Source: Geotoga petraea (GTDB taxonomy: Bacteria; Thermotogota; Thermotogae; Petrotogales; Petrotogaceae). From it: a stretch of DNA of 64,000 nt. The position numbers were made by a program, and so were the translations under genes. The notes below the pieces were generated by a model. The model did no database searches. It was not told the origin of the DNA and saw only the letters and a program-made list of their open reading frames with translations. The stretch is from NCBI RefSeq assembly GCF_900102615.1, contig NZ_FMYV01000001.1:186913-250912 (forward strand). Reading direction: 5' to 3'. How positions within the stretch are numbered: position 1 is the first letter of the stretch; each line of letters starts with the position of its first letter. Positions 1-64,000 of this stretch are shown here, piece after piece.

Positions 1-191
1 CTTATGGTATATCAATTATAAATGAAAATTTTAACTTGATACAAAAAATCTTTTACAAACTCAATTTAGAAGAAGAACTTGAAAAGTTGTATGAAGTTTC
101 AGAAGATAAAAAAATCAGTGATTACAAAAAATGGTATAATAAATTATTTGAATTAACAGGTAGAAATTTAAAAAAAGAAATCAACAATTAA
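1..191 (+). CDS. C-terminal end of an unrecognised protein
   Basis: An open frame runs from the left edge of the window to a TAA stop and encodes about 62 residues, ending in KKEINN. The tail is lysine- and glutamate-rich and predicted mostly helical, with no motif I recognise. A rho-independent terminator follows directly, so this is the last gene of its transcript. Because fliS lies two genes downstream it could be a flagellar gene, but nothing in the visible residues shows that. The start is outside the window. Confidence 0.6.
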   Translation, partial: YGISIINENFNLIQKIFYKLNLEEELEKLYEVSEDKKISDYKKWYNKLFELTGRNLKKEINN

Positions 192-219
192 AGCCTTTTT
201 TTAAAGGCTTTAATTTTTT
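190..219 (+). terminator. Rho-independent terminator
   Basis: A 9-bp stem (AAAGCCTTT / AAAGGCTTT) with a 4-base T loop is followed by AA and a run of six T. It overlaps the stop codon of the preceding partial gene and separates it from the next transcription unit. Confidence 0.8.
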
Positions 220-229
220 AGACGATTAA

Positions 230-235
230 TATAAT
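230..235 (+). promoter_or_regulatory. Candidate -10 box for the fliS operon
   Basis: A TATAAT hexamer lies just after the upstream terminator and about 24 bases before the first ATG, with the ribosome binding site AAGGAGG in between. No good -35 is visible at the expected distance because that stretch is the terminator stem, so the call rests on the -10 and on the need for a promoter here. Confidence 0.35.
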
Positions 236-258
236 GAATCTTTCCAAGGAGGATTAAT

Positions 259-870
259 ATGAGTGAAGAAAATATAAACTTATCTATATCAGGAATAATT
301 AATGAGAAAAAAGAGATCCCAAAAGAAGAATATAAAAATTTTGATACAATGGTACAAAGCTACATTAATGAAACACGTGGTATTTTGACAAATATAAAGA
401 TAAATGGGAAAGAAATTCCTTTAAATTATTATAATGAAATTAAAGGTGCTTTTTTTGAAGGAGGAGAAACTGTAGAGTTAGAGTTTTCTTCTAAAAAAGA
501 TGTTTTAAAGGATTTGATTACCCAAGGATTTGAATATATTGAAAAACTTGAAATGAATTTAGAAAATATATCAAAAGAAGTATTGATGAACACTGAAGAA
601 GGCCATAAAATGCTAAACAGTATAGCAGAGGGCTTTGAAGCTTTATTGAATATTTTATCCCAAGTTACAAAATTTACTGAAGATAAACTTTATACAGACG
701 AAGATTTAGAGAAGATAAAAGAAGTAGTAACTACTATAGTAAAAGCTCAAGAGGATCAGGATTATTTAGAAGTATCAGATATAATAGATTTTGATCTTCC
801 AGAAGTAATTAAAATTTTTGAAAAAGGATTTAAAGAAGCTGACAGAATTTTAAACGAAACATCAAATTAA
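259..870 (+). CDS. Hypothetical protein encoded upstream of fliS
   Basis: This 203-residue acidic protein has no signal peptide or membrane segment. Residues about 1-80 look beta-rich, with alternating short hydrophobic stretches; residues about 80-203 look helical and are rich in Glu, Lys, Leu and Ile. I do not recognise a family. The ATG follows a strong AAGGAGG site, and only 13 bases separate its stop from fliS, so the two are almost certainly co-transcribed. A role in flagellin export, filament assembly or their regulation is inferred from that linkage alone. It could equally be a soluble helical chaperone-like protein. Confidence 0.75.
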   Translation: MSEENINLSISGIINEKKEIPKEEYKNFDTMVQSYINETRGILTNIKINGKEIPLNYYNEIKGAFFEGGETVELEFSSKKDVLKDLITQGFEYIEKLEMNLENISKEVLMNTEEGHKMLNSIAEGFEALLNILSQVTKFTEDKLYTDEDLEKIKEVVTTIVKAQEDQDYLEVSDIIDFDLPEVIKIFEKGFKEADRILNETSN

Positions 871-883
871 GAGGTGGTATAAA

Positions 884-1318
884 ATGTACGAGAATCCCAA
901 TTCATCAAAATATTTAGAAAATTCGGTAAATACTGCAAGCCCTGCAAAATTGGTAGAAATGTTATACCAAAATTCTATTGAAAGATTAGAAAAATCAAAA
1001 AATATGATTAAGAACAAAAATTTTTCAGAGGCAAACAAACAAATAATCAGAGTGCAAGATATTATAACAGAATTAAATGTTTCTTTAGATTTAAAAGCTG
1101 GAGGAGAGATATCTCAAAATCTTAGAGCCTTATATAATTACATGAACAGAAGACTTATAGAAGCTAATTTGAAAAAAGATGTTGACATCTTAGATGAAGT
1201 TAAAACAATGATAAAAGATCTTTTAGAAACATGGAAAGAAGCAATGATAAAAGCAAATGAGACAGTAAAAGATTTAAATAAAAATTCTCATCAATCAAAG
1301 TTTGATGTTCAAACATAA
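884..1318 (+). CDS. fliS: Flagellar secretion chaperone FliS
   Basis: FliS binds the C-terminal disordered region of newly made flagellin in the cytoplasm, preventing premature polymerisation and delivering it to the flagellar export gate. The 144-residue length and helical-bundle sequence fit the family: an N-terminal Tyr segment, the ASPAKLVEMLY motif near residues 18-29, a conserved central Asn/Leu helix, and a C-terminal WKEA helix near residue 117. The ATG is preceded by GAGGTGG. It sits behind the 203-residue hypothetical gene and ends at a terminator, forming a two-gene operon. No flagellin or fliD gene is visible in the window. Confidence 0.93.
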   Translation: MYENPNSSKYLENSVNTASPAKLVEMLYQNSIERLEKSKNMIKNKNFSEANKQIIRVQDIITELNVSLDLKAGGEISQNLRALYNYMNRRLIEANLKKDVDILDEVKTMIKDLLETWKEAMIKANETVKDLNKNSHQSKFDVQT

Positions 1319-1343
1319 GGGACTTAAAAAGTCCCTTTTATAT
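1319..1343 (+). terminator. Rho-independent terminator after fliS
   Basis: A 7-bp stem (GGGACTT / AAGTCCC) with an AAA loop is followed by TTTTATATT. It starts right after the fliS stop codon and closes that operon. Confidence 0.8.
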
Positions 1344-1362
1344 TACTATAAGGAGTAGAAAA

Positions 1363-3105
1363 ATGAATATAAAATTTAAAAATATACTCTTTCTAATAAT
1401 TTCTGTAATTCTTTTATTAATATTTTTAACAATTTCTTTTAATGGAACAAAATCTCAGCCTGATAAAGTTCTTGCAGAAGATATAAATAATTTTGGGGTT
1501 ATAAATGGTGGCTATGAAGGATTTTATTTATTCGATTTAAATACGAATGAAATAATAAAAAAAATATCAACAGGAAACTATATAAATAAAATAGAGTTAC
1601 ATGAAAAATTAATATACCTAACTGATTCTGAAGGCTTGAAGATTTATTCAATCACTGATGATTTTGAAATTGAACTTGTCAACACATTTAAAACATATGG
1701 TGAATCACTTTCATTGGTTAAAAATGATAAATATATTTATTTGGCAGATGGAAATAATGGAATAGTAATTTTTGAATTGGATAAAGATATATTTATAAGA
1801 TTTTTGCATCATATTAAGATTGATGGAATAGTCATAGATTTAATAAAAAAGGACGACTATATTTTTGCCTTGGGTCCTAAGTTTGGTTTAAAAGTATATG
1901 AAATAGTGGACAATGGCTTAAAAGAAATCACGTCTTATAATTCTCTAATATCCCCATCTAAAATTTATACAAATGAAAATACTTTGTTTATAAAAGATGA
2001 TATTTTAGGACTATTGGCTTTTGATATTCAAAGTATAATTAACAATATCAATTTCAAAAGTTTGTACAAATTAAACTTTCAAATAGGAGATCTTTCACCT
2101 ATATCAAGAGATATTTTCTATTTCACAGATTCTGAAGGCTTGAAAAAGTACGATGCTGGAAATATAGAATTAATTCATTCGGATAATTTATTGAGAGCAA
2201 ATATCAACTATAAGAACGAAAGAATATATATATCTAAAAAAGAAAAAGGATTTGAAATTTTTGATCTAAAAAAAGAAAAAATTATTTACGAACATAATGT
2301 TTTATCTTATATCAACAATTTTAATATAAACGAAGAAGGTATTTATGTTGAAGATAGCGGGGTAATTCATTTTTTTGATCGAAAATATAATTTAAAATGG
2401 AGTAAAGAAATAGAAGGGAAAGTATTAAAAGTTGATGATGGTTTGATTGTTTATAAAGGTGACTCTGTTTCTGTAATTAAGAACGAGAATATTAGTACAA
2501 AAAATTTTGGCATCCCAATTTATAAAACAGTAAATGATAATGAAAAAATATGGATATTGTCTGAAAAAAGTATAATTTCATTTGACGAAGAAAAAGTTAT
2601 TTTGAATGGATTTTATACAGATATTATGACTTATAATGGTGAAACGTATGTAACTGATCAAAATTATATGTACAAAATGGATCCTTTAACTAAAAATCTG
2701 AAAAAAATATTTTACAGTGCTAATGAAATAAAATCTATAGAAGCTTACAAAGGGAATATTTTTATAATGACTGAATATGGAATACAATATTTGGATAAAG
2801 AATATAATCCAACAAAATTTTTTTCTTACTCCTACTATCCAGATAATTATGTTTTTGAAAATGGTATTTTTTACATGACTATTCAAAATAAGGTCATACT
2901 GTTAAATACACAAATCAATAATCTATTTTCTGAATACGAATTTAAAATCCCAATTGTAGATATAGATATTTTTAAAGGTGAGGTTTACATATCCCATTCT
3001 TCATATGGTATTGAACGTTTTAAAATAAACGATAATCTGGAATTAGAATTAATAGATAGCTTTCAAATTTTTAACGCAAATAATTTTTATTTACAAAAAA
3101 AATAA
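1363..3105 (+). CDS. Membrane-anchored beta-propeller (LVIVD-like repeat) protein
   Basis: The 580-residue protein starts with two lysines and one hydrophobic stretch (about residues 9-27), a signal anchor or signal peptide without a lipobox. The rest is a chain of roughly 40-residue beta-sheet repeats with recurring signatures such as YIYLADGNNGIVIFEL and LIYLTDSEGLKIYSI, in the style of LVIVD-repeat or WD-like propellers. Such proteins sit on the outside of the inner membrane and usually act in binding rather than catalysis. An AAGGAG site precedes the ATG. The gene stands alone between two terminators. No ligand or partner can be read from the sequence. Confidence 0.7.
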   Translation: MNIKFKNILFLIISVILLLIFLTISFNGTKSQPDKVLAEDINNFGVINGGYEGFYLFDLNTNEIIKKISTGNYINKIELHEKLIYLTDSEGLKIYSITDDFEIELVNTFKTYGESLSLVKNDKYIYLADGNNGIVIFELDKDIFIRFLHHIKIDGIVIDLIKKDDYIFALGPKFGLKVYEIVDNGLKEITSYNSLISPSKIYTNENTLFIKDDILGLLAFDIQSIINNINFKSLYKLNFQIGDLSPISRDIFYFTDSEGLKKYDAGNIELIHSDNLLRANINYKNERIYISKKEKGFEIFDLKKEKIIYEHNVLSYINNFNINEEGIYVEDSGVIHFFDRKYNLKWSKEIEGKVLKVDDGLIVYKGDSVSVIKNENISTKNFGIPIYKTVNDNEKIWILSEKSIISFDEEKVILNGFYTDIMTYNGETYVTDQNYMYKMDPLTKNLKKIFYSANEIKSIEAYKGNIFIMTEYGIQYLDKEYNPTKFFSYSYYPDNYVFENGIFYMTIQNKVILLNTQINNLFSEYEFKIPIVDIDIFKGEVYISHSSYGIERFKINDNLELELIDSFQIFNANNFYLQKK

Positions 3106-3130
3106 TGGTGCTTAAGCACCATTATTTTAT
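3099..3130. terminator. Bidirectional terminator between convergent genes
   Basis: A near-perfect palindrome centred on CTTAAG (stem AATGGTGC / GCACCATT) is flanked by A-rich sequence on the left and T-rich sequence on the right, so it can terminate transcription in both directions. It overlaps the stop codons of both the propeller gene and the STAS gene. Confidence 0.8.
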
Positions 3131-3421
3131 AGTAATAATTTTATCTAATTTTACAATTTCTACCACTTTTTTGACATTTGGGTTGTTAATATTGTGTATT
3201 TCCATTACACCATTTTCTTTTTTATAATCTGCAAAAAAGTAAAAAATCCTTCCTAAACCACTACTGTCAATGTATTCCAAATTACTCATATCAAGAATAA
3301 TTTTTCTAACACCAGCTTCTTTTAATTCGTAAAGTTTTTCTTTCAATTCGTTTGAGTTTGTTATGTCAATTCTACCATCGAGAACAATTTTACCTGTATT
3401 TCCTAAAATTTCTTTTTTCAT
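3122..3421 (-). CDS. STAS-domain anti-sigma factor antagonist (SpoIIAA/RsbV-like)
   Basis: This 99-residue protein is a single STAS domain. The phosphoacceptor loop is intact: EYIDSSGLG around residues 49-57, with Ser53/Ser54 as the site modified by anti-sigma kinases in SpoIIAA and RsbV. In those systems the unphosphorylated form captures the kinase and frees a sigma factor or other target. No anti-sigma kinase lies next to it. The obvious partner in the window is the PP2C phosphatase encoded about 35 kb away, a link that is only inferred. An AGGAGG site precedes the ATG. The gene lies downstream of the amylase with 47 intervening bases and probably has its own promoter. Confidence 0.9.
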   Translation of the reverse strand: MKKEILGNTGKIVLDGRIDITNSNELKEKLYELKEAGVRKIILDMSNLEYIDSSGLGRIFYFFADYKKENGVMEIHNINNPNVKKVVEIVKLDKIITIK

Positions 3422-3455
3422 ATTATAACCTCCTGAAAATTATTTTACCCATCAT

Positions 3456-3485
3456 ATTATAGCATAGATTATATTTTTACAACAA
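3456..3485 (-). promoter_or_regulatory. Candidate sigma-A promoter for the STAS gene
   Basis: Read on the minus strand, TTGTTG and TATAAT are separated by 18 bases, and the -10 lies about 35 bases upstream of the STAS start codon. The -35 falls inside the last codons of the amylase gene, so the STAS gene may be transcribed independently of the long operon upstream. Confidence 0.45.
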
Positions 3486-5424
3486 CTCCAATTTTTTCTG
3501 GTAGGTTTAAAGACAAAATTTCGTTTTCATTTTTTATATTTATATTTTCGTTTCTTGTTTGAAAAACAATTTCTGGATTTCTTATCTCACCAATTAAATT
3601 ATGATGTATTTTTATTTCTTTTTTATGATTTGAATTAACCAATACCAAGTAAGATTCTTTTTCATTCCATAAAACAAATGATACATAGCCATCAAACCAT
3701 TGTATAAATTTAAAGCTACTGTATTTAAAGACATCAGAACTTTTATAAAATTTAACCAAACTTTTTGTAAAATCAAGATTTTGCTTATTCAATTCATTCA
3801 TATTATCCCAAGGATAAGGCCTTCTATTATCGGGATCTGTAAATCCTGATAGACCTATTTCATCTCCATAATAAATCCCAGGTGAACCAGGTATTAAAAA
3901 CATTAGCAATAATCCCACTTTAAAAATATCTATATCATAACCTGCTGAAGCTTCATCATGATTCCCTTCTTTTAATCTTTGAACTTTTTGAGTTGTTCTT
4001 GTTAACCATCTGGAGTGATCATGATTGCTTAATTGATTTAGAGCTGCATATTTACTGTTCATAGGAAGCTGTGATAAAGCCCAGTTTACAGCTGAAACGA
4101 AATATTCTGAGTTTTGATACAAATCTTTTCTGAAATTATCATTATGTTTTTCGACTCCTGTTAAAAAATAACTTATAGGGTCCATTGCAGTTATATAATT
4201 CATTATTGTATGCCAACTTTTTTTCTCCAACCATGGTAACGGCGACTTGTATATTTCTGAAAAGATGAGTTTATTTGGTGAATTTTGTTCGACTTTTTTC
4301 CTAAAAAAATTCCAGAAAGATGAATTTGTCTCAAAATCCTTAGCTAGCTCGTCTGCTACATCTAACCTCCAACCGTCTACGTTATATTCTTTTGTCCATT
4401 TTATTCCGACATCAGCAATTTCATTCCACAAATCCATATTTTCATAATTCAACTTTGGTAAAGTTGCGTAACCCCACCAACCTTCATAAAAATCCCCATG
4501 CCAATAAAAGTACTTTTTAAAAGGGGAATCTTCATTATTCATAACACCTTCACCATAGAGATTTTTCTCATCTATCCATTTATTGAAAGAACCACAATGA
4601 TTGAAAACACCATCAATTATTATTTTGATGTTTTCTTCATGAAAAGCATCTACTAAATTCTTGAAAAGCTCGTTGCTTTTATTAAGATTTTTTTTTGACG
4701 TTGTTCTAACTTTATATTTATCCTTCCCATCAACATCTTCTTCTATAATTCCAAAATGGGGATCTATATTATAATAATCCTGTGTATCGTATTTATGAGG
4801 TGAAGGACTTACAAAAAGTGGATTAAAATATATAGCTTCTATTCCCAAATCTTTTAAATAATCTTTTTTATCTAAAACGCCCTGTAAATCTCCACCGTAA
4901 AATTCTCTATGTCCATTTAAGTGGTCAGGCATTTCATTCCATTCCTTTTTTACTATAGGTTTTCCGTCATAAATATATTCATTATTTACTGGATCATTGT
5001 TTTTATCACCATTATAAAATCTATCCACAAATATTTGATAATAGACTCGACCATAAGACCATTCAGGAACTTTAAAATCAGGTATTAAAATAAAATCATG
5101 TAGTGATCTATGCTCACAAATGCCCATTGCATCATATTTTATTTTCTTTTTCTGATCTATACTATTAATTTCAAAGTGATACCTCATTATTCTATTCGGC
5201 ATTTTAAAGCTATAAGAGAAATAGTTAAAAAATTTGGTACTATATTCTTTTATCATTTCAGCGTGAGAATATCGTTTAGAATTCTTTTCTGGGGTAAAGA
5301 AAACATTTCCTTTTACTTGCCCCAATATTTTAGGAACTCTTATCTTTATCTTTACTAAGTCACCAACTTCTGGCTCTGTTGGATCCATAAAATTTATAGT
5401 TTGATCAGAATGTATGTTATACAT
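3469..5424 (-). CDS. GH13 alpha-amylase family enzyme (cyclomaltodextrinase/neopullulanase-like)
   Basis: This 651-residue cytoplasmic glycoside hydrolase has no signal peptide. An N-terminal beta domain (about residues 1-115) precedes the TIM barrel, as in maltodextrin-degrading GH13 enzymes. All four conserved regions are present: DGVFNHCG (271-278), GWRLDVADE with nucleophile Asp355, FSEIY with acid/base Glu390, and SNHDHSR with Asp469. The YGGDLQGVLDKKDYL segment is typical of cyclomaltodextrinase, neopullulanase and maltogenic amylase, so the likely substrates are imported maltodextrins, cyclodextrins or pullulan fragments. Its GGAGGGG ribosome site overlaps the stop of the ABC-F gene, implying translational coupling. 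A sugar hydrolase at the end of a stress operon is unexpected. Exact specificity cannot be read. Confidence 0.9.
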   Translation of the reverse strand: MYNIHSDQTINFMDPTEPEVGDLVKIKIRVPKILGQVKGNVFFTPEKNSKRYSHAEMIKEYSTKFFNYFSYSFKMPNRIMRYHFEINSIDQKKKIKYDAMGICEHRSLHDFILIPDFKVPEWSYGRVYYQIFVDRFYNGDKNNDPVNNEYIYDGKPIVKKEWNEMPDHLNGHREFYGGDLQGVLDKKDYLKDLGIEAIYFNPLFVSPSPHKYDTQDYYNIDPHFGIIEEDVDGKDKYKVRTTSKKNLNKSNELFKNLVDAFHEENIKIIIDGVFNHCGSFNKWIDEKNLYGEGVMNNEDSPFKKYFYWHGDFYEGWWGYATLPKLNYENMDLWNEIADVGIKWTKEYNVDGWRLDVADELAKDFETNSSFWNFFRKKVEQNSPNKLIFSEIYKSPLPWLEKKSWHTIMNYITAMDPISYFLTGVEKHNDNFRKDLYQNSEYFVSAVNWALSQLPMNSKYAALNQLSNHDHSRWLTRTTQKVQRLKEGNHDEASAGYDIDIFKVGLLLMFLIPGSPGIYYGDEIGLSGFTDPDNRRPYPWDNMNELNKQNLDFTKSLVKFYKSSDVFKYSSFKFIQWFDGYVSFVLWNEKESYLVLVNSNHKKEIKIHHNLIGEIRNPEIVFQTRNENINIKNENEILSLNLPEKIGVVVKI

Positions 5425-5426
5425 AG

Positions 5427-7226
5427 TTACCCCTCCGAATTTTCTATTTCAGCTAATTCTTTAATAATTTGTTCTTCTCTAATTTCGTAATAATTTATCT
5501 TTTTTTCGATTTTTATTTTTTCATCCATTAATTCTTTCACTTTAGTATAGTTATCGCCTCTTTCTATCATTTCTTTTTCTAAATTATCTAATTTTAAAAA
5601 AAGTGTCTCACTTTCATTTCTAAGTTTATCTAATTCTGAATTTAGCGATTTTATTCTATTCCTTAGTTTCTTTTCTTTTTCATAGTCTTTATTTGGTTTA
5701 TTTTTCTTTTTAATTTTAAAAGAATCATTTTTTATGTTCGTTAATATATTATTTAAGTCATCTGTTATTAAATTTTTTCCATTTTCTATTAGCATGTATT
5801 TATCAGATATATTTCTTATAAGTTCTTCATCATGAGATACCATTATTATAGATCCTTTGAATTCTTTTAATGTATCTTCAAGAACTTCAACAGTTAGAAT
5901 ATCCAAGTGATTTGTTGGCTCGTCTAAAATGAGAACATTAGGTTTCTTTAGTAATACTTTGGCTATAGCCAGTCTTGTTAACTCTCCACCAGATATTGTA
6001 TTGATTTCTTTAAAAACATCGTTTTGAACAAATCCAAATTTTCCAATATACCGTCTTACTTCAAAATCTTTCCAATCAGGAACTAAAGACCACATTTCAG
6101 TGAGAATATCGTTTTCTTGGTTAAAAGATGATATTACTTGGTCTATATAGCCTATATCTATATTGTATCCCCATTCAAATTTTCCTTTATAATTTTTTAT
6201 CTTACCAGTTAATATTTTTAATAAAGTACTTTTACCAGATCCATTTTTACCAAGAATTGAAAGTTTTTCCCCTTCTTTTAAATTGAAGCTTATATCTTTT
6301 AAAAGAGGTTGCGACTCATAGTATGAAAAAGATATATTTTTTACATTGATAACTTCATACCCTGTTTCCCTTGGTTCTGGTATCTTTAGTTTTATTGAAT
6401 TTTCTTTTTCTATATTTTTTATTGATTCATAATCTTCTTTTAATTTTGATAAAGTTCTCTCTCTAATAATGGCCTGCTTAACCATTTTTTCAGTACCCCA
6501 TTTTCTATATCTTTGAACCATATCTTCCAGTCTCTTTATTTCTTTTTCAAGATTTTCTTTTTGAGCTTGAGTTGAATTGATTAAATTTTCTCTATTAGAT
6601 AAATATTTTTCGTAATTTCCCTTGAAATCCCAAACTTTGAAACTGTTGATTTCCCAAAATCTATTACAAAGACTTTTTAAAAATTCTCTGTCATGAGAAA
6701 CAAGAATAATAGCACCTTTGTAATTTTTTAAATAGTTTTTCAACCAATTTATAGAGTATAGGTCAAGATGGTTTGTAGGTTCATCCAATAATAATAAGTT
6801 ATGGGTTCCTACTAAAGTCTTTCCAAGAGATAATCTTGTTAACTCTCCACCACTTAAAGTACTTACTTTTCTATTCCATTCATCATCCTTAAAACCTACA
6901 CCAACTAAAGTGCTTCTGACTCTTTTTTCCAACATAAATTCATCTATATCTTCTTTTATTTCTTCTCTAACAAAATCGTATAAATTTATATGAGGATCAT
7001 CCATTCTGAACTGTGTTAAAAAGTTTATTTTTAATTGGTTGTTTTTATGTAATTTCCCTTCAGTAGGCTCTAATTTATCAGAAATAATATTTAATAAAGT
7101 TGTTTTACCTGATCCATTTTTCCCTATTAAAGCTATTCTATCTCCGGGGTATACTGATAGATTCACGTTATAGAACAAATCTTGATCAGCAAAATTATGT
7201 GAAACATCTTCCAATCTTAGCAACAT
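5427..7226 (-). CDS. ABC-F family ATPase (ribosome-associated)
   Basis: This 599-residue protein carries two ABC ATPase domains and no membrane segments, the hallmark of ABC-F proteins, which act on the ribosome rather than in transport. Domain 1 has GKNGSGKTTLL near residue 36, LSGGELTRLSL and LLLLDEPTNHLDL. Domain 2 has GKNGSGKSTLLK near 328, ISGGELTRLAI and VLILDEPTNHLD. The two are joined by a charged helical linker, and the last 90 or so residues are a Lys/Glu-rich coiled coil like that of Uup. Relatives remodel stalled or antibiotic-bound ribosomes. A GAGGTGG site precedes the ATG. It lies 13 bases after the pseudouridine synthase gene. Assignment to a subfamily (Uup, YfmR, EttA) is not secure. 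Confidence 0.92.
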   Translation of the reverse strand: MLLRLEDVSHNFADQDLFYNVNLSVYPGDRIALIGKNGSGKTTLLNIISDKLEPTEGKLHKNNQLKINFLTQFRMDDPHINLYDFVREEIKEDIDEFMLEKRVRSTLVGVGFKDDEWNRKVSTLSGGELTRLSLGKTLVGTHNLLLLDEPTNHLDLYSINWLKNYLKNYKGAIILVSHDREFLKSLCNRFWEINSFKVWDFKGNYEKYLSNRENLINSTQAQKENLEKEIKRLEDMVQRYRKWGTEKMVKQAIIRERTLSKLKEDYESIKNIEKENSIKLKIPEPRETGYEVINVKNISFSYYESQPLLKDISFNLKEGEKLSILGKNGSGKSTLLKILTGKIKNYKGKFEWGYNIDIGYIDQVISSFNQENDILTEMWSLVPDWKDFEVRRYIGKFGFVQNDVFKEINTISGGELTRLAIAKVLLKKPNVLILDEPTNHLDILTVEVLEDTLKEFKGSIIMVSHDEELIRNISDKYMLIENGKNLITDDLNNILTNIKNDSFKIKKKNKPNKDYEKEKKLRNRIKSLNSELDKLRNESETLFLKLDNLEKEMIERGDNYTKVKELMDEKIKIEKKINYYEIREEQIIKELAEIENSEG

Positions 7227-7239
7227 ATCTTTCCACCTC

Positions 7240-7926
7240 TTACTTCATAAAAATCTTTTCGATATCTTGATTGTCTAGAAGTCTCCATTCCCCAATATCA
7301 ACGTCTAATGATAAATCACCAATGCTTTTTCTGTGTAAATTTACAAGTTCTAAATCAATATAATCAATCATTCTTTTAATTTGATGAAACTTGCCTTCAC
7401 AAATTTCTATTTGTAAAAAATTATCGCTTAATTTTTTTACCTTAGAAGGTTTGGTGATAAAGTCTCCTAAGTCAATTCCTTCAATTAGTTTATTGATCTT
7501 GTCTTCTGTTATATTTCCTTTGTATTCGACTATATATTTTTTAAAAATTTTGTTTTCTGGTGAGATGACTTTGTGTATAAAGTCTCCATCATTTGACAAT
7601 AAAATTAAACCAGTTGTATCTATATCAAGTCTACCAGCAATTGAAAGGTCATTTTTATAAGGATGATCAATCAAATCTGTTGCTATAGAATGAAATTTAT
7701 CATCTGTAGCTGAGACATAGTTTTTTGGTTTATTCAACATTATATATATATTATGATAAGGAATAATTCTTTCATCATTATAAAAAACTTCATCCTTCTT
7801 AGTTATTTTATAAGAAGTTTTTTTAATAATACTGCCATTAACTTTTACTTTTCCTTTGTTGATTAATTTTTTAACTTGGCTTCTTGTTCCAATTTTTGCA
7901 TTTGATAAAAATTTATCCAATCTCAT
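7240..7926 (-). CDS. RsuA/RluB/E/F-family rRNA pseudouridine synthase
   Basis: An N-terminal S4 RNA-binding domain (residues 1-60, starting MRLDKFLSNA) is followed by a pseudouridine synthase domain with the catalytic motif GRLDIDTTGLILLSNDGD, Asp101 being the nucleophile. The length of 228 residues and the GRLD form of the motif fit the RsuA group, which modifies 16S or 23S rRNA at single positions; 16S U516 is the best-known target but is not proven here. The ATG overlaps the stop of the upstream ABC ATPase gene in an ATGA arrangement, so the pair is translationally coupled. Confidence 0.9.
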   Translation of the reverse strand: MRLDKFLSNAKIGTRSQVKKLINKGKVKVNGSIIKKTSYKITKKDEVFYNDERIIPYHNIYIMLNKPKNYVSATDDKFHSIATDLIDHPYKNDLSIAGRLDIDTTGLILLSNDGDFIHKVISPENKIFKKYIVEYKGNITEDKINKLIEGIDLGDFITKPSKVKKLSDNFLQIEICEGKFHQIKRMIDYIDLELVNLHRKSIGDLSLDVDIGEWRLLDNQDIEKIFMK

Positions 7927-8834
7927 AATTTCTTATCTTTTTTTACTATATAAGAATAAACATCTTCTAAATTAGGTGTTATTTTTCTCTTTTCAACATA
8001 ATCAGGAAAAACAAAATCATTATTCTTTAATTCAACGATAATTTTTTTAGTTGATATAGTTTTGAAAGATAAAATTTCATCTTTAAATCCTTCAAGATAT
8101 TTAACTATATCTTCAAATTTATCTTTTGGGATTAAAATTTCATAAATAGACATTAATTTTTGAAATTTGTCGTATATATTTTCTGTATTATCTTTAAAAG
8201 CTATTTTGCCATCAACTATTACTCCTATAGAATTGCAAATTTGTTCTACTTCCCAAATATAATGTGAAGATATTATAATTGTGGTATTGTATTTTTTGTT
8301 GTTTTCAATTATATATTCTCTAATAAACCTACTGGTTTCTACATCAATGGCATTTGTAGGTTCGTCCAATAACAATATGCTTGGTTTTTTTATTAGAGCT
8401 CTGGCGATATTGAGTTTTTGTTTGTTTCCAGACGAAAGATGTTTGGTTAACTTGTTTTTATAAATATTAAGTCCAAAATCTTTCATCAAATCGTCTAAAG
8501 TATCTTTATAATTTTTAATATTAGAAATTTCTGCAAACATTTTTAAGTTTTCAGTTGGAGTTAAATCATCTTCTAAAACATTGTAATCAGATACCAATGA
8601 TATGGACTTTTTTACTTTATAAAGGTTTTTGTTAATAAAGTTACCGTTAATTTTTATGGTACCCAAAGTAGGTTTTAACAAAGTTGATATCATTTTCATA
8701 ATAGTAGATTTTCCAGCACCATTAGGCCCAAGAAGACCGAATATTTCTCCTTCTTTTATCGTCAAGTCAACATCTTTAACAGCATAAAAATTACCAAATT
8801 TTTTGGATAAATTATTTAATTCTATTGCATTCAT
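7923..8834 (-). CDS. Orphan ABC transporter ATPase
   Basis: This ATPase of about 303 residues has Walker A GPNGAGKST near residue 40, a signature written LSSGNKQKL in place of the usual LSGGQ, and Walker B LLLDEPTNAID. The form resembles NatA-like and other ABC-2 exporters. A C-terminal regulatory extension of about 80 residues follows. No permease gene is adjacent, so its partner is elsewhere or it serves a non-transport role. I place the start at the second in-frame ATG because the AAGGAG site lies only one base from the first ATG but seven bases from the second. It is embedded in the clpC-radA-disA-smpB operon, 11 bases after smpB. Confidence 0.85.
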   Translation of the reverse strand: MNAIELNNLSKKFGNFYAVKDVDLTIKEGEIFGLLGPNGAGKSTIMKMISTLLKPTLGTIKINGNFINKNLYKVKKSISLVSDYNVLEDDLTPTENLKMFAEISNIKNYKDTLDDLMKDFGLNIYKNKLTKHLSSGNKQKLNIARALIKKPSILLLDEPTNAIDVETSRFIREYIIENNKKYNTTIIISSHYIWEVEQICNSIGVIVDGKIAFKDNTENIYDKFQKLMSIYEILIPKDKFEDIVKYLEGFKDEILSFKTISTKKIIVELKNNDFVFPDYVEKRKITPNLEDVYSYIVKKDKKL

Positions 8835-8845
8835 AATCATGCTCC

Positions 8846-9298
8846 TTACAACCTATCATATTTTTTGACTTTTCTCATTTTTCTATCAAAGTCTCTTTTT
8901 GCAATGGTTTCTCTTTTATCAAATTTTTTCTTACCTTTTGCTATAGCTATATCGACTTTAATTAAACCTCTATCATCTACATAAACCTTTAAAGGTATAA
9001 TTGTACATTTATCTTGCTTTATTTTTTGATTAATTTTTATAATTTCATTCTTATGTAATAATAATTTTCGTGGTCTCTCAGGTTCGTGGTTAAACATTGC
9101 AGATTGCTTATAAGGTGCAATGTTTACATTATATAGAAATATTTCATTTTTTTTTATTTTTGCATAAGAATCTTTGAGGTTTATCCTTCCATCTTTAATG
9201 GACTTTACTTCTGATCCCAATAACTCTATTCCAGCTTGATAAGTTTCTTCTATAAAATAATCATGCCTTGCTTTTTTATTATTTACAATTATTTTCAT
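8846..9298 (-). CDS. smpB: SsrA (tmRNA)-binding protein SmpB
   Basis: SmpB escorts tmRNA to ribosomes stalled on broken mRNAs, allowing trans-translation, tagging of the peptide and its proteolysis. The 150-residue protein shows the family core: NNKKARHDY near the N-terminus, GIELLGSEVKSI, the NHEPERPRKLLLHK segment, and a basic C-terminal tail ending KKYDRL. The start overlaps the disA stop in a TAATG junction, with GAGGTG upstream. Being transcribed with clpC is sensible because tagged peptides are substrates of Clp proteases. The tmRNA gene itself was not found in the window. Confidence 0.96.
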   Translation of the reverse strand: MKIIVNNKKARHDYFIEETYQAGIELLGSEVKSIKDGRINLKDSYAKIKKNEIFLYNVNIAPYKQSAMFNHEPERPRKLLLHKNEIIKINQKIKQDKCTIIPLKVYVDDRGLIKVDIAIAKGKKKFDKRETIAKRDFDRKMRKVKKYDRL

Positions 9299-10389
9299 TA
9301 TTGTTTGTTCACCTCTTTTTCTTCAAAATCGTTCTCTTTTTTCTTCCTATTGAGAGCTCCTAAAATTATTTCAGCTCTTCTTTTACCTATTCCAGTTACA
9401 TTTGTTAGATCTTCAAAGGATGCCTCCATAAGATTTGGTAAATTCTTAAAGTTTTCAACGACATTTTTAACTGCCACAGGGGGTAATTTTGTTGAATATA
9501 AAATTCTGTATCCCCTTGGGACAATGTTCCTTTCTTCAAGTTCATCATCAGAAGAGACCTCATATCCAAGCATTCTTGATATAGTATAGAGATTTACCAA
9601 ATCATCTAATTTTATATCTTTGAATATTTCTATTGAATCTTCAGATTTTTGATATTTCAAGTCCTCAATATGATAATCCATTATAATTGCCCCAACAAAT
9701 TTTGGAATAGATCTTAATATTTCTTCATATTCAAGTTTTACACTTCCTGATATTTCTCCTAATTCACTTAAATATTTGTCAACACCTTGTGTAATTTTTA
9801 TTGTCAACAAACCTTTAGATAAAATTTCTGCAACGTCAGATAAAGAAACGGTCTTTCTTGATTCTTCGTTATTTAAATATTCAATTTGGTTAAAAAAAGA
9901 CTGTTTATACCTTTGAGCAATTGTTATTTCTTGATTTAACCTTTCAAAAATTATCCCTTCAGGTAATAATTCGTGTTTCTTCTTCTTATAAAAAACTGAA
10001 ACAGAATTTCTTCTTTTTGAAACAGCTATGGTTAAATCATCAGTTTGATTTGAAATTTTTTCTGCAGTTCTATGTCTCATTCCAGTCTGAGAACTGGCTA
10101 TATTTTTGTCGGGATTAAGTTGTACGTTAGCAAAGAGAATTTTATTAGCCTCACTATTGAGGACGATTGCACCATCCATCTTTGCTAATTCATACACTTT
10201 TTCAGGTAAAAAGTCAGAATTTAAATTGAAGCCCAACTGAATAATACCATTTTCTAAATATTGTTCAGGCTTAGACGCTAAAAAAATTAAAGCCCCTAAA
10301 TTTGCCTCTATAATTCTATCAATACCTTTTCTTAGCGGTTTTCCAGGAGCTAAGAAGTCCATAATCCTATTGAAGCCCTCATCAGTCAT
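9298..10389 (-). CDS. disA: DNA integrity scanning protein DisA (diadenylate cyclase)
   Basis: DisA condenses two ATP molecules into c-di-AMP and pauses when it meets branched DNA. The N-terminal DAC domain carries DGA (residues 72-74) and RHR (105-107), both required for catalysis. A helical spine follows, then a C-terminal helix-hairpin-helix DNA-binding domain (TNVTGIGKRRAEIIL). I chose the ATG at 10389 over an in-frame ATG ten codons upstream because AAAGGGGG sits just ahead of it and the resulting N-terminus matches the family; this leaves an 8-base overlap with radA. The radA-disA linkage is conserved in many bacteria, and RadA is known to modulate DisA activity in Bacillus. Confidence 0.94.
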   Translation of the reverse strand: MTDEGFNRIMDFLAPGKPLRKGIDRIIEANLGALIFLASKPEQYLENGIIQLGFNLNSDFLPEKVYELAKMDGAIVLNSEANKILFANVQLNPDKNIASSQTGMRHRTAEKISNQTDDLTIAVSKRRNSVSVFYKKKKHELLPEGIIFERLNQEITIAQRYKQSFFNQIEYLNNEESRKTVSLSDVAEILSKGLLTIKITQGVDKYLSELGEISGSVKLEYEEILRSIPKFVGAIIMDYHIEDLKYQKSEDSIEIFKDIKLDDLVNLYTISRMLGYEVSSDDELEERNIVPRGYRILYSTKLPPVAVKNVVENFKNLPNLMEASFEDLTNVTGIGKRRAEIILGALNRKKKENDFEEKEVNKQ

Positions 10390-11743
10390 AATATTGTCCC
10401 CCTTTAAACATTTTAACAATATCTGAAATATTATCGAGTTTAATTATGTTCTTACCATTTATTTTTGCTCTCTTAGATATGCAAATATTTTCTATTCCTA
10501 TTTTTTTAGCCATTTCAACTCTTTTTTCAATATGAGAAGTGTTCCTTATTTTTCCATCTAGTCCTATTTCACCTATAAAAATAGTTGATTTATCTAAAGT
10601 TTGTTCAAAAAGAGATGAAATTATTGTAAATGCAATAGCAGAATCTATGGAACTATCGGATATTCTAAATCCTCCAGATGTATTCAAAAAAATATCTTTT
10701 GATTCAACAGGGAGTTTTAATTTTTTAGATAATACAGCTGTAATCATAAATACTTTATCAATGCTAATTCCAGAACTCACCCTTCTTGGAGATCCATAAA
10801 CGGGTTTTGATACTAAAGATTGAATTTCAATTGGTATTAATTTGTTACCTTCTTTTATTATTGACAATGTATTTCCTGGCTCATTGGAATAATCTGATAA
10901 AAAATAATTGGTTAAATCGTTTATTGGATAAAGCCCTCTTTCAGTCATTTCCATCAAAACAATCTCGTCAGTTGGACCATATCTATTTTTATTAACTCTA
11001 AACATTCTTAACCCAGAAGTTTTTTCAAGTTCAAAAGAAATTACACAGTCGACAACATGTTCCAACAACTTTGGCCCTGCTACATTACCTTCTTTTGTGA
11101 CATGACCTATCAAAAGTGATGAAGTTTCAGTTCGTTTAGAATATTCTACAATTTTTCTTGTACTTTCCTTTACTTGTAAAACACTTCCAGGGTTAGAATC
11201 TACGTCATCGCTTTTAATAGTCTGTATAGAATCAAAAATAAGAATTTCGGGTTTTTCTTTTAATTTAGAAATAGACTTGAAAATGCCTTCCAGTGAATTT
11301 GAAAAAATCAAACCAATATTTTTGTTGTTTATTCCTAATCTTTTAAACCTTTGCATTACCTGACTTTTTGATTCTTCAGCAGAAATATATACAACACTGT
11401 TTTCCGAATCAGAAAGTTGAGAAACCAATGTGCTTTTACCTATACCAGGCTCACCACTCAGTAAGTAAACAGCACCTTTAACTAAACCATCGTTGAGAGC
11501 TTTGTTAATTTGAATTGATTTTATTTTTAATCTTTCAGGTTCCTCAATTTTAGAATCTAAATAAGTTATTTCATTACTATTAATTTCATCATCATTTGAA
11601 GAATCCATATAATTAATATCCGCGGTGAATTCCACCGCGGATCCCATTTCATTACATATTGGACATTTAGCAAACCATTTATCTGATTCATATCCGCATT
11701 CGTTACAAACATAATATTTTTGTTTTGCTTTTTTCTTGCTCAA
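10382..11743 (-). CDS. radA: DNA repair protein RadA (Sms)
   Basis: RadA is a RecA-like hexameric helicase that drives branch migration during recombination. The 453-residue protein starts with a four-cysteine zinc finger (Cys13, 16, 27, 30), then an ATPase core with Walker A GEPGIGKST (97-105), then a Lon-protease-like C-terminal domain. The RadA-specific motif, normally KNRFG, reads KNRYG here, a conservative change. The start overlaps the clpC stop by four bases. The linker after the zinc finger is encoded by a strikingly GC-rich inverted repeat, listed separately. Confidence 0.95.
   Translation of the reverse strand: MSKKKAKQKYYVCNECGYESDKWFAKCPICNEMGSAVEFTADINYMDSSNDDEINSNEITYLDSKIEEPERLKIKSIQINKALNDGLVKGAVYLLSGEPGIGKSTLVSQLSDSENSVVYISAEESKSQVMQRFKRLGINNKNIGLIFSNSLEGIFKSISKLKEKPEILIFDSIQTIKSDDVDSNPGSVLQVKESTRKIVEYSKRTETSSLLIGHVTKEGNVAGPKLLEHVVDCVISFELEKTSGLRMFRVNKNRYGPTDEIVLMEMTERGLYPINDLTNYFLSDYSNEPGNTLSIIKEGNKLIPIEIQSLVSKPVYGSPRRVSSGISIDKVFMITAVLSKKLKLPVESKDIFLNTSGGFRISDSSIDSAIAFTIISSLFEQTLDKSTIFIGEIGLDGKIRNTSHIEKRVEMAKKIGIENICISKRAKINGKNIIKLDNISDIVKMFKGGQYYD
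11618..11642. repeat. GC-rich inverted repeat inside radA
   Basis: Two perfect 10-base arms (ATCCGCGGTG / CACCGCGGAT) flank the 5-base spacer AATTC. In radA mRNA this would make a very stable hairpin about 100 nucleotides from the start codon, coding for residues about 34-42 just after the zinc finger. No T-run follows on either strand, so it is not a standard terminator. Arms this GC-rich stand out in this AT-rich region. Confidence 0.75.
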
Positions 11744-14235
11744 GTCTTAACCACCTTTTTCTTTCTACCAGGTGATTTTCTAAAAGTCAACTCATCTTTT
11801 TTAATATCAATGATAATCTTATCCATTTCTTCAAATCTACCTTTTAAAATTTCTTCTGAAAGAGGATCTTCAATATATTTTTGAATGGTTCTTTTTAAAG
11901 GCCTTGCACCAAAAATTTTATCATATCCTTTATCCAGAATAAATTCAATGGCTTTTTCTTTTATTTTTATATCAATATTTTTTTCATTAAGCCTTTCCTT
12001 TAACTCATCTAGCTGAATTTGAATAATGTTTTTAATGTTATCTTTTGTTAAAGGATGGAAAACAACAACATCATCTAATCTATTGATAAATTCAGGTTTA
12101 AAAGCCTTTTTAATTGCAGAGTCTACCTCACTTTTAATGCTTTTGTACTCTGATTCTTCGTTTTCCCCTTCAACAAACCCCAAAGATCTTTTTGACTTGT
12201 TTATGTGTTCTGACCCAAGGTTTGAGGTCATTATAATAATAGAATTTCTAAAATCAACAGTTCTTCCTTGTGAGTCAGTCAGTCTTCCTTCATCCATTAT
12301 TTGTAATAATATGTTAAAGACATCTGGATGGGCTTTTTCTATTTCATCTAATAAAATTACTGAATAAGGTTTCCTTCTTACAACTTCTGTTAACTGACCT
12401 CCTTCATCATAACCAACATAACCTGGGGGAGCTCCAACTAATCTTGAAACGTTAAATTTTTCCATATATTCACTCATATCAATCCTTACAAGAGCAGTTT
12501 CATCACCAAATAAATATTCAGCTAATGTTTTAGCAAGTTCCGTTTTACCAACTCCTGTAGGGCCTAAGAACATGAATACACCGTTTGGCCTTTTAGGATC
12601 TTTTAGGCCACTTCTTGATCTCCTTATGGCTTTTGAAACCGATACAATAGCTTCGTCTTGGCCAACAACCCTCTCGTGCAATACAGCTTCAAGATTGAGT
12701 AGCCTTTCCATTTCTGAACTTTCAAGCCTTTTTAGAGGGACGCCAGTCCAGTTAGAAACAACATCAGAAATATCTTGTTCAGTGACAATTATTCTTTCAG
12801 TTTCGGCCTTTTTTCTCCATTTAGAATATTTGTCTTTGTAATCCTTTCTTAGGTCTTCTATTTTTTTGTTAAGTTCTTCAACTTCATCAAATTTATTTTT
12901 AGAAATCATAAGATTTTTTTCTTCTTCAAGTTCTTCTATTTCTTGATTTTTCTTCTTAAGATCATTTGGTAGTGTTAATGCTTTTAATTTAGACCTAGCT
13001 CCAGCTTCGTCTATAATGTCTATAGCTTTGTCTGGTAGAAATCTATCTGTTATATATCTCAAAGATAAATTTACCGCATTTTCTAAAGCTGCTTTTGTGT
13101 ATTCAACATTATGATGTTCTTCATATTTAATTTTTATACCTTTTAAAATATTTATTGCGCTTTCAAAATTAGGCTCATTTACATATATTTTTTGGAACCT
13201 TCTTTCTAACGCAGGGTCTTTTTCTATAAATTTTCTGTATTCATTAGAAGTTGTTGACCCAATGACAGTTATTGTTCCATTTGCTAAAGCTGGTTTTAAT
13301 ACATTAGCGGCGTCCATTGAAGATCCCTCAGCAGCACCGGCTTCAACAATCATATGAAGTTCATCAACGAATATTATTATATCTTCTGTCTTTTCTAATA
13401 CTTGCATTAGTTTTTTCATTCGTTTTTCAAATTCGCCTCTGTATTTTGTTCCAGCTACTAACGAAGTAATATCTAAAGCAAAAATTGTTTTAGTTTTTAA
13501 AACCTCGGGTACATCACCAGAAACTATTCTCATTGCTAATCCTTCAACTATGGCAGATTTTCCTACTCCTGCTTCACCAATTAATACTGGGTTATTTTTC
13601 TTTCTTCTTGCCAATATCTCCATAAGTCTTGTAATCTCAACTTCTCTACCAATTACAGGATCCAATTTGTTTTTTCTGGCTTTTTCTGTAAGATCTGAAC
13701 CAAAATCTTCTAATTGTCTTAAAGCTGTTTGTTTTTGCCTTTTTTTCTCTTCTGAAACTTCGCTATTTTGTTTTAATTCTTCATTAGGTTTAATATCACC
13801 TTTCATCATAATATCAGCAAGTTGTTTTCTCATATTTTGAAGATTAATCCCCAATCTTTTCATTATATGAGAAGCAATGCCTTCAGCCTCTCTACAAATG
13901 GCTAAAAGAAGATGTTCGGCATCAATTCTTGAAGAACCCATAAGTTCTGATTCGTCATAAGCCAATTCAATTATTCTCTTTGCTCTAGGAGTTGGCTGAG
14001 GAGAACCAATAATTCCTTGAGATGAGTTGGTCCCTACAACATTTGTTATTTCAGCTTTCATCCTATTATAAGAAATATTGAAATCACCGAATATTATGTC
14101 AAGATATTTTCCTTTGACTTTCAAAAGGCCTAAAAGAATGTGTTCAGTGCCAACATATGGGTGCCCCATATCTTTTGCATCATTTTGAGCTTCTATGAAT
14201 ACTTTTGCAGCTCTTTCTGTAAAATTATCAAACAT
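11740..14235 (-). CDS. clpC: ClpC-type ATP-dependent protease ATPase subunit
   Basis: ClpC is a Hsp100 unfoldase that feeds damaged or tagged proteins to ClpP. Domains in order: two Clp-N repeats (residues about 1-150), AAA+ module 1 with GEAGVGKSAIVEG, a middle region containing a UVR-like helical pair (about residues 415-460), and AAA+ module 2 with GPTGVGKTELAKTLA, followed by the C-terminal D2-small domain. The start is the ATG at 14235; a GTG three codons upstream lies inside the GGAGGTG ribosome site and is unlikely. It is the first gene of the long minus-strand operon. No ctsR or mcsAB genes accompany it, unlike Firmicutes clpC operons. Confidence 0.94.
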   Translation of the reverse strand: MFDNFTERAAKVFIEAQNDAKDMGHPYVGTEHILLGLLKVKGKYLDIIFGDFNISYNRMKAEITNVVGTNSSQGIIGSPQPTPRAKRIIELAYDESELMGSSRIDAEHLLLAICREAEGIASHIMKRLGINLQNMRKQLADIMMKGDIKPNEELKQNSEVSEEKKRQKQTALRQLEDFGSDLTEKARKNKLDPVIGREVEITRLMEILARRKKNNPVLIGEAGVGKSAIVEGLAMRIVSGDVPEVLKTKTIFALDITSLVAGTKYRGEFEKRMKKLMQVLEKTEDIIIFVDELHMIVEAGAAEGSSMDAANVLKPALANGTITVIGSTTSNEYRKFIEKDPALERRFQKIYVNEPNFESAINILKGIKIKYEEHHNVEYTKAALENAVNLSLRYITDRFLPDKAIDIIDEAGARSKLKALTLPNDLKKKNQEIEELEEEKNLMISKNKFDEVEELNKKIEDLRKDYKDKYSKWRKKAETERIIVTEQDISDVVSNWTGVPLKRLESSEMERLLNLEAVLHERVVGQDEAIVSVSKAIRRSRSGLKDPKRPNGVFMFLGPTGVGKTELAKTLAEYLFGDETALVRIDMSEYMEKFNVSRLVGAPPGYVGYDEGGQLTEVVRRKPYSVILLDEIEKAHPDVFNILLQIMDEGRLTDSQGRTVDFRNSIIIMTSNLGSEHINKSKRSLGFVEGENEESEYKSIKSEVDSAIKKAFKPEFINRLDDVVVFHPLTKDNIKNIIQIQLDELKERLNEKNIDIKIKEKAIEFILDKGYDKIFGARPLKRTIQKYIEDPLSEEILKGRFEEMDKIIIDIKKDELTFRKSPGRKKKVVKT

Positions 14236-14285
14236 ATAATACACACCTCCAAAACGAGGGAATTAAAATAATTTACCTCATTTAT

Positions 14286-14313
14286 ATTTTATCATGAAAA
14301 CGTATGAAAACAA
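14286..14313 (-). promoter_or_regulatory. Candidate promoter for the clpC-disA operon
   Basis: On the minus strand TTGTTT and TAAAAT are spaced 16 bases apart, about 50 bases upstream of the clpC start. A second possibility is an extended -10 (TGATATAAT, minus strand) at 14341-14349, which has no recognisable -35. No CIRCE or CtsR operator was seen. Apart from these boxes and the plus-strand promoters, the 14236-14537 gap holds no gene that I can see. Confidence 0.45.
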
Positions 14314-14386
14314 AAAAATATTTAAAGAAATACATCTTTAATTATATCAGATAAATATTATCTTATTTTAATTAAAAAAAGATTAA

Positions 14387-14395
14387 TGATATAAT
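14387..14395 (+). promoter_or_regulatory. Weak extended -10 upstream of the tRNA promoter
   Basis: TGATATAAT on the plus strand matches an extended -10 but has no clear -35. It may be a secondary upstream start for the tRNA/rpmG/secE/nusG unit or chance in AT-rich DNA. Confidence 0.25.
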
Positions 14396-14470
14396 AAGAA
14401 CAAGGGTGAGTTTTTTGTAATGTATTTTCAATTTTGTATTTAATTTAATTATTTGTTAACGTAAATGCAA

Positions 14471-14499
14471 TTGACAACAGTCTTGTCGTTTGATATAAT
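14471..14499 (+). promoter_or_regulatory. Perfect consensus sigma-A promoter for tRNA-rpmG-secE-nusG unit
   Basis: TTGACA and TATAAT are separated by exactly 17 bases, the textbook optimum, about 40 bases ahead of the first tRNA. This is the strongest promoter in the window and fits a stable-RNA gene. A short inverted repeat (GACAA-N5-TTGTC) overlaps the -35 and the spacer. Confidence 0.9.
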
Positions 14500-14537
14500 C
14501 ATTCACGGTTGTCGAAGAGAATAATAAAACATGTGAT

Positions 14538-14613
14538 GCCGATGTAGCTCAACTGGCAGAGCGGCTGACTTGTAATCAGCAGGTTGGGGGTTCAAGTCCC
14601 TTCGTCGGCTCCA
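14538..14613 (+). tRNA. tRNA-Thr(TGT)
   Basis: A 76-base cloverleaf: acceptor stem GCCGATG paired with CGTCGGC (one G-U pair), D-arm TAGCTC..GAGC, anticodon loop CTTGTAA with anticodon TGT, T-arm loop TTCAAGT, and an encoded CCA end. It is first in a short tRNA tandem behind a consensus promoter. Confidence 0.95.
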
Positions 14614-14620
14614 TAAAAGT

Positions 14621-14707
14621 GGTGAGATGCCCGAGTGGCCAAAGGGGGCGGACTGTAAATCCGCTAGCAGATTGCTTTCGAAGGTTCAAATCCTTCTCTC
14701 ACCACCA
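14621..14707 (+). tRNA. tRNA-Tyr(GTA)
   Basis: An 87-base class II tRNA with a long variable arm: acceptor stem GGTGAGA paired with TCTCACC, anticodon loop CTGTAAA with anticodon GTA, T-loop TTCAAAT, and an encoded CCA end. It follows tRNA-Thr by seven bases and precedes rpmG by 29. Confidence 0.95.
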
Positions 14708-14736
14708 TAATTTTATACCATTGAGAGGTGAAACAA

Positions 14737-14901
14737 ATGGCTACAAAAAGTCAAGTAATTAACTTTTCTTTAAAATGTGAAGAATGTGGCACTAAAAACT
14801 ATTACAAAAAGAAGAATAAAACAATTAAAGAAAAAATTGAGCTAAAAAAATATTGTCCAAAATGTGGAAAACATACTTTGCATAAAGAAGCAAAATTATA
14901 A
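14737..14901 (+). CDS. rpmG: 50S ribosomal protein L33
   Basis: A 54-residue zinc-ribbon protein of the large subunit near the E site. Four cysteines (14, 17, 40, 43) form two CxxC pairs, so this is the zinc-binding (C+) form. The ATG at 14737 follows GAGAGGTG. The placement tRNAs-rpmG-secE-nusG is a widespread bacterial order. The basic composition, length and C-terminal HTLHKEAKL segment all fit the family. Confidence 0.93.
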
Positions 14902-14910
14902 TAAGAAAAT

Positions 14911-14947
14911 AAAAAAGCCCTTCTTCTACAGGAGGGCTTTATTTCTT
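14911..14947 (+). terminator. Hairpin between rpmG and secE (partial terminator)
   Basis: An 8-bp stem (AAAGCCCT / AGGGCTTT) is followed by a mixed T-rich tail TATTTCTTT. It may set the ratio of tRNA/rpmG to secE/nusG transcripts rather than end transcription completely, since no promoter was found between here and secE. Confidence 0.55.
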
Positions 14948-14979
14948 TAAAGAAACTTATTTTACAGGAGGTACTAATT

Positions 14980-15207
14980 ATGTCAAAATTCTGGATCTTT
15001 TTGAGTTCGGTATGGCAAGAAGCTAAAAAAGTAAGTTGGCCATCAAGGAAAAACTTATTTAAATCAACAGGGATAGTTCTTATCATTATAGCTTTCGTTG
15101 CTGTATACCTTTTTGCAATTGACTTTGGTTTACTCAATGCATTCACAAAACTTGTATACCCTATATTCTTGGGAGGGTTAGCTGGTACTTCTACACCAAG
15201 TCAATAA
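14980..15207 (+). CDS. secE: Preprotein translocase subunit SecE
   Basis: SecE is the small essential clamp of the SecYEG channel. The 75-residue protein has the family pattern: an amphipathic N-terminal helix with EAKKVSWPSRK (residues about 14-24) and a single transmembrane helix (about 28-50), as in single-span SecE of most bacteria. The tail after residue 50 is longer than usual and moderately hydrophobic (LVYPIFLGGLAG). A CAGGAGG site precedes the ATG, and nusG begins 21 bases after the stop. Confidence 0.93.
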   Translation: MSKFWIFLSSVWQEAKKVSWPSRKNLFKSTGIVLIIIAFVAVYLFAIDFGLLNAFTKLVYPIFLGGLAGTSTPSQ

Positions 15208-15228
15208 TAAAAAAGTCGGTGATATAAT

Positions 15229-16296
15229 ATGAGAAAAGAATGGTACGTATTACAAGCTTTTTCAGGGATGGAAAACAAAGTAAAAGAATTAATAATTGAG
15301 AAATCCAAAGTTTTGGATCTCGATCGTTATATAGGGAGAATAATAGTTCCTGAAATAGAGGAACTAGATTATTCTAATAGAAAAGTTGAAAAAATATTTG
15401 TTAGTCAAGATTCTACAATATATGTTAAAAAAGGAAAAGATGTAAAAAAAGGCGATATTATAGCTAAAAATCCTGAAACAACTATTAAACATTCTGGAGT
15501 TATAAAAGAAATGAAAAACTACAGAAGAATAATAGTAGAAACCAAAGGTAAAAAGTATTCAAAAACATTTTTAATACCAGAAAGTGCAAAAGTATTATCT
15601 GGGTTAAGAATTGGTAAGACGGTTAAACCTGGTATGCCTTTTACAAATGATGGTTCTTATGAATGTGATGTAGAAGGCGAAATAGGCACGGTAGAAAAAG
15701 TAAAAAGAATTATTGTTGAAAACAGTAATTCAGAAGAAGATGTTTATATTGTTCCTGTAAAACTCTTTGATTCAAGGACTTATAAAACCGGGGTTGAAGT
15801 TAGCGAAGGTGAAGCAATAGCTTCAGGAAAAGAGTTCAAGTCTAAATCTTCAGGTAGAGTTGATATAAAAGATATGCCTCTTAGAAAAGAAATAAGGATC
15901 ATTAAAACATCCAGAAAAAAACTTTTTCCGGGTTATATTTTTATTGAAATGATGCACGTAAAAGAAGTCGAGAAAATGATAGTCAATATTCCTTATGTTT
16001 CTTCCTTTTTAAATGTTGGCGGAAGGCCTTTAAAGTTAAAGAGAAAAGAGATCAGGGTTATTTTAAGACTTATTGGTGAAGAAGAATATGATTCAGCTAA
16101 ACCAAGAAAAGAAATTAGAACTGATTATGAATTAGGAGAACATGTGAAAATAATCAGCGGTCCATTTGAATTTTTTACTGGTAAGATTAAGTCAATAGAC
16201 TTGGAAAAACAAGAAGTAAAAGTTTCTGTTTCTATGTTTGGTAGAGAAACTGAAGTTGAATTGGGTTTAACTGAAATAGAAAAGATTGTGGATTGA
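15229..16296 (+). CDS. nusG: Transcription factor NusG with Thermotogales-type insert
   Basis: NusG binds RNA polymerase and links it to Rho or the ribosome. At 355 residues it is about twice the usual length. The NGN domain begins MRKEWYVLQAFSGMENKVK and is interrupted near residue 45 by an insert of about 180 residues made of beta-rich segments with several VKKGDII- and KPGMPF-like turns. NGN resumes at RKKLFPGYIFIEMM (about residue 226), and a KOW domain (GPFEFFTGKIKSI) ends the protein. Such a domain insertion is known from Thermotoga NusG. Ribosome site: a weak GGTG precedes the ATG. Confidence 0.96.
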   Translation: MRKEWYVLQAFSGMENKVKELIIEKSKVLDLDRYIGRIIVPEIEELDYSNRKVEKIFVSQDSTIYVKKGKDVKKGDIIAKNPETTIKHSGVIKEMKNYRRIIVETKGKKYSKTFLIPESAKVLSGLRIGKTVKPGMPFTNDGSYECDVEGEIGTVEKVKRIIVENSNSEEDVYIVPVKLFDSRTYKTGVEVSEGEAIASGKEFKSKSSGRVDIKDMPLRKEIRIIKTSRKKLFPGYIFIEMMHVKEVEKMIVNIPYVSSFLNVGGRPLKLKRKEIRVILRLIGEEEYDSAKPRKEIRTDYELGEHVKIISGPFEFFTGKIKSIDLEKQEVKVSVSMFGRETEVELGLTEIEKIVD

Positions 16297-16320
16297 GAAT
16301 AAAAATATTAACTTTATATT
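16293..16320 (+). promoter_or_regulatory. Candidate promoter for rplKA
   Basis: TTGAGA and TATATT are spaced 16 bases apart immediately after the nusG coding end. A second box, TAAAAT, lies at 16345-16350 without a good -35. Either could start a transcript that begins with the L1-type leader. Confidence 0.35.
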
Positions 16321-16365
16321 CTTTTCCAATTAATAATAATGGTTTAAAATAATTTTGTGAATACT

Positions 16366-16392
16366 GTGGGAGGGTTATCCCGCTATAACCAC
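16366..16392 (+). promoter_or_regulatory. L1-binding leader upstream of rplK (predicted)
   Basis: GTGGGAGG, an 11-base internal hairpin region and a closing CCAC form a short stem directly ahead of the rplK ribosome site. GUGGGAGG is the same sequence found in the L1-binding stalk of 23S rRNA, and comparable elements before rplK are used by L1 to repress the L11-L1 operon. Both target genes, rplK and rplA, follow. The role is inferred from this rRNA mimicry. Confidence 0.7.
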
Positions 16393-16407
16393 AAGGAGGT
16401 AAATTAT

Positions 16408-16836
16408 ATGGCTAAAAAAGTATCAAGAATTTTGAAGTTACAGTTGCAAGCTGCTAAAGCTACTCCTGCCCCTCCGGTAGGACCTGCGTTGGGACAAGTT
16501 GGAGTAAACTTGATGGAATTTTGTAAAAGGTTTAATGCTGAAACTGCTGATAAGGCAGGACAACTCTTACCAGTTGAAATTACAGTGTACGAGGATAGAT
16601 CGTTTACATTTAATGTAAAAACCCCTCCAGCTTCATTTTTGATCAAACAAGCTGCTGGTGTAAAATCTGCTGCTAACAATCCTGGTAAAGAAATAGTTGG
16701 TAAAATCAAAAAGAGCCAGGTAAAAGAAATAGCAGAAACAAAAATGCCGGACTTGAATGCTATGACAATTGAAGCTGCGATGAAAATAATCCAAGGTACT
16801 TGTAGAAATATGGGTATCGAAGTAGTAGAAGGATAA
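16408..16836 (+). CDS. rplK: 50S ribosomal protein L11
   Basis: L11 forms the base of the GTPase-associated stalk with 23S rRNA. The sequence starts [20 protein letters not shown] and carries the [19 protein letters not shown] motif, the proline-rich switch recognised by thiopeptides. The 142-residue length is standard. The start is the ATG at 16408 behind AAGGAGG; an upstream in-frame GTG would put the L1-type leader inside the coding region and is rejected. Confidence 0.97.
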
Positions 16837-16855
16837 AAGAGAGGGGGTAATTATA

Positions 16856-17554
16856 ATGGCAAGAGGGAAAAAATATTTAGAAGCTAAAAAAAATATTGAT
16901 GCAGAAAAGACCTATTCTATTGAAGAAGCAGTAGATTTGGTTAAAAAAGTTTCTTATACTAAATTTGATGGAACTGTTGAAATTCATGTTCAATTAGGAA
17001 TAGATTCGAAGAAAAGCGATCAAAATGTTAGGAATACAGTTTCTTTACCTCATGGAACAGGTAAAGACGTAAAAGTTTTAGTATTTGCTGAAGGTGATTT
17101 AGCAGAAAAAGCTAAAGAAGCAGGAGCAGATTTTGCTGGTGATGATGAACTTATTGAAAAAATAAATAATCAAAATTGGTCAGATTTTGATATTGCTATT
17201 GCAACACCAAACATGATGAAAAAAGTTGGTAAATTAGGTAGAGTTTTGGGGCCTAAAGGTTTAATGCCATCACCTAAAGCAGGAACTGTGACTGAAGATA
17301 TAGAAAAAGCAGTAAAAGAATTCAAAGCAGGAAAAGTTGAAGTAAGAAATGATAAAAGTGGAAATGTGCATTTCCCTGCTGGTAAGGTTTCTTTTGATAA
17401 TTCAAAATTAGTTGAAAATATCAAATCAGGAATGGAACAATTATCTAAATTGAAACCTCAAACAACAAAAGGTAAATTCTTTAAAAAAGTTGTAGTTGCT
17501 CCTACAATGGGTCCAGGAGTAAGACTTGACATAAACGAATTTCCTGTTGTATAA
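16856..17554 (+). CDS. rplA: 50S ribosomal protein L1
   Basis: L1 forms the mobile stalk at the E site and, in many bacteria, represses its own operon by binding the rplK leader. The 232-residue protein has the conserved [18 protein letters not shown] segment and the N-terminal KKYLEAKK region. GAGGGGG lies upstream. It follows rplK by 19 bases and ends just before the L10-type leader. Confidence 0.97.
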
Positions 17555-17575
17555 TAACTTAGAAAAATAAATATT

Positions 17576-17700
17576 GTACCAGAGACGGTAGGTTCACGAG
17601 AGTGATTAAATAAGCCTGCTTAGGTACGTGGATAAAATAACGATGATGTTTTTATAAACATTATTGTTCTAACCACGGCCTAGTGCCGTGTTTTTTATTT
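17576..17700 (+). promoter_or_regulatory. Ribosomal protein L10 leader
   Basis: The 162-base gap before rplJ contains a structured leader: GTACC (17576-17580) pairs with GGTAC (17623-17627), enclosing an AGAGACGGTAGG/CCTGCT element typical of the L10(L12)4-binding site that mimics the L10 site of 23S rRNA. A terminator hairpin follows immediately before the rplJ ribosome site. Binding of L10-L12 would favour the terminator and lower rplJL and downstream transcription. Family assignment is from remembered consensus. Confidence 0.8.
17674..17696 (+). terminator. Attenuator terminator of the L10 leader
   Basis: A 6-bp GC-rich stem (CACGGC / GCCGTG) with a 5-base loop is followed by six T. Its position at the 3' end of the L10 leader and right before the rplJ ribosome site marks it as a regulated attenuator. 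Confidence 0.85.
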
Positions 17701-17716
17701 AAGGAGGTGTACGTTT

Positions 17717-18256
17717 TTGCTAACTAGAGCTCAAAAAACAGAATTAGTAAAAGAATTTGTTGAAGCTTTTAATGATTCTCCAATAATTGTTTTCACTGAT
17801 TTCAAAGGATTGGGAGTGGATGAATCCAATGAATTAAGGCAACGATTGTTTAAAGAATATGGAGATAAAGCTTTTTATAAAGTAATGAGAAATTCTTTGT
17901 TAAAAACAGCCATAAAGCAAGCGGGAATGAATTTAGAAGATTATGAAACATTTTTAGAGGGGTCAACAGCTATTTTTTATATTAAAGAAGGAGATCCCAT
18001 TTCAGGGTTAAAAGTATTAACTGATTTTGCAAAAGATCATAATGAATTACCCGCTATAAAAGGTGGAGTACTTGAGGGTAAAATATTTGATGCTGAAAGG
18101 GCAGAAGAGCTTTCAAAATTACCTTCGAGAGAAGAACTTATTACTATGTTTGTGCGTGGCATAAACGCCCCTATTTCAGGCTTAGTTAATGTATTATCAG
18201 GTTCAATAAGAAACTTTATTAATGTTTTAAATTCTATAAAAGATGAAAAATCATAA
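17717..18256 (+). CDS. rplJ: 50S ribosomal protein L10
   Basis: L10 anchors the L7/L12 dimers to the ribosome. The 179-residue protein has the N-terminal RNA-binding domain and a C-terminal helix that docks L12. Translation starts at TTG: AAGGAGGTG lies seven bases upstream and the reading gives MLTRAQKTELVKEF, a proper L10 N-terminus. It is controlled by the upstream leader and followed after 20 bases by rplL. Confidence 0.95.
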   Translation: MLTRAQKTELVKEFVEAFNDSPIIVFTDFKGLGVDESNELRQRLFKEYGDKAFYKVMRNSLLKTAIKQAGMNLEDYETFLEGSTAIFYIKEGDPISGLKVLTDFAKDHNELPAIKGGVLEGKIFDAERAEELSKLPSREELITMFVRGINAPISGLVNVLSGSIRNFINVLNSIKDEKS

Positions 18257-18276
18257 ATTTTCGGAGGTGTCTTTAA

Positions 18277-18660
18277 ATGACAAAAGATGAATTAATTCAA
18301 GCAATTAAAGAAATGACAGTTTCTGATTTAGCAGAATTAGTGGAAGCATTGGAAGAAGAATTTGGAGTATCAGCATCAGCACCAGTAATGGCAGCTATGC
18401 CGGGAGCAGGAGCAGCAGCAGGAGCAGTTGAAGAAGAAAAAACAGATTTTTCAGTTGTTCTAAAAAGCTTTGGAGCTAAAAAAATCGGCGTAATAAAAGT
18501 AGTTAGAGAAATTACAGGATTGGGATTAAAAGAAGCTAAAGATTTAGTAGAAAAAGCTGGAACTCCTGATGCAGTGATTAAAGAAGCAGCACCAAAAGAC
18601 GAAGCTGAAGAAATCAAGAAAAAATTAGAAGAAGCTGGAGCAGAAGTAGAACTCAAATAA
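18277..18660 (+). CDS. rplL: 50S ribosomal protein L7/L12
   Basis: The 127-residue stalk protein recruits translational GTPases. It shows the N-terminal dimerisation helix (residues 1-33), an alanine-rich hinge (about 38-55, [15 protein letters not shown]) and a globular C-terminal domain with [19 protein letters not shown] precedes the ATG. A terminator-like hairpin after the gene likely lowers the flow of transcription into rpoBC. Confidence 0.97.
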
Positions 18661-18719
18661 TTAACTTAAAACATTGATTTCGTTAATAAAAATTTTAGAT
18701 AATAATGATAAAATTGTAT

Positions 18720-18756
18720 CCGCATTGGACTTTTTAGTCTGATGCGGTTTTGCTTT
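18720..18756 (+). terminator. Hairpin between rplL and rpoB (partial terminator)
   Basis: An 11-bp stem (CCGCATTGGAC / GTCTGATGCGG, two G-U pairs) with a six-base loop is followed by TTTTGCTTTG. No strong promoter lies between it and rpoB, so it probably terminates only part of the transcripts, as the known rplL-rpoB attenuator does in other bacteria. The rest of the gap up to rpoB is AT-rich with only weak -10-like boxes. Confidence 0.65.
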
Positions 18757-18820
18757 GCAATAAAATAGAAAAAATTTGTAACATTTTACATATATATTTT
18801 TTAAAGCCGAGGTGATTCCA

Positions 18821-21800
18821 TTGAACACCCGCACATTAAAAGTGGGAAAAAGAGAAAGAGATTTTTTCGGGAAAGTACATGAAGATTTTAGAATGTATGA
18901 TGATTTAATCAAGATTCAAAAGTCTTCATTTGATGAATTTTTAAAGCACAGATTGAAAGAGACAATTAAAAAATTCATGCCTTTAACTATTCCTGTGAAA
19001 ACCTCTTCAAAAAAGACTAAAGAAATTTTATTGGACTTCACAGATGTAAAACATGAAGATCCAATCATGAGTGAAGATGAATGTAAGGCAAAAAACCTTA
19101 CTTATTCTGGCAGAACTTTTTTAACAGTACAATTGACTGACACATCAACAGGTGAAACATTAGAAAAAGAAGATGTTTTTCTTTGTAATGTACCATATAT
19201 GACTGATAGAGCTGTTTTTATAATTAATGGTGCTGAAAGAGTTGTTGTTAACCAATTGGTGAGATCTCCAGGAATTTATTTTGTTAAAGAAGAAGAAAAA
19301 GATTCAAATAAAGAGATGTTTATTGCTCATTTTTTACCTGTAAAAGGGGCATGGTTAGAAATAATTTTTAATCCAAATCCAGGTAAAGAAGTTTTACAAG
19401 TAAGAATAGACAGAAAAAGAAAATTTAATTTTTTCTTATTTTTGAAAGCGTTAGGATATGAAAATGATTTGGATATATTAGATTTATTTCCAAAGAAAAT
19501 TTCATTAGATGATGAATTCGATGTAGAAAATTATGCTGATTGTACAGTTTTATCTGACCATCATTTTAAAGAATTAGAAGAGATGGAACCTGCTAGAACT
19601 ACGATTAGAGGAATGAAATTATCAGAAGCAAAAGAATTATTAAATAATTATGGAATAGAAGAAGTAAAAGTTTCTCATAAAGTTGCACAATTGACTTTAG
19701 ATAAGATGAAAAAAAGATATGAAAAAGAAGGCAACTTAACTTCATTAGAAGCTTACAAAGAAATGTTTATAAAGTTAAGACCCTCAGAAATACCAAGAGG
19801 TCAAAAGGCAAAAGAAGAAATTGATGAAATGTATTTCAATACAGAAAAGTTTGATTTTTCTGAAATTGGAAGGCAAAAAGTAATAACAAGCTTAAAAGAA
19901 GAATACTACAAATATATTAAAGAAGTAGAAAACAGAGATTTATCTGAAGATGAATTAAACAATTTAAAATATCCAGTAGAATCAATGGCTATAGAAACCA
20001 TAGACATTATTTTATCTGCAAGACATCTATTGGAATTAGAAGAAAATTCTGAACTTTTAGATACAAGAGACCATCTTGGAAATAAAAGAGTTAGATCTGT
20101 AGGTGAATTAATGCAGCTTGAATTTGAAAAAGCTTTCTCAAAAATGATACAACATATTCCTGAAAAAGTTGCTATGTCGCAAACACTTAATAAGATAAAC
20201 CCTCAATCATTAATAAATTCAAGAGCTATAATGACTGCATTCCACCAATTTTTTGCCACTTCTCAGTTGAGTCAATTTATGGATCAAATAAATCCTTTAT
20301 CCGAATTAACTCATAAAAGAAGACTTTCAGCAATAGGACCTGGCGGTTTGAAAAGAGAGCATGCCAAATTCGAAGTTCGTGATGTTCATCATTCGCATTA
20401 CGGAAGAATGTGTCCTATTGAAACTCCTGAAGGAGCTAATATAGGTCTTATTACGTCATTAGCTATACTCGCCAAAACTGATGAATATGGATTTTTAAAA
20501 TCGCCTTATTTTAGAGTAAAAAAAGGTAAGGTTTTTGATGATAAGATAATTTATCTATCTGCTGATGAAGAGGAAAATTATAAAATTGCATCTGCTTCAG
20601 CTGATAAAGATAAAAATAAAAATTTAACTTCAGAATTTGTAGAATGTAGATATCAAGGAAAAGTTTCTTTTTATCATAGAGATGAAGTTGAATACATAGC
20701 TGTTACTCCAAAACAGATAGCTTCAGTTTCTGCATCGTTAATACCGTTTTTAGAACATGATGATGCTAATAGGGCATTAATGGGTTCTAATATGCAAAGA
20801 CAAGCTGTACCAGTTTTGTATCCTGACGCTCCTTATGTAGGAACAGGTGTAGAATGGTTGGCAGCAAGGGATTCAGGTTATTTAATTTTAGCAAAACATA
20901 AAGGTATTGTTGAGAGTGTAGATGGTAAGCATATTGTAATAGCAAGAACTGATGAAAAAGATGAATACATAACAGATGAAAATGGCGAAAAAGTTTTCGA
21001 TGAATATAGAGTTGTTAAATATACAAGATCAAACCAAGATAGCTGTATAAATCAAAGACCTATAGTTGTTCCGGGAGAGAAAGTAGAAGAAGGGTCTGTT
21101 TTAGCAGATGGCCCATCTACAGACATGGGTGAATTGGCTTTAGGCCAGAATATACTCGTGGCATTTGTTCCATGGGAAGGATATAATTTTGAGGATGCTA
21201 TCGTTGTTTCTGAAGAGTTATTAGAAAAGGATAAATTTACTTCAATCCATATAGAAGTTTATGAAACAAAATCTATGGATACACAATTAGGACCTGAAGA
21301 AATAACGGCAGATATTCCAAATGTTAAAAAAGAGCTATTAAGAAACTTAGATGAAGATGGAATAGTTAGAGTAGGTTCTTATGTTTCGTCTGGAGATATA
21401 CTTGTTGGTAAAGTAACTCCAAGAGGAGAGTCAGAAACGTCACCAGAAGAAAAATTGATAAAATCAGTATTTGGAGATAGAGGTAGAGATGTAAAAGACT
21501 CATCTTTAACCTTGCCACATGGTATTGAAGGAAGAGTTCTTGATGTACAAGTTTTTGATAGAAGGGACATACCTAATTTAGATATAGGGGTAAATAAATA
21601 CGTAAAAGTTTATATAGCAACTAAAAAGCCACTTTTAGCTGGGGATAAATTGGCTGGAAGACATGGTAATAAAGGTGTTGTTTCTAACATATTACATAAA
21701 GAAGATATGCCTTTTCTGCCTGATGGAACTCCTGTACAAATGATGTTATCTCCTTTGGGTGTTCCTTCACGTATGAATATAGGACAAGTATTAGAATTGC

Positions 21801-22384
21801 ATCTTGGATGGTTATCAAAATTAACTGGAAATGTATATGCTACACCTATTTTTGATGGGGCTTCTGAAGAAGAAATAATGAATGAATTACATAGAAAAAG
21901 GAAAGAACTGGGAATAGATTTAGGCGAAACAGATGATGATATCACTGGAAAAGTAGTATTAAGAGATGGTAGAAATGGGGAACCATTGGATTCTCCTGTT
22001 GATATAGGCTATATGTATATGCTCAGATTATCTCATATAGCTAAAGATAAATTACATGCAAGAGCTACCGGCCCTTACTCTTTAATTCATCAACAACCAT
22101 TGGGTGGTAAAGCCCATTTTGGTGGACAAAGATTCGGAGAAATGGAAGTTTGGGCTTTAGAAGCATATGGTGCCGCACATACTTTAACAGAAATGTTAAC
22201 GTATAAATCTGATGATATCAGAGGTAGAAATGAAGTCTATAAAGCAATATTAAAAGGTGAAAATCTACCGGAACCTGGGATTCCAGAAAGCTTTAAAGTT
22301 TTGGTTAAAGAATTACAAGGACTTATGTTAGATGTTAAATTATTTGATGAAGAGGGTAATGAACTAGACGTTGATAAACTTTAA
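18821..22384 (+). CDS. rpoB: DNA-directed RNA polymerase subunit beta
   Basis: The beta subunit forms one pincer of RNA polymerase and part of the active site. Length 1187 residues. The rifampicin-binding cluster (SQFMDQINPLSE, THKRRLSAIGPGG) keeps the residues equivalent to E. coli D516, H526 and S531. The C-terminal region has KPLLAGDKLAGRHGNKGV and GGKAHFGGQRFGEMEVWALE. The start is TTG at 18821, six bases after GAGGTG; a GTG at 18812 is part of that site. The lineage-specific insertions of proteobacterial beta are absent. Confidence 0.97.
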   Translation: MNTRTLKVGKRERDFFGKVHEDFRMYDDLIKIQKSSFDEFLKHRLKETIKKFMPLTIPVKTSSKKTKEILLDFTDVKHEDPIMSEDECKAKNLTYSGRTFLTVQLTDTSTGETLEKEDVFLCNVPYMTDRAVFIINGAERVVVNQLVRSPGIYFVKEEEKDSNKEMFIAHFLPVKGAWLEIIFNPNPGKEVLQVRIDRKRKFNFFLFLKALGYENDLDILDLFPKKISLDDEFDVENYADCTVLSDHHFKELEEMEPARTTIRGMKLSEAKELLNNYGIEEVKVSHKVAQLTLDKMKKRYEKEGNLTSLEAYKEMFIKLRPSEIPRGQKAKEEIDEMYFNTEKFDFSEIGRQKVITSLKEEYYKYIKEVENRDLSEDELNNLKYPVESMAIETIDIILSARHLLELEENSELLDTRDHLGNKRVRSVGELMQLEFEKAFSKMIQHIPEKVAMSQTLNKINPQSLINSRAIMTAFHQFFATSQLSQFMDQINPLSELTHKRRLSAIGPGGLKREHAKFEVRDVHHSHYGRMCPIETPEGANIGLITSLAILAKTDEYGFLKSPYFRVKKGKVFDDKIIYLSADEEENYKIASASADKDKNKNLTSEFVECRYQGKVSFYHRDEVEYIAVTPKQIASVSASLIPFLEHDDANRALMGSNMQRQAVPVLYPDAPYVGTGVEWLAARDSGYLILAKHKGIVESVDGKHIVIARTDEKDEYITDENGEKVFDEYRVVKYTRSNQDSCINQRPIVVPGEKVEEGSVLADGPSTDMGELALGQNILVAFVPWEGYNFEDAIVVSEELLEKDKFTSIHIEVYETKSMDTQLGPEEITADIPNVKKELLRNLDEDGIVRVGSYVSSGDILVGKVTPRGESETSPEEKLIKSVFGDRGRDVKDSSLTLPHGIEGRVLDVQVFDRRDIPNLDIGVNKYVKVYIATKKPLLAGDKLAGRHGNKGVVSNILHKEDMPFLPDGTPVQMMLSPLGVPSRMNIGQVLELHLGWLSKLTGNVYATPIFDGASEEEIMNELHRKRKELGIDLGETDDDITGKVVLRDGRNGEPLDSPVDIGYMYMLRLSHIAKDKLHARATGPYSLIHQQPLGGKAHFGGQRFGEMEVWALEAYGAAHTLTEMLTYKSDDIRGRNEVYKAILKGENLPEPGIPESFKVLVKELQGLMLDVKLFDEEGNELDVDKL

Positions 22385-22396
22385 AAAATTCAATAA

Positions 22397-22428
22397 GTTG
22401 CCATGGACTTTTCTATGGCAACTATTTA
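22397..22428 (+). terminator. Hairpin between rpoB and rpoC
   Basis: An 8-bp perfect stem (GTTGCCAT / ATGGCAAC) with a 10-base loop is followed by TATTTATATAAATT, a weak T-rich tail. It lies between rpoB and rpoC and may act as an RNA-processing site or weak attenuator. A TATAAT at 22436-22441 has no convincing -35. Confidence 0.45.
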
Positions 22429-22473
22429 TATAAATTATAATATATGAATAAAAACCCTCAAGGAGGGAAGAGA

Positions 22474-25400
22474 ATGGCTAAAGTTTCTTCATTTCAGAGA
22501 AAAATTGCAAAGGTAAAAGTTGGATTAGCTTCTCACGATACAATAAAAAGTTGGTCAAATGGTGAAGTAAAGAAACCAGAAACGTTAAACCACAGAACAA
22601 GCAAACCAGAAAAAGATGGATTATTTTGCGAAAAGATATTTGGTCCTACAAAAGATTATGAATGTTCATGTGGAAAATACAAAGGTAAAAAATATGAAGG
22701 TACAGTATGTGAAAGATGTGGAGTAAAGGTAGAGTCAAAAGATGCAAGAAGAAGAAAGATGGGACACATAGAATTGGCAACTCCAGTATCACATATATGG
22801 TATTTAAAATCATCACCTTCAGTATTATCAATAATATTGGGAAATACAGTAAAAGATTTAGAAAACATAATATACTATGGTTCAAAGAGAATTATAGAAA
22901 GAGCATACTTAACGTTAGTAAATGAAAATCAAGAAAAAGACCTGGATTATTATCCAGGAGAGATATTATATCAAAGAGAATATGAAATATATTCTCAATA
23001 CATAGACATAGCAGTAGCTCCCGCTATAAAAATAGCGAGAGTAAAAGGTATGCCAACATCAAAAATAGCAGGTACAGTAGAAATCAAAACTGAAATGACT
23101 CACACAGATAGAGAACTAACCTGGGTTATAGTAAAGGGAGAAGATGGGACAGAAATTAAGTACCCTATTTTTGAAGGTGCATCTCTAATGGTAGAAGATG
23201 GACAAGAAATAGAAGAGGGAACGCCACTTGCAGATAGATTTCTATTTGAAGAAGATTTTCTAACACACGATGAATACACAATATTTTCAGAATACTATCC
23301 TGGAGACATTGAAATAGAGAGAGACATAGAAAGAGATACACCAATAGTTGTAATAACGGATATAGACAGGAGATTCTCAAAAAGAATAGGTAAAAAAATA
23401 GGTGACATCCTATTAGAAGATGAAGCAAGGGCATATGACGAGATAATGAGAATCTTAAACACAAAGATAAAAAACCAAAGAGAAGATATAGTTGGAAAAA
23501 CAATAGTAGACGATATAAAAATAAAAGACAAAATAGTAGAAAAAGGAACTGAAATCACCCAAGACTTGTTGGAAGAATTTCTCGACTTTGGAATAAAAGA
23601 TGTATATGCAAAAGATGAAAACAATGTAGAAAAAATATACCAGATAAATAGATATGACACATTCAAAGCATATTATGGAGCAGAAGCTATACAAGATTTG
23701 TTGAAAAAAATAGACCTTGAAGTTTTAAAAGCAAAACTCGAAGCAGAAATAGAGAAATTAGACAAAAGAAGTCAAAAAGCTTTAAAACTATTAAAAAGAC
23801 TTAAACTAATAAAAGACTTTATAAACTCAGGCAACAGACCAGAATGGATGATAATTGACTTACTACCGGTAGTTCCACCAGATCTAAGACCTTTAATACA
23901 AATAGATGGTGGAAGATTTGCTGCTACCGACTTAAACGATTTGTACAGAAAGGTCATAAACAGAAACAACAGACTAAAAAAATTAATAGAGATGGAAGCT
24001 CCAGAGATCATAGTAAGAAATGAAAAAAGAATTCTACAACAGGCAGTAGATAGTCTAATTTACAACGGTAGAGTAGGAAAGGCCATGACAGATAGATCCA
24101 AAAGGCCACTCAGATCACTTACAGACTTGTTAAAAGGTAAAAAGGGTAGATTCAGAAGAAATCTTCTTGGAAAACGTGTAGATTACTCAGGAAGAGCTGT
24201 TATAGCAGTCGGCCCAGATTTAAAGATACACGAATGTGGATTACCTAAAAAAATGGCTCTTGAACTATTCAAACCATTTGTACTTGCAGAACTACTTAAA
24301 GATTCAAACGTTGCAAGTAAAAACGCGAGAAAATTGAAAAAAACAATAATCGAAAAAGAAATGCCACAAGCATGGGAAATACTTGAAGAAGTAATAAAAG
24401 GCCACCCGGTAATGCTCAACAGGGCACCCACACTTCATAGGATATCAATACAGGCATTTATTCCAAGGCTTATAGAAGGAAACGCGATAAGATTACATCC
24501 ATTGGTATGTCCACCATTTAACGCAGACTTTGATGGAGACCAAATGGCAGTACATGTACCATTATCCACAGTATCACAAGCAGAAGCAAAATTCTTGATG
24601 TTATCCAGATACAACATCATATCGCCAGCAAATGGGAAACCAATTTCCATGCCAGGTAAAGATATGATAGCAGGATCATTCTATTTAACAATGCATGAAG
24701 ATAAAGTATTCAACAAAGCAAAATTACCAAAAAAACTCAGTGACATTGGCAAAAAAGGTTATGTAAAAAGATTATATTCAAACGCATCCGAAGCAATATA
24801 TGAACATGAATACTCAAAAGTAGTTGATTCTGGAGTATATTACAACGACGGTAAATTTGAATGGAAAAAACCGAGAGTAACATTGCACGATGTAATAAGT
24901 TTCAAATCAGATGAAGGAAAAGTAATAAAAACAACAACAGGTAAGATAATATTCAATTCATTTGTTCCTGAAGAAATGAAAGACTATGAAACAAAGATGG
25001 ATAAAAAGGGATTGAAAAACTTAATATTCAAAACATTTAAAAAGTTTGGTATAGATAGAACAGCAGATCTATTAGACGATATAAAATCATATGGATTCCA
25101 TTATTCAACAATATCTGGATTAACAATATCCATAAGAGATGTATTGGTATCACCAGAAAGACAAAAGATCATAGACAGTTCACAAGAAGAAGTATTCAAC
25201 ATAGAACAACTTTTTGAAGAAGGATACTTAACAGATAATGAAAGATATAAGGAAGTAGTAAAAGTATGGGAACAAACAACTTCTAATGTTACAGATGCAA
25301 CCGCAAAAGAGTACAGAAAACATACATACAACCCAATATGGATGATGGTTGATTCTGGTGCAAGGGGTAACATTGACCAGCTAAAACAACTTGCAGGTAT

Positions 25401-27402
25401 GAGAGGACTCATGGCCGATCCATCTGGTAAAATCATAGAAGTTCCTATAAAATCCAACTTCAAAAATGGATTATCTGAACTTGAATTTTTTACATCCACA
25501 CACGGTTCAAGAAAAGGATCAGCAGATACAGCCCTAAGAACGGCTACAGCTGGTTATTTAACAAGAAGACTTGTAGATGTTGCACAATCAATGACCATAA
25601 ACGAAACAGATTGTGGAACACACAGGGGAATTGTTGCCGAAGAATTATGGGCTGATGATTCGAGAATAGAAAAACTATCTGATTTCTTATTTGGTAGAGT
25701 TCTTTCAGATAATGCTTTAGATCCTGAAACAGATGAAATCATAGAAAATCCTGAAAATGGGAAATCATATGTTAGAGACACAATGTTGGACGAAGACGAC
25801 GCTATTTTTCTATCAAATTATAAAAAAGAAATAAAAGTATCAGAAGAAAAAGAACTAAACCTTAAAAATCTAAGTCAAAATCTTTATTACGAGTCTCTTG
25901 AAGAAAAAGAAGTAGATGGAGAAGTAATAATAGAAAAAGGTGAACAACTAACCAAAGAAACGGCAAATGAGTTAATGATGCATGGAATTAAAACATTAAA
26001 AGTAAAAGAATACAAAGCAGTAGACTTTGTTTACGTTGGAGAAAATATAAAGGTAAAAGACGAAAACGATAACGAAATAGCAATACTCAAATACCAAGAA
26101 AAGATAGATATAAAAACTGCAAAAATACTAGAAAAATACAAAGTACAAAAAGTTGAGGTAAGACCTCTTGTTTACATAAGATCACCTTTAACTTGTGAAT
26201 CAGAAACAGGAATCTGTGCAAAATGTTACGGTATGGATTTAAGTAACCATGAAATAGTAAGTATAGGTGAATCTGTTGGAGTAATAGCAGCTCAATCAAT
26301 TGGAGAACCAGGAACACAACTTACAATGAGAACATTCCATACAGGTGGAATAGCAACCACATCAGATATTACACAAGGGCTTCCAAGGGCTGAAGAATTG
26401 TTTGAAGCAAGGAAGAAACTAAAAGGTCCTGAGGGAATATTTGCAAATATAAAAGGTGTGGTAAGAGACGTAACAAGGGAAGACACAGATAAGAGAAGTA
26501 AAAAACTAAGATTTATTGTTGAAGGAATAAATGGAGAACTCGAAACTTACGAAGCAGATTACAGGACAAAACCAGTAGTTGCAATAGGAGATAGAGTACT
26601 TCCAGGAGAAAGGTTGACATCTGGAAACATAAAACCAAGAAGAGTATTGGGAGAACTTGGAGTAGAAGCAGTATCAACATACTTACTAAAAGAGATCAAA
26701 AAGATTTATGCAGAACAGGGTGTTGATATCCACGACAAACATTTTGAAATAATAATAAGACAAATGTTGAACAAAGTAGAGATAACAGATGGTGGAGATA
26801 CAGACTACATGCCAGGAGACCTAATCTCTTATCATAAAGCAAGAAAGACAAATGAAGCAGTATTAGAAGAAAATTCATACATAAGTGAAAATAGAAAAGA
26901 AATAATTGGTAAAAAACTTTCACGAAGGGTAATAATACCAACAGAAAATGAAGATGAAGAAGACATAATCTATTCAGTAGGTGAAGAGATAACAAAAGAT
27001 ATATTAGAACAAATAATAGACGCCAAAATAAAAGAAGTAGAAGTTTACGAAGAATACGAAGAAATAATAAATGAAGACGAAGAAATAGAAATAGTGGGAA
27101 CTAAAAAGACCTATTTGGTAAATCCAAAAAATACAGTGAAATACGATAGAAAGCTTTTGAGAATAACAAAAGCATCACTTGAAAGAGAAGGATGGTTGTC
27201 AGCAGCTTCATTCCAACAAACAGTTCAAATATTGACAGAAGCAGCTATAGAAGGGAAAGAAGATTCCTTAAAAGGGCTAAAAGAAAACGTAATCGTTGGA
27301 CAACCGATTCCTGCTGGTACTGGTTTGAAAGTTTATTCTGATTTAGGATATGAAAATGTACCAAAAAAAGACATAAAAGAACAACAAAAAGATGTAGGAT
27401 AA
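22474..27402 (+). CDS. rpoC: DNA-directed RNA polymerase subunit beta-prime
   Basis: The beta-prime subunit (about 1642 residues) holds the catalytic Mg site: [12 protein letters not shown] is intact. Two zinc sites are visible: an N-terminal [18 protein letters not shown] cluster and a C-terminal [13 protein letters not shown]. Compared with E. coli (1407) it is about 235 residues longer; extra material includes a beta-rich insert after residue 150 and three copies of a KGEEIT..GIKxVxV module. I start at the ATG at 22474 behind AAGGAGGG; an ATG ten codons upstream contains that site. Base composition is unusual: much of the gene is T-poor and prefers A- and C-ending codons, unlike rpoB. Confidence 0.96.
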
Positions 27403-27410
27403 AATAAAGA

Positions 27411-27441
27411 AAGGGGCAGCGAATTTTAGCTGCCCCTTTTT
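27411..27441 (+). terminator. Strong rho-independent terminator after rpoC
   Basis: A 10-bp GC-rich stem (AAGGGGCAGC / GCTGCCCCTT) with an 8-base loop runs into a T-run (five T in a row counting the last stem bases). It ends the long tRNA-to-rpoC transcription unit. Confidence 0.93.
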
Positions 27442-27445
27442 GTTA

Positions 27446-27454
27446 TGATATAAT
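27446..27454 (+). promoter_or_regulatory. Extended -10 promoter for mtnA
   Basis: TGATATAAT is a perfect extended -10 located five bases after the rpoC terminator and about 34 bases before the mtnA start. The -35 region overlaps the terminator stem and is poor, as is common with extended -10 promoters. Confidence 0.55.
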
Positions 27455-27487
27455 ATTTTTAGTTGCAAAAAACAAGGAGGTTATTAT

Positions 27488-28540
27488 ATGAATGAACATA
27501 TTAAAACAAAAACTATGGAATGGAATGGGGATGAATTAATTTTAATTGATCAAAGATACTTACCTTTAGAAGAAACGTATGTAACTTGCAAAAATCATAT
27601 AGAAGTTGCTGATTCTATAAGAGATATGGTCGTTAGAGGAGCTCCTGCGATAGGTGCTACTGCTGGATTTGGTATGGCTATTGCATCTTCAGAATTTGAG
27701 AGTTTGGACAAAAAAACATATGTTGAAAAAATGAAAAAAGCTGAAGAACTTTTGGCTTCAACTAGACCAACTGCAGTTAATCTTTTTTGGGCTTTAAAAA
27801 GGATGAGTAAAATAATAGATGAAAATATAGAAAAAACTAATTTAAATGAATTAACAAGGTTATTAAAAAAAGAAGCGCTTGAGATTGCATATGATGATAT
27901 CAAAATCAACAGAAAAATGGGTCAAAATGGAGCTAAACTATTGAAAAATGGAGACACAGTTTTAACCCATTGTAATGCAGGGGCCTTGGCAACAGTTGAT
28001 TATGGTACAGCATTAGGGGTAATAAGGGCAGCAATAGAAGATGGTAAAAAGATATCTGTTTATGCTGACGAAACAAGACCTTATTTACAAGGAGCTAGAT
28101 TAACTGTTTGGGAATTGGTTCAGGATGGAATAGAGACTACTTTAATATCAGATAATATGGCTGGTTGGGTTATGAAACAAGGCAAAATAAATGCTGTGAT
28201 AGTTGGAGCTGATAGAATAGCTGCTAATGGAGATGTTGCCAATAAAATAGGAACTTATTCAGTTGCTATTTTAGCAAAAAAACATGGTATCCCCTTCTAT
28301 GTTGCTGCCCCATTATCTACAATTGATTTGGAAACACCTACAGGAGAAGAAATACCTATTGAAGAAAGAAATAGAAATGAAGTTAGATACTGTCATAAAT
28401 CTCAATTAGTGGATGATTCAATTAACGTATACAATCCAGCTTTTGATGTTACTCCAAATGATTTGGTAACAGCTATAATAACTGAAAAAGGCGTTGTTAA
28501 GGATAATTATAAAACCGAACTTCCAAAATTATTTGAATAA
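27488..28540 (+). CDS. mtnA: S-methyl-5-thioribose-1-phosphate isomerase
   Basis: MtnA converts methylthioribose-1-phosphate to methylthioribulose-1-phosphate in methionine salvage. The 350-residue protein belongs to the eIF2B-like isomerase family and carries VVRGAPAIGATAG near residue 48, THCNAGALATVDYGTALG with catalytic Cys162, DETRPYLQGARLT, and GADRIAANGD with catalytic Asp242. AAGGAGG precedes the ATG. It is flanked by its own promoter and terminator and stands alone; no other salvage gene is nearby, although related enzymes that use ribose-1,5-bisphosphate exist and cannot be fully excluded. Confidence 0.93.
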   Translation: MNEHIKTKTMEWNGDELILIDQRYLPLEETYVTCKNHIEVADSIRDMVVRGAPAIGATAGFGMAIASSEFESLDKKTYVEKMKKAEELLASTRPTAVNLFWALKRMSKIIDENIEKTNLNELTRLLKKEALEIAYDDIKINRKMGQNGAKLLKNGDTVLTHCNAGALATVDYGTALGVIRAAIEDGKKISVYADETRPYLQGARLTVWELVQDGIETTLISDNMAGWVMKQGKINAVIVGADRIAANGDVANKIGTYSVAILAKKHGIPFYVAAPLSTIDLETPTGEEIPIEERNRNEVRYCHKSQLVDDSINVYNPAFDVTPNDLVTAIITEKGVVKDNYKTELPKLFE

Positions 28541-28545
28541 AAAAA

Positions 28546-28572
28546 TTCTTCCTTCGGGAGGAACTTTTTTTA
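28546..28572 (+). terminator. Rho-independent terminator after mtnA
   Basis: A 7-bp stem (TTCTTCC / GGAGGAA, one G-U) capped by the very stable TTCG tetraloop is followed by C and a run of seven T. Confidence 0.9.
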
Positions 28573-28576
28573 TTCC

Positions 28577-28604
28577 TTGTAATGACGGTTCATTTATTTA
28601 TAAT
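28577..28604 (+). promoter_or_regulatory. Candidate promoter for the ABC-2 exporter operon
   Basis: TTGTAA and TATAAT are spaced 16 bases apart just after the mtnA terminator. A second TATAAT lies at 28642-28647 in an extremely AT-rich stretch without a good -35. Either would leave a leader of 40-80 bases before the ATPase gene. Confidence 0.45.
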
Positions 28605-28691
28605 ACATTTTATTATATAATAATAGAAATTAAAAAAATATTATAATATAATATACAGATATGTGTTTTTTAAAAAAAGGGGGGTGTAAAA

Positions 28692-29594
28692 ATGGGAAAA
28701 GTGATAGAAATTAAAAATCTAAAAAAATATTATAAAAATGTCAAGGCAGTTGATGATGTAAGCATTGAAGTTGAAAAGGGGGATATAGTAGCCATTTTGG
28801 GTCCAAATGGTGCAGGGAAAACCACTACCGTTGAAACTTTAGAAGGACTTAGAGAAGCTACTTCTGGGGATATATATTATTTTGGCAAAAAAGTAAAAAA
28901 AATAGATCACGAAATAAAAGAACAAATAGGGGTTCAACTTCAAAATAATTCATTCTTTGAAAATTTAACCGTTAAAGAAATAATAAAAGCTTTTGCTGGA
29001 TTGTATAAAAAATCTGTACCAGTTTCATCACTTTTAGAAAGATTTAAATTAGAAGAAAAAAAGAATTCCAAAATTAAAAATCTATCTGGTGGGCAATTGC
29101 AAAGAGTTGCTTTAGCGGTATCAGTTGTAAATGATCCTGAAATAGTTTTTTTAGATGAACCCACAACAGGCTTAGATCCCCAAGCCAGAAGAAACTTATG
29201 GGAAGAGATAGAAAAATTAAAAAATGAAGGGAAAACAATAATTCTTACAACGCATTATATGGAAGAAGCAGAAAAGTTGGCTGATAAAATATACATCTTT
29301 GATATGGGAAAGATTATTGCCGAAGGAACACTTAATTCTTTAATTGATTCATTGGAAATGTCTTCAGTAATACAGTTTGAAACTGAAGAAAATAATAATC
29401 TAAAAAAATATTATCCAAAAATAAAAATTATTGATAACAAATATGAAATAGAGACAAATAATGTTGAAAAAGATTTGATAAAAATAATGGAAATATCAAA
29501 AGAAAAAGGCCTCAGAATAAATAATATTTTTATTAGAAAACCCAACCTTGAAGATGTTTTTCTGCATTTGACTGGCAGAAGCTTAAGGGAATGA
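28692..29594 (+). CDS. ABC-2 exporter ATP-binding protein
   Basis: This 300-residue ATPase has all nucleotide-binding motifs in order: GPNGAGKTTTVETLEG (Walker A, about residue 38), Q-loop, LSGGQLQRVALA (signature), IVFLDEPTTGLD (Walker B) and a switch His (LTTHYMEEAE). A C-terminal domain of about 80 residues ends in NLEDVFLHLTGRSL, typical of drug, lantibiotic and polysaccharide exporters of the DrrA/CcmA type. The AAAGGGGGGTG site before the ATG is strong. It leads a three-gene operon with two permeases. The substrate is unknown. Confidence 0.93.
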   Translation: MGKVIEIKNLKKYYKNVKAVDDVSIEVEKGDIVAILGPNGAGKTTTVETLEGLREATSGDIYYFGKKVKKIDHEIKEQIGVQLQNNSFFENLTVKEIIKAFAGLYKKSVPVSSLLERFKLEEKKNSKIKNLSGGQLQRVALAVSVVNDPEIVFLDEPTTGLDPQARRNLWEEIEKLKNEGKTIILTTHYMEEAEKLADKIYIFDMGKIIAEGTLNSLIDSLEMSSVIQFETEENNNLKKYYPKIKIIDNKYEIETNNVEKDLIKIMEISKEKGLRINNIFIRKPNLEDVFLHLTGRSLRE

Positions 29595-29600
29595 TGTCAT

Positions 29601-30737
29601 ATGAATAAAATAATTAATTTAACGAAGACTTTAACCAAAAATCTATTTAGGCAACCAGATATTGTTTTTTTCACTTTAATTTTTCCGTCCTTATTACTTA
29701 TGTTTTTTATATATGTATTTGGAGGGCTTTATGAAGCCGAAAGTAATATACAGGTAACTGTTGGAGTAGTTTATCGAGAAGAATTGAATGGATTTACAGA
29801 ACAAATTTTTGATAATGTTTTTTCGGAATTTAAAAAAAATATGAGCAGTTCAAAAATTGAAATTTTAGATTCAGGTGAAAATATTGAACAGATTATTAAA
29901 GATGGAGATTATGACATAATAATCGAATTTCCAGCCAATATAAATAATTTGAATTTAAAGATGATGACAGGGTTAAGTGAAGTAGATAAAATAAAATTTT
30001 ATCACTCACCAAATTCTCAATCTATTCTTTCAAGAGATATAATGAGTTCTGTTTTTGAACAAATTAATCTGATGATTAATGCTCAGGGAAAAGATATTGA
30101 TTTGGTAACACAGTACAAAAACATAAGTACAGAGAATGATGATTTTGATTATAATCAATTTATATTCCCAGGTATTATAGTTATGTCGATATTTACAGTT
30201 TCAATTTTTAATTTACCTATTGCATATGTATCTGATATAGAAACAAAAATTATAAAAAGAATAAAATCAACACCAGTTAAAGGATATCAATATTTCCTTT
30301 CTTTATTGATTTCAAATTTATTCATATTACTTTTGTCTTTTATAATAATATATGTTGTAGGATACTATAATGGAATTGAAAATATATTCAATATAAATTT
30401 TATGATGCTAATAATTTACTATTTGATATGTGGAATTTCATTTGGGCTTTTAATAGCTTCATTTTTTAAAAAAATAGCATCCGTTTCTGTTTTTACAAAT
30501 ATTATTTATTTTTTAACAATATTTCTAAGCGGATTATATTTCCCTGTTAAAGATGTTCCATGGGCAATAAGATGGTTTGTATATTTTAATCCTGGAACTT
30601 ATATGGTAGATGGTCTTAGAAATTTTCTCGATAATAATATGATAGATTTAAACCAGATTGTCATTCCACTTATATGGGCGATATTAGGAGTAACTATTTT
30701 TAGTGTAAGTTATAGGAGGCTAATAAAAGATGAATAA
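29601..30737 (+). CDS. ABC-2 type permease (first subunit)
   Basis: A 378-residue integral membrane protein with the ABC2_membrane layout: one N-terminal transmembrane helix (about residues 20-42), a large external domain (about 45-190), then five helices from about 195, with the LSGLYFPVKDVPWAIRWFVY re-entrant element before the last span. It overlaps the second permease by eight bases. The pair probably forms a heterodimer with the upstream ATPase. An AAGGGA site ten bases ahead of the ATG is modest. Confidence 0.9.
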   Translation: MNKIINLTKTLTKNLFRQPDIVFFTLIFPSLLLMFFIYVFGGLYEAESNIQVTVGVVYREELNGFTEQIFDNVFSEFKKNMSSSKIEILDSGENIEQIIKDGDYDIIIEFPANINNLNLKMMTGLSEVDKIKFYHSPNSQSILSRDIMSSVFEQINLMINAQGKDIDLVTQYKNISTENDDFDYNQFIFPGIIVMSIFTVSIFNLPIAYVSDIETKIIKRIKSTPVKGYQYFLSLLISNLFILLLSFIIIYVVGYYNGIENIFNINFMMLIIYYLICGISFGLLIASFFKKIASVSVFTNIIYFLTIFLSGLYFPVKDVPWAIRWFVYFNPGTYMVDGLRNFLDNNMIDLNQIVIPLIWAILGVTIFSVSYRRLIKDE

Positions 30738-31785
30738 AAACATCCATTTATTAAAAACATTTATTAAAGAAACATTTAGCAATAAAGTAGATGTTTTTTT
30801 TACTATAGCTTTTCCACTACTTTTTTTGCTTATTTTTGGAATGGTGTTTGGAAATACTTCTGCTTCATCTGAAAACATAGTAAATATTGGACTTTATAAT
30901 ATTGAAATTGATAATTTAAAAGCTTATTTTGAAAATTCGGAATTTGTTGAAAGTAACAACTTAGAAGATTTAAAAACTCAACTAAAATCACAAAAAATCG
31001 ATGCCATAATAACAAAGCCAGATAATTACGAAATTTTTATTAGAGAAGGTAGCATAGATCCTCAAGAAACTAGTTTTATAAAAAATACTATAAGCAATGG
31101 TTTAAGTTATGCTAAATTAAACAGAAAAGAGATCTTTTTAGAGCAAGAATTTATTTCAGTAAGTCTTGGAGATACAGATTCTGGTCAGACGGAATATTTA
31201 TTAACAGGAATTTTATCAATATCTCTCCTTTCTGGCGGGATGTTTTCTGTAATTGGAATCTTTGGGAGATACAAAAAAAATGGAATTATAAAAAAGTTCA
31301 TGTCAGCTCCTGTTAGCCCGTCTTCTTTTGTAGTGAATGCAAGTATAAGCAAGTTGATATTAAATATTTTTTCAGTCATTATATTAATTATTTTTGCAAA
31401 ATTAATGTACAATTTAAATTATCAATTTAATTGGGCTGAATTTTCTTTGGTCATATTGACATCTTCTCTCGGAATGATGGGATTTGGTGTCATTTTGTTA
31501 ATCATTTTTAAAAGAATAGAGACAGCATCTACTGCAGCATCATTATTATTTGTCATTATGACTTTTTTCTCTGGGATATATTTCCCTTTAACTTTAATTC
31601 CAGAACAAATTAGATGGATATCCTATTTTATGCCTGTTACTTATGTTGTGAATTTGGTGAGGCATTCTGCAAACGTTGAAAATATTGGTAACATAGAATT
31701 TTTATTGACAAACTTAGTTCTTTTAACAATAGGGGTTGTATTTTTAATAGTAGCTTCTAATAAATATGTTAAACAAGAGATATAA
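30730..31785 (+). CDS. ABC-2 type permease (second subunit)
   Basis: This 351-residue protein is a paralogue of the preceding permease: an N-terminal helix, an external domain (about residues 38-160), and a six-span core ending in a FSGIYFPLTLIPEQIRWISY element equivalent to that of its partner. The start ATG lies within the end of the upstream gene behind a good TAGGAGG, so translation is coupled. The gene ends in a bidirectional terminator facing dnaE. Confidence 0.9.
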   Translation: MNKNIHLLKTFIKETFSNKVDVFFTIAFPLLFLLIFGMVFGNTSASSENIVNIGLYNIEIDNLKAYFENSEFVESNNLEDLKTQLKSQKIDAIITKPDNYEIFIREGSIDPQETSFIKNTISNGLSYAKLNRKEIFLEQEFISVSLGDTDSGQTEYLLTGILSISLLSGGMFSVIGIFGRYKKNGIIKKFMSAPVSPSSFVVNASISKLILNIFSVIILIIFAKLMYNLNYQFNWAEFSLVILTSSLGMMGFGVILLIIFKRIETASTAASLLFVIMTFFSGIYFPLTLIPEQIRWISYFMPVTYVVNLVRHSANVENIGNIEFLLTNLVLLTIGVVFLIVASNKYVKQEI

Positions 31786-31822
31786 AGGTAGTTCTTTATA
31801 TCTCTTTTATAATTTTTTTTGG
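31775..31822. terminator. Bidirectional terminator between ABC-2 permease and dnaE
   Basis: A 13-bp stem (AAGAGATATAAAG / CTTTATATCTCTT) with a 6-base loop overlaps the ends of both convergent genes. On the plus strand it is followed by TTATAATTTTTTTT, on the minus strand by a weaker T-rich tail. Confidence 0.75.
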
Positions 31823-34201
31823 TTTTTTATAATAGAAATTGTTTTTAATTATTCCAGAGTTGTCAAATAGATAGTTATTATAAGCATATCCATTAAAATA
31901 AATATTTTCATATCTATTAAAATATTTTTTTATGATCGATTTAGATAATTTTTCGTTATTTATTATTGAAAGTGGATATTTTATTGATTCGAATTCATAT
32001 TCTATAATTAAATATTCATTAGTATTAACTTCTTTATGCTCTTGGCTTCTTTCACCAAAAACACTGTTTTTAAGGTCTTCTATTTCTGGAAGCTGTCCTT
32101 TTTTATACGCAGTCATTTTTCTGAGAAGATTTCTTCGATTGTTGTTTAGTTTATCTAGAGCTCCAGATTTTATGATATTTTCTATTAGGGTTCTACTAAA
32201 ATTATTTCCATATACAAAGTGAAAAAAATCATCTATTGAATGAAAACTTTCTTTGTCAAATATGGATATTTGTTTTTGAGATACTCCGTTTATAAAAGTC
32301 ATTGGGATGATAATATATTTTTCTTGAAAATCACCTTTAGGTTTTTGTATGTCGGGGTTTAAAATTGTAATTCCCAAATAATTACATTCATTTATAACAT
32401 CTATATCAATACCTTTGTGTAAGATATAGTTGAAGAAAAACTTTGAAGGATTGTTAAATTTTTCCTCTAAAAGCCATTTTAAAATATAAGAATAGGCAAC
32501 TGAATGAGACTTATTAAAAGAATACTGAGAAAAATTTTCTATTTTTTCAAATAAATCTAAAGCACTTTTTTTACCTATTTGTTTTGAGGCATTAAATATG
32601 AATTTTTCCTTTAGTTTTGATATTTCTTCAGTTTTTTTCTTTGATAGAGCTCTTCTAAGAATATCTGATTCTTCAAAGTTGAGATTTCCTAATTTTTTTG
32701 CCAAAAACATTATTTGTTCTTGATACACGATTACACCTTTTGTCTCCGGAAGGATTTTTTTTAAGAAATCTTCAGAGTGGGAAGTCACATAGTCTTCAAC
32801 CATTCCACTCTCTAAAGGCCCAGGTCTATTAAGAGCTATAGAAATGGAAATTTCATCAAAATTTTTTGGTTTTATCTTTTTTACAATATTTTTTCCCGAA
32901 TAAGAATCCAATTGAAAAATTCCTTTCGTAAGTCCATATGAAAACTTTTTTAACAATTTTGGTTCAATATGTTTTTCATAGTTTTCTTTATAATCCAATT
33001 TTTTTAAAAAAGTAAGGGTATCTAAAGATAAAATATCAAATTTTTCAACCCCTATCTCTTTCAAGTCTTCCATTGTCCATTCAATTATTGGTATTTCTTT
33101 AATTTCCAAAGGTATATAATCTATTAAAGAATTTTTTGATATTATAACACCAGCGGCATGAGTACTTTCTGCTTGTTCCATGCCTTCAAAAAAATAAGCT
33201 ACTCTGAAAAAAACATTGTCCTCTTTAGAGGCATTTTTAATTTTTTTAAAGTTTTCTTGATTTCTTATTGGCATTGATATTTTTATATTTGGTTTGTAAC
33301 CCAACAATTCTTGAGCTTTTTTAATAGAAGATTTGTATTTCATCGTGGAGAGGGTTCTTATAAAAGCTACATTATATCTGCCATAAAAGCCTTGTAATTT
33401 TTCAATTAATTCATTTCTTCTTTCTGATTCTATATCCAAGTCTATATCAGGCAGCTGTTTTCTATTGATGTTTAAAAACCTTTCAAAATAAAGGTTAAAA
33501 TCCAAAGGGTTAATTTTATTTATTCCCAATTTAAAAACTACTAAAGAACCCACGGAGGATCCTCTTCCTGGGCCTATAATTATTTGATTTTCTTTGGCTA
33601 TATCAACAATTTTTTTAACATTTAAAATATAGTTGGGAACTTGCATTTGTTTTATAACTTTTAATTCATGATCAAGTCTTCTTTTTTCATCTAATGATAT
33701 TTTATTTTTTTTAATTTCATTTTCTAATTCTTCATCTCCACCTAAATTAGGAAAAGAAATTTTAAATTTGTTTAAATCAATATTGCTAATTATATTTTCA
33801 AAGTACTTCATTTTTTTTGTTAATTCTTTTGAATCAGCTAATACATACCCTTCTTTTTTAATTAATTCCTTCAAAATTCTATGCGGATAGATGATATTTC
33901 CTGTGTTCATTCTTATTTTTTTAAGGTCTAAAATTTCGTTTTTATTGTAAGCTTTAATTGCTTTCATCATTGAAACATTATCTGTTATAAGATATGAAGT
34001 TTTTCCAGAATTAAGTAGAATGATAGGATCTATATCGTTTATTTTACATAGCAAAATGAACCTTATCCAAGATTTTGGATGAGGTTCATTTAATATTATT
34101 TTTTGAAAATTATTTTTTTTTGCATAAGAAATAGCATCTTTTAATTGTAAATAAGATTTCCCTATAGTTCTAGAGGTAATAATAGGTCCAAGTATTTTCA
34201 T
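31796..34201 (-). CDS. dnaE: DNA polymerase III alpha subunit, short DnaE type
   Basis: The C-family polymerase core is recognisable: GPGRGSSVGSLV near residue 210, LPDIDLDIES near 250 with two catalytic aspartates (about 252 and 254), KFDILSLDTL holding the third, and the FNKSHSVAYSYI segment. At 801 residues it lacks a recognisable PHP domain: the N-terminal 140 or so residues show none of the metal-binding HxH motifs, and the C-terminal OB and tau-binding regions appear shortened. Thermotogales carry both PolC and a short DnaE, so this copy is probably the auxiliary polymerase. The start is the ATG behind GAGG; a TTG two codons earlier is less likely. Confidence 0.9.
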   Translation of the reverse strand: MKILGPIITSRTIGKSYLQLKDAISYAKKNNFQKIILNEPHPKSWIRFILLCKINDIDPIILLNSGKTSYLITDNVSMMKAIKAYNKNEILDLKKIRMNTGNIIYPHRILKELIKKEGYVLADSKELTKKMKYFENIISNIDLNKFKISFPNLGGDEELENEIKKNKISLDEKRRLDHELKVIKQMQVPNYILNVKKIVDIAKENQIIIGPGRGSSVGSLVVFKLGINKINPLDFNLYFERFLNINRKQLPDIDLDIESERRNELIEKLQGFYGRYNVAFIRTLSTMKYKSSIKKAQELLGYKPNIKISMPIRNQENFKKIKNASKEDNVFFRVAYFFEGMEQAESTHAAGVIISKNSLIDYIPLEIKEIPIIEWTMEDLKEIGVEKFDILSLDTLTFLKKLDYKENYEKHIEPKLLKKFSYGLTKGIFQLDSYSGKNIVKKIKPKNFDEISISIALNRPGPLESGMVEDYVTSHSEDFLKKILPETKGVIVYQEQIMFLAKKLGNLNFEESDILRRALSKKKTEEISKLKEKFIFNASKQIGKKSALDLFEKIENFSQYSFNKSHSVAYSYILKWLLEEKFNNPSKFFFNYILHKGIDIDVINECNYLGITILNPDIQKPKGDFQEKYIIIPMTFINGVSQKQISIFDKESFHSIDDFFHFVYGNNFSRTLIENIIKSGALDKLNNNRRNLLRKMTAYKKGQLPEIEDLKNSVFGERSQEHKEVNTNEYLIIEYEFESIKYPLSIINNEKLSKSIIKKYFNRYENIYFNGYAYNNYLFDNSGIIKNNFYYKKPKKIIKEI

Positions 34202-34211
34202 AAACAAAACC

Positions 34212-35132
34212 TCATTTATATAAGTTGTTAATTACTCTCTTAAAATCATCTTTCAATGGGGCTATTAAAGTCATTCTTTCATTTGTTATAGGATGGAAAA
34301 AACTTATTTTTGCTGCATGAAGCATTTGCCTGTATGCTTCTTTTTCACCAACAGTTTTAGAATTATAAACGAAATCTCCTATTATTGGGCTTTTAATATA
34401 CTTCATATGAACTCTTATCTGATGAGTTCTTCCCGTTAATATTTTTAACCATAATAAATTGTAGTTTTCTTTGAAAGATTTAAGCACTTTATATTTAGTT
34501 ACAGATTCTTTTGCTCCGCCTATAATAGCCATTTTATGCCTTTGATTTGGATTTCTACCAATAGGCTTGTTGATAATTCCCTTCGAGTTTTTTATTTTTC
34601 CCTTGGTAATTGCAAGATAATATTTATCGGTAACTCTATCTTTAAATTGTTTTGAAAGAATTTCTCTTACTTTTGGGTTTTTTGCAATTAAAAGGATGCC
34701 AGATGTATCTTTGTCTAATCTATGAACTATACCAGGCCTTTTTTCATCATCAAAATCATCTGTAAAATCGTAGTTATATTTTAAGCTATTTACTATAGTC
34801 CCTTTCCAAACATTTCCAGCTGGGTGTACTATTATGCCTGGATCTTTGTTTATAGCAAGAATTGAATCATCTTCATATATAACGTCCAAATTGATATTTT
34901 CTGGTAATATTTCCTTTTCTGTTGTATCATTTTTTTCATATTCAAAACTAACAACATCATTTTTTTTTAACTTATAGTTTTGTTTCTTTATTTGGTTATT
35001 AACAAGAATTTTTCCTAATTTTATTGCTTCTTGTATTGAGGCCCTGGAATAACTACTTGGGCTTATTTCTGTACAAAACTTATCTAATCTTTGATTCAAA
35101 AAATCATTTGAAACGATAAATTCTTCTTTCAT
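34212..35132 (-). CDS. RluA-family rRNA pseudouridine synthase (RluD-like)
   Basis: This 306-residue enzyme has an N-terminal S4 domain (about residues 12-75) and a RluA-type catalytic domain with RPGIVHRLDKDTSGILL, catalytic Asp140. An S4 plus RluA arrangement is typical of RluD, which makes pseudouridines in helix 69 of 23S rRNA, but the exact target is not proven. The start lies inside the end of lspA (29-base overlap), and dnaE starts 10 bases after its stop, so the three are coupled. Confidence 0.9.
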   Translation of the reverse strand: MKEEFIVSNDFLNQRLDKFCTEISPSSYSRASIQEAIKLGKILVNNQIKKQNYKLKKNDVVSFEYEKNDTTEKEILPENINLDVIYEDDSILAINKDPGIIVHPAGNVWKGTIVNSLKYNYDFTDDFDDEKRPGIVHRLDKDTSGILLIAKNPKVREILSKQFKDRVTDKYYLAITKGKIKNSKGIINKPIGRNPNQRHKMAIIGGAKESVTKYKVLKSFKENYNLLWLKILTGRTHQIRVHMKYIKSPIIGDFVYNSKTVGEKEAYRQMLHAAKISFFHPITNERMTLIAPLKDDFKRVINNLYK

Positions 35133-35556
35133 ATTTATTGCTCCTTAAAAAATAAATAGCCAATAAAATTCCGCCTACTGTAACGAAAGAATCAGCAACA
35201 TTAAATATAGAAAAATATGGTATATAAAATATATCAACCACATAACCAATCCTGAGTCTATCAAATATATTACCCATAGCCCCAGATATTATAAAAATCA
35301 TACCAACATCTAAATACATAGATCTTATCTTTTTAGTATAAAATTCTCTTACAAAAAACAAAACACTTACTATTATAGAAGAAATAATACCAAGTAAAAA
35401 AGAATTATCCTGGAACAAACCAAATGCCATTCCAGTGTTTTCTGTATATGTCAATTTAAAAAACCATATATCTATAGAATTATTAACTAAATATTTTTCC
35501 CCAAGTATTTTTGTTATTTGATCTAACAAAATAATAAGTGGAATTAAAAAACTCAT
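35104..35556 (-). CDS. lspA: Lipoprotein signal peptidase (LspA)
   Basis: LspA cleaves the signal peptide of diacylated prolipoproteins in the inner membrane. The 150-residue protein has four hydrophobic spans and the family signatures DQITK (residues 12-16), ENTGMAFGLF, GAMGNIFDR, and the aspartyl dyad Asp108 (VVD) and Asp122 (NVAD). I use the ATG at 35556, preceded by AGAAGG and one base from the cheR stop; an upstream TTG start would overlap cheR by 32 bases. Confidence 0.93.
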   Translation of the reverse strand: MSFLIPLIILLDQITKILGEKYLVNNSIDIWFFKLTYTENTGMAFGLFQDNSFLLGIISSIIVSVLFFVREFYTKKIRSMYLDVGMIFIISGAMGNIFDRLRIGYVVDIFYIPYFSIFNVADSFVTVGGILLAIYFLRSNKYERRIYRFK

Positions 35557-35557
35557 A

Positions 35558-36370
35558 TTAACCTTCTTTTTGATAGAAGAATGGAGCAACGGTTTTCAAG
35601 CCAATTTCTCTATAATTAAAAATTCTCTCAGTTGATCCAACAAAAAGAATTCCCCCAGGTTTTAAAGCTTCAGAAAATTTTCTGTATAGAGTTTCTTTTG
35701 CCGGGTTATCAAAATAAATAACAACATTTCTACAAATTATTAAATCATAATCTTTATCAAACCTATCTGTCAATAGGTTAATTTGTTTAAACATAACGTT
35801 TGATTTCACTAATTGTTTGACTTTAAACTTACCCTCCGCAGTTTTTTCAAAATATTTATTTCTGAAATTAGGAGAAAGATTTATCATTGATCTTTCTTCA
35901 TAAATTCCATTTTGAGCTTTTTTTAACACAAATTTATCTAAATCAGCTGCTATAATATCAGCTTTATTAGACTTGTTCATTTCTTCAAGAACCATTGACA
36001 ATGTATAAGGTTCTTCACCAGTAGAACAACCAGCTGACCATAATTTTAATCTATTCGATCTTGTAAACAAATCAGGTAAAATATTTTTTTGAAGATACTC
36101 CCACTTTTCTGGATTTCTAAAGAATTCTGTAACGTTTATAGTTAGTTTATCGAGAAATTCATCCCATAGTTGCTCATCATTCTTCAATTTATCGAAATAA
36201 TCTGGATAAGTATTAAAAGCATGTTTTCTCATCAACATATCAATTCTTCTTCTTACTCTATGCTGTTTATAACCAGTTAAATCCATTTGAAATCTCTTTA
36301 TTAAGTTCTTCAAAAACTCTTCATAGTCTTTATCATCATAAGGTGATGAATATATGATTCTATCTGACAC
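35558..36370 (-). CDS. cheR: Chemotaxis protein methyltransferase CheR
   Basis: CheR methylates glutamates of chemoreceptors using S-adenosylmethionine. The 270-residue protein has the N-terminal helical domain (RVRRRIDMLMRKH) and a Rossmann methyltransferase domain with LWSAGCSTGEEPYTLSM, IICRNVVIYFD and LKPGGILFVGSTE. GGAGGTG precedes the ATG. Receptor and cheB genes are not in the window; the cluster with a CheY-like protein fits a motile cell, as does fliS at the left end. Confidence 0.95.
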   Translation of the reverse strand: MSDRIIYSSPYDDKDYEEFLKNLIKRFQMDLTGYKQHRVRRRIDMLMRKHAFNTYPDYFDKLKNDEQLWDEFLDKLTINVTEFFRNPEKWEYLQKNILPDLFTRSNRLKLWSAGCSTGEEPYTLSMVLEEMNKSNKADIIAADLDKFVLKKAQNGIYEERSMINLSPNFRNKYFEKTAEGKFKVKQLVKSNVMFKQINLLTDRFDKDYDLIICRNVVIYFDNPAKETLYRKFSEALKPGGILFVGSTERIFNYREIGLKTVAPFFYQKEG

Positions 36371-36385
36371 CTGTGCACCTCCGAG

Positions 36386-37123
36386 TTAAATTTTTATTCT
36401 GAAAGATATTCCTGGGCCGTATGTAGAGTAAACTAAAAATAAATTCTCGTTAATTGGTATTCTAAAATAAAAAACATCGTCATATTTTTCAAAGTAAATA
36501 GATTCTACATATAATTCTTCTTTTTCATCATCATATTTTAATATATAGTCATCTGATCTTATATATATTTTATCAAATAAGGGATATAAATTTAAATAAA
36601 GATTTTTATAATTCATTAAAATTCTTTTATCATCACCAAGTTGTAAGCTAAACCAAAAATCATTAAATTTATAACCTATTGAATAATAGGAATCAATAAA
36701 ATCATTTATTTTAAATGTAAAGGATGAGATAAGGTTGTTGTTTTCAAAATAAATCCCAGCATATAAGTTTTTCAAAGTAATATAAATATATTGATCTATT
36801 GTGATTGTAAAACTGGAAGAGTTGCTATATACAAACATTTCATCTTTTATGTATTTTGGCTTTTGATATGAAATATTAAAACCAGGTTGGTCAAATTCAA
36901 AATAGTTGATAACTTCATCAATTTCTGATGTATAAAAGTTTTTTTCATCCAAAATAAAATTGTATTTTATTGAAGTCTGGTAAACATCTTCTATAGAAAA
37001 GTCAAATAAGAATTTACTTTTTAAATTTTCTGTATAATCTTGTATTAAAAATTGTTCTGAAAAAGATATGGATATAGATATCAATAAAATTATAAACAAT
37101 ACAATTCTTTTAATAAAGATCAA
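36386..37123 (-). CDS. Secreted beta-rich protein of unknown function
   Basis: About 245 residues with a hydrophobic signal peptide (IVLFIILLISISISFSEQ) and then mostly alternating aromatic and polar residues (many Tyr, Phe, Asp, Asn), suggesting a beta-barrel or beta-sandwich that may reach the toga-like outer membrane. I recognise no family. The start is uncertain: the most upstream TTG abuts the GGGAG site with no spacing, whereas an ATT codon four codons on (giving MKRIVLFII) is ideally spaced. It lies between yebC and cheR, with a terminator upstream. Confidence 0.65.
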   Translation of the reverse strand: MIFIKRIVLFIILLISISISFSEQFLIQDYTENLKSKFLFDFSIEDVYQTSIKYNFILDEKNFYTSEIDEVINYFEFDQPGFNISYQKPKYIKDEMFVYSNSSSFTITIDQYIYITLKNLYAGIYFENNNLISSFTFKINDFIDSYYSIGYKFNDFWFSLQLGDDKRILMNYKNLYLNLYPLFDKIYIRSDDYILKYDDEKEELYVESIYFEKYDDVFYFRIPINENLFLVYSTYGPGISFRIKI

Positions 37124-37129
37124 CTCCCA

Positions 37130-37164
37130 TATATAAAATTAAAATGGGGCATACACCCCATTTT
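37130..37164 (-). terminator. Terminator after yebC (minus strand)
   Basis: A 9-bp stem (AAAATGGGG / CCCCATTTT) with a 6-base loop is followed on the minus strand by AATTTTATATA. It divides the cluster into a yebC-side and a cheR-side unit, although read-through is possible because no clear promoter was found for the downstream genes. Confidence 0.7.
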
Positions 37165-37189
37165 AATTTTATCAGATAAACTATATTTT

Positions 37190-37945
37190 TTAAAGTGACT
37201 CGGAAATTCTTTCAAATTCTGCATCATCAATGTCGTAATTTCCATAAACATCTTGGACATCATCGTTATCATCTAAAACATTTAATAGTTTTATTAACTT
37301 TTCTGCGTCATTCCCTGTAATTGTAACTGTATTTTTTGGTATGTAAGTTAACTCTTCGTCTGCCGAATATCCAGCTTCTTTTAAAGTATCTCTCACTTGA
37401 GCCATTAAATCTGGATCTGTGGTAATTTCTACTGGGTCACTGTTTTCATCAATGTCTTCTGCTCCAGCTTCGATAGCTTCCATCATGAATTCTTCAAAAT
37501 CTTCAACTTCTTCTTTTGGAACTTTGATTAAAGCTTTTCTTTCAAAATTCCAAGATACAGCTCCATTTTCTGCTAAAGAACCACCATGTTTTGATAGAAT
37601 ATGCCTAATTTCTTGAGCAGATCTATTTTTATTGTCTGTTACAACAGAAATGATCAATGCAATACCTGCAGGGCCGTAACCTTCATAAAGAAGTTCATGT
37701 AGTTCTTCTCCTTCTAATTCTCCGGTACCTTTTTTTATTGCAGTCTCAATTTTATCTTTAGGCATGTTCGCATCTTTAGCTTTATCCATAGCAGCCCTTA
37801 ACCTTGGGTTTGCATCAGGATCTCCACCAGCATCCCTCGCTGCTATAGTTAGTTCTCTGATAATTTTCGTAAAGACCTTAGATCTTTTGGCGTCTTGAGC
37901 ACCTTTTCTGTGTTTAATGTTGGCCCACTTATTATGCCCGGACAT
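37190..37945 (-). CDS. yebC: YebC/TACO1-family translational or transcriptional regulator
   Basis: The 251-residue protein begins MSGHNKWANIKHRKGAQD, the invariant start of the family, and has the three-domain alpha/beta layout with LLYEGYGPAGIALI and GSLAENGAVSWNFE. YebC proteins were long called transcription regulators; recent work shows several act on ribosomes stalled at proline-rich stretches. An AGGAGGG site precedes the ATG, 11 bases after the phosphatase gene. A terminator follows. Confidence 0.95.
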   Translation of the reverse strand: MSGHNKWANIKHRKGAQDAKRSKVFTKIIRELTIAARDAGGDPDANPRLRAAMDKAKDANMPKDKIETAIKKGTGELEGEELHELLYEGYGPAGIALIISVVTDNKNRSAQEIRHILSKHGGSLAENGAVSWNFERKALIKVPKEEVEDFEEFMMEAIEAGAEDIDENSDPVEITTDPDLMAQVRDTLKEAGYSADEELTYIPKNTVTITGNDAEKLIKLLNVLDDNDDVQDVYGNYDIDDAEFERISESL

Positions 37946-37956
37946 TTATATCCCTC

Positions 37957-39354
37957 CTAAAAACCTTTTATTATAAGTAAAGTTATATCATCGTGTTGAG
38001 GTGTTTCTTTTACAAATTGGTCCACAGAGTCTATTATACTTTTAACTATTACATTGGTATTTTTTTTACTTATCTCTTTTATTACATTTTCAAGTCTTTT
38101 TTCTCCATACTCCTCTTTATATTCATTTCTTGCCTCTGTTACACCATCTGTGAAATTTGCTATTAAAAATTCTTTTTCGTACTCGATTGCTTCTATTTCA
38201 TAACCAAAATCTTCTGAAACTCCTAATGGCAAACCAGTTGAATCAATATAATGCACTTTACCATCTTTTAAATATGGAGTTGTGTTATGGCCTGCGTTTA
38301 TTACTTGTACTTTTTTAGTTTTTGAATTTATCAATACAAAAATAGCGGTTACAAACCTATCATCTGGAATATTTTTGTTTAAATATTTGTTTAAATAATT
38401 TACCATTTCCATTAAGCCTTTATTTTCTTCTGCTTTGCTTCTCACTATAGCTCTAAGAGAGCTCATTATTAAAGCCGCTGGAACGCCTTTACCGGAAACG
38501 TCAGCAACTAATCCTAAAATTTCGTGATTACTTATCTTTATTATATCATAATAATCTCCGCCCACTTCGTAAGCAGATCTATAAAAAGCAGATGTAGAAA
38601 CATTGGCTATTTCTGGAATTTCATCTGGAAGTAAAGATGATTGGATTTCTCTTGCAAGTTTCATTTGTTCGTTTATCTTTTGTTGTTCAATTTTTTCATC
38701 TAAATAGTTAATTGTATCAAAGCCAAAAGCTATTTGTTCTGTAACTGATTCCATTATTTTTTTATCAGAGGCTAAATAAAAAGAGTTATCAGTTTTTCCG
38801 TACAAAAGAATAAAACCCCATGTTTTTATTTGTGACTTAATAGGCAAAAGTATAAATGATGTATCTTTAGAATTTATCTCATCAGTCTCTTTTAAAATAG
38901 TTTTTGGTTCTTCGTTTTTTTTAAATAAATTGATCAATGGGTTGATGTTTTCATAATCTAAATCAACCAAATCAAGAAACAAAGGCTTGAAGTCCAATGA
39001 TTTGTCAAAGTTCACAAATTCTCCGACTACAATATTTTTAAAAATTATTGAGCTTTTTAATCTTTCTACAATTGTTTCTATCGATAATCGAGGGTCTTTA
39101 TTGGCAAAAACAAGCTTAGATATCTCTAAAACGGTTGTAAGTTCTTCATAAATTCTTGATATTTCTTCGTATTGAGCTTCTAAGATCAAAGTATTTTCTT
39201 CCATTTGAATTTTGTAGTTGTTCAATTCTTTTAAATACTTATCAATTAAATATTCACTTCTCTTTTTTACTATTTTTTCATCAGAAACTTTATCTTTGTA
39301 TATATTAAGTGTTTCATTTAATTTATTATATATTTTATCATAGAAATTATCCAT
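37957..39354 (-). CDS. GAF-linked PP2C (RsbU/SpoIIE-type) serine phosphatase
   Basis: About 465 residues: a helical N-terminal region (about 1-75, coiled coil likely), a GAF-like sensor domain (about 75-220), a short signalling helix and a C-terminal PP2C SpoIIE domain with YEVGGDYYDI, LVADVSGKGVPAALIMS, FVTAIFVLI and QHDDITLLII, including the metal-binding aspartates. Such enzymes dephosphorylate STAS antagonists to release sigma factors or other targets. I take the ATG at 39354 behind GGAG; it overlaps the receiver gene's end by eight bases. Coupling to the CheY-like gene suggests the receiver controls the phosphatase. The STAS gene at the left of the window is one possible substrate. Confidence 0.92.
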   Translation of the reverse strand: MDNFYDKIYNKLNETLNIYKDKVSDEKIVKKRSEYLIDKYLKELNNYKIQMEENTLILEAQYEEISRIYEELTTVLEISKLVFANKDPRLSIETIVERLKSSIIFKNIVVGEFVNFDKSLDFKPLFLDLVDLDYENINPLINLFKKNEEPKTILKETDEINSKDTSFILLPIKSQIKTWGFILLYGKTDNSFYLASDKKIMESVTEQIAFGFDTINYLDEKIEQQKINEQMKLAREIQSSLLPDEIPEIANVSTSAFYRSAYEVGGDYYDIIKISNHEILGLVADVSGKGVPAALIMSSLRAIVRSKAEENKGLMEMVNYLNKYLNKNIPDDRFVTAIFVLINSKTKKVQVINAGHNTTPYLKDGKVHYIDSTGLPLGVSEDFGYEIEAIEYEKEFLIANFTDGVTEARNEYKEEYGEKRLENVIKEISKKNTNVIVKSIIDSVDQFVKETPQHDDITLLIIKGF

Positions 39355-39715
39355 CGTTATCTCCAAGAAGTTCTGACACGGTGTCTACTAAAAATTTTGG
39401 ACTAAAAGGTTTAGTTATAACTTTTTTGGCCCCAAGGTTGAGAGCCATTTCTTCATCTGATTCTCCACCTTTTGCAGTCAAAACAACTACTGGTATTTTA
39501 CAATTGATTTTTTTAAGTTCTTTTAAAACAGTAAAACCATCCATAACAGGCATCATGATATCCAAAAAAATCATATCAGGATTTTCAGACTCAATTTTAT
39601 CTAACCCTTCTTTCCCGTTAACAGCTTCCATTACTTCATAACCAGCTGATTTTAAATTAAAAGTTATTATTCTTCTTAAAACATTAGAATCATCGACAAC
39701 TAAAATTCTTTTCAT
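39347..39715 (-). CDS. CheY-like single-domain response regulator
   Basis: The 122-residue protein is a lone receiver domain with the acidic pocket Asp8/Asp9, phosphoacceptor Asp52 (FLDIMMPVMDG), Thr80 and Lys102 (TKPF), so it should be phosphorylatable. No output domain is attached. The gene overlaps the PP2C phosphatase gene, which suggests a two-protein signalling unit rather than a flagellar CheY; chemotactic CheY remains possible because cheR is a few genes downstream. The kinase is not in the window. Confidence 0.93.
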   Translation of the reverse strand: MKRILVVDDSNVLRRIITFNLKSAGYEVMEAVNGKEGLDKIESENPDMIFLDIMMPVMDGFTVLKELKKINCKIPVVVLTAKGGESDEEMALNLGAKKVITKPFSPKFLVDTVSELLGDNDG

Positions 39716-39720
39716 GAATA

Positions 39721-40296
39721 TTACCTCCAGTAAGTCTTATCACAAATTGGAAAACATAAAAATTCTTTATAATCTTGTATATTAAATATCTTTAAAATGT
39801 TATAAATCATATTGTAATCTTGATAATATTTTAACATAAAAACATTATTTTTATTTTTATGTATTCTTAGTTCTTCAAAAATAGCTTCCTTCTTGTATTC
39901 TGACTTCCCTTTTTGAATAACTTTTATATTTTCAAAATCATAGAAAAGATTTTCAGATAGATATACTTTAAAGTCAAAACCTTTAAGTGCTTTTGAAAGC
40001 CTGAACTTATCGTCTACTTCCTTATAAAAATTTAGATTTAAACCCCTTGGTGTATAAACATCAAAAGATGAAAAATCAAATGATTTTTTAGTCTCAACAG
40101 TTAGGAAAAAATTTCTATTTATATATCCGAATGGAATGGGATTTGAAAAAGAAAATAAAGGCTTGGGGTTGAATCCTTTAGAAAATTCAAAAGGGCATTT
40201 TGCTCGTCTCAATGATTCTTCAATTATTCTTATAGTATCCAGATGACCATTGTAAATCAATTTCCCTGATTTTTTAAAGCTTAAAAGATATTTCAT
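39721..40296 (-). CDS. DUF2344 (radical SAM-associated) protein
   Basis: The 191-residue protein matches DUF2344 from its N-terminus: YLLSFKKSGKLIYNGHLDT, RRAKCPFEFSKGFNPKP and the hydrophobic FSNPIPFGYINRNF stretch. In many bacteria the domain follows or is fused to a B12-binding radical SAM protein and may assist an unknown modification step. No radical SAM gene is present here, so the partner must be elsewhere. It is the first gene of this minus-strand cluster and lies five bases from the receiver gene. Confidence 0.75.
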   Translation of the reverse strand: MKYLLSFKKSGKLIYNGHLDTIRIIEESLRRAKCPFEFSKGFNPKPLFSFSNPIPFGYINRNFFLTVETKKSFDFSSFDVYTPRGLNLNFYKEVDDKFRLSKALKGFDFKVYLSENLFYDFENIKVIQKGKSEYKKEAIFEELRIHKNKNNVFMLKYYQDYNMIYNILKIFNIQDYKEFLCFPICDKTYWR

Positions 40297-40408
40297 TTAT
40301 ACCTCCATATAAAATGTTTTGATATAAATATATTAACTTAAATATGTATTTTTGATTTAAATAATATATTATTTTTATTTAACAATTAAAATTTTTTATA
40401 GTAATATA

Positions 40409-40417
40409 TGATATAAT
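40409..40417 (+). promoter_or_regulatory. Extended -10 promoter for the PBP operon
   Basis: TGATATAAT, a perfect extended -10, lies about 40 bases before the penicillin-binding protein start, with a weak T-rich -35. The rest of the 160-base divergent gap is very AT-rich; no clear minus-strand promoter for the DUF2344 cluster could be picked out. Confidence 0.5.
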
Positions 40418-40456
40418 TTTTTTGATTATGTTTACTTAGTTTCAGGAGGAAATCAG

Positions 40457-42550
40457 ATGAAAAGTTTTTTATTTGGATTTATAATAACAATTTCAATATT
40501 AATGATTGTATTTTTTTATTCTAAAGATTTTTATGAAGATACTTCTTCAATATTTTTGGTTAACTCAAATTATAATACATATCTTTTTGATGATGGAGAT
40601 ATGATACTCCCCACAAAATATAAGTATGAATATTTAGAAGATATACCAAACGATCTCTTGTATTTGTTATTATGGAGCGAAGATAGAGATTTTTATAAAC
40701 ACAACGGTATAAACCCAAAGACTATGATGAGGGCTATGTTGATCAACCTAAAAAATTTTAATATTTCTCAAGGAGGGTCAACCTTAACTCAACAATTGGC
40801 AAAAACACTATATCTAACTTATGAGAGAACGGCAAAGAGAAAAGTTCTTGATATAATGCTTTCATTTTTTATAGAGAGAAGCTATACGAAAGATGAGATT
40901 TTAGAAGCTTACGTAAATAGTGTTTATTTGGGGAACGATATTTCTGGGTTTGCAGCAGCATCCAGAAGATATTTTGAAAAAGATGTTGATGAATTAAATA
41001 TATATGAAAAAGCACTCTTGGTTGGCATTATAAATAGGCCCGTCTATGCAAACCCATATAAATACCCAGAAGAAGCAAGAAAAGAAGCCAAGATATTACT
41101 TGAATCATTAGATGAGAATAATCCTATATTTAAGCCAGAGTCAAATTTTGAATCACAGGTTAATGCCATAGATATATATCCTCTTAACTACAATGAAGAA
41201 TATTTAGATTTAATATATTCCATAAAAGAAAAAGAAGAAGAATTGAATTTAAAAGGCGGAGGTTATACTATAAAAACCACTTTCAATAGAGATCTTTTTA
41301 ATTCTATTACTCCTAATTCAAGTCAAACAGCTATAGTAATTAACAATAAATCTGGAGAGATAAAAAGCTTTTGGGGAGGAGAATATTCAGTATACCAGTC
41401 GAAAAAACAAGTTGGGTCTAGTATAAAACCTTTTTATTATGTTCTTGCGTTAGATAAAGGCTTTAACTTAAATACTATACTACCTGATAAAGAGATGTCT
41501 TTTGGTGGTTGGAAACCTGAAAACTTTGATAAGCAGTTCCGTGGAGAAGTTGAACTAAGTCAAGCTTTAATACATTCTATAAATATTCCTTCTATATATT
41601 TAGCTTCTCATATAGAAAATTCTCCAACAAAATCAGTTGAAAGAATCAAAAACTTTTTGAAAGAGGATCTGGAAATCGAGGCAAATTATCCAGATGATTT
41701 AACAATAGCTTTAGGTACTTTAGAAACTAACCCCTTCAATATGGTTAGAGCAATAAACATTTTTCCGAATTATGGTATAATTCCTGAAATATATGCTATT
41801 GAAGAGATATATGATAGAAAAGGCAATTTAATATATAAAAATTATCCTTCTATTCAAAAAAGGATAGATGAAATATCTGTTGAAACATACTCGGCAATGA
41901 ATCAACTTTTGAGAAGGGTGGTAACAGAAGGATCCGCACAACGAGCCAATGCTGAGGGAATTGACTTGCACGGTAAAACGGGTTCTCCAGAATTATCTAC
42001 ATGGTTTGTTGGTTATACGGGAAATAAAAGTATTTCTGTAAGAATTGATGGGAAAGATTTATTATCTTCAAGTTCTTCCGTTCCATTTGCAAAGCAAATA
42101 GCAGAGAATTTTATATATACTGGATACAATTCAGAAGTTCCAACTTACATTAATACGTCAAACTTTGAACAAAAAGCTGATTTCTTCAACGAACCTGTTA
42201 TCTTTTTAAGTAAAGGATACGATTTTGAAGAATATCTCGAAAAGAAAAAATTTCAAGAAGATCCAGAAGTTTTAAAAGAGAAAATAGAAAATATTATTGA
42301 TGAATTAGAATATATTTATCCTGATATTTCAAAAAAATTAAAGGATTGGATGAATTTAAATTTGGTAGATTTTATAAAATCACCGTATTCTTTTATACAA
42401 AACGGTTATGATCTTGAAACTTATTTAGAAAATATTGAGATCAATCCAGAAATAGTTCACAAATTAAAACAACTCTCAAATGAATTAAGCTATGTATATC
42501 CATATGAATCTCAACTAATAAATAAATTTTTAAAAGAGAAGGGATATTGA
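40457..42550 (+). CDS. Class A penicillin-binding protein (PBP1A-like) with repeat tail
   Basis: A bifunctional peptidoglycan synthase of 697 residues anchored by one N-terminal helix (4-22). The GT51 transglycosylase domain has catalytic Glu75 (WSEDRDFYKHNGINP) and QGGSTLTQQLAKTL; the transpeptidase has the nucleophile Ser321 in SSIK, the SIN motif at 374-376 and KTG at 507-509. Beyond about residue 575 the protein carries a tail with two related units of about 55 residues, each with a GYDxExYLE motif and an ELxYxYP motif, absent from ordinary PBP1A. CAGGAGG precedes the ATG. The stop overlaps the start of a CRP-like gene (TGATG). Confidence 0.93.
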   Translation: MKSFLFGFIITISILMIVFFYSKDFYEDTSSIFLVNSNYNTYLFDDGDMILPTKYKYEYLEDIPNDLLYLLLWSEDRDFYKHNGINPKTMMRAMLINLKNFNISQGGSTLTQQLAKTLYLTYERTAKRKVLDIMLSFFIERSYTKDEILEAYVNSVYLGNDISGFAAASRRYFEKDVDELNIYEKALLVGIINRPVYANPYKYPEEARKEAKILLESLDENNPIFKPESNFESQVNAIDIYPLNYNEEYLDLIYSIKEKEEELNLKGGGYTIKTTFNRDLFNSITPNSSQTAIVINNKSGEIKSFWGGEYSVYQSKKQVGSSIKPFYYVLALDKGFNLNTILPDKEMSFGGWKPENFDKQFRGEVELSQALIHSINIPSIYLASHIENSPTKSVERIKNFLKEDLEIEANYPDDLTIALGTLETNPFNMVRAINIFPNYGIIPEIYAIEEIYDRKGNLIYKNYPSIQKRIDEISVETYSAMNQLLRRVVTEGSAQRANAEGIDLHGKTGSPELSTWFVGYTGNKSISVRIDGKDLLSSSSSVPFAKQIAENFIYTGYNSEVPTYINTSNFEQKADFFNEPVIFLSKGYDFEEYLEKKKFQEDPEVLKEKIENIIDELEYIYPDISKKLKDWMNLNLVDFIKSPYSFIQNGYDLETYLENIEINPEIVHKLKQLSNELSYVYPYESQLINKFLKEKGY

Positions 42551-43344
42551 TGAAAGAAGTTAAAAAAAATGAAATTCTTATAAAAAAAGATGAGATTCCT
42601 AAAAAGTTTTATTATATAGTAGATGGAGAAGTTGAAAACAACAAGAAAATATATAGAAAGGGTAATTTTATCGCTCTAATTCATTGCTTAATTCAAACAA
42701 AAGTTTCAGATAATTATAAAATCCGAAAAAACGCCAAATTGATGGAATTTTCAGACATAAATGATATTGATAAGGATTATATTGATGATTTTCTTAAATA
42801 TGTTTCTAAGTATACAAACAACATAATCTTTAAAAATTCAATAGGTGAAAAAATTTCAATTAACGAGTTGGTAAAAAATAAGGAATCCTTCATAAAAGGT
42901 GATACTGGAGATTTAGATTTTTCAAATGATGAAGAGTTGAACGAACTTTTAAATACTTTTGATTATTTCGTTAACGATAAACAACTGCAAATTACTTTAC
43001 CTGAATCATTTGAAGAGTATAAAAAAGAATTAAAAGATGCCATTATAGAATTAAACATATCAAAATTTATAAATTATTCTAAAATGGGGCTTTATAACTA
43101 CGAAGAAAATTGGGATGACTTTTTAGATGAATTGATCGATATAGCAATAACGATAAATGATAGAGCTCTTGTTTTATATTTGCTATATATTGCAGGGATG
43201 AAAATGAGAGATTATAAAAAAATAAATGATTTGATAAAAAAAAATTGGGAATTTTTAAGATTTAACAACAACAACATTTGGATAGATTATGCAATGAGAT
43301 TTGTAAATAATCAACTCCTTTTTGAAGAGGTGTTGAAAAAGTGA
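42550..43344 (+). CDS. CRP-like sensor protein with helical C-terminal domain
   Basis: Residues about 1-75 resemble a cyclic-nucleotide-binding beta-roll: KKFYYIVDGEVENN followed by a KGNF turn, at the positions of the YxIxxGxV and GxF elements of CRP. The phosphate-binding cassette is not recognisable, so ligand binding is doubtful. The remaining 190 residues are acidic and helical, with no clear helix-turn-helix. The start ATG overlaps the PBP stop and is preceded by AGAAGGG, so the two are made together. A role in sensing or gating cell-wall synthesis is inferred from this coupling. It could instead be a scaffold derived from a CRP-family regulator. Confidence 0.7.
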   Translation: MKEVKKNEILIKKDEIPKKFYYIVDGEVENNKKIYRKGNFIALIHCLIQTKVSDNYKIRKNAKLMEFSDINDIDKDYIDDFLKYVSKYTNNIIFKNSIGEKISINELVKNKESFIKGDTGDLDFSNDEELNELLNTFDYFVNDKQLQITLPESFEEYKKELKDAIIELNISKFINYSKMGLYNYEENWDDFLDELIDIAITINDRALVLYLLYIAGMKMRDYKKINDLIKKNWEFLRFNNNNIWIDYAMRFVNNQLLFEEVLKK

Positions 43345-43820
43345 CATATCCATACTTAAAAAATTTTGCAACTAAAAGCAACAGCATTTACTATATTAAA
43401 AGTGGTATAGTAGCAGCCTTATTATATTCTAAGAAAAAACCTTTTTTATGCCATATATATACAACTGGGGACTTTGTTGGGATTGACAAATATCAAGATG
43501 ATGTAGGTATTATAGATTACTACATGCTAACTGAATGTGATTATGAGATAGTTTCTGATGATCAATTAAATAGCGAAAAATACAAAGAATCATTCCGAGA
43601 ATTTATGAAAACTTTTTTACAAGAAATTACCGCATATAGGACAGAGGATTACGATAAAATTTTGGAATATAATTTAGAAAAGATATCAAGATTTTCTAAC
43701 GAAATTGAAGGGATACCTTTGTCTTTTGTAAAAGAAATGGGCATTAAAAATGATTTAGATAAATTATTAGAAAAAGATAAAGTAGTTCTTGAAAATCAGG
43801 TATATAAAATAATAAAATAA
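43341..43820 (+). CDS. Second CRP-like sensor protein
   Basis: This 159-residue protein begins with GTG behind GAGGTG and overlaps the preceding gene by four bases. Its first 75 residues look like a compact cNMP-type beta-roll (SIYYIKSGIVAALLYSKK, TGDFVGI), more canonical than in its neighbour. The C-terminal region (RFSNEIEGIPLSFVKEMG, then DKLLEKDKVVLENQVYKI) may be a degenerate winged helix of the CRP/FNR type, but a DNA-recognition helix cannot be asserted. Together with the preceding gene it may form a heteromeric sensor. The two N-termini look paralogous. Confidence 0.7.
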   Translation: MTYPYLKNFATKSNSIYYIKSGIVAALLYSKKKPFLCHIYTTGDFVGIDKYQDDVGIIDYYMLTECDYEIVSDDQLNSEKYKESFREFMKTFLQEITAYRTEDYDKILEYNLEKISRFSNEIEGIPLSFVKEMGIKNDLDKLLEKDKVVLENQVYKIIK

Positions 43821-43858
43821 AAAAGTAACATACAATTAATCAAAAAAATCAGTAAGAA

Positions 43859-43867
43859 TGATAAAAT
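43859..43867 (+). promoter_or_regulatory. Extended -10 promoter for the rplU operon
   Basis: TGATAAAAT (extended -10) lies about 90 bases before rplU and just ahead of a structured leader; the -35 region is poor. The placement would make the leader start within about ten bases of the transcript's 5' end. Confidence 0.45.
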
Positions 43868-43875
43868 ACTGAAAT

Positions 43876-43930
43876 GGATTAAGGTCTTAAAGCTTTGATT
43901 TTTTCAAGGTACCTATAATCCGGGCTTTTT
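43876..43930 (+). promoter_or_regulatory. Structured leader upstream of rplU (candidate L21 leader)
   Basis: GGATTAAGGT (43876-43885) can pair with ACCT-A-TAATCC (43911-43921), one bulged base, closing a 25-base region that itself holds TTGA/TCAA. It is followed by GGGCTTTTTATT and then the rplU ribosome site. A conserved leader before rplU that responds to ribosomal protein L21 is known in Firmicutes; whether this belongs to that family needs a covariance search. The T-rich 3' end suggests an attenuation mechanism. Confidence 0.5.
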
Positions 43931-43953
43931 ATTTCAAAACAGGAGGTGACAGT

Positions 43954-44268
43954 ATGTACGCTATTATTGATTTTGGTGGAAGACAATACAAAGTAGAAGA
44001 AGGCCAATCATTATTAACTGAAAAAATCAATGGAGTAGAACCAGGAACAGACTACGAATTTGATAGAGTAATTTTAGTTAAAAATGATTCTGAAGCAAAA
44101 GTTGGGAAGCCTTACGTTGAAGGGGCAAAAGTAGTTGCTGAAGTTGTGGAACATGGAAAAGATAGAAAACTTAAGATAATTAAGTTTAAAGGAAGAAAAC
44201 AATATAGAAAAGTTAAAGGCCACAGACAGCAATATACTGAAGTAAAAATAAAAAAAATAGACATGTAA
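43954..44268 (+). CDS. rplU: 50S ribosomal protein L21
   Basis: The 104-residue protein begins [18 protein letters not shown], the family signature, and ends with the basic [20 protein letters not shown] segment that contacts 23S rRNA. AGGAGGTG precedes the ATG. It heads the rplU-prp-rpmA cluster found across Firmicutes, Fusobacteria and Thermotogae. Confidence 0.97.
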
Positions 44269-44269
44269 G

Positions 44270-44560
44270 ATGGTTAAAGTTTCTTTCTATAACAAAAAAG
44301 TTATTTTAAAAGGTCATGCCATGCATGGCGATTATGGTCAAGACATAGTTTGTTCAGCTATAAGCTCTATTTCTCAGTATACAGCTGAATTTTTAAAAAA
44401 AGAAAAATTGGGTTCCTATAAGAAAAAAAATGGATATTTAAAAATCGAATATTCAAATGATGAATTGTCTTTAAAAATAATAGAGCACATGAAAGAAGCA
44501 ATGATCAGTATCGAAAAAGATTATCCTGGAAATGTTAAGGTGGAGGTGAAAAACAAATGA
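44270..44560 (+). CDS. prp: Ribosomal-processing cysteine protease Prp
   Basis: Prp removes the N-terminal extension of L27 before ribosome assembly. The 96-residue protein has the family motif [18 protein letters not shown], with catalytic His16 and Cys28 spaced as in the S. aureus enzyme (12 residues apart). It sits between rplU and rpmA, its known place, starts one base after rplU without a clear ribosome site, and overlaps rpmA by four bases. The L27 encoded next has the matching cleavable leader, which supports the assignment. Confidence 0.92.
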
Positions 44561-44823
44561 AATTAGATCTTCAACTCTTTGCTAAAAAAAGTGGTTCAGA
44601 TCAAAATAAACACGATAGCAATCCAAAATACTTAGGAATAAAAGCTGGAGAAGGTAGAAAAGTAAATGCTGGCACAATAATAATGAGACAAAGAGGAACT
44701 AAAATTCATCCAGGTAAAAATGTAGGATTGGGTAGAGATTTTACATTATTTGCCACAAAAGATGGAGTAGTAAGATTTACTACTAAAAATAATAGAAAAT
44801 ATGCAAACATTTACGATGAGTAA
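44557..44823 (+). CDS. rpmA: 50S ribosomal protein L27 with Prp-cleavable N-terminus
   Basis: L27 reaches the peptidyl transferase centre with its N-terminus. The 88-residue product starts [13 protein letters not shown]: residues 1-8 or 9 form the LQLF leader cut by Prp, exposing AKKSG as the mature N-terminus. The core [20 protein letters not shown] and the GRDFTLFA segment are conserved. GGAGGTG precedes the ATG. Confidence 0.96.
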
Positions 44824-44825
44824 TC

Positions 44826-45362
44826 ATGAAAGCTAAAAGAATTGCAACCTCTGGAATTTTTGGAGTAATTGCTTTTTTAATAACATTTATAGAATTTCCT
44901 ATATTTCCAGTGCTTCCATTTTTGAAATTTGATGCAAGTGATTCCATAATAATTTTTTCAAATTTGGTTTATGGTTTTGTACCTTCGTTACTAACTTTAA
45001 TAGTAAAGAGTTTTTTGTTCTTGTTTAAAAGTGGTGACGGTGGACCAATTGGAATTCTAATGAATTTCATTTCTGGATTTGTATTTATAGGAGTTTTTCA
45101 ACTAATAAAGAATAAGATCAATATTTTTATTTCTTATTTTATAGCGTCAACATTTGTAGGGTTAGCAATGTATATTGCAAATTATTACATAGCAATTCCA
45201 ATATATACAAATGCCAAAACACCAGATTTTATTAACTCATTAGGTTTAACCATTACAAATTTTTTTATACTAATAATATTATTTAACATAATCAAATTTA
45301 TGGTTGACTCGTTAATAGCTTATTTTTTTGACAAAAAATTAGAAAAATATATAAATCCGTGA
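44826..45362 (+). CDS. ribU: ECF transporter S component, RibU-like (riboflavin)
   Basis: A 178-residue membrane protein with about five to six spans. The PFLKFDASDSIIIF motif and a later GDGGPIGILMNFISGF segment resemble the substrate-binding loops of RibU, the riboflavin/FMN-binding S component of energy-coupling factor transporters. The shared EcfAT module is not in the window. In T. maritima, as I recall, the RibU gene also lies between rpmA and rplM, which supports the call. No FMN riboswitch precedes it. The ribosome site is weak, so translation may depend on rpmA. Confidence 0.8.
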   Translation: MKAKRIATSGIFGVIAFLITFIEFPIFPVLPFLKFDASDSIIIFSNLVYGFVPSLLTLIVKSFLFLFKSGDGGPIGILMNFISGFVFIGVFQLIKNKINIFISYFIASTFVGLAMYIANYYIAIPIYTNAKTPDFINSLGLTITNFFILIILFNIIKFMVDSLIAYFFDKKLEKYINP

Positions 45363-45376
45363 AAGGAGGATGAGAA

Positions 45377-45826
45377 ATGAACTCAAAAATGATTCAAAAA
45401 TCATATATGGCTAATCAAGAAGATTCAAGGAACAAAAAATGGTTCATAATAGATGCTGAAGGGAAAACTTTAGGTAGATTAGCTGGACAAATTGCAAAAG
45501 TTTTACAAGGCAAACACAAACCTACATACACTCCACACATAGATATGGGAGATTTTGTAGTTGTAATAAACGCTGAAAAAGTTGTTTTAACTGGAAGAAA
45601 AATGGAGCAAAAAACATATTTCAGACATACAGGCTACCCAGGCGGAGGAAGAACATCTCACATAAAGGATGTAATGGAAAAACATCCTGAAAGAGTTATC
45701 GAACACGCTGTAAAAGGCATGTTACCTAAAACAATATTGGGTAAGAAAATGATCAAAAAACTAAAGGTTTATGCAGGAGAAAAGCATCCACACGATGCAC
45801 AAAAACCTGAAAACCTTGAATTATAG
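45377..45826 (+). CDS. rplM: 50S ribosomal protein L13
   Basis: The 149-residue protein is an early large-subunit assembly protein. It shows [20 protein letters not shown], the [20 protein letters not shown] block and the [19 protein letters not shown] segment. AAAGGAGG precedes the ATG. It is followed by rpsI 12 bases later, the universal L13-S9 pair. Confidence 0.97.
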
Positions 45827-45838
45827 GAGGGTAGTTAA

Positions 45839-46246
45839 ATGGCTGAATTTGTTGATTACTACGGAACTGGGAGAAGGAAAACATCTGTTGCTAGAGTTCA
45901 TTTAAGACCTGGCACAGGAAAAGTAAAAATTAATGGAAAAAATTTCGATAATTTTGTTGAATATTTTAATGGAAATAAAGTTTGGGCTCAACACGCTCAT
46001 GAACCAATTTTAACAGCTCAATCAGAAGGTAAATTTGATTTTGTTATAAGAGTTCATGGTGGTGGTTACAATGGACAAGCTGGAGCAGTAAGATTAGGAA
46101 TTGCAAGAGCCTTATTAGAATATGATCCTGAATTAAGATCAGAACTCAAAAAAGAAGGTATGTTAACAAGAGACCCAAGAAAAGTAGAAAGAAAAAAGTA
46201 CGGTCTCAGAAAAGCAAGAAAACACGCTCAATTTTCAAAAAGATAA
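45839..46246 (+). CDS. rpsI: 30S ribosomal protein S9
   Basis: S9 contacts the P-site tRNA anticodon stem with its C-terminal tail. The 135-residue sequence has [13 protein letters not shown], the [20 protein letters not shown] block and ends in the basic [12 protein letters not shown] tail. GGAGGG precedes the ATG. A terminator follows. Confidence 0.97.
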
Positions 46247-46260
46247 TTCTTTTTTATACA

Positions 46261-46289
46261 AAAACGGCTCATTTGGGCCGTTTTTTTTC
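46261..46289 (+). terminator. Rho-independent terminator after rpsI
   Basis: An 8-bp stem (AAAACGGC / GCCGTTTT) with an 8-base loop is continued by four more T. No separate promoter for dnaG is obvious in the 61-base gap, so dnaG-rpoD may rely on read-through or on a promoter hidden in the upstream genes. Confidence 0.85.
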
Positions 46290-46307
46290 TCAAGATGGTG
46301 ATTTTTT

Positions 46308-48056
46308 ATGGCAGAGAAATACAATAATTTTAGGCAAATAACTGAAAAAATAAAAGAGAACCTTAGTATTGAAGATGTTTTGTCTTCTTATATAAATGTA
46401 AAAAAAGCTGGGAAAAATTACACAGCTTTATGTCCATTTCACGCTGAAGACACGCCTTCTTTTTATATTTTCCCTGAAACACAAACATATCATTGCTTTG
46501 GCTGTAGTGCACATGGAGATGTAATTAATTTTATAAAAGAATATGAAAATTTGAGTTTTGTTGATGCATTAAAAAAAGCTGCTTCCTTAGCTGGTGTTAA
46601 ATTAGATTTAGATATAAAAACCAAGCCTAAAGAAATAGAGCTAAACGAATCATATCTAAAAATCACTCATGAAAAATTATTGAGCTTAAAAAAAGGCCAC
46701 AAAGTTTGGAGATTTTTGGAAAAAAGAGGGATAAATGAAAATACTGTAAAAGAATTTGAACTAGGATTCTCTTCAGGTAATGAAGTTGAAAAATCATTAG
46801 ATGATACATTATTCGAAACAAAGATGGCTGTTGAAATGGGATTGATGAATAATGGTAAAGAATTCTTTTACAATAGATTAATAATACCTATAAAAGATCC
46901 AAAAGGAATGATAGTTGGCTTTGCGGGAAGAGCTATTGATGAAGACACAAAGCCTAAATATGTTAACTCAAAAGAGAATAAATTTTTTAAAAAATCCAAA
47001 ATATTGTATTTATTTGATAAATCAAAAAAATACATCGAAGAAAATGATATGGCTATTATAACAGAGGGCTTTTTTGATGCTATTGCTATGCATAACTCTG
47101 GTTATAAGAATACAGTTGCCGTATTGGGATCAAACTTAACAAAAGATCATGCCTTTGAGCTTATGAAAAAAACAAACAAAGTAATAACTATGTTTGATAT
47201 GGATTCAGCAGGAGAAAAAGCAACTTTATCTGCCATAGATACTTTATTTTCAAAAAATTTTCAAATAGCTGTAGCTAATTATGAGGCAAAAGATCCTGAT
47301 GAACTCATAAGGAAAACAGGAAAAAAAAATCTTGCAGAAGTTTTAAAAAAATCCTATAAATTTCATGAATATATTATAGATGTTAATAAAAAACATTATA
47401 ATCTTGATAATGAATTTGCCATGGAGCAGTATCTGAAAGAGATGGCAAGATGGTATAAAAAATTTGAAACCTATAAAAGATATGAAATTATGGATGCATT
47501 TATAACAAAAATTTCAAAAGATTTTTTGAAAGATAAAGAGTTAATAGAAAAAATATTGCGAGAACATTCAAAAAGATTAAGAGATAGCAAGGTAATCATA
47601 AAACAAAATACACATAGTCCTCAAAATATCGAAAAACAAATAAGATATGATTTAGGTAAGTCTTTTATATATTTATGGTTAAAATATCCTGAATATAGAG
47701 AAAAAATAATGGAAATTGCCGACGAAGAAATGCCTGAAAATCCGCTCAGAGAATTTATTTCTTTGTTAAAAGAAGGGAAAAAACTTCCAGAAATATTAGA
47801 AGCATCTTCAGATGAACTATCTGAAATTGTTTCTGAAATTTGGAAAGTTGATTATTCATTCAATCCTGAAAGGATAATGTACGAATTAGAAAAAACTTTT
47901 AAAAAGATAAAAACAAATCGAGAGATAGAAAAATTAAAATCTAATCTCAAAAATGAAGAAGATTATACTAAAAGAGCAGAGTTGACTAAACGAATTATTA
48001 AATTATATTCAAAAATAAAGAATAATGGAGGGAATAACCCATATGGCCAAAAGTGA
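46308..48056 (+). CDS. dnaG: DNA primase DnaG
   Basis: DnaG makes RNA primers on single-stranded DNA at the fork. The 582-residue protein has an N-terminal CHC2 zinc-binding domain (Cys42, His45, Cys63, Cys66), a TOPRIM core with [15 protein letters not shown] and the acidic [13 protein letters not shown] motif, and a helical C-terminal helicase-interacting region. The dnaG-rpoD order is the classic macromolecular-synthesis arrangement. The ribosome site is poor (GATGGTG). The stop lies 14 bases inside rpoD. Confidence 0.96.
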
Positions 48057-49290
48057 GCTAAAACAACAGAAAGTAGATGATGCAATTAAAAAATTAGGAA
48101 ATATTGAAATTGTTGATGATGATAAAGTTAAAATCAAAAGAGAAAAAGAAAAATACACAAAAAAACTTTCAAAAATGCTTCAAGACATAAGAAAAAAAGC
48201 AAAACAAAACAATAAAACGCTCACATATGAAATGATAGATAAATACATCCCACAAGAAATGTCAGATATAATAGATAGTGATTTTATAGAAAAACTATAT
48301 ACTATATTAGAAGAAGATGGTATAGAAATAATTGAGGATGACAATATTGATGAAGCTAAAGAACAATTAGATAACGAGGATGAGGATGATTTAAAAAAGA
48401 TATTTGGAAATACATTAGAAATGTATGATAATATATCATTAAACGATCCTATAAAAATTTATTTAAAAGAAATTGGAAGAATAGGACTTTTGACTCCAAG
48501 GAGAGAAAGACTCATAGCTCAGAGAGCTAAAAAAGGAGATAAAAAAGCAAGAGATCTTTTAATAAAGGCTAACTTAAGATTAGTTATAAGTATTGCTAAA
48601 AGATATACAAATAGAGGTTTGAGTTTTTTAGATTTAATACAAGAGGGAAATATAGGTTTAATCAAAGCAGTAAATAAATTTGATTGGAAAAAGGGATTCA
48701 AATTCTCTACATATGCAACTTGGTGGATTAGACAAGCAGTTACAAGAGCAATAGCTGATCAAGCTAGAACAATTAGAATACCAGTACATATGGTTGAAAC
48801 TATAAACAGGCTAAACAAAGTTATAAGAGAATATTTACAAGAACATGGAGAATATCCTTCTAACGAACAACTATCAAAACTAATGGATAAACCAGTTGAA
48901 AAGATAGATGAAATATTGATGGCTGCCAGAGAAACCATATCAGCTGATTCTCCCATTGGAGGTTCTGATGATGATGACACATCTATAGGTGATTTTTTTG
49001 CCGACAACAATGCCGATCAACCAGAAGAAGCTGCGGTTAAAATGATTCTTAGAGAAGAAATAGAAAAAATATTAGATACATTACAGCCTAAAGAAGCGAC
49101 TGTCTTAAAAATGAGATATGGTTTATTAGATGGTAAAGTAAAAACACTTGAAGAGGTAGGAAAATTCTTCAACGTTACAAGAGAGAGAATAAGGCAAATC
49201 GAAGTAAAAGCTCTCAGAAAATTAAGACATCCAAGTAGAAGCACACAATTAAAAGAATTGAGCAATATGTTAGGAAGGAAAATACTTTGA
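48043..49290 (+). CDS. rpoD: RNA polymerase primary sigma factor (sigma-A/RpoD)
   Basis: The primary sigma factor, 415 residues. Region 1.1 is short and charged; region 1.2-2 begins near [13 protein letters not shown]; region 2.3-2.4 contains [19 protein letters not shown], which reads the -10; region 3 follows; and region 4.2 has [20 protein letters not shown], which reads the -35. The promoter boxes found elsewhere in the window (TTGACA/TATAAT) agree with this protein. I start at the ATG at 48043 behind GGAGGG; an ATG six codons upstream contains that site. It overlaps dnaG by 14 bases. Confidence 0.97.
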
Positions 49291-49309
49291 AATAAAGGGG
49301 CTTTTCTAA

Positions 49310-51280
49310 ATGGAAGAAGACAAAAAAATATTTGAAATAAAAAAAGAGATACCTAAATTTTTAAAAGATAATCTGGATGAAGAACAGCTTGATGCCGTTA
49401 TTAATTCTAATGGTAATTCTTTAATAATAGCAGGTCCAGGCTCAGGAAAAACAAGAGTAATCACTTATAAAATTGCTTACTTATTATCTCAGGGAGTAAA
49501 ACCAAGTGAGATAATGCTTGTGACATTTACAAGGGCAGCAGCAAAACAGATGACTGATAGAATTAGAAATGTAACAGATCAGGATTTAACAGGCATAACC
49601 GCAGGCACTTTTCATCATGTATGTAATGGGATTTTGAGAAGATATGCTAAAGCAATAGGTTATGAAAACAATTTTTCTATACTCGATTCAGAGGATTCGA
49701 AAGACTTGTTAAAAATCATTAGAAATGAATACAAAGAGGGGATGGGAGAAGACGCCAAAAAATTCCCGAAGGAGTCTGTAATTCAAAAAGTTATATCTTA
49801 TGCATCTAATACTTTGAAGTCTATTAGAGAAAGCATTTTAGAAATAGCCCCTTATTTAATTGATTATGAAAACGATATAGAACACATTTGGGGTAATTAT
49901 CAAGAAATGAAAAAGAACATCAATGCAATGGATTATGATGATTTACTTGTTAATACTGCCCATTTGTTATCTTTTAATAAAAAGGCTTTAAATGATATTG
50001 CTTCTAAATATAAATATGTTTTAGTTGACGAATTTCAAGATACCAATAAAATCCAGCTTGAAATAGTTCAAGCAATAAGTTCTTATTCAAAGAATTTGAT
50101 AGTTGTTGGAGATGATTCTCAAAGTATTTATTCATTTAGAGGAGCAAGATACGAAAATATCGAAGAATTTATAAAAAGAGATGATACAAAACTTTTCAAA
50201 ATACAAACGAATTATAGGAGTACACCTAATATTGTTTCTTTTATAAACAATATGCTTCCAAATAATTCTGTAGAAAAAAATCTTAAATCTGTAAGAAAAG
50301 AATATGTAAAACCAAATATCATAGAAACTTTTGATGATTTAGAACAATCGGAAGCCGTAATAAAGATCATCGAAGAAAAAATAGATCAAGATGTTGATCT
50401 AAATGAAATAGCTGTTTTATATAGATCGCATGCTTTATCTATGACTTTACAGCAAAAATTAGATTCTCAACAAATTCCCTACAGACTTTTATCGGGAAAA
50501 AGGTTTATAGAAACTAAACATATTAAAGATGTTTTATCTTTCTTAAAAATATTATACAATCCCTATGATAATATCTCTTGGAATAGATCACTGAAATTGT
50601 TCAGTGGCATAGGTGTGAAAACTGCAACAGATATTTATAAATCAATAACCTCACAATTTAAAGAGGGAATAAATATGCTGGAAGCATTTAAAAATAGTAA
50701 GTTGAAAAAATTCAAAGAAGCCTACGAATTTTATAAAAAGCTTTTTGAAAAAGATAAAAATAAACCCGATGAAATAATAAACTTCATATTTAATGAATTT
50801 TACAAAGAGTATTCTAATTTGACATTCAGAAACTCTGCCTCAAGAAACATGGATATAGAAAGGTTTCAGGATATATCTTCTCAATACGAATCTTTGATGA
50901 AATTTTTAGAAGAAATGACTTTAAGCGAAAATATAACTGTCAAATCTGCTGAAAGAGACCAAAAAGAAGATCAAATAACATTGACAACAGTTCATGGTGC
51001 AAAAGGATTAGAATGGAAAGTTGTGATATTGTTATCGGTTAATCCAGGGGATTTCCCAAATGGGATGGCCATAAAAGAGAAGAAATTAGATGAAGAAGAA
51101 AGGTTGTTCTACGTAGCTATAACAAGGGCTAAAGACGAATTATATATTCTAAAACAAATAACTGGATCGACAAATCCATTCATGAGTAATTCCTATGTAT
51201 TTGTAAAAAAGGAATACGATTTTATCAAAAATATTCCAGAAAATTTAGTAGAAACATTCAAAACAAGTTATAAATATTAA
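49310..51280 (+). CDS. UvrD/PcrA/Rep-type superfamily I DNA helicase
   Basis: A 656-residue 3'-5' helicase with the SF1A motifs in order: AGPGSGKTRV (Walker A), VTFTRAAAKQM (Ia), YVLVDEFQDTN (II), VGDDSQSIYSFRGA (III), QTNYRST (IV), TTVHGAKGLEWK (V) and EERLFYVAITRAKDEL (VI). It probably acts in repair or in removing proteins from DNA. AAAGGGG precedes the ATG, 19 bases after rpoD, so it is likely part of the dnaG-rpoD unit. Too divergent to choose between UvrD, PcrA and Rep. Confidence 0.94.
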   Translation: MEEDKKIFEIKKEIPKFLKDNLDEEQLDAVINSNGNSLIIAGPGSGKTRVITYKIAYLLSQGVKPSEIMLVTFTRAAAKQMTDRIRNVTDQDLTGITAGTFHHVCNGILRRYAKAIGYENNFSILDSEDSKDLLKIIRNEYKEGMGEDAKKFPKESVIQKVISYASNTLKSIRESILEIAPYLIDYENDIEHIWGNYQEMKKNINAMDYDDLLVNTAHLLSFNKKALNDIASKYKYVLVDEFQDTNKIQLEIVQAISSYSKNLIVVGDDSQSIYSFRGARYENIEEFIKRDDTKLFKIQTNYRSTPNIVSFINNMLPNNSVEKNLKSVRKEYVKPNIIETFDDLEQSEAVIKIIEEKIDQDVDLNEIAVLYRSHALSMTLQQKLDSQQIPYRLLSGKRFIETKHIKDVLSFLKILYNPYDNISWNRSLKLFSGIGVKTATDIYKSITSQFKEGINMLEAFKNSKLKKFKEAYEFYKKLFEKDKNKPDEIINFIFNEFYKEYSNLTFRNSASRNMDIERFQDISSQYESLMKFLEEMTLSENITVKSAERDQKEDQITLTTVHGAKGLEWKVVILLSVNPGDFPNGMAIKEKKLDEEERLFYVAITRAKDELYILKQITGSTNPFMSNSYVFVKKEYDFIKNIPENLVETFKTSYKY

Positions 51281-51322
51281 TTTCTTTACAAACAATTAAA
51301 ATATAATGTTAACCCAATTTAA

Positions 51323-51351
51323 TTGAAATTTAAAATTTAATAATGTAGAAT
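51323..51351 (+). promoter_or_regulatory. Promoter for the str operon (rpsL-rpsG-fusA)
   Basis: TTGAAA and TAGAAT are spaced 17 bases apart, with TG just ahead of the -10, about 48 bases upstream of the rpsL start. It lies in the 118-base gap after the helicase gene. No clear terminator for the helicase gene is visible in that gap. Confidence 0.6.
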
Positions 51352-51398
51352 ATAAGTTGGTATTTTAAAAATAAAAAAGGAAGGAGGGCAAATATTTA

Positions 51399-51770
51399 AT
51401 GCCTACAATTAATCAATTGATTCGTTTTGGTAGAAAACAATCAACAAAAAAAACAAAGTCACCAGCTTTGAAATCTAATCCTCAAAAAAGAGGAGTTTGT
51501 GTTAGAGTTTCAACAATGACTCCTAAAAAGCCAAACTCTGCTTTAAGAAAAATAGCAAGGGTTAGACTATCAAATGGAATTGAGGTTACTTCATATATTC
51601 CGGGTGAAGGACACAATCTTCAAGAACATTCTAACGTATTGTTAAGAGGTGGAAGAACAAGAGATCTTCCAGGGGTAAGATACAAAGTAATCAGAGGAAC
51701 ATTGGATACAGCTGGAGTGGAAAGCAGAAGACAATCAAGAAGTAAATATGGTACTAAGAGACCTAAATAA
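51399..51770 (+). CDS. rpsL: 30S ribosomal protein S12
   Basis: S12 monitors codon-anticodon pairing in the decoding centre. The 123-residue protein has [15 protein letters not shown] and [10 protein letters not shown]; the lysines that change in streptomycin-resistant mutants are present as wild type. AAGGAGGG precedes the ATG by 15 bases, longer than usual. It leads the str operon. Confidence 0.97.
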
Positions 51771-51788
51771 TAAGGAGGGTTGAACTGA

Positions 51789-52256
51789 ATGAGAAGAAGA
51801 AGAGCTGAAAAAAGGAAAATAATTGCTGATCCAATTTATAACGATGAATTGATCACTAAATTAGTAAATAGAATAATGTTAGATGGGCAAAAATCAAAAG
51901 CTCAAAAAATAGTTTATGGAGCGTTAGAAATTTTGCAAGAAAAAACAGGAGAAAATGCAGTAGAAGCTTTTCATAAAGCTATAGAAAACGTAAAACCATT
52001 AGTTGAGGTTAGATCAAGAAGAATTGGTGGTGCAACTTATCAGGTTCCATTCGAAGTGCCTGAAAGAAGAGCATTATCATTATCTTTGAGATGGATTGTT
52101 ACTTCAGCGAGATCAAAACAAGGGAAATCTATGATTGATAGATTATCACAAGAATTATTGGATGCTTACAATGGTGTAGGTGCTGCTGTTAAGAGAAAAG
52201 ATGACGTTCACAAAATGGCGGATGCTAATAAAGCATTTGCTCACTACAGATGGTAA
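51789..52256 (+). CDS. rpsG: 30S ribosomal protein S7
   Basis: S7 nucleates assembly of the small-subunit head. The 155-residue protein has MRRRRAEKR at the start, [15 protein letters not shown] and [24 protein letters not shown] precedes the ATG. It lies 18 bases after rpsL and 17 before fusA. Confidence 0.97.
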
Positions 52257-52273
52257 TTTAGGAGGGAGTAGAC

Positions 52274-54361
52274 TTGAAAGAGAGAAAATTAACCCTCGAT
52301 AAAATAAGAAATATCGGGATAATAGCACATATAGATGCAGGTAAAACAACTACAACAGAAAGAATATTATACTATACTGGGTCAAAACATAAAATTGGAT
52401 CTGTTGATGATGGAACTGCAGAAATGGACTGGATGGAACAAGAAAAAGAAAGAGGTATTACAATTACATCAGCTGCAACAACTGCTTTCTGGAAAGACCA
52501 CAGAATAAATATTATTGACACACCCGGTCACGTGGATTTCACAGTTGAAGTTGAAAGAGCTTTAAGAGTATTAGATGGGGCTGTTGCAGTATTTGATGCA
52601 CAAGTTGGAGTTGAACCTCAATCAGAAACAGTTTGGAGACAAGCCGATAAATATAGTGTACCAAGAATAGCCTTTATGAACAAAATGGATAAAATTGGTG
52701 CAAACTTCTTTAACGCAGTACAAACAATGATTGACAAGCTTGGAGCTAATCCAGTTCCTATTGTTATTCCAATTGGTGCAGAAGCTGATTTTAAAGGTGT
52801 AGTTAACCTTATTGAGATGAAGGCTTATTTATGGAATTCTGATGATGGAATGGATTTTGAAATTACAGATATTCCAGAAGATTTAAAAGAAATAGCAGAA
52901 GAAAAGAGAGAAGACTTAATTGCAGCTGCTGCTGAATTTGATGAAGAATTAATGGAATTGTATATTGGAGAAGAAGAAATTAGTAATGCTCAATTAAAAT
53001 CAGCAATTAGAAAAGGTACATTAGATAATAATCTTATACCTGTTTATTGCGGAAGTGCATTTAAAAATAAAGCAGTACAACCAGTTTTAGATGCTATAAT
53101 TGATTTTTTACCTTCTCCTTTAGATATGCCTCCAGTAAAAGCTTTTGATGAACAAACAGGTGAATTTATTAAAGAGATAGAACCGACTAAAAATGAAGAT
53201 TTTTTAGCCTTAGCTTTTAAAATAATGGTGGACCCTTACGTAGGTAAACTTACTTTTATGAGGGTTTATTCAGGTTCGTTGGAAAAAGGAAGCTATGTTT
53301 TAAATACAACAAAGGGTAAAAAAGAAAGAATTTCAAGATTGATGTTCATGCATTCAGATAAAAGAGAAGAAGTGGATTATGTAAGAGCTGGAGATATAGT
53401 AGGTGTTGTTGGATTGAAAGACACAGCTACTGGTGATACTTTAGCTTCAGAAAATTCAGACTTGATTCTTGAAAAATTAGAGTTCCCAGAACCAGTTATC
53501 AGTGTTTCTATTGAACCAGAAACTAAAAATGATGAGCAAAAATTGTCAAAGGCATTAGCAGCTTTAACTGATGAAGATCCAAGTTTAACTGCTTATGTTG
53601 ATCACGATACTGGGGAAACAATTCTTTCAGGCATGGGCGAATTACATCTTGAAATAATTGTAGATAGAATAAAAAGAGAACATAAAGTAGATGTTAAAGT
53701 TGGTCAACCACAAGTAGCTTACAAAGAAACTATAAAGCAAACCGCAGATGTTGAGACTAAATATATAAGACAATCTGGTGGTAAAGGTCAATACGGACAT
53801 GTAAAAATCAAAATTGAACCTTTAGTTACTGAAGAAGAGAAAACCTTTGAATTTGTAGATAAAATAGTTGGTGGAGTTATTCCTAAGGAATACATCCCAG
53901 CAGTTGAAAATGGAATTAAAGAAGCAATGCAAACTGGTGTATTAGCAGGATATCCAATGGTTAATATTAAGGCTACACTTTATGATGGTTCATACCATGA
54001 AGTTGACTCTTCAGAAATGGCGTTTAAAATAGCTGGTTCTATGGCTTTTAAAGATGCTGCTAAAAAAGCAAAACCAGTTTTATTAGAACCAGTTATGAAA
54101 GTAGATGTTACCACTCCTGAAGAATATATGGGAGATATTATAGCTGATTTAAATTCAAGAAGAGGTAGAATTGATGGATTCGATAATGTTAGTGGTTCAA
54201 ACACCAGAATAGTTCATGCTATTGTTCCATTATCTGAATTATTTGGATATGCTACAGCCATGAGATCTTTATCTCAAGGAAGAGCTACCAACTCAATTCA
54301 ATTTGCAAGATACGAAGAAGTTCCAGCTAATGTCGCTGAAAAAATTATTAATAAAGACTAA
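52274..54361 (+). CDS. fusA: Elongation factor G
   Basis: EF-G drives ribosomal translocation. The 695-residue protein has the G1 motif [15 protein letters not shown], switch [17 protein letters not shown], the NKMD guanine-binding motif, and domains II-V ending in [19 protein letters not shown], the classic EF-G C-terminus. Translation starts at TTG, seven bases after GGAGGG. It follows rpsL-rpsG in the standard str order. Confidence 0.97.
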
Positions 54362-54366
54362 TCAGC

Positions 54367-54395
54367 TTGAAGTCTATATAAAAATAATGTATAAT
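54367..54395 (+). promoter_or_regulatory. Promoter for tuf
   Basis: TTGAAG and TATAAT are spaced 17 bases apart in the fusA-tuf gap, about 49 bases before the tuf start. This would allow extra tuf transcription, as expected for the most abundant translation factor. Confidence 0.65.
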
Positions 54396-54443
54396 TTGTG
54401 ATGATGTAAAATTTTTTATTAAATATAAGGAGGGAATCCTAGA

Positions 54444-55643
54444 ATGGCAAAAGAAAAATTTGTAAGAGACAAAGTCCATATGAACATTGGTACAATTGGA
54501 CATATTGACCACGGTAAAACAACATTAACAGCAGCTATAACAAAAAGCTTATCTTTAAAAGGTGGAGCTGATTTTACTCCATTTGACATGATCGATAAGG
54601 CTCCTGAGGAAAGATCAAGAGGTATTACTATCAACGTTACTCACGTTGAATATCAAACAGAAAAAAGACATTATGCACATATAGACTGTCCAGGACATGC
54701 TGACTATATCAAAAACATGATTACAGGTGCAGCTCAGATGGATGGTGCTATATTAGTTGTTGCAGCAACTGACGGTGTAATGCCACAAACAAGAGAGCAC
54801 GTTCTTTTGGCAAGACAAGTTAACGTACCTGCTATAGCAGTGTTTATCAATAAAGTGGATATGGTTGAAGATGAAGAATTAATTGAATTAGTAGAAATGG
54901 AAGTTAGAGAATTATTATCAAGCTATGAATTCCCAGGTGACGATGTTCCAGTAATTAAAGGTTCAGCTTTAAAAGCATTAGAAGAGCCAGATGATGTAGA
55001 CGAATGGAAATCACATATTTATGAATTAATGGATGCAGTAGACGATTACTTCCCAGAACCAGAAAGAGCTGCAGATCAACCATTCTTAATGCCAATAGAA
55101 GATATTTTCACAATAACAGGTAGAGGAACAGTAGTTACAGGAAGAATTGAAAGAGGTAAAATACACACTGGAGATGAAATTGAACTTATAGGTGTAGGTA
55201 AAGAAATTTCTAAAACAGTTTGTACTGGTGTAGAAATGTTCAGAAAAGAATTAGACGAAGGTACAGCTGGAGATAACGTTGGTATACTTTTAAGAGGTAA
55301 AGGAAAAGATGACGTTAAAAGAGGACAAGTCTTGGCAAAACCAGGCTCAATTACTCCTCATAAAAAATTTAAAGCCGAAGTTTACGTTTTAAAGAAAGAA
55401 GAAGGCGGAAGACATACTCCATTCACAAAAGGATATAGACCACAGTTTTATATCAGAACAGCGGATGTTACTGGTACATTAATTGATTTTGATGGTGGAG
55501 CAGAAATGGTAATGCCTGGAGACAACATAACAATGACAATTGAATTAATCTACCCAGTTGCTCTTGAAAACAACATGAGATTTGCTATAAGAGAAGGCGG
55601 AAGAACTGTTGGTGCTGGTGTTGTTACAGAAATAATAGAGTAA
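54444..55643 (+). CDS. tuf: Elongation factor Tu
   Basis: EF-Tu delivers aminoacyl-tRNA. The 399-residue protein has [33 protein letters not shown] and the [19 protein letters not shown] region where kirromycin and EF-Ts contacts lie. AAGGAGGG precedes the ATG. It ends the str operon and is separated from rpsJ by a hairpin. Confidence 0.98.
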
Positions 55644-55689
55644 TAAAACAGAATTGAAATAATTTAAAGTTAAAATAATTAAGGATTCC

Positions 55690-55713
55690 GGGGAGCGGAT
55701 AGCTCCCCTTATT
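55690..55713 (+). terminator. Hairpin between tuf and rpsJ
   Basis: A 7-bp GC-rich stem (GGGGAGC / GCTCCCC) with a 5-base loop is followed by TTATTATT. The tail is not a pure T-run, so it may be an attenuator or partial terminator controlling entry into the S10 cluster, which has no other clear promoter here. Confidence 0.55.
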
Positions 55714-55741
55714 ATTGCAAAAAGGAGGCATAGAATACCGT

Positions 55742-56050
55742 ATGGGTAAAAAATTTATAAAAATTAGATTGAAAGCTTATGATCATAGATTGTTGGATGA
55801 TTCTTCTAAAAAAATAATCGATGCAGTAAAAGATTCAGACGTAAAATTATCTGGACCTATTCCATTACCAGTAGAAAAAAGTGTTTATTCAGTAATCAGA
55901 TCACCACATAAATATTCATACTCAATGGAACAATTTGAAAAAAGAGTTCATAAAAGAGTTATTTACATATATGATGCTTCATCTGAAACTGTTACAAAAT
56001 TATTGAAAGTTAAATTACCAGCAGGTGTTGCAGTAGATATAAAAGCGTAA
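55742..56050 (+). CDS. rpsJ: 30S ribosomal protein S10
   Basis: S10 (102 residues) also serves as NusE in antitermination. The sequence runs MGKKFIKIRLKAYDHRLLDD with the conserved GPIPLPVEKSVYSVIRSPH block. The AAGGAGG site is 13 bases from this ATG, longer than usual; a TTG nine codons upstream is in frame but precedes that site, so the ATG is preferred. It opens the S10 cluster. Confidence 0.95.
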   Translation: MGKKFIKIRLKAYDHRLLDDSSKKIIDAVKDSDVKLSGPIPLPVEKSVYSVIRSPHKYSYSMEQFEKRVHKRVIYIYDASSETVTKLLKVKLPAGVAVDIKA

Positions 56051-56086
56051 TAAAATTTAATAGATCGGGCTCTGGAGGTGTAATTA

Positions 56087-56716
56087 ATGAAAGGTATTTT
56101 AGGAAAAAAAGTAGGTATGACTAGAGTGTATAAAGACGGAAAGGCTATCCCGGTCACAGTTATAAAAGCTGGACCTTGTTTTGTCGTTCAAAAGAAAAAT
56201 GTTGACAACGATGGATATAATGCTATTCAAATTGGTTTTGAAGAAATTCCTGAAAGAAAAGTAAAAAAACCTCTCGCAGGACATTTCAAAAAAGCAGAAG
56301 TTAAACCAATGAGGCACTTACACGAAATTAAAGTTGAAAACATTGACGATTATGAAATTGGACAAGAAATTAAGGTTGATCTTTTTGAAGAAGGTGACAA
56401 AATTGATGTTATTGGTACTTCAAAAGGAAAGGGAACAGCTGGTCATATAAAAAGATGGAATTTTAGTGGAGGAGAAAAAACTCACGGGTCTAAATTTCAT
56501 AGAGCATTAGGATCAACTGGTAACGCATCATATCCTGCAAGAGTATTCAAAGGTAAAAAGATGGCAGGACAATACGGTAATGCAAAAACAACAGTTCTAA
56601 ATTCAGAAGTTGTATATTTAGATGTAGAAAATGATATAATAGCGATCAAAGGTGGAGTTCCAGGAGCGAAGGGCGGATTAGTGTTTGTAAGAAACGCTGT
56701 TAAAGTTAAAAAATAA
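56087..56716 (+). CDS. rplC: 50S ribosomal protein L3
   Basis: The 209-residue early-assembly protein has [15 protein letters not shown] at the start and the long loop segment [20 protein letters not shown] that reaches toward the peptidyl transferase centre. GGAGGTG precedes the ATG. Second gene of the S10 cluster. Confidence 0.97.
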
Positions 56717-56751
56717 TAAACGCCCGAAAACGTGATAAGGAGGTAAGATGT

Positions 56752-57417
56752 ATGGCTAAAGTTGATATATTGAATACAAAAGGCCAAAATGTTGAAACTT
56801 TAGAATTGAATGACAATATCTTTTCATTAGAGCCTCACAAAGATCTAATGTACAGATACTTGGACATGCAATTAACAAACAGTAGAGCAGGAACCGCTTC
56901 TACTAAGACAAGGTCTGAAGTAAGAGGTGGAGGAAGAAAGCCTTGGGCCCAAAAACATACTGGTAGGGCAAGAGCTGGATCAATAAGATCTCCTTTATTC
57001 AGAAAAGGTGGAGTTATTTTTGGTCCAAAACCAAGAGATTTTAACAAAAAACTAAACAAAAAGATGAAAAGATTAGCTCTTAAATCAGCATTAAGTTTAA
57101 GACTAAGTGAAGGGAACATGATCATTTTAGATGATATCAGTTTTGATACACCAAAAACAAAATCAATGAAAGAAGTTTTGTCTGCATTAGATTTAACAAG
57201 TAAAAAAGTACTAATGCTTTTACCTTATAAAGAAGAAAAATATGAAAATGTTAAATTATCTGCTAAGAATATCTCTAAAATAAAGGTAATTATTGCTGAT
57301 AATCCTAATCAAGGTAAAACAAATGTCGATGGTTTAAACCTTTTTGATTTAATTAACAATGAAAAAATCATTCTTACTAAAGATATGGTTAAGAAAATTG
57401 AGGAGGTGCTCGTCTAA
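56752..57417 (+). CDS. rplD: 50S ribosomal protein L4
   Basis: L4 lines the peptide exit tunnel. The 221-residue protein has RTKS-like [18 protein letters not shown] and [15 protein letters not shown] in its tunnel loop. In some bacteria L4 represses the S10 operon; no E. coli-type S10 leader is evident here. AAGGAGG precedes the ATG. The stop overlaps the rplW start by one base. Confidence 0.97.
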
Positions 57418-57713
57418 TGGAAAAAACAAGAGCATATGATATAATTATAAAACCTATCCTCACAGAAAAAAGCTATATGATGATGCAAGAAAATAAATAC
57501 ACATTTAAAGTAGCAAAAGATGCAAATAAATTAGAAATAAGAGAAGCAATTGAATTATTATTTAATGTTAAAGTTGTTGACGTGAAAACTATGAACTATA
57601 AACCAAAACCTAAGAGATTGGGTAGAAGTGAAGGTTATAGAAGTAGTTGGAAAAAAGCAATAATAAAACTTGCGGATGGCTATGTAATTAGAGAATTACA
57701 AGGCAACATGTAA
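57417..57713 (+). CDS. rplW: 50S ribosomal protein L23
   Basis: L23 sits at the tunnel exit and docks SRP and trigger factor. The 98-residue protein has YDIIIKPILTEKSY near the start and VKTMNYKPKPKRLGR. Its ATG overlaps the rplD stop in a TAATG junction behind GGAGGTG. Confidence 0.97.
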   Translation: MEKTRAYDIIIKPILTEKSYMMMQENKYTFKVAKDANKLEIREAIELLFNVKVVDVKTMNYKPKPKRLGRSEGYRSSWKKAIIKLADGYVIRELQGNM

Positions 57714-57729
57714 TGAGAGGTGATAAATA

Positions 57730-58557
57730 ATGGCTCTTAAGAAGTTTAAACCATCAACTCCTTCTAGAAGATTTATGGTGATGGTAGATCAATCCGACTT
57801 AAGTAAAAAAGGACCAGAGAAATCTCTATTGGCTCCTCTTAAAAAATCTTCCGGTAGAAACAATTACGGTAGAGTAACTATGAGACATAGAGGTGGAGGT
57901 CATAAAAGAAGATATAGAATAATTGACTTTAAAAGAAATAAAGTTGATGTTCCTGCAAAGGTAGTTTCTATTGAATATGATCCAAACAGAAGTGCAAGAA
58001 TTGCATTGTTATATTACATTGATGGCGATAAAAAATATATTTTAGCACCAAAAGGATTAAAAGTTGGATCAACAGTAATGAATGGCCCAAATGCAGAAAT
58101 CAAACCTGGTAATGCGATGCCGTTAGAAAATATTCCTTTAGGTTCTATCATACACAACGTTGAGTTTGAACCTGGAAGAGGCGGAAAAATAGCAAAATCT
58201 GCTGGGACTTATGCTCAGTTAATGGCAAAAGAAGGTAAATATGCATTATTAAGAATGCCATCAGGAGAACTACGAAGAGTAAGAACTACTTGTATTGCTA
58301 CATTAGGGATGGTGGGAAATGAAGACCACATAAACGAAGTAGACGGTAAAGCAGGTAGAAAAAGATGGAAAGGTTGGAAATCTAAAGTTAGAGGTATGGT
58401 TCAAAACCCAGTTGATCATCCAATGGGTGGTGGTGAAGGAGCTTCAAAAGGACATCTTCCAAGATCACCATGGGGAACACCATCAAAAGGATTTAAAACA
58501 AGAAGAGGAAAAAAACAAAGTGATAAATTTATAGTAAGAAGAAGAAAAGGTAAATAA
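57730..58557 (+). CDS. rplB: 50S ribosomal protein L2
   Basis: L2 helps build the peptidyl transferase centre and subunit bridge. The 275-residue sequence has [20 protein letters not shown] and the C-terminal [16 protein letters not shown] block, including the conserved histidine. GAGAGGTG precedes the ATG. Confidence 0.98.
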
Positions 58558-58570
58558 GGGGGTGTAATGA

Positions 58571-58855
58571 GTGAGTAGATCATTGAAAAAGGGACCATAT
58601 ATACATAAAAGTCTCATAAAGAAAATAAGTTCAATGAACGAAAAAGGCGAAAAAAAAGTAATAAAAACATGGTCAAGAGCATCAATGATAATCCCTGAAA
58701 TGGTAGGACATACAATAGCTGTTCATAATGGAATGAAACATATTCCAGTTTATATAAGTGAACAGATGATCGGACATAGATTAGGTGAATTTGCTCCAAC
58801 TAGAAGATTTGGGGGTCACGTAGACAAAAAAGCAGCTAAAGGAAAGATGAAGTGA
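58571..58855 (+). CDS. rpsS: 30S ribosomal protein S19
   Basis: The 94-residue head protein begins at GTG behind AAGGGGGTG; a nearby ATG is out of frame and closes at once. It has [14 protein letters not shown] and [16 protein letters not shown]. It lies between rplB and rplV as usual. Confidence 0.96.
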
Positions 58856-58868
58856 GGAGGTAATTCAA

Positions 58869-59309
58869 ATGGCTTCTAATGTTTCAAGAGTTAAAGACGG
58901 AAAAAGATTAAAAAGATCCGTTTATCATAAATTGAGAAAAGAAGAAGAAGCAGCAAAACCAAAGGTTGAAGCAAAAGCAGTTGCAAAGTACATAAGAATG
59001 TCGCCAAGTAAAGGTAGATCAACTGCAAATGCAATAAGAGGAAAAGATGTTTCAGAAGCACTTCAAATATTAATGTTCAGTCCTAAAAAAGCGGCCAGAA
59101 TAATATATAAAGTTTTAATGAGTGCTATTGCTAACGCTGAAAACAACTTTGGTTTGAAAGCAGAAAACTTAATCGTATCTGAAATAATGATAAATGAAGG
59201 TCCAAGAATGAAAAGACTATGGGCCAGAGGAAGAGGAAGAGCCGATATTTTACAGAAGAGAATGTCTCATATACAAATTACAGTTAGGGATAAAAACGCT
59301 GAAGAATAA
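58869..59309 (+). CDS. rplV: 50S ribosomal protein L22 with N-terminal extension
   Basis: L22 lines the exit tunnel with a long hairpin ([19 protein letters not shown]). At 146 residues it is longer than the usual 110 because of about 35 basic residues at the N-terminus ([18 protein letters not shown]), an extension I also recall in Thermotoga. AGGAGG precedes the ATG. Confidence 0.96.
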
Positions 59310-59326
59310 TAAGCGAGGTGAAATTT

Positions 59327-59959
59327 GTGGGTTCAAAAGTACATCCATACGGGTTCAGAGTAGGTGTTTCCAAAGAATGGAAGTCAGTTTGGTTCAGTGA
59401 AAAGAACTATGATGAATACCTAAGTGAAGATAGACAAATTAGAGATCACATATATAAAAAATATGAAAGAGCAGGAATCGCTGATGTTATTATTCAAAGA
59501 CCTGGTGATTCTTTAGTAAAAATAGATATACATGCTTCAAGAGTAGGCATGGTTATTGGTAAAAAAGGTTCTGAAATTAAAGCACTTAGGGAAGAATTAA
59601 GCAAGATGATAAACAACAGGGCAATAAAAGTCTATGTTGAAGAAGTAAAAGTGCCTTACACATCTTCACAATTAGTAGCTGAAGATGTAGCTGGACAGCT
59701 TTTAAGAAGAGTTTCTCATAAAGTAGCTATGAAAAGAGCTATATCTAATGCTATGAGAAGAGGAGTAAAAGGAATCAAAATAATGGTTTCAGGAAGATTA
59801 GGTGGAGCAGATATTGCTAGAACTGAATGGTATATGGAAGGAAGACTACCTTTACAAACTTTAAGATCCGATATAGATTACACATCAAAAGAAGCTCAAA
59901 CAAAGTATGGAACCATTGGAATAAAAGTGTGGATCTATAAAGGTGACACACACTTATGA
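59327..59959 (+). CDS. rpsC: 30S ribosomal protein S3
   Basis: S3 lies at the mRNA entry and has helicase-like action. The 210-residue protein reads GSKVHPYGFRVGVSKEW with the KH-domain motif GMVIGKKGSEIKALREEL. I use the GTG at 59327, seven bases after GAGGTG; an in-frame GTG three codons upstream is part of that ribosome site. Confidence 0.96.
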   Translation: MGSKVHPYGFRVGVSKEWKSVWFSEKNYDEYLSEDRQIRDHIYKKYERAGIADVIIQRPGDSLVKIDIHASRVGMVIGKKGSEIKALREELSKMINNRAIKVYVEEVKVPYTSSQLVAEDVAGQLLRRVSHKVAMKRAISNAMRRGVKGIKIMVSGRLGGADIARTEWYMEGRLPLQTLRSDIDYTSKEAQTKYGTIGIKVWIYKGDTHL

Positions 59960-59980
59960 ACCAAAGGAGGTAAATAAGCA

Positions 59981-60409
59981 ATGTTAATGCCAAAAAGAGT
60001 TAAATATAGAAGAGTTCATAGAGGAAACAACACCGGTATGACAAAAGGTGGAAGCTTAGTTCATTTTGGTGAATATGGGTTAAAAGCTTTAGAAGGGCAA
60101 TGGATAACAGCTCAGCAAATTGAAGCATGCAGATTAGCTATGGTAAGAACTTTAAAAAGAAATGGAAAAATATGGATTAGAATATTCCCTGATAAATCAA
60201 TTACTTCCAAAGGAATTGGTACAAGGCAAGGTAAAGGTAAGGGAGATGTAGAAGGTTGGGTTGCAGTAGTAAAACCAGGTAAAGTTCTTTTTGAAGTTGG
60301 GGGTGTAGACTCAGCAACAGCTAAAAGAGCACTTCATTATGCAGCAACAAAACTCCCAATAAGAACCAAGATTGTGCCCAGATATAAAATAGGGGGTGAA
60401 AAGTTATGA
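59981..60409 (+). CDS. rplP: 50S ribosomal protein L16
   Basis: L16 supports the A-site tRNA. The 142-residue protein starts [15 protein letters not shown] and has [25 protein letters not shown] precedes the ATG. Its stop overlaps the rpmC start (ATGA). Confidence 0.97.
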
Positions 60410-60606
60410 AGGTAGCTGAGTTAAGAAACTTAACAGATGTTGAATTAACCCAAAAATTTGAAGATACAAAAAAGAAATTATTCGAATTAAGATTTCAAGC
60501 AGAAATGGGTCAACTAACAAATACATCTTCTATTAAGGAAGTAAGAAGAGATATAGCAAGGATAAAGACGATTTTAAGAGAAAGGGAATTGGGCATAAGG
60601 AGGTAA
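60406..60606 (+). CDS. rpmC: 50S ribosomal protein L29
   Basis: The 66-residue two-helix protein at the tunnel exit reads [20 protein letters not shown] with the [17 protein letters not shown] core. Translation is coupled to rplP by a four-base overlap, with AGGGGGTG upstream. Confidence 0.96.
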
Positions 60607-60612
60607 TGTGCA

Positions 60613-60915
60613 ATGCCAAAGAAAAAAATAGTTGGAAAAGTAATCAGCGATAAAATGGATAAATCTATAACTGTAGAAGTTAAAGATTTGGTAAAGCATC
60701 CTGTTTATAAAAAAACAATTAGAAGAACCAAAAAGTACCATGCACATGATGAAAATAATGAAGCAAGCATTGGAGATATAGTTCAAATTCAAGAATCCAG
60801 ACCATACTCAAAATTAAAAAGATTTGAATTAATAAAGATTGTTAAAAAATCAATCTTTGGAGAAGAAGAGGAAACACCCGAGTCTGTGGATGAAATTCTC
60901 GGAGGTGAAAGCTAA
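60613..60915 (+). CDS. rpsQ: 30S ribosomal protein S17
   Basis: The 100-residue OB-fold protein has [16 protein letters not shown] and [20 protein letters not shown]. It is longer than the usual 84-87 residues through an acidic C-terminal tail. AAGGAGG precedes the ATG. The stop overlaps rplN by one base. Confidence 0.96.
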
Positions 60916-61283
60916 TGGTTCAAGTAGAGACAAAGTTAAGAGTAGCTGATAACTCTGGAGCAAAGGTTATAAAAGTTATTAGAGTTTTAGGTGGGTTTCA
61001 CAAAGCTACAGGATCATTAGGAGAAATAATTGTTGCTGCAGTTCAAGAAGCTATTCCACATGCTGATATAAAAAAAGGTCAAGTGGTAAAAGCTGTAATA
61101 ATTAGAACCAGTAAAGAAGTAAGAAGAAAAGACGGATCATACATTAGGTTTGATGATAATGCTGCTGTATTGATTGATAAAAACAACTTACCAATTGGTA
61201 CAAGAGTTTTCGGACCCGTTGCAAGAGAAATAAGAGATGCAGGTTACACAAAAATAGCATCACTTGCAAAAGAAGTTTGGTGA
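60915..61283 (+). CDS. rplN: 50S ribosomal protein L14
   Basis: The 122-residue protein contacts the small subunit and binds RsfS. It has [40 protein letters not shown] and [15 protein letters not shown] lies in the end of rpsQ, and the start is a TAATG junction with its stop. Confidence 0.97.
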
Positions 61284-61299
61284 CGAGGTGGTGAATTCA

Positions 61300-61617
61300 A
61301 TGAGGATAAAAAAAGATGATACTGTGCAAGTTATATCTGGAAAAGATAAAGGTAAAAAAGGTAAAGTTTTAAGAGTTATACCAAAAGCGGAATCGGTTAT
61401 TGTTGATAATGTTAATGTTGTAAAAAAACATCAAAGGCCAACTCAACAAATGAGAGAAGGCGGCATTATAGAGCAACCTTCCCCAATTCATGTTTCAAAA
61501 GTCCAAGTAGTATGTCCAAGTTGTGGTAAAAAGACAAGAGTTGGATATGAAACATTGGATGACGGTAAAAAAGCAAGATACTGTAAGAAATGTGAAGAAA
61601 TAATCGATAAAGTGTAA
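61300..61617 (+). CDS. rplX: 50S ribosomal protein L24 with zinc-ribbon motif
   Basis: L24 initiates large-subunit assembly. The 105-residue protein has a KOW motif (VISGKDKGKKGKVLRVIP) and, in the C-terminal half, two CxxC pairs (CPSC and CKKC), so it probably binds zinc. I use the ATG at 61300 nine bases after GAGGTG; an in-frame TTG 12 codons upstream lies within rplN. Confidence 0.96.
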   Translation: MRIKKDDTVQVISGKDKGKKGKVLRVIPKAESVIVDNVNVVKKHQRPTQQMREGGIIEQPSPIHVSKVQVVCPSCGKKTRVGYETLDDGKKARYCKKCEEIIDKV

Positions 61618-61633
61618 TTGAGGAGGAAATAAA

Positions 61634-62185
61634 ATGGCTGAATATATCCCACTCAAAGACAGGTACAAAGAACAAGTTGTTCCTGATTTGATGAAGAAAT
61701 TTCAATATAAAAATTTAATGCAAGTACCTGAAATTGTAAAAATAGTTGTTAACATGGGTATATCAGAAGGTGCAAGAAATAAAGGTGTTCCTGAAAAACA
61801 TGCGCAAGAATTATCAACTATAGTTGGACAAAAGGCAGTAGTAACAAAAGCAAGAAAATCTGTTGCTAATTTCAAACTAAGAGAAGGAATGCCAATTGGT
61901 GCAAAAGTCACTTTAAGAGGGTTAAATAAATACAATTTCTTATACAAACTAATTAATATTGTATTACCTAAATTAAGAGACTTTAGAGGATTACCTTCTG
62001 ATTCATTTGATGGAAGAGGAAATTATACATTTGGTCTAAGTGAACAAGTGGTTTTCCCAGAAATAAGACATGATGATGTGAATAGAATTCAGGGAATGGA
62101 TATCACAATAGTTACATCTGCTAATTCAGACGAAGAAGCAAGGGAACTTTTAGCAGGCTTTGGATTCCCATTCAAAAAACAGTGA
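61634..62185 (+). CDS. rplE: 50S ribosomal protein L5
   Basis: L5 joins 5S rRNA to the large subunit. The 183-residue protein has IVVNMGISEGARNKG, the FKLREGMPIGAKVTLRG block and RDFRGLPSDSFDGRGNYTFG. GAGGAGG precedes the ATG. Start of the spc part of the cluster with rplN and rplX. Confidence 0.97.
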   Translation: MAEYIPLKDRYKEQVVPDLMKKFQYKNLMQVPEIVKIVVNMGISEGARNKGVPEKHAQELSTIVGQKAVVTKARKSVANFKLREGMPIGAKVTLRGLNKYNFLYKLINIVLPKLRDFRGLPSDSFDGRGNYTFGLSEQVVFPEIRHDDVNRIQGMDITIVTSANSDEEARELLAGFGFPFKKQ

Positions 62186-62202
62186 TTGGAGGGATTTTTT
62201 AA

Positions 62203-62388
62203 ATGGCTAGAAAGGCGTTAATAGAAAAATGGAAAAAACAGCCTAAATATAAAACAAGAAAATACTCAAGATGTAAAGTTTGTGGAAGACCAAGAGGTGT
62301 AATAAGAGAATTTGGTCTATGTAGAATATGTTTCAGAAAAATGGCATTAGAAGGTAAACTTCCTGGTGTCAAAAAGGCTAGCTGGTAA
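62203..62388 (+). CDS. rpsZ: 30S ribosomal protein S14, type Z (zinc)
   Basis: The 61-residue form of S14 has two CxxC pairs (CKVC, CRIC) around [11 protein letters not shown], which bind zinc; this is the short C+ type. GGAGGG precedes the ATG. The gene stands in its usual place between rplE and rpsH. Confidence 0.97.
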
Positions 62389-62402
62389 GGAGGGAAACGT
62401 TA

Positions 62403-62807
62403 ATGTGGTCTGATCCCATAGCAGATATGCTAACAAGAATCAGAAACTCAAATTCAGTTTTTAAAGAAAGTGTTGAGATTCCTGCATCTAATATGAAAAA
62501 ATCAATTCTTGATATATTAAAAAGAGAAGGATACATTACTGATTATAAATTTATTGAAGATGGTAAACAAGGAGTACTCAAAGTAAATTTGAAATACAAA
62601 GGTGAAAGAAGAAATAAAGAAAAAGTAATAGATGGCATATTAAGAGTGTCAAAAGCTGGTAGAAGAGTATATGTAAAATCAGATGAAATCCCATCAGTAA
62701 AAGGCGGCTTAGGTATAGCTATAATTTCAACTTCTAAAGGAATAATTACAGATAAAGAAGCCAGAGATTATAAAGTTGGTGGAGAGGTAATCTGTTATGT
62801 TTGGTAA
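62403..62807 (+). CDS. rpsH: 30S ribosomal protein S8
   Basis: S8 binds the central domain of 16S rRNA and in E. coli represses the spc operon. The 134-residue protein starts [16 protein letters not shown] and ends with the [12 protein letters not shown] block. AAGGAGGG precedes the ATG. Confidence 0.97.
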
Positions 62808-62822
62808 GGAGGTGTTTTAATA

Positions 62823-63377
62823 ATGTCTAGAATTGCAGATAAACCAACAACTATCCCTAATGGTGTTGATATCAAAAAAGAAGGTATGAGCATCATAGTA
62901 AAAGGGAAAAATGGCGAACTAAAGATTGATTTAGACGAACAATTTGATATTGAAATAAATGAAAATGAATTAATGGTTGTTTCAAAATCATCAGAAAGCA
63001 AAAGAAAATCAAACATGAAAAAACAAACAGCTTTAAGAGGAACTTATACATCAATAATCAGAAACATGATAAAAGGTGTAACAGAAGGGTTTGAAAAAAA
63101 CTTAGAAATATTAGGAATTGGATATAGAGCACAAATGCAAGGTAATAAATTAATATTAAACCTTGGGTATTCTCATCCAATTGAAATAACACCTCCAGAG
63201 GGAATAACTATTGAAGTTCCACAGCCAAATAAAGTTAACATAAAAGGCATAGATAAACATGCAGTTGGTCAAGTTGCAGCAAAAATAAGAAAAATAAGAG
63301 AACCTAATGCATATTCTGGTAAAGGTGTCAAATACTTAGATGAAGTGATAATCAAGAAAGAAGGTAAAAAGGTTTAA
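62823..63377 (+). CDS. rplF: 50S ribosomal protein L6
   Basis: The 184-residue protein has two similar alpha/beta domains, with the second containing LGIGYRAQMQGNKLILNLGY and the C-terminal IRKIREPNAYSGKGVKYLDE signature near the sarcin-ricin loop. AAGGAGGTG precedes the ATG. Confidence 0.97.
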   Translation: MSRIADKPTTIPNGVDIKKEGMSIIVKGKNGELKIDLDEQFDIEINENELMVVSKSSESKRKSNMKKQTALRGTYTSIIRNMIKGVTEGFEKNLEILGIGYRAQMQGNKLILNLGYSHPIEITPPEGITIEVPQPNKVNIKGIDKHAVGQVAAKIRKIREPNAYSGKGVKYLDEVIIKKEGKKV

Positions 63378-63402
63378 TAGTTAAAGGAGGGCTGTAAAAG
63401 AG

Positions 63403-63771
63403 ATGATAAAAAAAGCCAATAAAAAAGCTCTTAGAAATAAAAGAAGAACAAAAATTAGAAAAGTTCTAAGGGGCACTGCTGAAAGACCAAGAATGGTTGT
63501 TAATAAATCGGAAAAACATATTTATGCTCAAATTATCAATGATGAAGAAGGTAAAACTTTAGTATCAGCTTCAACTTTAGACAAAGAGTTAAAAGATAGT
63601 TTGGAAAAAACATGGAATATTGACGCTGCTAAAAAAGTTGGAGAATTAATAGGTAAAAGAGCAAAAGAAAAAGGAATATCAAAAATTGCTTTTGATAGAG
63701 CTGGATATAAATATCATGGAAGAATAAAAGCCCTTGCGGATTCAGCCCGTGAATCAGGGCTAGAGTTTTAG
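63403..63771 (+). CDS. rplR: 50S ribosomal protein L18
   Basis: L18 binds 5S rRNA. The 122-residue protein has a basic N-terminus ([19 protein letters not shown]), the [19 protein letters not shown] block and [28 protein letters not shown] lies 15 bases before the ATG. Confidence 0.97.
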
Positions 63772-63788
63772 GGAGGTGCGGAAAACAC

Positions 63789-64000
63789 ATGGCTAAAGAT
63801 AAAAATATTAAAGCTACTGATGTTGCTCAGGAATTTGAAGAAAGAATTATAGAGATCAGGAGAGTTACCAAAGTAACCACTGGTGGTAAAACTATATCTT
63901 TTAGAGCTGTATCAGTTGTAGGAAATAAAAAAGGTAAAGTAGGAGTTGGAATTGGGAATGCAAGAGAAGTTCCTCAAGCAATTAGAAAATCAATTGACGA
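63789..64000 (+). CDS. rpsE: 30S ribosomal protein S5 (N-terminal part)
   Basis: The first 70 residues are visible: [20 protein letters not shown], then the conserved [20 protein letters not shown] and [20 protein letters not shown] segments of the S5 double-stranded-RNA-like domain. GGGAGGTG precedes the ATG. The gene runs off the right edge of the window. Confidence 0.96.

Follow-up and report, generated by a model that had tools for sequence, protein, structure and literature searches.

Known partners of class A penicillin-binding proteins (PBPs) include LpoA/LpoB, MacP and CpoB, which are lipoproteins, membrane or periplasmic proteins. Canonical cyclic nucleotide-binding (cNMP) domains carry a phosphate cassette that reads FGE...PRxAT, the dimer interface of CRP is formed by its C-helices, and regulators of the FNR type are without the cyclic-nucleotide cassette. 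No paper joining a class A PBP, cyclic nucleotide binding and an operon was found in literature coverage that lay mostly outside subscription journals, a result that is thus weak evidence of novelty; nothing specific was found there on cNMP regulators and PBPs of Thermotogota. To our knowledge, the protein pair described here has no name.

The locus was analysed within a window of 64,000 nucleotides of Geotoga petraea DNA (the whole stretch under study). It consists of a PBP gene followed by two small genes, B and C, whose products we suggest, with moderate confidence, form a CRP-like heterodimer that acts by protein contacts or some other ligand. Its features are:

40444..40449, forward strand: AGGAGG, ribosome-binding site of the PBP gene (sequence)
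40457..42550, forward strand: PBP gene, 697 aa (ORF; Pfam, hydropathy, motifs)
42134..42547, forward strand: C-terminal extension of the PBP, with two GYD(F/L)E-YLE repeats (sequence, local alignment)
42536..42543, forward strand: GAGAAGGG, ribosome-binding-site-like, for gene B, within the end of the PBP gene (sequence)
42550..43344, forward strand: gene B, 264 aa from an ATG start (ORF)
43324..43332, forward strand: GAAGAGGTG, ribosome-binding-site-like, for gene C, within gene B (sequence)
43341..43820, forward strand: gene C, 159 aa, GTG start (ORF)

The gene coordinates given in the original prediction were exact, and all three reading frames are real. The predicted overlaps were also confirmed, at 1 base between the PBP gene and gene B with the ATG start (an alternative TTG at 42547 would make it 4) and at 4 bases between B and C, and a Shine-Dalgarno-like stretch precedes all three starts. 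Across the PBP-B-C region, Rfam gave no credible match, a terminator scan found none, and promoter matches were no more numerous than in shuffled sequences. Gene C is followed 3' by rplU-prp-rpmA, and genes for a DUF2344 protein, a response regulator and a SpoIIE-type phosphatase lie divergently upstream of the PBP gene. For comparison, 103 Thermotogota genomes were searched for B and C, with weak generic cNMP matches excluded from the counts. Families and genera carry our own labels; genus g4 is Marinitoga (locus match to M. lauensis), and from this and general knowledge we take family f1 to be Petrotogaceae and its genera g2, g3 and g6 to be Petrotoga-like.

The PBP was matched by Transgly (PF00912, 1.5e-53) and Transpeptidase (1.8e-20), has the GT51 motif EDxxFxxHxG as EDRDFYKHNG at residue 75, and carries the transpeptidase motifs in order, as SSIK at 321 (SxxK), SIN at 374 (SxN) and KTG at 507 (K[ST]G). 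Judged by these domains and motifs, it is an ordinary class A enzyme with all catalytic motifs, bifunctional as had been predicted, and it is the sole GT51 protein of this genome (single PF00912 match). Its N-terminus reads MKS and is followed by a transmembrane helix at about residues 4-22 (hydropathy; the maximum window starts at 4), so that about 3 residues can face the cytoplasm; the C-terminal extension would be extracytoplasmic, by analogy with the topology of the class. In family f2, GT51 was matched in 0/17 genomes (G018-G034), though these belong to the same order as the window, and judging from gene content they seem to make their peptidoglycan with no class A PBP. On one draft contig (L047, genome G040) neither the PBP gene nor kbl is intact, which suggests sequencing errors and not real pseudogenes.

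Both small proteins had been predicted to contain cNMP-like beta-rolls, and AlphaFold2 models gave them the following architectures:

Gene B product: beta-roll 1-67, helix 75-98, alpha-solenoid about 104-263
Gene C product: beta-roll 5-72, C-helix 82-100, winged helix 104-157

Profile and structure comparisons with the cNMP and CRP/FNR families bore the prediction out for B and C alike. PF00027 was matched by 31/31 relatives of B, the best at 5e-14, and by 18/30 of C, the best at 1e-13; the window's own B scored 1e-3, under the curated cut-off, and its own C had no PF00027 match. Profile searches of the PDB reached cNMP domains of solved structures (best 3.2e-13 for B, 3.8e-12 for C), and hhalign relates the beta-roll of B to that of C (97.1%, 7e-11). 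The model of B (pLDDT 79.9, with a low-confidence stretch at residues 81-150, block means 44-68) was matched by Foldseek to cNMP domains at E about 1e-3, and has an alpha-solenoid in place of a C-terminal winged helix; this solenoid is modelled, TPR/YfiO hints having stayed below cut-off and come from single B relatives or fused proteins only. The model of C (pLDDT 90.5), whose winged helix is built from helix 104-118, helices 127-133 and 136-144 and a beta-hairpin, found Aliivibrio fischeri FNR as its best Foldseek match (8qto, E 8.9e-8, about 180 alignment columns) and also matched CRP; as modelled, C has a CRP/FNR fold that is complete despite its small size. The original prediction of no obvious full DNA-binding domain in either protein therefore stands for B, which has the solenoid, and falls for C, which has a minimal CRP/FNR winged helix. 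No hydrophobic segments were found in B or C, and by hydropathy both are probably cytosolic.

The phosphate cassette was read from an alignment with internal controls. Neither its Glu nor its Arg is present in any B (0/31) or C (0/30) protein, so that they are missing in all 61. Among the controls, 11/11 second domains of fused double-cNMP proteins (described below) keep the Glu and 8/11 the Arg, and both residues are carried by two channel-linked CRP-like proteins. Given this loss, cyclic-nucleotide control of B and C is unlikely, and the predicted cyclic-nucleotide sensing was not borne out. One gene of this genome (G000 C7, L151:1468-3456, minus strand) codes for a 662-aa CHASE2-like membrane protein that includes a class III nucleotide cyclase domain, and it adjoins the gene for an HD-GYP-like protein. 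The organism may therefore make a cyclic nucleotide, and a missing second messenger need not explain the loss of the ligand site. In two f1 genomes, a canonical cNMP protein of 171 aa with an intact cassette is encoded 3' of the gene for a TrkA-type potassium channel (minus strand of L121 and L125, at about 3.4-4.5 kb). A weak cNMP-like match in the genome (L150) was cupin-like by eye and was set aside.

The predicted winged helix of C raises the main rival explanation, that C acts as a transcription factor for its own operon and other envelope genes, either ligand-independent or differently-liganded, and with B as its co-regulator. This would fit the complete CRP/FNR-type winged helix in the model, the FNR structure as best match, the retention of the C-terminal domain of C in Petrotogaceae and two other families, and the precedent of FNR-type regulators, which do without the cassette as well. 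The charge of that domain points the other way: its net value is -1 here and lies between -9 and +5 in relatives, most of them below zero, whereas the two ordinary CRP/FNR proteins that this genome encodes have +5 and +6. In one family, moreover, the winged helix is gone, the secA-linked C proteins being 105-107 aa long and ending after the C-helix. C showed no canonical recognition-helix motif, and in seven Marinitoga genomes the DNA upstream of the PBP gene, read by eye, had promoter-like sequence and, apart from it, no obvious palindrome that was conserved. Since the winged helix is weakly charged or acidic in most relatives and missing in one family, DNA binding by C is doubtful and would not be the conserved core of the module; residual DNA binding is possible, given that the charge of some winged helices is slightly positive, reaching +5. 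The transcription-factor explanation is accordingly one we regard as conceivable and rather doubtful. In genus g6 (L035-L039, L043), proteins of 812-835 aa weakly match the C-terminal 60-90 residues of C (E about 1e-3).

Gene B was found in 38/103 genomes (12 in f1, 6 in f10, 16 in f9, 3 in f11 and 1 in f6), and gene C in 37, directly behind B, the lone exception being the f6 genome; B-C gaps ranged from -14 to +2 bases in the genomes measured. This fixed order and tight spacing, in all families but for one genome, argues for a stoichiometric complex, and because B and C each retain a C-helix and have related beta-rolls, a CRP-like heterodimer is favoured. We infer that B and C together make up a single Thermotogota module, which would have arisen from the CRP/FNR-type cNMP fold. 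The two are most likely paired through their C-helices, and B would supply a protein-binding alpha-solenoid and C a reduced winged helix. With the cassette lost and the positive charge of the winged helix mostly lost, the module is probably a cytosolic adaptor or regulator working via protein contacts or another ligand, and not a cAMP-switched transcription factor.

The PBP gene lies directly upstream of the pair in 18 genomes, 12/21 Petrotogaceae (f1) and 6/14 f10, and so in every f1 (12/12) and f10 (6/6) genome that carries the pair; in genome G098, PBP-B-C was joined from two contigs, L056 and L119. Where measured, the distance from PBP to B was -14 to +33 bases in f1 genomes and -13 to -4 bases in f10 genomes. 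This arrangement is far beyond chance, and the survey showed the predicted co-translation with a class A PBP to be conserved. Neither outcome named beforehand as fatal to the original prediction, a lack of structural likeness to cNMP domains or relatives whose genes never adjoin a PBP gene, was seen. The pair is not dedicated to the PBP. In f9 it lies between secA and a glyoxalase/methylmalonyl-CoA-epimerase-like gene (10/16 loci read: L058, L107-L115; names by eye), in f11 it precedes yfcE-tig-like genes (names by eye), and in the f1 genera g2, g3 and g6 the PBP gene runs into rplU, with no B or C anywhere in those genomes. The flanks of PBP-B-C in f10 are otherwise unlike those in f1, and the PBP genes of other families have various other small genes behind them. 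In the trees of B and of C each family formed a clade of its own, f1 and f10 were not adjacent to each other, and recent gene transfer was therefore rejected as the source of the shared PBP linkage; from the sequences, the linkage would either be ancestral and lost elsewhere, or have arisen twice.

The block of SpoIIE-type phosphatase, response regulator and DUF2344 genes (window 37957-40296, reverse strand) was present in the f1 genomes with B-C wherever the upstream flank was read, and yebC-like genes stood in its place in the genera without B-C. The exchange of the block and the absence of B-C were possibly one rearrangement.

A second explanation is that the pair is unrelated to cell-wall synthesis and was merely parked behind the PBP gene, where overlap and vertical descent have kept it. 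The secA and yfcE-tig neighbours of the pair in other families, its clean absence between PBP and rplU in the Petrotoga-like genera and the varied small genes that trail the PBP elsewhere are what this would lead one to see, and with one clade per family in the trees the adjacency could be inherited. Drift alone, however, would tend to break an adjacency that in fact recurs in two families with differing other neighbours, and we consider the explanation unlikely.

Under the favoured CRP-like heterodimer, the PBP linkage would give co-expression with cell-wall synthesis, and the pair would not be intrinsic to the PBP. A bolder proposal, that B and C together form a CRP-like switch without a ligand that controls how much of the sole class A PBP of Petrotogaceae is made or how active it is, is a long shot; if true, it would be a cNMP-fold regulator devoted to peptidoglycan synthesis. 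A cyclic-nucleotide sensor pair regulating the PBP directly, as in the original prediction, is very improbable, for although the PBP linkage is conserved and the class III cyclase means that a cyclic nucleotide may exist, the ligand-contact residues are missing in 61/61 proteins, the cytoplasmic part of the PBP (about 3 residues) makes a direct PBP sensor unlikely, and the occurrence of B-C without PBP linkage, independent of the PBP in other families, disfavours a direct PBP regulator. The wider suggestion of a sensor or regulator of peptidoglycan synthesis was likewise not supported, given that short cytoplasmic part, the location of the pair by secA or yfcE-tig elsewhere and its absence from Petrotoga-like genera that keep the PBP; a role in coordinating the cell sheath (toga), also raised in the original prediction, is speculative. 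The analysis defines a protein pair carried by roughly one in three of the Thermotogota genomes searched. In this pair the CRP fold seems to have been turned into an obligate two-protein module without a ligand site and partly without a DNA-binding domain, and the pair raises testable questions in a phylum whose cell-wall regulation has been little studied.

The pair can be compared with a separate, phylum-wide fused family of Thermotogota proteins of 360-410 aa, arranged as cNMP domain, helical linker (with TPR hints) and cNMP domain, some members having a winged helix, and often encoded beside tdh-kbl or ackA. Its loci are:

L059:3622-4845
L123:3565-4770
L107:11552-12760, minus strand
L109:11270-12490, minus strand
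L122:3285-4481, minus strand
L126:3227-4435, minus strand
L140:2892-4085, minus strand
L124:2846-3931, minus strand
L142:3265-4350, minus strand
L145:3091-4197, minus strand
L141:3672-4817, minus strand

The layout of B plus C is here found in one chain, which speaks for the proposed two-subunit module. The second domain of the fused proteins retains the cassette residues (in the proportions given above), whereas B and C lack both. When B or C was compared with the fused families by hhalign, the alignment covered the first cNMP domain only, so that common descent of the two layouts is not demonstrated, and a direct origin of B and C by splitting of a fused protein, despite the shared layout, is on this comparison no more than a possibility.

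Among described systems, the CRP/FNR regulators (FNR, CRP, GlxR) are like C in having a beta-roll, a long C-helix and a winged helix that align over the whole length, and differ in size (about 200-230 aa, against 159 aa for C); C, for its part, is without the phosphate cassette, has a winged helix that is weakly charged or acidic and sometimes missing, and has gene B as an obligatory partner. The beta-rolls of B and C match those of the cNMP proteins PKA-R, PKG, HCN and Bd1971 by profile and fold, and differ in being without the cassette Glu and Arg and, in B, in being joined to an alpha-solenoid. With LpoA/LpoB, MacP and CpoB, the pair shares association with a bifunctional PBP, in its case through gene linkage, whereas B and C are, by hydropathy, predicted to be cytosolic.
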